Positions 1 to 32,315 of a stretch of 32,315 nucleotides of DNA are shown one piece after another (position 1 is the stretch's first letter; each line of letters opens with the position of its first letter). This DNA is from Bacteroidales bacterium (GTDB lineage: Bacteria; Bacteroidota; Bacteroidia; Bacteroidales; Bacteroidaceae), in NCBI GenBank assembly GCA_012729225.1, contig JAAYDO010000066.1:1-32315 (forward strand), read 5' to 3'. The position numbers were made by a program, and so were the translations under genes. Below the pieces are notes generated by a model. The model saw nothing but the letters and a program-made list of their open reading frames with translations, did not search any database and had not been told where the DNA came from.

Positions 1-936
1 TCTGGTGATCTGCCAACAGGTTCGGCAGCCCTGCTCTCTGGTGCGGTGAGACACAATGCAAGTGCAGTGGCTGGTGGAATGAATCCCATCACAGTGACTT
101 CTACTCAAGAGTTTTCCAAATTCTTCGTCGGAGTGAAAGGACGGGCGGGCTATATGGAATATCCTGCTACTCTTGCAAGTTCTCAGACCCGTCTTGATGG
201 CGATGCTCAGGATGTTACCTTTGTGTATAATGTGCCAGTGCAGTACAGTATTAATTTGAGCGAGAGCTTCACCTTGCAGATCTCTGCTGTGAATGCTGCT
301 GGTGAGGTGACTGCGGCTTATGAGATGCAGATCTCTCTCGTGCAGAGTCAGACAGGTGCTCTCAAGGTCACACTGACTTTCGACACTCCTAAGGATGTGG
401 ACCTCCACCTGTTCACTCCAAGTGGCGGACACATTTATTATGGAAACCGAGGTGTATATACCGAGTATGGTGAGAGAGAGATGGTCGATGGAGAAACTGT
501 TACCCCTATCCAATACGGTCTTGATGTCGATTCAAACCCTGGTTGTACTATTGATAATATCAACAATGAGAACATCTTCATTCCTCAGGAACTCATGGAG
601 AATGGTGTGTATGAGGTGAAGGTGGATCTGTATGAGAATTGCGACGTTACTATTGCAACAGCATGGACTGTTGTGGCTTATTATAAGGGTCGCGTCATCC
701 GTAATGAGTTCGAAGGTAAGGGCAATCCTGTGTCGGGCGTTTATCCTAAAGATGCAATAAGGGGTGATATGACTACTATCATGAAGTTCACCATCTCCGA
801 TGCACCTAACACTCCTAATGCTCAGACAAGAGCAGAAGGTGGAAGCGTTTGGAATAATAAGAAGTATGTGCCTATCCCGCTCACTCAGTCAGCAAAGGAT
901 AAGCTGGAACTTCTTCAATGGGAAAAAGGCTATTAA
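1..936 (+). CDS. Secreted DUF2135/YfaP-like protein, C-terminal part (5' partial)
   Basis: The reading frame is open to the left edge, so the start lies outside the window; the GTG at 46 is inside the gene. About 311 residues are visible. The middle contains a run around DVDLHLFTPSGGHIYYG, then LDVDSNPGC and a later ENIFIP segment. This resembles the DUF2135/YfaP-type beta-sandwich domain of secreted or surface proteins, in which acidic residues may bind metal. No catalytic residues are recognised. The C-terminus is a polar tail with no sorting domain and no membrane anchor. A strong hairpin terminator follows about 30 bp after the stop. The function is unknown; the domain assignment is by motif resemblance only. 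Confidence 0.6.
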   Translation, partial: SGDLPTGSAALLSGAVRHNASAVAGGMNPITVTSTQEFSKFFVGVKGRAGYMEYPATLASSQTRLDGDAQDVTFVYNVPVQYSINLSESFTLQISAVNAAGEVTAAYEMQISLVQSQTGALKVTLTFDTPKDVDLHLFTPSGGHIYYGNRGVYTEYGEREMVDGETVTPIQYGLDVDSNPGCTIDNINNENIFIPQELMENGVYEVKVDLYENCDVTIATAWTVVAYYKGRVIRNEFEGKGNPVSGVYPKDAIRGDMTTIMKFTISDAPNTPNAQTRAEGGSVWNNKKYVPIPLTQSAKDKLELLQWEKGY

Positions 937-964
937 AGGTCTTTGATATATGTATGTAATTTTG

Positions 965-999
965 GCAGGGGCTTCCGTGAGGAAGTCCCTGCTTTTTTT
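965..999 (+). terminator. Rho-independent terminator of the DUF2135 gene
   Basis: A 12-bp stem (arms 965-976 and 981-992, one G-U type mismatch) with a GTGA loop is followed at once by seven T residues. It starts 28 bp after the stop codon of the upstream gene. Confidence 0.85.
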
Positions 1000-1172
1000 G
1001 TGTTGCGGAGAAAAAGTGCTGATGGGTCTCCTCTCATTGTGTGAGAAAAATAGTTGGTGGGCTCTCCTTGTGAATTGGTGGTGTTTGATGTGGGTTCAAC
1101 AGAATTTACCATGCCCCGTCTCAATCATTAGGAGAAGTGAATAGAAGTATGCGTGCACAGGGAAGAAACAGT

Positions 1173-1313
1173 GGGATTTTCCTGCCATTTGACACCTCGC
1201 ATACTCGAATCATTCTTCACGCTCCAACGAACAATTGTTCAAGTGCCCATGAACAATGCTTCAAGTGCCAACGAACAATTGTTCGATGACTCATGAACCA
1301 TGCGTGCGTTTTT
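1173..1313 (+). repeat. 22-bp-period palindromic repeat array, copy 1
   Basis: Near-palindromic 12-bp cores begin at 1207 (GAATCATTCTTC), 1229 (GAACAATTGTTC), 1251 (GAACAATGCTTC) and 1273 (GAACAATTGTTC), exactly 22 bp apart. The next position in register, 1295, carries the cap GAACCATGCGTGCGTTTT. Linkers are 10 bp and related (AAGTGCCCAT, AAGTGCCAAC, GATGACTCAT). A left cap around TGCCATTTGACAC (1183-1195) is shared with copy 2. It lies between a terminator and the 3' end of the AraC gene. Confidence 0.9.
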
Positions 1314-1449
1314 GACCGCATGGGCATTGGATTGCCGAATAAACATAAAGAATTGTTTGTGAATAAGATATGAGGCATTCTTAGGGTAGGGGTGCTCTCC
1401 TTTATTCTCTTGGATGATTCGTGTTCTGTCAGTAATATGTTGGTAGGAG

Positions 1450-2070
1450 TTACCCTTTCATCTGCTTGGTGGCGGCTTTCCAGTCGCAGGGTGTCATGCC
1501 TGTAAATGCCTTGAAGGTGCGATGGAAAGAGGTCTCGTTTGAAAAGCCTGACTCACTCCACACACTGGAGAGTTTGCTCTCGGGGTTGTCCTGCAACATC
1601 CGTTTGGCATGTTCCACTCGCCATTCTGCCACAAACATGGTGAAGGAGCAACTCATCTTCTTGTTGATTGTGGCAGAGAGAATGTGGCGCTTCACTCCTA
1701 ACAGGGAGGCTAGATCAGACAGGCAGAAGCGATGGTCAAGAAAGGGCTTTTCCTTTTCCATCAGTTCTTGCGCACGTTCCATGATTTCCTCATGGACATC
1801 GTTGCTGAAGTGTGGTGTCTGTACTTCCCATGTGGATAGCGTTTGTTGCTCAGTGTCATTCTTGCAGATGCCCGCATCTTGGGGCTGTGCCTTCTTCTCA
1901 TCTTTCAGTGTGGGGAAAATATCGTTGTCGGGCAATTCTTTTGTGAGGAGTGTTTTGATCCAATACACAAGGCCTGCAATGACGATTAGTGCAGGGATGA
2001 GTGCTATCCACCAATGGGTTTCCAGAGTGGTGGGCGGCAATACTTGCGGTATTAGGAATAGCGTTCTCAT
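1450..2070 (-). CDS. Membrane-anchored AraC-family transcriptional regulator
   Basis: The product has 206 residues. A single hydrophobic segment at about residues 19-38 (HWWIALIPALIVIAGLVYWI) is followed by a charged linker of about 75 residues. The C-terminal half, about 110-203, is an AraC-type double helix-turn-helix. The first helix pair is around FCLSDLASLLGVKRHILSATI, and the second is around LSSVWSESGFSNETSFHRTFKAF with the usual TGMTPCDWK ending. No ligand-binding cupin, periplasmic sensor or REC domain is present, so the protein is much shorter than hybrid two-component regulators with the same C-terminal domain. ATG at 2070 is the only good start. It may be a membrane-tethered regulator that senses through a partner, or the remnant of a larger sensor. 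Its targets are not evident. Confidence 0.8.
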   Translation of the reverse strand: MRTLFLIPQVLPPTTLETHWWIALIPALIVIAGLVYWIKTLLTKELPDNDIFPTLKDEKKAQPQDAGICKNDTEQQTLSTWEVQTPHFSNDVHEEIMERAQELMEKEKPFLDHRFCLSDLASLLGVKRHILSATINKKMSCSFTMFVAEWRVEHAKRMLQDNPESKLSSVWSESGFSNETSFHRTFKAFTGMTPCDWKAATKQMKG

Positions 2071-2127
2071 TGCTCTGTCGGATATTTGATATGGTACATT
2101 GTCTTAACGAATGTCCAAATTCGACAA

Positions 2128-2135
2128 CAAATATA
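2128..2135 (-). promoter_or_regulatory. Possible -7 box for the AraC-type regulator
   Basis: On the minus strand this reads TATATTTG, which fits the Bacteroidetes -7 consensus TAnnTTTG, about 58 bp upstream of the ATG. No good TTTG is seen at the -33 distance, so the call is tentative. Confidence 0.35.
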
Positions 2136-2251
2136 CGGATTATTTTATTAATAATAGCATTTTTCTGAAAAAATTCACATATATTTATTAAAGAAAGAAT
2201 CAAGGGGAGGGTGTTTGTGAAACAGTGTTATTTATGAGGCTCTTATCTGTC

Positions 2252-2296
2252 TGTGTGCGCACACAAAAGCGTTGTTTTTGATTGTGTGCGTACACA
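2252..2296. promoter_or_regulatory. Two palindromic sites, possible operator pair
   Basis: TGTGTGCGCACACA at 2252-2265 is a perfect palindrome. TGTGTGCGTACACA at 2283-2296 is nearly the same. Their centres are 31 bp apart, about three helical turns, so they would face the same side of the DNA. They lie about 100 and 131 bp upstream of the predicted start of the RNA at 2389. The binding factor is not known. Confidence 0.5.
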
Positions 2297-2350
2297 TACG
2301 TTGATTTACATCAACAAAAGAGCGTTTTTTGGAAGAATGTCGCTCAAAGA

Positions 2351-2383
2351 TTTGATTTAGGTGGTAAAAAGGTCGTAACTTTG
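2351..2383 (+). promoter_or_regulatory. Bacteroidetes-type promoter for the candidate RNA
   Basis: TTTG at 2351-2354 and TAACTTTG at 2376-2383 are separated by 21 bp, matching the Bacteroidetes -33/-7 consensus fully. Transcription would start near 2389 on the plus strand, where no plausible protein gene follows. Confidence 0.75.
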
Positions 2384-2388
2384 CAGTG

Positions 2389-2726
2389 TCAAAAGAAAAA
2401 AGACAAACGAGTAAAAGCAAAACGACAGGTTTTGATAAGCTTGACAGAACACTCGGAAGAGGCACGGACATGAAAGTTCACTGCTAAAGAGATGGAAACT
2501 TCAAGCAAACATAGGTTAGAAGGTATTAGTTAAGGTAAGCATTAGATCGTAATCTCAAAAGGTTAGTTTTTTCAGGTAAAATAGATTGTTTTAATAAGGA
2601 TAACAACACAGTAATTAGACATAGGTTATACAATAGGTTTTAGGTTAGTAAAGATTGGTTCATTTTTCATGAATTGTGAAAAATGACAAGAAAAGTGAAG
2701 TCCGAGATGGATTTCATTTTTTGTTT
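2389..2726 (+). ncRNA. Candidate non-coding RNA, about 340 nt
   Basis: A full promoter stands just upstream and a hairpin plus T-rich tract ends the interval. Between them there is no credible reading frame. The sequence is AT-rich and repeats short motifs such as ATAGGTTA and GGTTAG. It contains a 10-bp perfect hairpin at 2660-2686. It does not show the landmarks of tmRNA, RNase P RNA or SRP RNA. A long untranslated leader for a missed small protein, or an RNA of a known Bacteroidales family that I do not recognise, remain possible. The boundaries are inferred from the promoter and terminator only. Confidence 0.5.
2695..2726 (+). terminator. Intrinsic terminator of the candidate RNA
   Basis: A 9-bp stem including G-U pairs (arms 2695-2703 and 2709-2717) with loop GAGAT is followed by a T-rich tract ending TTTTTGTTTT. 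Confidence 0.6.
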
Positions 2727-3010
2727 TAAAGTGTTGATATGCCAGTTTGGGAATGCTTGTCTCTGGAACTGTTGTCTCTAAATCGCATATAATCATCTAT
2801 ATTGCATTCGTTTTCAAGCATCCCTCACTGTCCTCTTTCGCTTTTCTGGGCAGAGAGGGGTTGTTTCCTGTCTGGAAAAGTGGAGTGGTGTCTTGTGGAA
2901 TAGAAATATTGAAGAGAAATGCCTCGAAATGTCATTGACAGAAGGTTGTTTGAGAAATAAAAAGTGTGATAGTGCCTAAAATTATTGTTTTAACACATTT
3001 TTTATTCGTT

Positions 3011-3045
3011 TAACTTTGTATGTAAAAGTGAAAAGACTATCTTTG
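3011..3045 (+). promoter_or_regulatory. Promoter region of the histidine kinase
   Basis: Two -7 type boxes occur: TAACTTTG at 3011-3018 (a TTGTTT lies at the -33 distance, 2985-2990) and TATCTTTG at 3038-3045. The second has TTTG at 3015-3018, spaced 19 bp. Because the second box overlaps the GTG at 3045, translation more likely starts at ATG 3063 or later. Confidence 0.55.
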
Positions 3046-3062
3046 TGCTGTCAAAAGCAAAG

Positions 3063-3878
3063 ATGGGTTGTATGATTAGTATGCTGAACATAATACTCAT
3101 GGTCATCATCGTCGTGTTGGTTCTTGCCTTGGTGATGGTGAGTTTCATGTATCTGAGAGAACATAGATCAGGTGAGCTCTATAAGCACGGTGTGGCTATT
3201 CAGAAGGAATACCTACAGAACATGAGTCATGATATTCGCACGCCGATGAATGCAATCTGTGGCTTCTCGCAGATTCTATGCAACAAGCAGATTCGTGACA
3301 TGCTGTCGGAAGAGGAAATAGAGGAATACAATATGGTCATCCAGAGCAACACTGACTTTTTGAGCACTCTGGTAAATGACATCCTTGACATTTCCGATAT
3401 GGAAAGCGGTAAGTATAAAATCAATATGGGCACTTGCTACGTTAATGATGTGTGTCGGCAGGTCATTAGCACAGTGAAGTATCGCTGTCCCGATGGTGTG
3501 AACTTGTATATGACCTCAGAGGTGGATGATGATTTTACCATCCAGAGTGACTCTAAGCGTGTGTCTCAGGTAATTATGAATTTCCTCACCAATGCCGAGA
3601 AGCATACCGAAGTGGGAGAGATTCATGTGGATGTGTCGCTCAAGGAGAATCCAGGCATGGTCACGTTCTCTGTCACAGATAAAGGCTCGGGTGTTCCTCC
3701 CGAGAAGGCAGAGGTCATCTTCCAGCGATTTGAGAAGGTCAATACAATGAATGGCGGCACAGGTCTGGGGCTTGCCATTTGCAGGCAGATAGCCACTCAG
3801 TTGGGAGGTGTGGCAAAGTTGGACGCAACACACACGGGCAAGGGTGCAAGGTTTATTTTCACGCATCCTATCAAGTGA
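3063..3878 (+). CDS. Small membrane-bound sensor histidine kinase without a sensor domain
   Basis: About 271 residues from ATG 3063. One N-terminal membrane segment (about residues 5-28, ILMVIIVVLVLALVMVSFMY) leads directly into the HisKA domain with the H-box NMSHDIRTPMNA; the phospho-accepting His is about residue 56. The ATPase domain has the N-box MNFLTNAEKHT, G1 DKGSGV, F-box FQRFEKV and G2 GTGLGLAI, so the catalytic core is complete. There is no PAS, HAMP or periplasmic domain, and no response regulator gene is adjacent. The input and partner are unknown. The kinase may sense through the membrane segment or respond to another protein. An upstream GTG at 3045 is less likely as start because a promoter box overlaps it. 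The gene ends before a strong bidirectional hairpin. Confidence 0.85.
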   Translation: MGCMISMLNIILMVIIVVLVLALVMVSFMYLREHRSGELYKHGVAIQKEYLQNMSHDIRTPMNAICGFSQILCNKQIRDMLSEEEIEEYNMVIQSNTDFLSTLVNDILDISDMESGKYKINMGTCYVNDVCRQVISTVKYRCPDGVNLYMTSEVDDDFTIQSDSKRVSQVIMNFLTNAEKHTEVGEIHVDVSLKENPGMVTFSVTDKGSGVPPEKAEVIFQRFEKVNTMNGGTGLGLAICRQIATQLGGVAKLDATHTGKGARFIFTHPIK

Positions 3879-3950
3879 TGCTCCTGAAAAGAGATTTCTT
3901 CAGCAACAAAATCCTTGTATGAAAAGTGCTGGTGGAAAATGTAATGATTC

Positions 3951-4007
3951 ATATAACGTGGGTGCGGTGATTTTGAAATAGCGAAAATCACCGCACCCAC
4001 GTTATAT
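3951..4007. terminator. 24-bp perfect hairpin between convergent genes
   Basis: Arms 3951-3974 and 3984-4007 are perfectly complementary over 24 bp around a 9-nt loop (GAAATAGCG). It lies between the 3' ends of the plus-strand kinase and the minus-strand lipoprotein gene, so it can terminate both. TTTT sits at the inner end of the stem rather than as a long tail, and an AT-rich run follows on the right. Confidence 0.65.
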
Positions 4008-4035
4008 ACATTTATATATATGGCTTATCGCTTTC

Positions 4036-5016
4036 TCATTCCTTCACGTTCTTAATGATGATTTTCCCGAAGAAGAAAATCATGAGGGCAAGGATGATGT
4101 AGCCAATGTAGATGAGGGTGGTCCAGGAGACCACAAGATAGACAACCATGCCCACACCGCCTATTTTGGCAAGATGGATGATGCCAGGAAGGAAGTAGAA
4201 GTGATGGTACACTTCCTCGATGATGGCTATGTAGTTGATGATGACCAGCCAGAGAGTGACCACAAGGGCCGCCATTAAGGGTGGGAGCACGAGTGGATTG
4301 AGAGTGGGATGGTAATAGTATTCTTGCCAAAACTCTGGCACAAAATTCTGCACGCTGGCATAGAGAGAGGCCATGATGGCCACCGACATTAGGAAGAGCG
4401 CAGGATAGGGACTTTTCATTTCGTTCAGCAGTCGGGAGACATCTAACAGTTCCCTTGCTTTCATGTTCTTTCTCCTTCTGATAAACACGGCACAAAGACC
4501 GAGAGCCATAATGGCGCTCATCCATATGAAACGGCTGCTGGAGAGGGTGTGGAGCAATTGTGATATGAGGTCATCGGGGGTTGTTCCTCTGAGCAGTTCA
4601 CGTTCAGGAATCCATCCCATCGTGTGCTGATTGCTTGCCACTTTCACCCATATAGAGTCAATCGTGTCGTTAGGCATGTTCTTGATGTCTGCCACTGCAA
4701 TGATGTCTCCTGCATGCACATGGAAAGTGTCTGTCAGAAGGTCTCCTTCTCGTGGGATAAGGCGTAAGGAATCTGCTTTCACACGGAAATTGAAGTTCTC
4801 GGAGTAGTGGTGGGTGAGCCTAAACACGAGGGAGTCCACCTGCCGGGGGGTAAGTGACATCAGGGTGGTATCTGCCAGTGTGGTGGTATCTACAATATTG
4901 ACAATAGTGGCGACAGAGCCTGTGTCCTTTGGTGCATCTGCGTCTGTAGGGACTCCAGAGCCACCTACACAGGCTGTGATAAGGATGCAGAGGATGATGT
5001 AGAGGAGTTTTCTCAT
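4036..5016 (-). CDS. Lipoprotein with SH3-like domain and multiple membrane segments
   Basis: The product has 326 residues. It starts with a lipoprotein signal (LLYIILCILITAC, Cys at about 16). A Thr/Asp-rich region follows, then a segment at about 100-145 that resembles a bacterial SH3-like fold (GDIIAVADIKN ... IWVKVASN ... GWIPERELL). The C-terminal half has about five hydrophobic segments: near 165-180, 208-224, 243-270, 277-298 and 300-320. It begins 9 bp downstream of the U32 gene stop on the same strand, so it is very probably the last gene of that operon. The family is not recognised by name. The combination of a lipid anchor, a cell-wall-type domain and a membrane region suggests an envelope role, but no reaction can be assigned. 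Confidence 0.65.
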   Translation of the reverse strand: MRKLLYIILCILITACVGGSGVPTDADAPKDTGSVATIVNIVDTTTLADTTLMSLTPRQVDSLVFRLTHHYSENFNFRVKADSLRLIPREGDLLTDTFHVHAGDIIAVADIKNMPNDTIDSIWVKVASNQHTMGWIPERELLRGTTPDDLISQLLHTLSSSRFIWMSAIMALGLCAVFIRRRKNMKARELLDVSRLLNEMKSPYPALFLMSVAIMASLYASVQNFVPEFWQEYYYHPTLNPLVLPPLMAALVVTLWLVIINYIAIIEEVYHHFYFLPGIIHLAKIGGVGMVVYLVVSWTTLIYIGYIILALMIFFFGKIIIKNVKE

Positions 5017-5025
5017 ACGATGGGA

Positions 5026-6717
5026 CTATTGTTTTGATATAGATGGTGATGCAAGGTAAACTTCCATCATGCAGTTTTTACAGTCGAAGGCAAGGCGGAA
5101 CGAGGCGCCGTTGGCAAGAGAGAGCGTGAGTTCCTCGCCTTTGAGGTTGGGCACAGTTCTGCGACCGACGCCTGCCTCTTCTTTCTTCTCTTTCAGGCAG
5201 ATGCCCAGTTGCCTGCGGATGCAGTATCGGCAAATCATGACGGGCACGCTGGCATCATGGGTGAGTTCGTATGGTTTAGGCACTTCGACAGAAATGGGTT
5301 CATGCACTTGTCTCTCTAATGGATAGAACTTCATTCGTTCGGTGGCGAGTGCGTCAGAGAGGGTGCGTCGCCAACTTGTAAGCATGGACGAGGGAATGAA
5401 GTAGTTCTTTTTGAAATGGATGGTTACTTGACGTGCTTCAAAAACCGTTTCACCCAGTTTGCTCAGTTGTCGTTGTATATTTTCTTTCTGATGCGTGCGT
5501 GCCAGTTCAAAGTTGTTCTCAAAAGCCACTTGTGCTGTAAGTCCGTCCTCGTCAATCATGGTGATGTGATCCTCGTAGAGATGAATGTCCGTATAGATGC
5601 GTCGCTCTGAGGAAGGTTTTACCAACATCTTGTCCCACTCGATGTCCTGATTACGGTAGTACTGCACATGAGGTGCTGGTCGGAAGGTATCAGCATTGCT
5701 GATGCTGAAACCTTGCAACTTTCCATGATCGAGATAGCATAGTCCGTCGCCATTATGCAGTAGGGTGTTGCGTGTCACAGGTTCACCCATAGCCTTGGGT
5801 GTGTCGAGATTGGCATCGGGCTTATTTGTGTCTTTCACAAATCCTCTGTTAAAACTCTTTCGCACATCAGGCTGGAATTTCAGGTGGACATGACCAGAGG
5901 AAGAACGGCAAAACTCCTTCGGATGGCGAGCAATCACTTCGTCCAGAGCTTTTGAGTAGGCTGCAGTCACATTCTTTACGTAGGTGACATCCTTCAGCCT
6001 TCCCTCAATCTTGAGCGATGATGCACCTGCCAAGAGCAGTTGCTCCAGATTGTCTATCTGATTGTTGTCGCGCAGAGAGAGCAGATGCTTGTCTTTTAAG
6101 ATAGGCTTGCCATCAGCCTTCAGGTCGAATGCCATGCGACATACCTGTGCGCACTCACCTCTGTTGGCGCTTCTGCCAAAGAGTGCTTCGCTGGCATTGC
6201 ATCTGCCACTTAGGCACACGCAGAGAGCACCGTGGACGAACACCTCCAGTTTGGTGTGAGGGCATTCCCTATGAATCTCTGCTATCTCTGCAATGGAGAG
6301 TTCACGTGCCAACACCACCTGGCGGTAGCCCAGACACTCCAGCATCTTCACCTTCTCCACTGTGCGGTTGTCCATCTGCGTGCTGGCATGCAACGGGATA
6401 GGGGGAAGTCTGAGTGAGAGCAATTGCATATCCTGCACGATGAGGGCATCCACGTCAATATCGTGCAAGTCTTGAATGAGTTTCTCCACCTTCGGCATCT
6501 CACCAGGCAGGATGACTGTGTTCACCGTCACATATACCTTCGCCTTGTAGAGATGGGCAAAGCGTACCAGTCGGGCAATGTCTTCCACACTGTTGCCTGC
6601 CGCTGCTCGTGCGCCATGGGAAGTTGCACCTATATAGACAGCATCAGCACCATGCTTGATTGCTTCGATGCCGATGTCTGCTGTTTTTGCGGGTGCTAAG
6701 AGTTCGATGCTTCGCAT
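5026..6717 (-). CDS. U32 peptidase-family protein (RlhA/TrhP type)
   Basis: The product has 563 residues. The N-terminus has the U32 opening ELLAPAKTADIGIEAIKHGADAVYIG. The family signature is at about 158-175 (EVFVHGALCVCLSGRCNAS), with further cysteines at 189 and 193. A C-terminal extension carries a second group of cysteines (CRYCIRRQLGIC near 500 and CKNC near 548). U32 proteins in E. coli (TrhP, RlhA) are needed for 5-hydroxylation of cytidine or uridine in RNA and bind an iron-sulfur cluster; true protease activity is doubtful for most members. The length and C-terminal Cys region fit the RlhA branch better than the shorter TrhP. It lies 83 bp after metA and 9 bp before the lipoprotein gene. 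The RNA target is inferred, not shown. Confidence 0.85.
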   Translation of the reverse strand: MRSIELLAPAKTADIGIEAIKHGADAVYIGATSHGARAAAGNSVEDIARLVRFAHLYKAKVYVTVNTVILPGEMPKVEKLIQDLHDIDVDALIVQDMQLLSLRLPPIPLHASTQMDNRTVEKVKMLECLGYRQVVLARELSIAEIAEIHRECPHTKLEVFVHGALCVCLSGRCNASEALFGRSANRGECAQVCRMAFDLKADGKPILKDKHLLSLRDNNQIDNLEQLLLAGASSLKIEGRLKDVTYVKNVTAAYSKALDEVIARHPKEFCRSSSGHVHLKFQPDVRKSFNRGFVKDTNKPDANLDTPKAMGEPVTRNTLLHNGDGLCYLDHGKLQGFSISNADTFRPAPHVQYYRNQDIEWDKMLVKPSSERRIYTDIHLYEDHITMIDEDGLTAQVAFENNFELARTHQKENIQRQLSKLGETVFEARQVTIHFKKNYFIPSSMLTSWRRTLSDALATERMKFYPLERQVHEPISVEVPKPYELTHDASVPVMICRYCIRRQLGICLKEKKEEAGVGRRTVPNLKGEELTLSLANGASFRLAFDCKNCMMEVYLASPSISKQ

Positions 6718-6800
6718 GGGGGATGGGGAAATGCTTGTTCTTGTTTGAAAAGAGTCTTCTGAATGAGTTTTCTGATATGTTGAAGGAAAAGGCCTCAGGC

Positions 6801-7721
6801 TTATTCCTTAATATCATCAATGTTAAATGGTGTCTCTTGATAGACGTAGTAGTTGAGCCAGTTAGTGTAGAGCAGATTGGCTGCTGCGCGCCATTTCACG
6901 ACAGGCTCTTTATTGATATTGCCACCAGGATAGTAGTTGCGTGGTTTGTTTATTTTCAGTCCTTTCTTCAGGTCACGCTTGTATTCGCCATCCAGTGTGA
7001 GCGGTGAATACTCCAGATGACAGGTGATGAAGAACTCTCGTCCGTTTCTTGCCTCCACAATGGTTACTCCTGCATCTCTACTTTCTGCGATAATGTGCAG
7101 ACCGGACACCTTTTCTATATCCTTGCGCAATACTGTACAGTGACGGCTATGAGGGGCAAAAAACTCATCATCGAAACCTCGGAAGATAGGCAGTTCAGGC
7201 GATAGCATCTTGTGGCGGAACACGCCAAACACCTTGTGAGCAGTATTGTGCTTTGGCACACCATAGAAATGGTATAGGCCCGCAAATGCTGCCCAACACA
7301 CATAGATGGTGCTGGTCACGTTGTGATGTGCCCAATTGAAGACCTCCTGTAGCTCCTTCCAGTAGGTCACGTCCTCATAGTCGATAAACTCTAAAGGTGC
7401 ACCTGTCACAATCAGTCCATCATACTTCTCGTGCTTCATGTCCTCAAAGTTGCGGTAGAAGGCCAGCATGTGCTCTATCGGCGTGTTCTTGCTGGTGTGG
7501 GATTTGATTTTCATAAATTCCACTTGGATTTGCAACGCAGAGTTAGACAGGATACGAATAAAATCCGTCTCTGTCGTAATCTTGAGTGGCATGAGGTTGA
7601 GCACAGCCAGTCGTAGCGGTCGTATTTGCTGACTGCCTGCCCTCTTGTAGCCCATCGTGAAGATGTTTTCCTGCTTCAGTTCGTCAATGGCAGGCAGTTG
7701 GTCTGGAAGAATTAATGGCAT
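6801..7721 (-). CDS. metA: Homoserine O-acyltransferase, predicted acetyl-CoA type
   Basis: The product has 306 residues, the usual MetA length, and aligns without gaps at the key positions. The catalytic Cys is 142 (YVCWAAFAG), and His235 and Glu237 are in ITCHLEYSP. The enzyme acylates homoserine in the first dedicated step of methionine synthesis. Residue 111 is Glu (TGAPLE). In this family Glu at 111 marks use of acetyl-CoA and Gly marks succinyl-CoA, so the product is probably O-acetylhomoserine despite the usual succinyltransferase label. It lies between leuB and the U32 gene on the same strand, 84 and 83 bp away, with a hairpin (7735-7791) just upstream of the ATG. Confidence 0.93.
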   Translation of the reverse strand: MPLILPDQLPAIDELKQENIFTMGYKRAGSQQIRPLRLAVLNLMPLKITTETDFIRILSNSALQIQVEFMKIKSHTSKNTPIEHMLAFYRNFEDMKHEKYDGLIVTGAPLEFIDYEDVTYWKELQEVFNWAHHNVTSTIYVCWAAFAGLYHFYGVPKHNTAHKVFGVFRHKMLSPELPIFRGFDDEFFAPHSRHCTVLRKDIEKVSGLHIIAESRDAGVTIVEARNGREFFITCHLEYSPLTLDGEYKRDLKKGLKINKPRNYYPGGNINKEPVVKWRAAANLLYTNWLNYYVYQETPFNIDDIKE

Positions 7722-7734
7722 GTTTGTGAAGAAG

Positions 7735-7791
7735 CCCTTCTCCTCCTGACACCTCTTTTCCGTTTTGGGGAGAAGCGTAGAAGGAGAAGGG
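7735..7791 (-). promoter_or_regulatory. Stem-loop in the leuB-metA gap
   Basis: Arms 7735-7744 and 7782-7791 are complementary over 10 bp (CCCTTCTCCT/AGGAGAAGGG) with a long loop of 37 nt. The structure ends 13 bp before the metA start. It has no T-tract on the minus strand, so it is not a simple terminator; it may affect translation or stability of metA mRNA. Confidence 0.4.
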
Positions 7792-7805
7792 TATAAGTAG
7801 GATGA

Positions 7806-8867
7806 TTACTTGTTCTTGATATAGTTGGCAATCCACGCACCTACTTCTCTTGTGCCATACTGCTTGCCACCTTCCACTTGAATCTCTGGTGTACGTACAT
7901 TCTGGTCAAGAGAAGCATTGACTGCCTCGCGTATGAGAGCACCTTCCTCGCTGAGTCCGAAGTGCTCAAACAGCATGGCTGCACTCAGAATCTGTGCTAC
8001 AGGGTTGGCGATGTTCTTGCCTGCGGCTTGTGGCCATGAGCCGTGCACAGGCTCGAAGAGTGGGGTGTGCTCGCCCAGCGAAGAAGAAGGTTGCAGACCC
8101 ATAGAGCCTGTGATGCAGCTTGTCTCGTCGGTGAGGATGTCGCCAAATGTGTTTTCAGTCACAATCACATCAAAGAATGTTGGCTCGGTGAGCACACGCA
8201 TGGATGCGTTGTCAATAAACATATAGTCTGTGTTCACATCAGGATACTGTGGTTCCATCTCTTTGGCTATCTGACGCCACAAGCGACTGGAAGCCAGCAC
8301 ATTCGCCTTGTCCACCACCGTGAGGTGCTTGTTTCTCTTCTGTGCACACTCGAAAGCGACCTTCAGAATGCGCTCAATCTCTGGACGAGTATAAATATCT
8401 GTGTCGTAAGCCTTGTCATTGTCTTGGTATTTCTCGCCAAAGTACATGCCACCAGTCAGTTCACGAATCACGATGAAGTCAGCACCTCTCAAGAGTTCAT
8501 CCTTCAGCGGGCTCTTGTGAATCAGGCATTCGAAAGTGGCTACAGGACGAATGTTGGCAAAGAGACCGAGCTTCTTGCGCATGGCAAGCAAGCCCTGTTC
8601 AGGACGCACCTTGGCAGTAGGGTCGTTGTCATACTTGGGGTCACCCACAGCCGCAAAGAGCACAGCGTCAGCATCCATGCAAGCCCGGTAAGTCTCCTCT
8701 GGGAAAGGATCGCCCGCCTTCTCAATGGCGCAAGCACCACAAAGAGCCTCTTTGTAACTAAACTCATGTCCGAACTTCTCTGCAATGGCGTCACACACAG
8801 CCACGCCCTGTTCCATAATCTCTGGTCCGATACCGTCACCGGCCAGCACTGCAATTTTAAGTTTCAT
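7806..8867 (-). CDS. leuB: 3-isopropylmalate dehydrogenase
   Basis: The product has 353 residues, normal for LeuB. Visible motifs are GDGIGPEIM (10-18), the substrate arginines in the region 97-107 ([12 protein letters not shown]) and IRELTGG (134-140), Lys187 in VVDKANVL, and the metal-binding aspartates 220, 243 and 247 ([12 protein letters not shown]). It oxidatively decarboxylates 3-isopropylmalate in leucine synthesis in the cytoplasm. The nucleotide loop reads [14 protein letters not shown], with Gln where many NAD-dependent relatives have Asp. leuA, leuC and leuD are not in the window. The gene begins 30 bp after the thiD-like gene, so the two are probably co-transcribed from the promoter at 9743-9773. 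Confidence 0.95.
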
Positions 8868-8897
8868 TTTATTATTGTTTGTATGATTTTTTGATGA

Positions 8898-9722
8898 TTA
8901 GTTGTAGATCCGCTCATGAATGACTTTGTCTTCCATGAAACAAGGGTGCACAGGACCATATCCGTGCCCAAATTCATATTCTGCACCCAGAGCAATGGCC
9001 TTGTTGATAAACTCCTCACCCTTTCTCACCGCTTCTTCCAGTCCATAGCCCTTAGCCAGATAGGTGGCTATGGCAGAGGAGAAAGAGTCGCCCGTGCCGT
9101 TCACATTGTGTGTGTCTATATGCTTTTTGCGGAAAGGAGTGACCTTGCCAGTCCTGGCGTCGTAGAGCACATCCATGAGCATATCACCCTCCACCATGCT
9201 CTTCACAATCACACTGCATCCCCATCTGCCCAGTTCCTTCACATCCTCCAGAATGTTGGTGATGGGATGACCCAGCAACACTTCTGCCTCAAAACGGTTT
9301 GGGGTGATGAGTGTGGCCATAGAGAAGAGTTCCTCCTTGTAGGCAGAGATGCTTTCGTCGCTCACAAGTTGCACCCCATTACTATCCACAATCACTGGGT
9401 CAATCACCTTGTGAGTGTCGGGATACTTTTTCAGCACTCCTGCCACACCGTGGATGATGTCTGCTGTGGGAAGTACACCTGTCTTGACGCACTGTGCACC
9501 CACATCGTCGAGAAACGACTCGGCTTGGCTCACCACCAGCTCCACAGGCAGCGGAGTGACGCTCTTCACGCGCTGTGTGTCTTCGTCCACAATGCCAGTC
9601 AGCGCACATGCCGCATAACCGCCACATGCTGTAATGGCCTTGATGTCGGCTTGCATGCCTGCACTGCCCAATGGTTCACTGCCAGCGATGAGGAAGACGA
9701 TGTTCAACTGCTTCTTTGCCAT
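8898..9722 (-). CDS. ThiD/PdxK-like pyrimidine or pyridoxine kinase
   Basis: The product has 274 residues of the ribokinase superfamily, closest in layout to hydroxymethylpyrimidine (phosphate) kinase ThiD and pyridoxine kinase. Motifs are AGSEPLGSAGMQAD (13-26), the DPVIVDSNG stretch (108-116), TPNRFEAE (140-147) and the anion hole NGTGDSFSSA (208-217). Two points differ from standard ThiD: the N-terminal motif normally reads GSDSSGGAGIQAD, and the anion-hole residue that is usually Cys in ThiD is Asp212 here, as in general ribokinases and PdxY/PdxK. The natural substrate could be pyridoxal, pyridoxine or HMP. No other thiamine genes are nearby. It is the first gene of the operon and has a clear promoter 20 bp upstream. 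Confidence 0.8.
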   Translation of the reverse strand: MAKKQLNIVFLIAGSEPLGSAGMQADIKAITACGGYAACALTGIVDEDTQRVKSVTPLPVELVVSQAESFLDDVGAQCVKTGVLPTADIIHGVAGVLKKYPDTHKVIDPVIVDSNGVQLVSDESISAYKEELFSMATLITPNRFEAEVLLGHPITNILEDVKELGRWGCSVIVKSMVEGDMLMDVLYDARTGKVTPFRKKHIDTHNVNGTGDSFSSAIATYLAKGYGLEEAVRKGEEFINKAIALGAEYEFGHGYGPVHPCFMEDKVIHERIYN

Positions 9723-9742
9723 TTGATTGATAAATTTGGGTG

Positions 9743-9773
9743 CAAAGGTAGTGAAAAAATCCTATACTACAAA
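9743..9773 (-). promoter_or_regulatory. Promoter of the thiD-like/leuB operon
   Basis: On the minus strand TTTG (9770-9773) and TACCTTTG (9743-9750) are 19 bp apart, fitting the Bacteroidetes consensus. The start would be about 10-15 bp before the ATG. Confidence 0.75.
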
Positions 9774-9995
9774 TATAATAATGTGTAACCTTTGTTAATC
9801 TACGCACAAAACGGTCATATCAGAAAATCTGCGCTTCCCTTTTCCTATTCTTCATCCGAGGTTTTGGAAGAAAGCAGAAGGTGTTTCTCTCTGCAAAAAC
9901 AGTTTCTCCTCCTTTCCTTTGGGAGAAGCGAGGAAAAGACAAACGAGCCAGTTAAAAAGAAAAAACTGTTGATGAGCCCTTGGTCTTGCCCCTTT

Positions 9996-10086
9996 AAAAG
10001 CAAAAAGTGCTAATCTCGCGATCGGCACTTTTCCGTTCTCAATAAGTATTAATTTTTTCTTTTAAGGTAAAAAGATTGTTTTTAGG
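9996..10086 (-). ncRNA. Candidate small RNA, about 90 nt
   Basis: A Bacteroidetes promoter at 10093-10125 points leftward. About 55 nt downstream lies a hairpin (arms AAAAGTGC 10003-10010 and GCACTTTT 10025-10032, with a small inner ATC/GAT stem) that on the minus strand is followed by TTTTTGCTTTT, which looks like a terminator. No reading frame of useful length exists on that strand. The 5' part is A/U-rich single-stranded sequence containing AUCCUAAAAACAAUC, and the part covering 10065-10082 is complementary to the RNA candidate at 2389-2726. The ends are inferred. Confidence 0.5.
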
Positions 10087-10092
10087 ATGTTG

Positions 10093-10125
10093 CAAAGGTA
10101 CACATTTTTTCATATTACAAACAAA
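10093..10125 (-). promoter_or_regulatory. Promoter of the ~90-nt RNA candidate
   Basis: On the minus strand TTTG (10122-10125) and TACCTTTG (10093-10100) are separated by 21 bp. No protein gene lies within 1 kb downstream before the next operon's own promoter. Confidence 0.6.
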
Positions 10126-10148
10126 CGTTAAAACATGTTTCTTAACAT

Positions 10149-10164
10149 GTGTGTACGGACACAC
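10149..10164. promoter_or_regulatory. Near-palindrome GTGTGTACGGACACAC
   Basis: This resembles the paired palindromes at 2252-2296 (GTGTG-core-CACAC with central CG). It lies about 25 bp upstream of the -33 box of the RNA candidate on the minus strand. A related factor may bind both regions. Confidence 0.35.
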
Positions 10165-10446
10165 CCTCTGTTTCTTCTCTTTTCTTATATTTTTGCATTA
10201 TTTTTTAACGAAAGTGACGGTCTTTTTCTTCAAGAATTTCTTCCTGGTCACTATGGTGCTCTTCATCCTTTCCTTTTCGTGTCAAGAAATAAGAGTTTTG
10301 AACTCGATACGGATATTTTCCAGGTTGGAACAAGGTTGAAACAAGCAGAGAAAACCATTGGAAAGTTGATTTGAGGAATTTATTGAACCAAAATTAGTGG
10401 CTGAGGAGAGTGGAGGACAACCGAGGGGGCAAGAATGAAGAAAGTA

Positions 10447-10608
10447 GGGGATTCCATGCCATTTGGCACATCAAATGACTGAGGCATTCTTCGTGTTCCA
10501 ACGCACAATTGTTCAACGGCAAATGAACAATTGTTCAACGGCCAACGCACAATGCTTCAAGTGCCCATGAACCATTGTTCAATACCCTATGAACCATGCG
10601 TGCGTTTT
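10447..10608 (+). repeat. 22-bp-period palindromic repeat array, copy 2
   Basis: Cores start at 10481 (GAGGCATTCTTC), 10503 (GCACAATTGTTC), 10525 (GAACAATTGTTC), 10547 (GCACAATGCTTC) and 10569 (GAACCATTGTTC), each 22 bp from the next. The cap GAACCATGCGTGCGTTTT follows in register at 10591. It has one more unit than copy 1. The left cap TGCCATTTGGCAC (10457-10469) sits at the same offset as in copy 1. The linker AAGTGCCCAT is identical to one in copy 1. Confidence 0.9.
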
Positions 10609-10905
10609 CCCCTTCATGAATATTCGGTTCTTTGAGATGTGTAAATCGTTGTGTATCAAATGAGTATATTTATTTTGAGTGCATAGTGCTCTGCTTGACA
10701 ATCAGAAATAGTGTTTGTGGCAAGAATGCGGATGAGGGCATTGTGAAAGTACTAAACAAAGTGCTACGAAAATTCAATTGATTTCTCCACAAACGAGCCG
10801 CAACAGTGCCACATCATTACTATGAAATTTGTATGAGAATGAAGCAAGCACCCCCAGGCGACCTCGCTTCTCTGTTAAAATAGTGCTAAAAAAAAGTTTT
10901 CTTAT

Positions 10906-10934
10906 TTTGTTCTCGCTTGTTTTTCGTATCTTTG
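10906..10934 (+). promoter_or_regulatory. Promoter of the metal-uptake operon
   Basis: TATCTTTG at 10927-10934 fits the -7 consensus. TTTG at 10906-10909 is 17 bp upstream, slightly short of the usual 19-21 bp. The ATG follows 21 bp after the -7 box. No clear repressor palindrome overlaps it. Confidence 0.55.
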
Positions 10935-10955
10935 CAGCACTATTATTGTTGAAAC

Positions 10956-11309
10956 ATGAGGACGTTTGACATCAACCGTAGAAGAAAAGCCTTCATTCTG
11001 CTGACGCTATATCTGATGATATTGGCGGCCAGTGTGTTGCATGTGCATGACCACGAGCAGGAGAAGCAAACGGTATGTCAGGATTGTATTTCTCATGTGC
11101 ATCATGGTGGGCACATCTCGCAAGGCACGTTGATGGATATTGGCTGTGCATTGTGTGCCTTCCTCCATTCATATTATTTCGCACCACAGGTGTTGATGCT
11201 TTCGGCGGCGGTACTTGTGGTTGTTGTGTGTACGGTAAGACAGAAACAGAATGTAGTCTGCCGCACCGTCTCTCTGCCGCCTCTTCGAGCCCCTCCGTTT
11301 TTGTATTGA
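10956..11309 (+). CDS. Small His/Cys-rich membrane protein of a metal-uptake operon
   Basis: The product has 117 residues. A first hydrophobic segment (about 12-28) and a second (about 74-92) enclose a loop rich in metal ligands: HVHDHE (29-34), CQDC (41-44), HVHHGGH (47-53) and CALC (64-67). With a signal-anchor at the N-terminus the loop is likely periplasmic. The pattern suggests binding of zinc or a similar metal ion, perhaps as a sensor or as a shuttle for the receptor encoded next. It is followed by the TonB-dependent receptor after about 70 bp and shares its promoter. I do not recognise a named family, and the function is inferred from ligands and context only. Confidence 0.7.
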   Translation: MRTFDINRRRKAFILLTLYLMILAASVLHVHDHEQEKQTVCQDCISHVHHGGHISQGTLMDIGCALCAFLHSYYFAPQVLMLSAAVLVVVVCTVRQKQNVVCRTVSLPPLRAPPFLY

Positions 11310-11380
11310 CCCTTTATTTTTGTTCAATTCATTAACAGTGGGGAGAGTTGTGGCTTTTCCCTGAAATTCTCGTTTTTACG

Positions 11381-13459
11381 ATGTTTATGCAAAATTGCTT
11401 GCGGTCTCTGCTGCTGGCTTGCTGTTTCGTCGTGACCCTTTGCGCCCAAGCGAATGATAGTCTCAAGACCATTCGTCTTCGGGATGTGTCTGTCAGGTCT
11501 GTTGTGGCTTTGAGGACACAGCCTGTGGGTCAGCCGTCTGTACGTGTTTCAGCCGAAGAGTTGAGGCTGAACATGGGGCATAGCCTGATGGATGCACTCT
11601 CTCACACTGAGGGTGTGCAGGCTATAGATATTGGTGTGGGATTCAGTAAGCCCATGATACGCGGATTGGGCTTCCAGCGTATTGCGGTCACGGAGAATGG
11701 TGTGAGACAGGAAGGACAGCAATGGGGCGCTGACCACGGACTGGAGATAGATGCTTTCCATGTGGACAGTGTGCGTGTGGTCAAGGGACCTGCCTCAGTT
11801 CTTTATGGTAGTGATGCCATGGGAGGAGCGATAGAGATTCTTCCTCCTCGCTTTCCTCGTCGGGACTCCATTTCGGGTGAGGTTCTGTTGGCACATGAGC
11901 GTGTCAGCTCTGGATTGAGTGGTTCTGTCATGCTACAGATGAAGCGAGGCAGAGTCTTTGCCAGAATGCGCTACACCGAGAGGCATTGGGCTGATTACCG
12001 TGTGCCAGCAGATAGTTTCACCTATCTCAGCATGCGACTGCCCATCTTGCAGCGTAGGCTCAAGAACACGACTGGTATGGAGCGAAGTGCCAATGTGCTG
12101 TTGGCCTATCGTCATGGAGGCTTCCAGAGTCGCGTCAATCTGAGTGACAGTTATCAGAAGTCAGGTTTTTTCAGCGGGGCTCATGGTGTGCCCAGCGTTG
12201 CTAATCTTCAGGGTGGAGGCAGTCGTTGGGATGTGGAACTCCCTTATAGTGTGGTCAATCATCTGAAGGTGACTTCCACCAGCACTTGGACTACTCGTCT
12301 GTTGCAGACGAGCCTGACATTGGGCTATCAGGTTAATCATCGTGAGGAATGGAGCAGGTTTCATACCCACAATCTGGAGCAGACTCCTCCTGAGACTGAT
12401 CCCGACAAGGAACTGATGTTTCATCTTCAGACTGCCAGTGGACAGTTGCAGGTTCGTCTTGCTCCTTCTGCTTCCTGGCAACATTGCTGGGGTGTGTCGG
12501 CTGTCATGCAACACAATGGCATTGGTGGGTATGGCTTTCTCATTCCTGCCTATCGCCGTGATGAATGGGGTGCTTTCTACTTGGCAAACTATCGCCGTTC
12601 GTCCTCCCTGCTGTTTAATGCCAGTGTCCGTTACGACATGGGACATATCCACACGCGTGCTCATGGGGAATATGTGCATGAGGTGAACAGACGCTTCCAC
12701 GACTACTCTATGGCTTTGGGAGTGGAGTACATGCCTGCTGAGGGACATCAATTGCGAGGCTCTATAGGACGTGCATTCAGATTGCCTTCTGCCAACGAAC
12801 TGACTTCTAATGGAGTGCATCATGGTGCATTCAGACATGAGCTGGGCGACAGCCACCTTGTCAGCGAACAGGGCTGGCAGTTGGATCTTGCCTACACGAT
12901 GAGGCTGGCAGGATGGGAGGTGTCGCTCTCTCCATTTTGCAGTTATTACCCTCATTTCATCTCTCTGCATCCCACAGGACGCTGGTCGTCTCTTCCCGAC
13001 GCTGGACAGGTGTATCAGTATGTGGATGCCGCCACCACGCTTGCGGGTGGAGAGGTGCGCGTCAAGACAAGGCTGCTGGGAAGGTTGAACTATACGTTGT
13101 CGGGTGAATATGTCTATACCTATGACCATCATTCACATACAGCCACTCCCTTCTCGCCTCCTGCCACGATGCGCAATACAATCAGTTGGGAAGATTCCCG
13201 ATGGCAGTGTTTCGTGGAGTGCCAGAGTGTGGCGGCTCAGCGTAGGGTATGCCATAACGAGGATGCCACACCAGGCTACAACCTCTTTCATGCGGGAGGA
13301 AGCGTGGACTTCAGATTGCGTGAAAACAGATTGTCTTTAATCATTCATGCACGCAACTTGTTCAACACTTCCTACCTGAATCATCTTAATTTCTATAGGA
13401 AAATCGACCTGCCAGAAGCGGGTGCAGATATCCAGACAACTATTCGTTTCACATTTTAA
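11381..13459 (+). CDS. TonB-dependent outer-membrane receptor, probably for metal
   Basis: About 692 residues from ATG 11381. The frame extends upstream to a TTG at 11348, but the signal peptide (MFMQNCLRSLLLACCFVVTLCAQ) fits ATG 11381 or 11387. The plug domain follows the signal, with LRLNMGHSLMDAL, IRGLGFQRIAVTENGVRQEGQQWGADHGLEIDAFHVD (11646-11766) and VKGPASVLYGSDAMGGAI. The barrel ends in the typical aromatic TTIRFTF. It lacks the N-terminal carboxypeptidase-like domain of SusC proteins, and no SusD partner is near, so it is a classical ion or chelate receptor. The His-containing WGADHGLEIDAFH segment and the His-rich neighbours on both sides point to zinc or another divalent metal, in the manner of ZnuD. 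The substrate is inferred. Confidence 0.88.
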   Translation: MFMQNCLRSLLLACCFVVTLCAQANDSLKTIRLRDVSVRSVVALRTQPVGQPSVRVSAEELRLNMGHSLMDALSHTEGVQAIDIGVGFSKPMIRGLGFQRIAVTENGVRQEGQQWGADHGLEIDAFHVDSVRVVKGPASVLYGSDAMGGAIEILPPRFPRRDSISGEVLLAHERVSSGLSGSVMLQMKRGRVFARMRYTERHWADYRVPADSFTYLSMRLPILQRRLKNTTGMERSANVLLAYRHGGFQSRVNLSDSYQKSGFFSGAHGVPSVANLQGGGSRWDVELPYSVVNHLKVTSTSTWTTRLLQTSLTLGYQVNHREEWSRFHTHNLEQTPPETDPDKELMFHLQTASGQLQVRLAPSASWQHCWGVSAVMQHNGIGGYGFLIPAYRRDEWGAFYLANYRRSSSLLFNASVRYDMGHIHTRAHGEYVHEVNRRFHDYSMALGVEYMPAEGHQLRGSIGRAFRLPSANELTSNGVHHGAFRHELGDSHLVSEQGWQLDLAYTMRLAGWEVSLSPFCSYYPHFISLHPTGRWSSLPDAGQVYQYVDAATTLAGGEVRVKTRLLGRLNYTLSGEYVYTYDHHSHTATPFSPPATMRNTISWEDSRWQCFVECQSVAAQRRVCHNEDATPGYNLFHAGGSVDFRLRENRLSLIIHARNLFNTSYLNHLNFYRKIDLPEAGADIQTTIRFTF

Positions 13460-13485
13460 ATAATATAACTAAAAATATATCAATT

Positions 13486-13998
13486 ATGAAAAAGTCTTTT
13501 GTATTTTATATGATTCCTCTTTCTTTGTGTCTATTCTTTTCTGCTTGCAGTGACGACAATGATGCAGACACGGTGAAGCCTGTCATCAGCCTGCATGAAC
13601 CAGAGGATGGTGACGAGTTGCGCATTGGTAGTGATGTGCACTTCGAGGCTGACTTCTCAGACAATGAGATGTTGGGAAGTTACATGGTGGAGATTCACAA
13701 TAACTTTGACGGCCATGACCACAAGGTTGCCGCAACTCGTGCAGAGGGGAGCGAACCATTCTTCTTCAAGAAGTCGTATGACCTTTCTGGGCAGCGCAAC
13801 GCACATGTGCATCATCATGATATTGTCATTCCTGCAAATGCCACGCCTGGCAATTACCACTTGATGATCTATTGCACTGATGCGGCTGGCAATCAGTCAT
13901 TGGTGGCTCGTAGCATTGTCCTTTCTCACGAAGCCGAGCATCATCATGAGCATGGGGAAGAGCACGATGATGAACATCATGATCATCACGAGGATTAA
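13486..13998 (+). CDS. DUF4625 lipoprotein with His-rich C-terminal tail
   Basis: The product has 170 residues. A lipoprotein signal ends at Cys21 (LCLFFSACSDD). The body (about 30-145) resembles DUF4625, an immunoglobulin-like beta domain, around VKPVISLHEPEDGDEL and the closing YCTDAAGNQSLVARSI. Clusters NFDGHDHK (about 79-86) and AHVHHHD precede a C-terminal tail with at least ten His and many Glu/Asp (150-170), well suited to divalent metal binding. It starts 26 bp after the receptor gene, so the two are co-transcribed. It likely sits on the outer membrane and collects or buffers metal for the receptor. This role is inferred from composition and context. Confidence 0.8.
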   Translation: MKKSFVFYMIPLSLCLFFSACSDDNDADTVKPVISLHEPEDGDELRIGSDVHFEADFSDNEMLGSYMVEIHNNFDGHDHKVAATRAEGSEPFFFKKSYDLSGQRNAHVHHHDIVIPANATPGNYHLMIYCTDAAGNQSLVARSIVLSHEAEHHHEHGEEHDDEHHDHHED

Positions 13999-14642
13999 TC
14001 TTCATGAATATTGATGAAAATAGACCTCCATGACTGGTCGTGAGGCTGGTCACAATAAATGAAGAAGGAGATAAACGCAGGAAAATAGCGTTTGTCTCCT
14101 TCTCTTTTATGGATTTAGATGCCAATATGTGGCAGACACTACGGTGTGGGAACTGGTGTTTTCCATACCTTATTAATATATACACCCATTCGGTGTTAGA
14201 TTGGGTCTGATGTCTCTCGCCATATGTCAGATTCCTCACGCATGGGTGTGTCATGGTGACTAATTCGCAAAATTCATATTTCCATCAATTTGCAAAATGG
14301 ACATTGATGGTAAGGAATGCCCGAACGTCAGTTTCCATCTCAGCCTCCTTCTCGTCCTCATTTCCCTTCATGTCGTCAAAGAAAAAAAGGTGTTGGAACT
14401 ATCCCAAAGGCGTCTCGAACTCATCTCGAAGGCATCTCGAAGGCTCGCAGAAGCATGGGGAGGAGATGTTTGTCCGTGAAGGATTATTTGTTTTTGCTTT
14501 TCACGTCAATTGGACATGAGTGTGCGAGTGGCTATTGATGGTTGGATAGAGTTTGTGCGTACGAATGATGTGAGTTCGACATAAGAGACTCATGTCTGTT
14601 TGGTTAAAAGAAGATGCTTGTCGCAAACAGGCTTGATATGTG
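13999..14642. other. Gene-free interval 13999-14642
   Basis: It holds the operon terminator. A short tandem motif TCTCGAA occurs three times at an 11-bp period (14413, 14424, 14435). Frames of up to 88 codons at 14253-14538 overlap each other in three phases and have no family resemblance. Nothing else is seen. Confidence 0.5.
14063..14108 (+). terminator. Terminator of the metal-uptake operon
   Basis: A 16-bp stem (arms 14063-14078 and 14088-14103, one U-G pair) with a 9-nt loop is followed by CTTTT. It lies 64 bp after the DUF4625 stop. Confidence 0.8.
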
Positions 14643-15998
14643 CTATTGGCTGACAATCAGTCTTAGGCTGTCTGCCTTCACGCGTTCTTTCAGCCAAGTG
14701 CTGAGTCGTCTATGGTTTTCTGGTGTTATCTTGCCTTCACAGTCCACCACTGCCAGCACATAATTGCGGGTTTTAGTTGTGTCTGCATGGGCTTCGGTTG
14801 CTTTGGCAATGGCGATGCTCCTCACAATGGGGAACATAGCCTTAGCCTCTCTGCGGACATCCTTGCCCAAGTCGGCATAGCGAGTGTAGGCGTTCAGTTC
14901 AGATTCCAGTTTTTGTATTTGTGCAGACTGCTCTATCAGTTTCTGCTGGTTGGCTATGGTGCTTGTGGTGGCAGAGGCAAGTTCTTTGTTGAGCAATAGG
15001 AGGCTGTCGGTTTGTGAACCTTGTATGACATTGAGTTTGTATTCTCCCAGTCCGTATTTGCTCATCAATCCTTGTGCTCTATTCAGTTCATTGTCGGGAA
15101 TGATTTTGCCCACAGCCACAATATTGAGTGTTTTGGCATTGTCATCCCTTTCTTCAGAGATGATGCGTGTGCCTTGGTAGTCCAGTTCAGCCTTTACGAA
15201 CTTGCTGCTGCTGTTGTTGAGCATGCTTCGTGTGATGATTCTGATGGTCATGTATGCAGAAGGAATCATCGTTAGTATCACCACGCCAATGATATATTGG
15301 TTCACCTTCTTCATGCGTGCAGGATTGACAAACTGCTTGTGTTCAAACTTCAGCATTCTTACACCCACATAGGTGGCAAGGATGATGAAAACCGTATTGA
15401 TGAAGAAGAGATAGAAAGCACCAAGGAAATACGAAAGGTTGCCCACCGCCAGTCCGTAACCAGCCGTGCAGAGTGGTGGCATGAGGGCTGTTGCGATTGC
15501 CACGCCTGGTATCACGTTTCCCTTGCCCTTGGTGGAGATGGCGAGGATGCCTGCAGCTCCACCACAGAGGGCTATAAGCACGTCGTAGAGCGTGGGTGAA
15601 GTGCGGGCAAGCAACTCTGACTGAGCCTCGTTGAGCGGTGTGATGAGGAAGTAGGTTGTAGCGGTGGCTACACTGATGGTTGTTGCTACAAGGTAACTGG
15701 TGATGGAACGCTTGAGAAGGTCAAGGTCGGTAATGCCAATAGCCAATCCCATACCGATGATAGGACCCATCAGTGGTGAGATCAGCATGGCGCCAATGAT
15801 GACTGCAGTGGAGTTTACATTCAACCCCAATGAAGCAATAAGGATGGCAAACACCAATACCCATAGATTTGCTCCGTGGAAGGGCACACCACTGTTGATT
15901 TGCCTGATTGTCTCCTCCTCGTTTTCCTTGTCGGGCACGGCATTAAAGTATCCCTTTATCACTTGCCACAGCGTTTTGTTGTTGTGCGTCATAGGCAT
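14643..15998 (-). CDS. DUF389 (TIGR00341-type) multi-pass membrane protein
   Basis: The product has 451 residues. The N-terminal half is a DUF389 membrane domain: NLWVLVFAILIASLGLNVNS (44-63), AMLISPLMGPIIGMGLA (70-86), then helices near 103-119, 138-154, 165-185 and 190-210, and a further one at 236-252. Conserved ISPLMGP and ATALMPPLCTAGYGL are present. The C-terminal 190 residues are soluble with a coiled-coil stretch (about 340-372, LIEQSAQIQKLESELNAY) and face the periplasm or cytoplasm. Members are widespread and of unknown biochemical function. The ATG at 15998 is followed by a second at 15992; either could start. A promoter lies about 130 bp upstream. Confidence 0.88.
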   Translation of the reverse strand: MPMTHNNKTLWQVIKGYFNAVPDKENEEETIRQINSGVPFHGANLWVLVFAILIASLGLNVNSTAVIIGAMLISPLMGPIIGMGLAIGITDLDLLKRSITSYLVATTISVATATTYFLITPLNEAQSELLARTSPTLYDVLIALCGGAAGILAISTKGKGNVIPGVAIATALMPPLCTAGYGLAVGNLSYFLGAFYLFFINTVFIILATYVGVRMLKFEHKQFVNPARMKKVNQYIIGVVILTMIPSAYMTIRIITRSMLNNSSSKFVKAELDYQGTRIISEERDDNAKTLNIVAVGKIIPDNELNRAQGLMSKYGLGEYKLNVIQGSQTDSLLLLNKELASATTSTIANQQKLIEQSAQIQKLESELNAYTRYADLGKDVRREAKAMFPIVRSIAIAKATEAHADTTKTRNYVLAVVDCEGKITPENHRRLSTWLKERVKADSLRLIVSQ

Positions 15999-16125
15999 AT
16001 ATGTTTTCTGCTATGCTTGATTCTTATCTACAAAGACCATTTCATGGCGCTTGTCAGCCACGATGCTGATGTAGCGGTCATACTTCCGAAGCAGCCATGA
16101 TCTCTTCCTTGTTCTTTTTTGCTTG

Positions 16126-16157
16126 CAAAGGTAGAGAAAAAAAATAATACAGGCAAA
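16126..16157 (-). promoter_or_regulatory. Promoter of the DUF389 gene
   Basis: On the minus strand TTTG (16154-16157) and TACCTTTG (16126-16133) are 20 bp apart. The leader is about 120 nt and contains a short frame of six codons plus stop (16098-16078). Confidence 0.7.
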
Positions 16158-16198
16158 TAAATTTATTCACATATCCTCTTGTAGAGCGGTACTTGTGT

Positions 16199-16678
16199 TC
16201 ACTCTGGATAGTTCAGATTTGCTTCAGTGGCTTGTTCAAGCACTTCGTGGAGGTATTTGGCGGCTTCCCAGCGTGCTTCGGGAAGACTCATGAGGAGATA
16301 GTTGCCACAATCTCGGGCAGACTGCCCAGGAATGTCCCCCTCGAAGTGAGCAATGAATCTGAATGTTTCACACATGAGAGGAAGGATGTCTTGAGAAGTG
16401 AGGTCTCCCCTGAGAAGGAGATAGTTGCCTGTGAGGCAACCCATTGGTCCCCAATAGATAACGCAGTCTGCCCATGTTGGATGATTGCGGAGAAAAGTGG
16501 CTGCAAGGTGTTCCATGCAGTGGATGGCAGAAGGCGAAAGAGCAGGTTCACGGTTGGGCTCTTTCATACGAATGTCGAAAGTGGTGATTGTATCGCCACC
16601 TACTTGATCTTTTCTGCTCACATAGATGCCACGAAGCAGTCGCTCGTGGTCGATGGTGAATGATGCTATCTTTTTCAT
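16199..16678 (-). CDS. luxS: S-ribosylhomocysteine lyase
   Basis: The product has 159 residues, the standard LuxS length. The metal ligands are His53 and His57 in the HCMEH motif and Cys124 in RDCGNYL. The catalytic pair is Glu56 and Cys81 (GPMGCLTG). The enzyme splits S-ribosylhomocysteine into homocysteine and DPD, the precursor of AI-2, so it serves methyl-cycle recycling and possibly signalling. In the same window metA supplies new homocysteine precursor, but the two are not in one operon. A -7 box lies about 20 bp upstream of the ATG. No clear terminator is seen between it and the DUF389 promoter. Confidence 0.96.
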   Translation of the reverse strand: MKKIASFTIDHERLLRGIYVSRKDQVGGDTITTFDIRMKEPNREPALSPSAIHCMEHLAATFLRNHPTWADCVIYWGPMGCLTGNYLLLRGDLTSQDILPLMCETFRFIAHFEGDIPGQSARDCGNYLLMSLPEARWEAAKYLHEVLEQATEANLNYPE

Positions 16679-16698
16679 GATTTGGTTCTAAATGTCTG

Positions 16699-16706
16699 CA
16701 AAGATA
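16699..16706 (-). promoter_or_regulatory. -7 box of luxS
   Basis: The minus strand reads TATCTTTG here, fitting TAnnTTTG, 20 bp before the luxS ATG. The -33 region (about 16726-16731) is T-rich but lacks a clean TTTG. Confidence 0.5.
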
Positions 16707-16835
16707 CCAAAAAATCATCGAATAAAAGGAGTGGAAATAGGTCTAAAAGTCGAAAACGGTATTCTTTTAGTTGTTTGAGGTGTTATTTATTATTAAATAT
16801 GTCTCAAACCGTGCTGTGAGGAACGGAATAATCAG

Positions 16836-16843
16836 TAACTTTG
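16836..16843 (+). promoter_or_regulatory. -7 box of the first RND efflux operon
   Basis: TAACTTTG matches the Bacteroidetes -7 consensus, but no TTTG is present 19-21 bp upstream. The leader to the ATG at 17021 would be about 170 nt. Confidence 0.45.
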
Positions 16844-17020
16844 CAAAACTTTTTGAAAGGACGATATGTGCTTAGGCATAAAGAGTCAAGGGAAAAGAGG
16901 GAAAAGATTGTCATTTGATGAAAGGCTTCATGGAAAAAGAAGGTCGGGAATGGAATTCTTCATGAGGCTTGGAATGAAAAAATAATCAGAATATAAAAGT
17001 AAAGAAAAAGTATTGTGAAA

Positions 17021-18373
17021 ATGAAAGGCAAAGAATTGCTGATGAGTCTTGGCATGCTGCTGGCTGGCATTTTTAGTGCCACGGCTCAAGAACGAGATGG
17101 TGCTCTCGCTTCGGCAGACATGATGAACTTGACGCTTGAGAAAGCGATTGAGATTGCATTGGCTGAAAACCCCACCATCCGAGTGGCAGACAAGGACATT
17201 CAGTTGAAAAAGATTGCTGACACGGAGGCTTGGCAGGCTTTGTTGCCAACGGTAGATGCCAACTTGTCTATGGCGGACAATATTCTCGTGGCAGAGATGG
17301 TGACTGGAATGGGTAAGTTCAAGATGGGTGTGGATGGTACTGTGACTGCTATTGGTGCTGCCACATTGAGCCTTCCTGTGTTTGCCCCTGCTGTTTATCA
17401 GAACATGAAACTGACTAAGCAGGATATTAAATTGGCTCAGGAGAAGGCTCGTGGAAGTCGTTTGGACCTGATCAATCAAGTGACGAAGGCGTATTATGGT
17501 GCTCTTCTTTCTGATGACAGTTATGATGTGATGAAGCGCAGCTATGATGTGGCAAAAGAAAACTATGATGTAGTGAACAACAAGTTTCAGGTGGGTAGTG
17601 TGAGCGAATATGATAAGATCTCGGCAGAGGTACAGGCTCGCAACATGAATGCCGCTGTAGTGAGCGCAGAGACTGGCAGAAAGTTGGCGTTGCTCCGCCT
17701 GAAGGTGTTGATGGGTGTGACTGCTGATGTGGAAATAAACATCAGCGATTCGCTCAAGGCGTATGAGGATGCAATCCTCCTCTTTGATGGCGACTACATG
17801 GGTCATGAACTTGACAACAACTCTTCTCTCCGACAATTGGACTACAACATGGCTCTTTTGGAGCGTTCGCAGAAGGTGCTGAGAACAAACTTCATGCCCA
17901 AGGTGACTGTGTCTCTGACAGGGCAATACCAGAGTCATGCCAACAACAACTGGAATGTGTTCGGCTATCGCTACTCACCAAGTTCCACATTGCAGATTGC
18001 CGTGAATGTGCCTATCTTCCACGCCAGTTCTTGGACTAAAATCAAGAGCAGTAAGGTGCAGATTGCACAGTTGGAAGATACTCGCATCAACACACGTCGC
18101 CAGTTGGCTATGTCTGCTGAAAGCTACAGCAGGAACATGGCAAGCACTGTGGCTCAGGTGGAAAGCAACGTAGAGGCTGTGAAACAGGCTCGGAAGGCTG
18201 TGGATATTGCAGGCAAGCGATATGAGGTGGGACGCGGCACCATTCTGGAACTTAACCAGAGCGAGACAGCCCTCACTCAGGCAGAACTGACGCATGTGCA
18301 GTCGCTCTATGACTACTTGACAAACTTGGCAGACCTTGACTATACATTGGGTCGCGAAACATATCTGAAATGA
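17021..18373 (+). CDS. TolC-family outer-membrane efflux protein (first pump)
   Basis: About 450 residues from ATG 17021; a GTG at 17015 in the same frame is less likely. The signal peptide MKGKELLMSLGMLLAGIFSATAQ has no lipobox. Two OEP repeats follow, with long amphipathic helices around LTLEKAIEIALAENP, the ADTEAWQALLPTVDANLS region and, in the second half, KAVDIAGKRYEVGRGTILELNQSETALTQAELT. These are typical of TolC-like trimeric channels that span the outer membrane and periplasm. The stop overlaps the adaptor start (ATGA), so the two genes are translationally coupled. It would carry substrates handed over by the adaptor and permease encoded downstream. Confidence 0.93.
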   Translation: MKGKELLMSLGMLLAGIFSATAQERDGALASADMMNLTLEKAIEIALAENPTIRVADKDIQLKKIADTEAWQALLPTVDANLSMADNILVAEMVTGMGKFKMGVDGTVTAIGAATLSLPVFAPAVYQNMKLTKQDIKLAQEKARGSRLDLINQVTKAYYGALLSDDSYDVMKRSYDVAKENYDVVNNKFQVGSVSEYDKISAEVQARNMNAAVVSAETGRKLALLRLKVLMGVTADVEINISDSLKAYEDAILLFDGDYMGHELDNNSSLRQLDYNMALLERSQKVLRTNFMPKVTVSLTGQYQSHANNNWNVFGYRYSPSSTLQIAVNVPIFHASSWTKIKSSKVQIAQLEDTRINTRRQLAMSAESYSRNMASTVAQVESNVEAVKQARKAVDIAGKRYEVGRGTILELNQSETALTQAELTHVQSLYDYLTNLADLDYTLGRETYLK

Positions 18374-19398
18374 GACAAATAAAGAAAAGCATGAGATACT
18401 ACCATTTTTTATCAGTTGTCGCTCTTGCCCTCTTGATGGTGGCATGCGACAATAAAGACGACAAGGCTGGTGCAGCCCAGGCCAAGCCACAGGTGAAGAT
18501 TGCCAAGGTGGCCAGTGAGAATATTGCACAGACAGAGACTTACACAGCCACAGTGGAAAGCGATGTGAAGAATAACATTGCCCCCAACGCTCCTTATCGC
18601 ATAGAGAAAATCTATGTGGATGAAGGTGACTATGTGAGGAAAGGTCAAGTGCTTGTGCAGTTAGATGCCAGCAACCTCCGCCAACTTAAACTTCAGTTGG
18701 AAAATCAGAAGATAGAGTTCAACCGCACAGAACAACTCTATCAGGTGGGTGGCGCCAGCAAGGCTGAATACGACAATGCCAAGATGCAGCTTGATGTATT
18801 CTCTACCCAATATCGTCAGTTAGTGCAGAACACCCAGTTGGTGTCTCCTATCAGCGGTGTGGTTACAGCCCGCAACTATGACGATGGAGATATGTATGGC
18901 AATCAGCCAGTATTGACCGTGGAGCAGACCAACCCTGTGAAGGTGATCATCAATGTATCCGAGATTCATTATAAGAATGTGAGCAAAGGCATGCCTGTGG
19001 ACATTCTGCTGGATGCCTACGAGGGTGAGTCATTCTACGGAAAGGTGACTCGCATCAATCCTTCTGTAGATGTCGCAACTCACACATTCCCTGTAGAGGT
19101 GACAATAGCCAATCAGGGTCAGAAGGTGCGTCCAGGCATGTTTGCACGTGCCGCCATTAGTTTTGGTGAGAAAAACCATGTGGTCGTGCCAGACGAGGCG
19201 CTCGTGAAGCAGATTGGTGCGGGCGACCGCTATGTGTATGTGTATAAGGACGGAAAGGTTTCCTACAACAAGGTACAGCTTGGTAAGCACATAGAGGACA
19301 AGTACGAAATCATCAGTGGTGTGAATCCTGGTGATGAAGTGGTGATTGCAGGTCAGAGCCGATTGGCTAATGGCAAGGAAGTGGAAGTGGTAAAATAA
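18370..19398 (+). CDS. RND periplasmic adaptor lipoprotein (first pump)
   Basis: The product has 342 residues. The lipoprotein signal ends at about Cys26 (LLMVACDNKDD). The core has the barrel-sandwich/lipoyl pattern YRIEKIYVDEGDYVRKGQVLVQLDAS, a short helical hairpin, a second lipoyl half (LVSPISGVVTARNYDDGDMYGN), and a beta-barrel region ending GVNPGDEVVIAGQSRLANG. This is the membrane-fusion protein layout. It links the inner-membrane permease encoded next to the TolC channel. It overlaps the TolC stop by 4 bp and the permease starts 26 bp after its stop. The hairpin is short, as usual for AcrA-type Bacteroidetes adaptors. The substrate is unknown. Confidence 0.93.
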   Translation: MRQIKKSMRYYHFLSVVALALLMVACDNKDDKAGAAQAKPQVKIAKVASENIAQTETYTATVESDVKNNIAPNAPYRIEKIYVDEGDYVRKGQVLVQLDASNLRQLKLQLENQKIEFNRTEQLYQVGGASKAEYDNAKMQLDVFSTQYRQLVQNTQLVSPISGVVTARNYDDGDMYGNQPVLTVEQTNPVKVIINVSEIHYKNVSKGMPVDILLDAYEGESFYGKVTRINPSVDVATHTFPVEVTIANQGQKVRPGMFARAAISFGEKNHVVVPDEALVKQIGAGDRYVYVYKDGKVSYNKVQLGKHIEDKYEIISGVNPGDEVVIAGQSRLANGKEVEVVK

Positions 19399-19423
19399 CA
19401 GCACGCATACACATTAATAATAT

Positions 19424-22400
19424 ATGAGTATATATGAAGGTGCGGTCAAACGACCGATTATGACAAGTCTCTGCTTTCTGGCAGTGATTATATTGGGTAT
19501 CTTCTCGGCAATCAAGTTGCCTGTGGACCTCTACCCAGACATTGATACCAACACCATCATGGTGATGACCTACTATACAGGTGCAAGTGCGGAGGACATA
19601 GAGAACAACGTGACTCGCCCGCTTGAGAACTCTCTTAATGCGGTGGAGCATTTGAAGCACGTAACCAGCAACAGCCGTGAAAATATCTCTGTGATCACGC
19701 TGGAGTTTGAGTATGGTTATGACATTGATGTCTTGACCAACAATGTGCGAGACAAACTGGATATGGTTTCTAATCAACTTCCTGATGGTGCACAGAAGCC
19801 TATCCTCTTCAAGTTCTCCACTGACATGATTCCTATCCTGATGCTTTCAGTTCAGGCCACTGAGTCACGTCAGGCTCTCTATAAGATATTGGATGAGAAT
19901 GTAGCCAACCCGTTGGCGCGTATAGACGGAGTGGGTACAGTGAGCATTGCAGGTGCTCCAGAGCGTGAGATTAATATCTATATGGATCCTCGGAAGATGG
20001 AGGCATACAACTTGAGTCCTACTCAGGTGGCCAGCGCCATCTCGGCAGAGAACCACAACGTGACAAATGGTACGATGGATATTGGTACACAGACATTCAC
20101 CGTGCGTGTGGAGGGTGAGTACAAAGATCCTCAGCAGATGCTGGATGTGATTGTTGGTTCTCGCAACGGGGTGAACATCTACTTGAAGGATGTGGCACGC
20201 ATTGTGGATAATCTGCAAGAGCGTTCACAGAAGGCTTTCACAGACGGAGTGGAAGGTGCTATGATTGTGGTGCAGAAGCAGAGTGGTGCTAACTCTGTGG
20301 AAATCTCCAACAAGGTGATAGCCATGCTGCCCACGTTGAGAAATAATCTTCCGCCAGATGTGAAACTTGATGTGATGGTGAACACTTCTGAAAATATCTT
20401 GAACACCATCGACTCTCTGGAGGAGACCATTGCTTATGCCATGCTCTTTGTGGCATTGATCGTGTTTATCTTCTTGGGCAGATGGCGTGCCACCATGATT
20501 ATTGTGATCACGATTCCTATGTCGTTGATTGCTTCGTTCATCTATCTGTATGCCACAGGAGGCTCTTTCAACATGATTTCCCTGTCGTGCCTCTCCATCG
20601 CTATTGGTAATGTGGTGGACGATGCCATTGTGGTGCTGGAGAACGTGACAACGCATATCGAACGTGGATCAAACCCTAAACAGGCGGCTATCCATGCCAC
20701 AAACGAGGTGGCCATTTCTGTTATCGCTTCTACATTGACCATGATTGCAGTGTTCTTCCCATTGACGATGGTGAGCGGTATGTCGGGCGTGCTCTTCAAA
20801 CAGTTGGGCTGGATGATGTGTATCATTATGACCATCTCTACCACAAGTGCTTTGTCGTTCACTCCTATGCTCTGTTCACGGATGTTGCGTTTGCAGAAGA
20901 AGCAGAGCAAGATGTTCAAGAAACTCTACGGCCCTATTGGTCGTGCACTGGATAAACTGGATGACTGGTATGAGCGTAGAATCAATTGGGCTGTGCGTCA
21001 TCGTTGGACGGTGATTGGTGCAAGCATGGGCATCTTCGTGTTGAGCATTGTGCTGACATCAGTGATTGGCATTAAGAGCGAGTTCTTCCCAACCAACGAC
21101 TCTGGTCGTGTGGGCGTAACCCTTCAGTTGCCTGTGGGCACTCGTGTGGAAATCTCCGAGAAATTGGCTAAGGAACTGACAGCCAAGTGGAGAGAACGCT
21201 ATGGCAAGGACATGGAGGTTTGCAACTTCTCTGTAGGTCAGGCAGGCGACAACAATACATGGGCTTCGCTTTCTGACAATGGAGCACATATTGTGTCGTT
21301 CAACATCATGATGGTGCCATCCAACGAACGTGATAAGGGTCTGGCGGAAATCTGTGATGAGATGCGTGCCGACTTGAGGCAGATACCTGAATTGGCCAAA
21401 TATATGGTGAACCTGGGTGGCCAGAGTGGTGGCAGAGGCATGGGTGGTCAATCCACCGCTTCTTTCGAAATCTATGGATATGACATGGATGCTACCTACG
21501 GTGTGGCAGAGCGTTTGGCTAATATGTTCCGTGATAATGAGATGATCACACAGGTCAATATCTCTCGTTCAGACTATCAGCCTGAGGTGCTGGTGAACTT
21601 CGACCGTGAGAAGTTGGCGCAGCAGGGCATCAACCTCAGCACAGCGGCAAATGCTGTCCGTTCACTCATCTATGGTTCGGTGTTGAGCCGTTATCGTGAG
21701 GATGGTGAGGAGTATGAGATCAAGGTGCGCTACGAACCCACAGCCCGTGTGTCCATCGAGGACATTGAGAGCATGGTTGTTCCCAATGCTCAGGGTCAGA
21801 ACGTGCGCGTCCGTGATATTGCCCATGTGACAGAAAGTTCCATTCCTCCTACCATCGAGCGCAAGGACCGCCAGCGCATTGTGACTGTCAATGCTGTGTT
21901 GGCTGATGGATATGCGCTCTCCGATGGTGTGGAACTGGGTGAGTCATTCTATCCTCAGTTGGAGATTCCACCGGGTGTCATTGTGCAGGTGGCTGGTTCG
22001 TATGAGGATCAGCAGGACTCTAACCGTGACCTCGGCACACTGGGCATTCTTATCATTATTCTCGTGTTTATTGTGATTGCAGCCCAGTTTGAATCCTTGA
22101 CCTATCCATTCATTATTATCATCTCCGTTCCATTCGCATTCTCGGGCATTCTCTTTGCTTTGATGCTGACAGGCACGAACTTGAACATCATGTCAATGTT
22201 GGGTGGTATCATGTTGATTGGTATTGTGGTGAAGAATGGTATTGTGTTGATTGACTACACACAGTTGCTTCGTGAGAGAGGCGTTGGTCTGATTCGTTCG
22301 GCAGTGATAGCAGCACGTTCACGCTTGCGTCCAATCTTGATGACCTCGCTCACCACTATTCTTGGCATGTTGCCTATGGCTGTGAGTCAAGGCGTGGGTG

Positions 22401-22642
22401 CTGAGATGTGGCGACCTTTGGGTGTGGCTGTGATTGGTGGTCTGACCCTCTCCACCATCCTTACGCTGATCTACACTCCTTCCATGTTCTGTATCTTCGG
22501 TGGTGTGGGCATCAAGCGCCAGCGTCGTATCTTGAAGGAGCAGCGTGAGCTTGAGGCTTACTGGAAGGAGCACAAGGCAGAGGAGATGCTGACTGCCACA
22601 CGTTCCAGCAAGAAGGAGAAGAAATCTCAGCAAGACATTTAA
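19424..22642 (+). CDS. RND efflux permease, HAE1-like (first pump)
   Basis: The product has 1072 residues with the two-fold RND layout: TM1 (about 11-30), a periplasmic loop, TM2-6 (about 338-480), TM7 (about 528-548), a second loop and TM8-12 (about 870-1025). The proton-relay residues are intact: Asp399 and Asp400 in NVVDDAIVVLENV and Lys937 in GIVVKNGIVLID. PDIDTNTIMVMTYYTGAS and the LPVDLYPDI opening are typical of hydrophobe/amphiphile exporters. A Gly-rich stretch GGQSGGRGMGGQS lies in the second periplasmic loop. The C-terminal tail is charged (KKEKKSQQD). It is the third gene of the operon; a PII-like gene follows about 110 bp later. The substrate cannot be read from sequence. Confidence 0.94.
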   Translation: MSIYEGAVKRPIMTSLCFLAVIILGIFSAIKLPVDLYPDIDTNTIMVMTYYTGASAEDIENNVTRPLENSLNAVEHLKHVTSNSRENISVITLEFEYGYDIDVLTNNVRDKLDMVSNQLPDGAQKPILFKFSTDMIPILMLSVQATESRQALYKILDENVANPLARIDGVGTVSIAGAPEREINIYMDPRKMEAYNLSPTQVASAISAENHNVTNGTMDIGTQTFTVRVEGEYKDPQQMLDVIVGSRNGVNIYLKDVARIVDNLQERSQKAFTDGVEGAMIVVQKQSGANSVEISNKVIAMLPTLRNNLPPDVKLDVMVNTSENILNTIDSLEETIAYAMLFVALIVFIFLGRWRATMIIVITIPMSLIASFIYLYATGGSFNMISLSCLSIAIGNVVDDAIVVLENVTTHIERGSNPKQAAIHATNEVAISVIASTLTMIAVFFPLTMVSGMSGVLFKQLGWMMCIIMTISTTSALSFTPMLCSRMLRLQKKQSKMFKKLYGPIGRALDKLDDWYERRINWAVRHRWTVIGASMGIFVLSIVLTSVIGIKSEFFPTNDSGRVGVTLQLPVGTRVEISEKLAKELTAKWRERYGKDMEVCNFSVGQAGDNNTWASLSDNGAHIVSFNIMMVPSNERDKGLAEICDEMRADLRQIPELAKYMVNLGGQSGGRGMGGQSTASFEIYGYDMDATYGVAERLANMFRDNEMITQVNISRSDYQPEVLVNFDREKLAQQGINLSTAANAVRSLIYGSVLSRYREDGEEYEIKVRYEPTARVSIEDIESMVVPNAQGQNVRVRDIAHVTESSIPPTIERKDRQRIVTVNAVLADGYALSDGVELGESFYPQLEIPPGVIVQVAGSYEDQQDSNRDLGTLGILIIILVFIVIAAQFESLTYPFIIIISVPFAFSGILFALMLTGTNLNIMSMLGGIMLIGIVVKNGIVLIDYTQLLRERGVGLIRSAVIAARSRLRPILMTSLTTILGMLPMAVSQGVGAEMWRPLGVAVIGGLTLSTILTLIYTPSMFCIFGGVGIKRQRRILKEQRELEAYWKEHKAEEMLTATRSSKKEKKSQQDI

Positions 22643-22713
22643 CGGCATTGCGCTTGACAAGAGTTGCTTTGCTTGAAAAGAGATGAAGTAATTGACCATT
22701 GGCTATTGAAGTT

Positions 22714-22731
22714 CTCTCCCTTCGGGGAGAG
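22714..22731 (+). promoter_or_regulatory. UUCG-capped hairpin upstream of the PII-like gene
   Basis: CTCTCCC-TTCG-GGGAGAG forms a 7-bp GC-rich stem with a C(UUCG)G tetraloop, which is unusually stable as RNA. No T-tract follows. It ends 23 bp before the ATG at 22755, so it could protect or separate the last cistron of the efflux mRNA. Confidence 0.5.
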
Positions 22732-22754
22732 GCTTCTCAACTCAAAATTCAAAT

Positions 22755-23048
22755 ATGAAATCAGTATTTATCGTATATGACAAGGCGCATCACGACAATG
22801 TGATGGAGGTGCTTGATGACTGCAATGCTCGTGGCTACACTTTCTTTGAGCAGGTGGGCGGACGTGGCACTCTGAATGGTGAACCCCATTTGGGTTCTCA
22901 CGCTTGGCCCTCTATGAACAGTGCTATTATCACTATGGTGGACGAGGCGAAGGCAGAGTCTTTGCTGAATCACCTGAAACAGTTGGATGAGGATGAACCC
23001 ATGTTGGGTCTGCGTGCCTTTGTGTGGAATGTGGAAAATACCATCTAA
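22755..23048 (+). CDS. Small PII-like protein linked to an RND pump
   Basis: The product has 97 residues with no signal peptide, so it is cytoplasmic. The pattern (MKSVFIVYDKAHHDNVMEVLDDCNARGYTFFEQVGGRGT ... SAIITMVDEAKAESLLNHLKQL ... GLRAFVWNVE) fits the beta-alpha-beta-beta-alpha-beta fold of PII and related proteins; the GGRGTLNGEPHLGSHAWPSMN stretch is where a PII T-loop would be. It lacks the classic GlnB uridylylation Tyr motif. It lies about 110 bp after the permease, on the same strand and before the operon terminator, which suggests a role in controlling the pump, perhaps by binding a metal or nucleotide. The family assignment is by resemblance. Confidence 0.6.
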   Translation: MKSVFIVYDKAHHDNVMEVLDDCNARGYTFFEQVGGRGTLNGEPHLGSHAWPSMNSAIITMVDEAKAESLLNHLKQLDEDEPMLGLRAFVWNVENTI

Positions 23049-23093
23049 CCATCTGTGTGACTCTCTGTAGTGGAGCGAGTCCGATGCTTTTTG

Positions 23094-23135
23094 CTGAATC
23101 CCATTTACTTTTTCAGAGAAGTAAATGGGATTCAG
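23094..23135 (+). terminator. Terminator hairpin of the first efflux operon
   Basis: Arms 23094-23110 and 23119-23135 are perfectly complementary over 17 bp around an 8-nt loop. No long T-tract follows, but the stem is strong and 46 bp after the stop. Confidence 0.6.
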
Positions 23136-23140
23136 TCGTA

Positions 23141-23160
23141 TAAAGAAGATATCTTCTTTA
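23141..23160. repeat. 20-bp perfect palindrome
   Basis: TAAAGAAGATATCTTCTTTA reads the same on both strands. It begins 5 bp after the terminator stem. It may be a second hairpin, an operator or a chance structure. Confidence 0.7.
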
Positions 23161-23207
23161 TATACAATGGCTTATAGACCGAAGGGGAGTCAATGCTTGT
23201 GAGGGAA

Positions 23208-23313
23208 AAAACGCATGCGTGGTTCAATGGCTGATGAACAATGCTTCAAGTGCCAATGAAGCATTGTTCATCAGTCATCGAGGCATTGTTCGTTTGCCGA
23301 TGAAACATTGTTC
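23208..23313 (-). repeat. 22-bp-period palindromic repeat array, copy 3 (inverted)
   Basis: Read on the minus strand, cores lie at 23302-23313 (GAACAATGTTTC), 23280-23291 (GAACAATGCCTC), 23258-23269 (GAACAATGCTTC) and 23236-23247 (GAAGCATTGTTC), each 22 bp apart. The cap GAACCACGCATGCGTTTT follows in register at 23225-23208. The left cap present in copies 1 and 2 is missing. It sits between two convergent operons. Confidence 0.9.
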
Positions 23314-23330
23314 GTTGAAGTGTCTTATAT

Positions 23331-23371
23331 AGAAAAAGAAGGTTCTTCCTCAACTAACTTGAAGAAGAACC
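23331..23371 (-). terminator. Terminator of the second efflux operon
   Basis: Arms 23341-23353 and 23359-23371 pair over 13 bp with one mismatch around loop CTAAC. On the minus strand the T-rich TTCTTTTTCT follows (23340-23331). It is 29 bp after the stop of the last permease gene. Confidence 0.75.
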
Positions 23372-23399
23372 AAAGCAGTAGCAACTTTTTTTCGTTGAT

Positions 23400-26300
23400 T
23401 TACTGATTCAATAGACCATTATTTTCCTGATTTTGCCGACACTTTCCTGATGGGATGGACACTCTGTCTTGATTGGTGTGTGATGTTGCCCTTTTCATCA
23501 TCATAGGCATCACAAACACTAAAGCAAAGATGGAAGAGGCAAGTCCGCTGATAGAACCGATGGCAAATGAGAACCAGAACCGCTCCTCAGGACCGTCAAT
23601 CAGGAAAGGAATCAACCCGAGGATGGTGGAGAGCACCGTCAAGAAAATCGGAATGATCTTGTGATTGTATGCTCTCAGATAGTGCCGTCCATTGCGATTA
23701 TACTCATTCATCAGGTAGATGCCGGCATTAACGGTCAAGCCACACAAGAGCACCATGGCGGCATATCCACCTGTTCCAAACTCCACCCCTCCAAAGTGAT
23801 AGGTCAGGAACAGACCTGTCAATGAGGCTGGTATCAGCAAGATGATGACCATTGCTTGGTATAAACTCTCAAACAGGATGGAACAGATGAAGAAGATGAT
23901 CACAGCCACCAGACCAATCAGCCAATACTGCGTGCCATTATCCTCATAATAACCATAGGTGGAGTTCAAGCACCTGAAGCCCACAGGAAACTTTGCATTG
24001 AACTCATCCGTGATGCTCTTGATATATCTGTACGTATAAGTATAAGAGCCCAGCACATTGAATGCCACACTCAAGGTATATTCCTGATTCTCACGAGGAA
24101 TGCAGTTCTTTGCCTCCCTATGAGTAATCTTCATGTAGTCAGAAACCCTTACGTCACGCCCTCCTACCTTCACATACGAGTTGTCCAACTGCCACAAGTC
24201 AAAGCCCTCATACTGATTTGGACGGAGAATGATGTCATGTTGCTGTCCACTCTGCCTGTTCGCCATCAGCAAGTGATCAATCAGCAAACTGGACAAAGCA
24301 CTATGAATGTCCTGAATACGTACACTGTCCTGCGCAAGTTTCTCCCTGTCATAATCCATATACAGTTCCTCCTCTTGATTCTGATGACCAGGCGTCTCTA
24401 TTGAGAGATCCATCACACGGTTATTCGCACTCATCCTTTTGCACATATCCTCTGCAAACCTGTACAACCTGTCATAGTCATACCCCGCAATCTCAATACT
24501 GTTGGAACGATACTGCAAGTTCAGAGAGTTGCTGAAACCTCTATCGCTCACTCCATACGTGCTCCAGTCAGCGCCACCAATAGTGATGAGTTTGCTGATC
24601 ACCTTGTTCTCCAGTTTATAAGGAAATCCTGTCTTGAGATATTCCGGCTTGAACTCCACTATGATGCTCGAGCCCCATCCACTCACATTGGTCTCATATC
24701 GCTTGATTTCCTTGTATTGAGACAAAAACGCCTCTATCTGTTCCACCTTCTCGTTCAGTTGCTTGGCTGTTCCACCCAGAGGCATCCGCCCTTGGATGTT
24801 GAGTTTCATCTCCTCTCTTGGAGGACTATAGGTGTTGCTGCCCAATGTGTCAATGAAGAGATACAGCGACCATGCAAAGGCACCGGCCGTCAGCACCAAT
24901 AGTGGCCATCTGAAAATGCGATGCCAGGCGATGCTTAGATACTTTTTGTAAAAGCCATTCCATTTGGTGATGAATGCCAGATGATGAGGTTTTCCTGCCT
25001 GCATGCTGGTGTATCCAAGTTTGCTGACCAAGGCGGGAGCAAACAGGGCAGACACCAGCACAGCCACTGCCAAGTTGATCATTACCATCCAGGAGAAGTC
25101 ATAGAGGTCGTTCTTTAGATAATCCGGCAGCCAGAAGATGATGACCAACGAACCAATCGTTGTCAGCATTGCCCCCAGTATGCCATGAAACGCTTGATGA
25201 TTGTGATGATAACTGTAGTGGTCCACCATCACTATGGTCGAGTCAATGATTAGTCCCAACGACACCGTGATACCCGCTATTGAGAAAGGATGCAACCTCA
25301 TGCCCAGCAGCCAATAGAAGATGACAGCAATCAGGATATTGGCCAACAAGGTTGATGCGATGATGAAGAGATACTTCACATTGCGCTTGCTGAAATATAC
25401 AAACAGAAGCAGAATGAGCAGAGACATACCACTTCGGACAATCAACTTGTTGAATTCAGACAGTTGCTCTTCCGCACGGTCATATGTGGTGGTGTAGGTT
25501 AGTTTCTTCTGTTGAGAGACCTTTGTTTCTTGATTCTCTGTTTCGCCCTGTGCTTTTTCAATCATATCCTTCACCTCTCCAGCCGTTCTTCTGATGTTGG
25601 CGTCCTCCTGTGCATACACATTCATATACACCGTGTTCATGCCATTCACCCTGTAATAGTTGTAGGGATCTTTCTCCTTATAGGTGACAGTGGCGAGGTT
25701 GTTCAGATAGACAATCTTGTCACCAATGGTTTTCACGGGAATGGTCTCAAAGCCTTTCATGTCAGGCTCTATCATGAGTGACAAGGTGATGCGTTCTCTT
25801 TCTCCTTTTTTATCCTTATGAATGACATCGCCAATGATGTCTTCTTTCCCCAAATAGTTGCTGATGGCACTGGCTATGTCAGAGGATGTCAGTTGATGCA
25901 AAGCCAGTTGCTCTGCATCGTATGAGATTTCCATGTAAATGTCATTTCCGCCTGTCACTTCCACTCGGTTAATATCCTCCAGCTTCTCCAACTGTAGTTT
26001 CATGCTTTTCTCCACCAACTGGCGTATTTCACGATCGGGCAGGTCTGCATTGATTTGGTAAGACAGCAAAGGTCTATTCTTCTCTTCCTTGATTCTGCTT
26101 GAGGTGACCTCACCACCGGAAAGTTCAGGGTAGGACACTCCTTGTGGGAACTTGTCTCTCATCTGTCGAAGGATGGAAGAAATTTCAAACTTGACACCTG
26201 AAACAGATGCGTCCTTCTTCAGATGAATCGTCACTGTGCCTGAACCAAATCTGGATTCAGAAGAGACAGACTCCACGCCCTTCACAGAACAGACCAGTCC

Positions 26301-26486
26301 TTCAATTCTGGAGGTCACGTTCTGCTCAATCACCTTGGCAGCAGTGCCCCACCAACTGTAGGAAATAGTCAAAGTCTTTCCCTGTCTGGGGAGAGGTTTG
26401 TCCGCAATATCCAATTTAGGTATCAATGCTGCACCGACCACCATCAGGATACACATCGTCAGCAATATGGAGAATGAGTGCTTCAT
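23400..26486 (-). CDS. RND-family permease B of a two-permease pump
   Basis: The product has 1028 residues with RND topology: TM1 (about 7-23), TM2-6 (about 350-488), TM7 (about 525-545) and TM8-12 (about 855-1000). The relay region of TM4 reads GLIIDSTIVMVD, so the second Asp of the usual DD pair is Ser416. In TM10 the Lys is replaced by Asn920 (GLTVNAGIYLMNEY). The opening LIPKLDIADKPLPRQGKTLTISYSWWGTAAKVIEQNV departs from typical HAE1 sequences, and overall it is more divergent than permease A. Its ATG overlaps the stop of permease A by 4 bp, so the two are translationally coupled and likely assemble together. The substrate is unknown. Without the full relay it may be a non-pumping partner or use other residues. 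Confidence 0.9.
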   Translation of the reverse strand: MKHSFSILLTMCILMVVGAALIPKLDIADKPLPRQGKTLTISYSWWGTAAKVIEQNVTSRIEGLVCSVKGVESVSSESRFGSGTVTIHLKKDASVSGVKFEISSILRQMRDKFPQGVSYPELSGGEVTSSRIKEEKNRPLLSYQINADLPDREIRQLVEKSMKLQLEKLEDINRVEVTGGNDIYMEISYDAEQLALHQLTSSDIASAISNYLGKEDIIGDVIHKDKKGERERITLSLMIEPDMKGFETIPVKTIGDKIVYLNNLATVTYKEKDPYNYYRVNGMNTVYMNVYAQEDANIRRTAGEVKDMIEKAQGETENQETKVSQQKKLTYTTTYDRAEEQLSEFNKLIVRSGMSLLILLLFVYFSKRNVKYLFIIASTLLANILIAVIFYWLLGMRLHPFSIAGITVSLGLIIDSTIVMVDHYSYHHNHQAFHGILGAMLTTIGSLVIIFWLPDYLKNDLYDFSWMVMINLAVAVLVSALFAPALVSKLGYTSMQAGKPHHLAFITKWNGFYKKYLSIAWHRIFRWPLLVLTAGAFAWSLYLFIDTLGSNTYSPPREEMKLNIQGRMPLGGTAKQLNEKVEQIEAFLSQYKEIKRYETNVSGWGSSIIVEFKPEYLKTGFPYKLENKVISKLITIGGADWSTYGVSDRGFSNSLNLQYRSNSIEIAGYDYDRLYRFAEDMCKRMSANNRVMDLSIETPGHQNQEEELYMDYDREKLAQDSVRIQDIHSALSSLLIDHLLMANRQSGQQHDIILRPNQYEGFDLWQLDNSYVKVGGRDVRVSDYMKITHREAKNCIPRENQEYTLSVAFNVLGSYTYTYRYIKSITDEFNAKFPVGFRCLNSTYGYYEDNGTQYWLIGLVAVIIFFICSILFESLYQAMVIILLIPASLTGLFLTYHFGGVEFGTGGYAAMVLLCGLTVNAGIYLMNEYNRNGRHYLRAYNHKIIPIFLTVLSTILGLIPFLIDGPEERFWFSFAIGSISGLASSIFALVFVMPMMMKRATSHTNQDRVSIPSGKCRQNQENNGLLNQ

Positions 26487-29400
26487 GCTTTCTTTCTTAT
26501 TCTTTTATATATAATGTAGTAAACAAGTGGAACAAAGAACAGACTCACCAATGTGCCTGTCACCATGCCCACAATGAGAGTAAGTGAGAGCGGGAACTGG
26601 ATGGCAGAACCCATGTCGCTCTTGTGCATAAAGGGCAACAAAGCCAAAATCGTAGTCAATGAAGTCATGACGATAGGCTTCAGTCGTCTTTGTCCTGCCA
26701 ACACAACAGACTTCAGCAATGGCATGCCTGATCTGTATAGGCGGTTGATGGTGTCAATCTTGAGGATGGAGTCATTAATGACAATACCGCTCATCACAAT
26801 CAGACCTATCATCGACATGATATTAAGGGATTCTCCACAGACCCAAAGCAACAGCAATACAATACTCACATCCACCACAATCTCCGTCAGGATGATGGCA
26901 GGTTGTAGCAGACTCTCAAACTGGGCTGCCATGATGAAGTAGAGTAGCAACACTGCCACCATCAATATTAATGTCAGTTCTTTGACCATCGTTCTTGAAT
27001 CGAAGTAACTTCCATGAAAGGTTGGTTTCAGCGTGCAGGCTTCCAGTTTGGACTTCTTTTCCAGATGGCTCATGACCTCCTCCACCTGTCGATCTGTTGC
27101 ATGTTCTGCCATGATGGGGTAGAACTCGCCCTCGTTGCTGGCACAGAGCCTCTTGAAGTTTTCCGTTTTCTGTACATTCACAAGATAGGAAAGAGGGATG
27201 TTCACCCCTTCATTGTTGGTGATACTATTAGACAAGATGGTCTCGGCATCGCGCATGTCCTGTCCAATGATGACCGGTACATTCTTCGCTCCATTGGCAA
27301 TCTCATATATGCGATTGCTTCCCGCCAGTTCCTTCAGTCTTCCATACAATTGCTGATAAGACACATGGTAGAATGCCAATTGCTCAGGGTTTGCTATGTA
27401 GCGCAAGTCTTCCTCTGTTGCCACAGGCTGAATGCCTAACATTGGGAAATCTCTATGCAGTTCAGCCACAAATTCTCTGGCTTCACTGGTTGAGGGTCTT
27501 CCTCCTTCCTTCTTCTGGAGCCGAATTTCCAAATTGGGTTGGTCAGTCTGGAAAATGACATCATATATGTTGCCTGAGATGCCAAACTCCACTTTGGCTT
27601 TAGGATAATGCTTGCCTACATATTCCATGATGGCAGTCTGGACAGAATCCAGACTCTTCATGTCTCTGGCTTTCATATACACTACAGCCTCACTACTGGT
27701 CAGGTCTTTGGTGTGTGAGAGGATAAACTCCTGCACACCTGCCACAGATGTGGAAGTCTCCAGACTCTTTTGTACCTTGCTGATTACTTCCTGCACCCTG
27801 CGGTCATTCTCCTCTGTACTGATGCCTGCATTCCAGTCCACTGTCATCAGTGCATCCTCATGCTCAATGGATGGCATTCTCTCCTTCTTTACATAGGAGA
27901 ACACCACAACAATAAGAGCAATGGCAGATATTGCAAGGGTAACGCAGGTTTTTGCATGGCGAAGTGTCCATCGCATACCTTTCTCATAGTATTTCATTAA
28001 GGTCTTTTCTGTTTGGGTAATAGGTTTTGTCCGCTTCACCCCATTCTGCATCCATTTCTTGTGCAGAGCATAATAGTACACAGGAACTACGGTTGCTGAA
28101 ACAGCAAGTGAGGCAAACAAAGCGATGGTAACTCCCATGGCCTGGTCATAGAAAAGTGCACCCGCTGTTCCGCTGAGGAAGATGAGAGGAATAAAGACAG
28201 AACAAGTGGTCAAAACAGAACTGAGCATTGGCATGAATACCTCTTTAGTGCCACTCACGGCATCTCCCCTCTGCTGGATATTGTCAATGACGATGATGGC
28301 ATTGTCCACAATCATGCCCACACCCAATATCAGTCCAGATAGGGAAATGACATTGAGGGAGATGCCCAGCACATAGAAACTGAGCAATGTCAATATGAGT
28401 GAGAAAGGAATGGAAATGATGATGAGCAACGGTGTGCGCCACCCTCTGTCAAAGAGAAACAGAATCAGACAAGCCAAGAAAGCACCCAACAGCAGATTCC
28501 ACTCAAGATTGCTCATGGAATAAGTCAGCAGTTGTGTCTGATCTCTCGTCATGTTGAAACAGACATCTGGATAGTCCTTACGCAGTTCCACAAGCAGGTT
28601 TTCCATGCTTTCCTGTAGGTCTGCCATTTGAACATCATTCTGTTTGATGACAGCCAGCGAAATGGCATCCTTGCCATCGCTGCGTACGATACCGCTTCTC
28701 ACAGCCGTCACTTCCTTGACCTCACACACATCCTTCAATTGAAGCATTCTGCCTTCATGATGCAGATAGATGTTTTCAATGTCCTCCTTGTTCAGAATCT
28801 GTGAGTCAAAATGGATGCTGTATCTGTAGATACCGCTCGACACACTCAGTGCTCCCAATACTATATTGTTGTCACTGATGGCAGTTTCTATGTCATGTGT
28901 GGTCATGCCTAACGATTCAAGCCTGCTCATGTCTGGCACACATTGAATCTCAGTTCCTGCTGTACCGCTGAAGTCCACCATGGCAGTCTGAGGTAATTGC
29001 TCTATGCGCTTCACAATCACATTGCGAACCAATGAGGACAGTCTTCCTATCTGGCTGTCATCAGCGTCTGATGCAGATGACTTGGAACTGATGTCCACGT
29101 AAAAGGAAGGAATGTCCATGGCACTGGCTTTGACTACCTTTGGACGTTCCACATCTTTTGGCATGAAGTTCATGGCACGATCTATTTTCTCATTCACGTC
29201 GATGAAGAGCAGATCCATGTCTGTGCCTGGTTCAAAGGACAATGCAATGCTTCCGGCATCACGACGAGACTGTGTTTCTATGTCTTTGAGTCCCGACACC
29301 TGCGAGAGTTGATTGCGCATAGGAGTTACTAACTGTTGCTCCACCTCGCTAATGGATGCACCGGGGTTGGACATCTGCACAGTGATGCGTGGTATGTCTA

Positions 29401-29518
29401 TCTCGGGCATGAGCGAGACAGGAATATAAGTGAGCGACAGAATGCCGACAGCCATGATGGCTATCAGCACCATCGTCACTGCGATAGGTCGATGTAGAAG
29501 TTGTTTAAGCATTGACAA
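26483..29518 (-). CDS. RND-family permease A of a two-permease pump
   Basis: The product has 1011 residues with the RND two-fold plan: TM1 (about 11-30), TM2-6 (about 338-482), TM7 (about 522-542) and TM8-12 (about 845-1005). IPVSLMPEIDIPRITVQMSNPGAS and PVS-type openings are family hallmarks. In TM4 the relay motif is GMIVDNAIIVIDN: Asp405 is kept but the second Asp is Asn406. In TM10 the expected Lys is Asn915 (GIVINDSILKID), with a Lys five residues later. It is followed, with 4-bp overlap, by a second permease gene. E. coli MdtBC is a known case of two different permeases in one pump. It starts 42 bp after the adaptor gene. Confidence 0.92.
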   Translation of the reverse strand: MSMLKQLLHRPIAVTMVLIAIMAVGILSLTYIPVSLMPEIDIPRITVQMSNPGASISEVEQQLVTPMRNQLSQVSGLKDIETQSRRDAGSIALSFEPGTDMDLLFIDVNEKIDRAMNFMPKDVERPKVVKASAMDIPSFYVDISSKSSASDADDSQIGRLSSLVRNVIVKRIEQLPQTAMVDFSGTAGTEIQCVPDMSRLESLGMTTHDIETAISDNNIVLGALSVSSGIYRYSIHFDSQILNKEDIENIYLHHEGRMLQLKDVCEVKEVTAVRSGIVRSDGKDAISLAVIKQNDVQMADLQESMENLLVELRKDYPDVCFNMTRDQTQLLTYSMSNLEWNLLLGAFLACLILFLFDRGWRTPLLIIISIPFSLILTLLSFYVLGISLNVISLSGLILGVGMIVDNAIIVIDNIQQRGDAVSGTKEVFMPMLSSVLTTCSVFIPLIFLSGTAGALFYDQAMGVTIALFASLAVSATVVPVYYYALHKKWMQNGVKRTKPITQTEKTLMKYYEKGMRWTLRHAKTCVTLAISAIALIVVVFSYVKKERMPSIEHEDALMTVDWNAGISTEENDRRVQEVISKVQKSLETSTSVAGVQEFILSHTKDLTSSEAVVYMKARDMKSLDSVQTAIMEYVGKHYPKAKVEFGISGNIYDVIFQTDQPNLEIRLQKKEGGRPSTSEAREFVAELHRDFPMLGIQPVATEEDLRYIANPEQLAFYHVSYQQLYGRLKELAGSNRIYEIANGAKNVPVIIGQDMRDAETILSNSITNNEGVNIPLSYLVNVQKTENFKRLCASNEGEFYPIMAEHATDRQVEEVMSHLEKKSKLEACTLKPTFHGSYFDSRTMVKELTLILMVAVLLLYFIMAAQFESLLQPAIILTEIVVDVSIVLLLLWVCGESLNIMSMIGLIVMSGIVINDSILKIDTINRLYRSGMPLLKSVVLAGQRRLKPIVMTSLTTILALLPFMHKSDMGSAIQFPLSLTLIVGMVTGTLVSLFFVPLVYYIIYKRIRKKA

Positions 29519-29560
29519 ATAGCTTTTTATAATATGTTAAAACAATTTGAAAGAAAGAGT

Positions 29561-30670
29561 TTATTCTTCCCTTGCGATGGTCACTTCCGTATCATCTGCC
29601 AAGTTGAGATTGCCAGAGGTGATGACCTTCTGCCCTTCATGAATTTCCGTTTCCTTCTTCTCACAGCCTGTGATGGCAAAACTTGTCAGGTTGCTGTAAG
29701 CAATATCCACGTAAGTCCATACGGCACGATGGGTCTTCTCGTCATACATGAATACCACATGATAGCCATCACGCTCTACCACCGCCTCCTTGGGAACAAC
29801 AAACATGTTCGGCACCATGTTTTCCACCACAACTTTCACGTTCATGCCGTCCATGAGTCGATCTGCTGTGTTCTTAATTCTTGCCTTCACGCTCACCAGT
29901 CCCTTTGTATCTATGGTTGGATTTATCTCGGTCACAGTCCCTTCGTAAGCTTCATCTTCATGAACAAAAGGGGTCACCTTCACCACCTGTCCCTTGTGCA
30001 TGAATGACAGTTCTGCTTCCAGCACCTTGAACTCCACGTCGAAATACGAGTCGTCAATCAGCGTGCAGAACCTGTCACCTCGTTGGTGCGGACGAGCCAC
30101 TAAGTCGGCAATGCGACCACTGAAGGGGGCTGTCAGCCTACAGTCAGACAAGGCTGTCTGTGCTGACTGAAGAGCGAACTTGGCAGAATAATATCCAGAG
30201 GTCACCTCAGCACGCTTCAGCACATCCGCAGGAACAATGGTATTCCAGTTGTCAGAAGAGATGACATCGTATCCCAGACCAATCAGTTTGTCCTGAAGTT
30301 CCACCTTGGCTCTCTCCAGATCATGGTGCGCCTTGTCTAAATCAACAGAACGGTCTCTTGTCTCTGCTACAGCCAGCAATGTACCCGTCACCACATGTTG
30401 TCCATTCTGCACATTCACGCTCTGAAGCACGTCTCCGCCCTTCGGACACATGAGTTCTGCCTTGCGGATAGCAGCCAGTCGCCCATTACAAAGAATCTGC
30501 CTTGGAAAGGTCTGTATAGTCAAGGATATGGTATCCACTTCCGCAATGGCTTGTTCCTGCTCTGCAAAGAAAACTTCCTCTTCGCCATCCTTCTTGTCAT
30601 TCTTGCAAGAAACAGCAGTTAATGCAAGCATGGCCACTATCACTAATCTCGTATTCATATTTATTTTCAT
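29561..30670 (-). CDS. RND periplasmic adaptor lipoprotein (second pump)
   Basis: The product has 369 residues. The lipoprotein signal ends at about Cys22 (LALTAVSCKNDKKDG). The lipoyl halves are GGDVLQSVNVQNGQHVVTGTLLAVAETRD and CRLTAPFSGRIADLVARPHQRGDRF, separated by a helical hairpin that contains an insertion (LIGLGYDVISSDNWNTIVPADVLKR). A beta-barrel domain follows, ending HEGQKVITSGNLNLADDTEV. It is a membrane-fusion protein that would connect the paired permeases to the TolC channel. It starts 15 bp after the TolC gene stop. An alternative ATG is four codons in. The substrate is unknown. Confidence 0.9.
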   Translation of the reverse strand: MKINMNTRLVIVAMLALTAVSCKNDKKDGEEEVFFAEQEQAIAEVDTISLTIQTFPRQILCNGRLAAIRKAELMCPKGGDVLQSVNVQNGQHVVTGTLLAVAETRDRSVDLDKAHHDLERAKVELQDKLIGLGYDVISSDNWNTIVPADVLKRAEVTSGYYSAKFALQSAQTALSDCRLTAPFSGRIADLVARPHQRGDRFCTLIDDSYFDVEFKVLEAELSFMHKGQVVKVTPFVHEDEAYEGTVTEINPTIDTKGLVSVKARIKNTADRLMDGMNVKVVVENMVPNMFVVPKEAVVERDGYHVVFMYDEKTHRAVWTYVDIAYSNLTSFAITGCEKKETEIHEGQKVITSGNLNLADDTEVTIAREE

Positions 30671-30685
30671 ACTATTGTGGTTTTA

Positions 30686-32170
30686 TTATTGTTGTTTGAC
30701 CAAAGATTCAAAATCCACCATCATCTCAGAGTTCGTGGTCCAATCATATAATGTTGATTTCTGCAGATGATAATAATCTGTCCAAAAACTCTGTAGTTGG
30801 AGTATATATTGCGCCTTGGCAGATTCCATCTCCTGTTGAGCCGTGTTGAGATCCGTCACAGAAATGGCTCCTGTCTCAAACCGTCTTCGGGTGATGTCAT
30901 ACCTCTCTTCCGCTATCTCCTGCGCTCTCATGGCATCCTTGCAGAGAGAGGGCTGTGAGTTGAAGTGCATCACCTTTCTTCTCAGTTCTTCCACATAGTC
31001 TTGATGCGACTGCTCTATCTTTGTTCTTGTCACATCCAACTGCGACTGTGCCATCTTGATGCGTCCCTTGCTCACTCCCCAGTCAAAGATGGGAAGTGAT
31101 AGGGTGAGTCCCACAATCTCGTTGTCTCTCAAACGACTATAGGCAGAACTGAAACTATTGCCTGTCTGCGTGAATCCTACCTGACCATTTAGTGTCATCT
31201 GTATTCCCTTGTTAGCCTTTGCCTGCCTCAGGGCTCTCTCCGCTTCCAGCATTTGAAGTTTCTGCTCCCGAGTATGTGAGGAGTTAGAAATGGCTTTCTG
31301 TAAAACCATATCGGCACTTACCAGCATGTTTGGTATGACAAGCGGAGCTTGCAACTCTGCATTGGAATAATCACTGACACGCAGATAAGAGAACAGGTCA
31401 TACATGGCATCATTGAGCGACAACTGGTTTCTGCTGACTGCCACACGGGCATTGAGCAACGACAACTCCATCTGGAGAACCTCGCTCTTGGTTGTAGTTC
31501 CCAGTGCTAAGCGTCGTTGAGCCATCTCATAAAGAGCCTCACGATCCGATAGTGTGGATACACTTTGTTTATAGTCAGACTGAGCTGTGAGCACACTGAA
31601 GAACAGGCTCGTAGTCCTCAATGCAATGTCTTGCATAGAGGTCATATAATTCTTCTGCGCAATCTCATACTCTATAGGGACAATTTTTTTATCCCATTTC
31701 ATGGAATTGTATGAGCGTAGCGGTTGAGTATAGCTGATTCTCATGGGAATGGAGTTGTAGGTCTTCTCGTTGTAGGTGAATTGATCCAATCGATACAGAT
31801 AAGACTGGAGAGACACCGTACCACCCGTGGCAGTTATCTTTTGGTCCAGCGAGAGTGTCATACTGTTAGACAGAGAGTTGTTGCCCACATACCTCACCTT
31901 GCCATCCTCGTAGTTTCGGGTCTCCACGATGGAATGGTCAAAGTTCATTATGCCTCCATTCAGGTTCACGGAAGGCAACTGTTCTGCCTTGAAGGATCGA
32001 TACGTCCAGTAACTTGCAAGAAAGGAGTATCTTGCCAGTTTGGCGTCAAAAGAGTTCTGCTGTGCAATGCGGATAGCATCGGGAAGCGTCACCTGTTGGG
32101 CATGCGCATGGTAGAAGAATACCATGAATAGAAGAGCCGCAATTTGAAATTTTGGAGTGTTCGTCATCAT
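30686..32170 (-). CDS. TolC-family outer-membrane efflux protein (second pump)
   Basis: The product has 494 residues. The signal peptide IAALLFMVFFYHAHAQ is followed by two OEP repeats: LPDAIRIAQQNSFDAKLARYSF, the long helix RALRQAKANKGIQMTLNGQVGF, and RYDITRRRFETGAISVTDLNTAQQEMESAKAQY in the second half. It is the first gene of the minus-strand operon and supplies the outer-membrane duct of the pump. The start ATG at 32170 is followed directly by a second ATG; either is possible. No regulator lies downstream within the operon. It may be controlled from the region to the right, where TGAAATT half-sites occur. Confidence 0.92.
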   Translation of the reverse strand: MMTNTPKFQIAALLFMVFFYHAHAQQVTLPDAIRIAQQNSFDAKLARYSFLASYWTYRSFKAEQLPSVNLNGGIMNFDHSIVETRNYEDGKVRYVGNNSLSNSMTLSLDQKITATGGTVSLQSYLYRLDQFTYNEKTYNSIPMRISYTQPLRSYNSMKWDKKIVPIEYEIAQKNYMTSMQDIALRTTSLFFSVLTAQSDYKQSVSTLSDREALYEMAQRRLALGTTTKSEVLQMELSLLNARVAVSRNQLSLNDAMYDLFSYLRVSDYSNAELQAPLVIPNMLVSADMVLQKAISNSSHTREQKLQMLEAERALRQAKANKGIQMTLNGQVGFTQTGNSFSSAYSRLRDNEIVGLTLSLPIFDWGVSKGRIKMAQSQLDVTRTKIEQSHQDYVEELRRKVMHFNSQPSLCKDAMRAQEIAEERYDITRRRFETGAISVTDLNTAQQEMESAKAQYILQLQSFWTDYYHLQKSTLYDWTTNSEMMVDFESLVKQQ

Positions 32171-32231
32171 TTTATAGAATTCATGTCATATTTTATTAGG
32201 AGATATTCAGAAGATCTTTTTTGTTGTTTTG

Positions 32232-32275
32232 TGAAATTAATAAATGGTTCACAAGCGTCAATTTCATCAATTTCA
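32232..32275. promoter_or_regulatory. TGAAATT half-site cluster upstream of the second efflux operon
   Basis: TGAAATT (32232-32238) is the inverted form of AATTTCA, which occurs twice in the tandem 9-mer TCAATTTCA (32258-32266 and 32267-32275). No TAnnTTTG box is seen on the minus strand in 32171-32315, so the promoter may lie outside the window or be atypical. Possible operator. Confidence 0.3.
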
Positions 32276-32315
32276 ATATGGGTGTTGCCTGCATTCCATC
32301 TTGGAGTATAGAAAA

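Follow-up and report, generated by a model that had tools for sequence, protein, structure and literature searches.

An IS982-ended MITE carries an ordered, constrained array of 22-bp repeats in a Bacteroidales genome

Described systems and the arrays of the window

BrickBuilt, an intergenic MITE of Porphyromonas gingivalis, consists of a leader, a minisatellite of 23-nt units (1 to 22.8 copies) and a tail; it has small inverted ends, is without a transposase and occurs in 19 copies in one strain, and both conserved and non-conserved sites are reported for its unit (in the sections of PMC4596501 used here). The element described below is likewise a MITE with an internal minisatellite, and the two are likened by architecture, not by unit sequence. 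BrickBuilt ends are of the GAGACCTTTGCA type, unlike the present ends, which differ from those in Table 2 of that paper, and the step here is 22 bp whereas the BrickBuilt unit is 23 nt; thus, the present element falls outside BrickBuilt. The same sections contain no comparison of decay between unit and arms, and no core shared across species. The left end of MITE239, also of P. gingivalis, begins ACGTGAGTTCGAT, as the present ends do (Table 2 of PMC4596501), and no 22-bp array is described for it in the parts of the paper drawn on. ISPg3 is placed under IS5 in these parts, whereas the transposase found with the present ends in a congener belongs to IS982 by NCBIfam.

MITECca01 of Cardinium, which is derived from IS982, is lineage-specific and has 169 copies (PMC9769881, in part), resembles the present element as a lineage-specific IS982 MITE and is shorter, with a length of about 240 bp; neither "tandem" nor "minisatellite" appears as a word in that paper. 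REP/BIME sequences are high-copy extragenic palindromic repeats (PMC3733652, in part), and the present arrays share these traits and the 3' location with them. The arrays differ in being carried by a MITE and in lacking the GTAG/CGTC tag, a tetranucleotide missing from both the unit and the cap consensus. A tagged REP was rejected on this basis, in agreement with the original prediction that these are not simple REPs.

The window, the whole stretch of 32,315 nucleotides analysed here, is contig C81 of a 2.89-Mb draft genome (213 contigs, 88.8% complete), and its encoded proteins, which include a TonB-dependent receptor and a DUF4625 protein, point to Bacteroidota. Three arrays with an exact 22-bp step, reported in the original prediction, were all recovered at their positions. 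The feature is larger than first described, as the element extends beyond each of the arrays. The left cap that it noted in copies 1 and 2 is indeed shared, but belongs to a longer left arm. The features are:

about 1088..1422, + strand: MITE copy 1, with left end, left arm, array and near tail (positions 2-335 of the 505 of the element HMM)
1207..1312, + strand: array 1, with a lead unit (1207-1228), three 22-bp units (starting at 1229, 1251 and 1273) and the cap GAACCATGCGTGCGTTTT (1295-1312)
about 10371..10679, + strand: MITE copy 2, with left arm, array and near tail (element HMM positions 10-296)
10481..10608, + strand: array 2, with a lead unit (10481-10502), four units (starting at 10503, 10525, 10547 and 10569) and the cap (10591-10608)
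about 23140..23319, - strand: MITE copy 3, truncated, with array and near tail, without left arm or lead (element HMM positions 136-293)
23208..23313, - strand: array 3, with four units (23313-23226) and a variant cap (23225-23208), without a lead unit; one inverted unit gives a hairpin of ~58 bases

The right end of MITE copy 1 has no match to the element HMM. A CRISPR array was ruled out, as the prediction had it, given the shortness of the 10-bp linkers and their recurrence, both inside one array and from one array to another. Elsewhere in the window, a perfect 24-bp inverted repeat with a 9-base loop lies between convergent genes (3951-4007) and looks like a bidirectional terminator.

An IS982-ended element dispersed through the genome

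The cap GAACCATGCGTGCG, allowing up to two mismatches, was found at 113 places in the genome (55 + 58), compared with 9 (4 + 5) for the reversed pattern, and the arrays are therefore not due to chance. This search also bears on whether the three arrays of the window are isolated, which they are not. Among the matches listed, 92 cap places were read (a few with two mismatches were left out), and all parse as arrays except L087 and L089. Common to the parsed arrays are a lead unit, GAAGCATTCTTCATGCTCCAAC, then 1-5 more 22-bp units (mode 3, counted between loosely matched lead and cap), then the cap. Likeness among units is 0.667 within an array, 0.693 between arrays and 0.751 for the same position across arrays. 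Units in the same position are thus more alike than array-mates, which indicates that an ordered array was inherited from a founder. The expansion or contraction previously suggested is in keeping with the varying unit number, but is only part of the story given the inherited unit order.

The array is the middle of a putatively non-coding element of ~505 bp (consensus 504-505 positions) that has inverted ends (AACGTGAGTTCGATGAA and TTCGTCGAACTCACGTT), a left arm of ~100 bp and, beyond the array, a tail of ~280 bp. A model of the left arm matched at least 140 places with E no higher than 0.01, and E is below 1e-5 for 126 of them (150 of 1169 candidates scored); a model of the tail matched at least 80 (150 of 1459 candidates scored). 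Forty-six left-arm places beyond the cap-fetched set were retrieved; many end in GAACAATGGTGCGTTTT and not in the cap, and some are interrupted by contig ends or deletions. Profile chaining of the fetched loci traced 133 copies or part copies, with both ends present in 23, the left only in 37 and the right only in 12. Most of the two-ended copies (21 of 23) are 481-541 bp long, and the other two are 327 and 332 bp. Twenty copies lie in 415 kb, three of them in the window; with the window excluded, 383 kb contain 17 copies, a density equivalent to about 130 in the whole genome.

The inverted ends, AACGTGAGTTCGANGAA, recur on an insertion sequence of the IS982 family in the congener G006 (locus L266), where they flank a 1041-bp element that codes for a 311-aa transposase. 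This protein is assigned to the IS982 family by NCBIfam (E 7e-77) and has a DDE domain; its gene, at 936 bp, is longer than the present element. With at most one mismatch, the end pattern occurs in 40 of the 45 genomes available for the genus (reversed control, 0-4 per genome), and at least 10 matches in 16 of the 45, own genome included, compared with at most 4 in the control. The 22-bp array is absent from seven other short elements with the same ends that were read in congeners. The signal of target-site duplication is weak: among the 23 two-ended copies, duplications of at least 4 bp were identified in 4 (shuffle mean 1.8) and of at least 5 bp in 3 (0.64).

In this genome (G000), at least 15 end matches are separated from the end of their contig by about 105-127 bp, as collapsed high-copy elements in an assembly would produce (C23, C28, C55, C74, C108, C132 and C156 are examples of such contigs). 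Four loci (L140, L142, L147 and L151) have the same inverted end and different interiors, and are probably other elements with IS982-type ends.

The site between dprA and an msbA-like gene spans ~660 bp here, including a 482-bp copy, and the aligned gene parts are 9-138 bp apart in 21 congeners (distances taken by hand). In two further congeners the gap is 279 and 416 bp, and the dprA match stops early there. Informative for this comparison were 23 of 44 congeners, the pair being split, inverted, incomplete or elsewhere in 21. No remnant of the element was identified at this site in the 29 congener loci fetched. Judged from these alignments, the insertion is missing in the 23 congeners. Identity to the nearest congeners in the msbA-like gene is 79%; strong divergence among the copies, together with their not being seen in other genomes, can thus be explained by an old burst on a long branch. 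Spread by plasmids or phages was rejected, as one full-length copy had no match in plasmid and phage searches and the single viral-contig match covers the cap alone.

Thus, the element is an IS982-ended MITE carrying an ordered, phased and constrained array. The prediction had named two alternatives, arrays that bind a protein and a mobile element without coding function. The mobile one is supported by the IS982-shared ends, the dispersed copies and the single site at which relatives have a shorter gap. The protein-binding one has indirect support only, from position-specific constraint and from like motifs at a like step in other species.

Constraint, placement and like arrays in relatives

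The new point here is that arm and tail have decayed, whereas the array has changed much more slowly. Measured against the consensus in 47 copies with both arms and tail, the left arm has 28.8% mismatches and the two tail parts have 33.7% and 28.0%, but the array has 12.9% and the cap 4.6%; pairwise differences for the left arm, two tail parts, array and cap are 0.42, 0.46, 0.41, 0.21 and 0.085. The 14 of these copies that were found by non-cap searches give 14.5% for the array, 27.8% for the left arm and 10.1% for the cap. In the 45 of 62 copies with exactly three ungapped units, a set in which the alignment is unable to choose favourable units, the units differ by 13.5% compared with 30.4% for the left arm (ratio 0.45, 0.39-0.50). 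Columns conserved in at least 95% of 62 copies make up 43 of the 106 in array and cap and 12 of the 363 elsewhere. Small well-kept islands occur in the decayed tail, at element consensus positions of about 260-282 and 410-440.

Within the unit, positions G1, A3, C4, A6, T7, T10 and C12 are 91-100% kept (97-100% averaged over three units). On the same averages, positions 2 and 5 are at 91-92%, positions 8, 9 and 11 at only 73-78%, and the linkers at 64-94%. The 46 left-arm copies, some of them cut, supply 87 units, and in these the seven positions are at 86-97%, position 5 at 89% and the rest at 43-84%. The half-site GAACAAT is nearly fixed and the other half of the 12-mer is variable. In arm and tail, the mismatch rate is similar whichever base the consensus has (0.29-0.32), so base-specific mutation does not explain the unit pattern. 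The original prediction described the 12-bp cores as near-palindromic, but the dyad is not maintained: in 336 units of 88 arrays, matching falls below all 500 shuffles, and perfect palindromes under selection are ruled out. A LexA-type box, GAACN4GTTC, was considered for the units and seems a poor fit, as its second half is not preserved in them and there are many loci.

Of 106 copies with both neighbours called, 54 are in convergent, 46 in co-directional and 6 in divergent gaps (neighbours are from a simple ORF caller, ignoring frames of at least 90 aa that overlap the element in 41 of 133 copies, two of them above 400 aa). In five contigs, for which the ORF caller differed slightly, convergent gaps account for 23% of element-free gap bases and divergent gaps for 20%, and relative to these the convergent excess has a binomial p of 2e-10 and the divergent deficit one of 7e-5. 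The 20 copies in those five contigs comprise 10 convergent, 7 co-directional and 3 divergent. Orientation within co-directional gaps is 30 versus 16 (p 0.054). This placement fits promoter avoidance, and possibly a role at gene ends. A replication-oriented motif was rejected, as GC skew of the flanks on the element strand is positive in 55 and negative in 62 of 117 copies.

A pattern of two cores, GAACAATNNTNC, separated by 7-13 bp was matched 239 times in this genome and 25 times in six of 44 congeners (G008, G014, G015, G031, G034 and G044), counts in which palindromic cores score on both strands. In the six congeners the step is 21 bp and the linkers differ. The pattern was not found in the other 38, and the reversed control gave 0 in all 45 genomes. 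Ten arrays of G044 are stand-alone, sharing no flank similarity beyond about 40 bp outside the array. When 399 genomes of the family were scanned with a looser GAAYAATNNTNC-type pattern, 21 had a match, and 14 of the 21, representing five genera, had two or more (reversed control, one match in each of 4 of the 399), and nearly all steps are 21 or 22 bp among the matches listed. Units from genera g15 and g6 conform to the pattern yet resemble different palindromes, and the likeness is loose; by motif, the GAAYAATNNTNC type is matched in five genera, closely in three and loosely in two. Of 34 looser-pattern loci, 25 are outside called reading frames and 9 overlap them. A convergent bias was not found in relatives, where the 29 loci with both neighbours include 5 convergent, 9 divergent and 15 co-directional gaps; the bias in the present genome may therefore only reflect promoter avoidance.

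Of the cap matches elsewhere, the three in congeners and three of those in the family were read and none are arrays, and the element profile run over 20 loci (L120-L139) found short stretches at the cap only (best E 1e-5). No description of GAAYAATNNTNC arrays or of the present family was recognised in the literature covered, which is mostly outside subscription journals. Within this scope the family does look new, as first proposed, there being no Rfam family in the window, no plasmid or phage match to one full-length copy and no array at the three cap matches of congeners.

Readings of the array and a survey of minisatellites

We propose, with a probability of roughly 0.55, that the arrays are the core of the ~505-bp IS982-ended MITE and that the array was later kept by selection as binding sites for a host protein. 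The best reading of the motif evidence is a phased protein-binding platform spread by the MITE, with a putative protein. An IS982 transposase would have spread the non-autonomous element in this lineage, after which selection would keep the array since a sequence-specific host protein binds the GAACAATNNTNC sites. The 21-22 bp step corresponds to two turns, so bound sites would lie on one helix face and several copies of the protein could line up. REP/BIME repeats have a 3' location, and for those of E. coli a topological or transcriptional boundary role has been suggested. By analogy, the bound array, mostly 3' intergenic and half of it convergent, might act in a boundary or in supercoiling, which is the least certain step.

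The array could instead be a passenger of a purely selfish MITE, or serve transposition itself as transposase or host-factor sites, with no host role. In this genome the arrays do sit inside a MITE whose ends are of IS982 type, and BrickBuilt provides a precedent for minisatellites inside MITEs (PMC4596501, in part). However, the ends, which transposition requires, are less well kept (major-base fractions of 0.73 and 0.81, with ends missing in 37-48% of rows) than the array (0.87) or the cap (0.95), making selection for transposition less likely, and the stand-alone arrays of G044 have a like core without shared flanks. We consider this explanation unlikely. Very improbable, in our judgement, is concerted evolution, in which conversion keeps the arrays alike without selection on sites. 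Distances between copies in the array track those in arm and tail poorly (r 0.12-0.16, compared with 0.31-0.51 among arm and tail), a pattern that conversion between arrays could also produce and that counts against the binding-platform reading. Conversion predicts evenly similar units, but fixed positions alternate with variable ones, sharing an array does not make units more alike, and a like core occurs in other species with different linkers.

A transcribed array might also form hairpins at mRNA 3' ends and act in stability or termination. The 3' location of the copies fits such an RNA element, as does the richness in inverted repeats of other arrays of the bacterial family, and array 3, with its inverted unit and long hairpin, has a fold much more stable than those of its shuffles (z about -6), an advantage that is slight in the other two arrays (z -1.2 to -2.7). 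Against it, RNAalifold predicts 5 pairs in 45 aligned copies, none changed on both sides, neighbouring units have no covariation above shuffles (the second helix scored was mistakenly set on linker columns), and the dyad is not maintained. We regard this as distinctly unlikely. A known structured RNA was rejected, as no Rfam family matched in the window and no covarying pairs were found.

If the arrays are docking sites, as in the protein-binding reading, a transposable element has given the chromosome more than 100 uniform platforms for a protein to bind, at an average of about one every 20 kb. This would be a bacterial case of regulatory domestication and a directly testable one, and the like core and two-turn step in relatives offer ready bait for the protein.

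Tandem Repeats Finder was applied to 40 stretches from relatives (L423-L442 and L445-L464; 797 kb). Many stretches were chosen near unrelated matches and some come from array-carrying genomes; some are orthologous, and thus the 32 intergenic arrays found in the 20-24 bp range are not all independent. These arrays, all of 21-24 bp, occur in 18 of the 40 stretches, and 8 more are in called genes. Intergenic arrays of 12-19 bp number 19, and there were none of 25-42 bp. A small control, 100 kb of E. coli K-12, yielded no array. Units of the 32 arrays are rich in inverted repeats (mean stem 4.69 versus 3.58 shuffled, z 6.6; at least 5 bp in 15 of 32), and the intergenic 12-19 bp arrays have no such excess (z 0.9). 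Fourteen arrays in called genes have a stem excess too (z 3.8, 3 of 14), so it is not confined to intergenic arrays. An even-centred dyad score gave no excess in the survey arrays (4.34 versus 4.16).

It is possible, though we consider it doubtful, that there is a family-wide, undescribed class of phased arrays, intergenic inverted-repeat sites 21-24 bp apart with species-specific sequence and conserved architecture, that serve a dedicated DNA-binding system, of nucleoid or boundary type, as docking platforms, and that the MITE captured one here and multiplied it to ~130 loci. Should the wider survey hold up, these bacteria would have a general, unexplained tendency to keep their intergenic minisatellites in phase with the helix. 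Tandem repeats of 41, 23 and 22 nt are mentioned for P. gingivalis W83 (in the sections of PMC4596501 used). A 22-bp array in another genome (G401, L380, about 1400-1750) has units that seem to hold inverted symmetry despite sequence change (GGGAATCGAATTCCC, GGCAATCGAATTGCC), which suggests double changes. The present genome has a second family of 22-bp arrays, at L244:15327-15386 (G000 C34:55327-55386) and L256:1243-1297 (G000 C44:61243-61297), in which the core is an unrelated 12-bp palindrome of the AACCATATGGTT type and the linkers are 10 bp.
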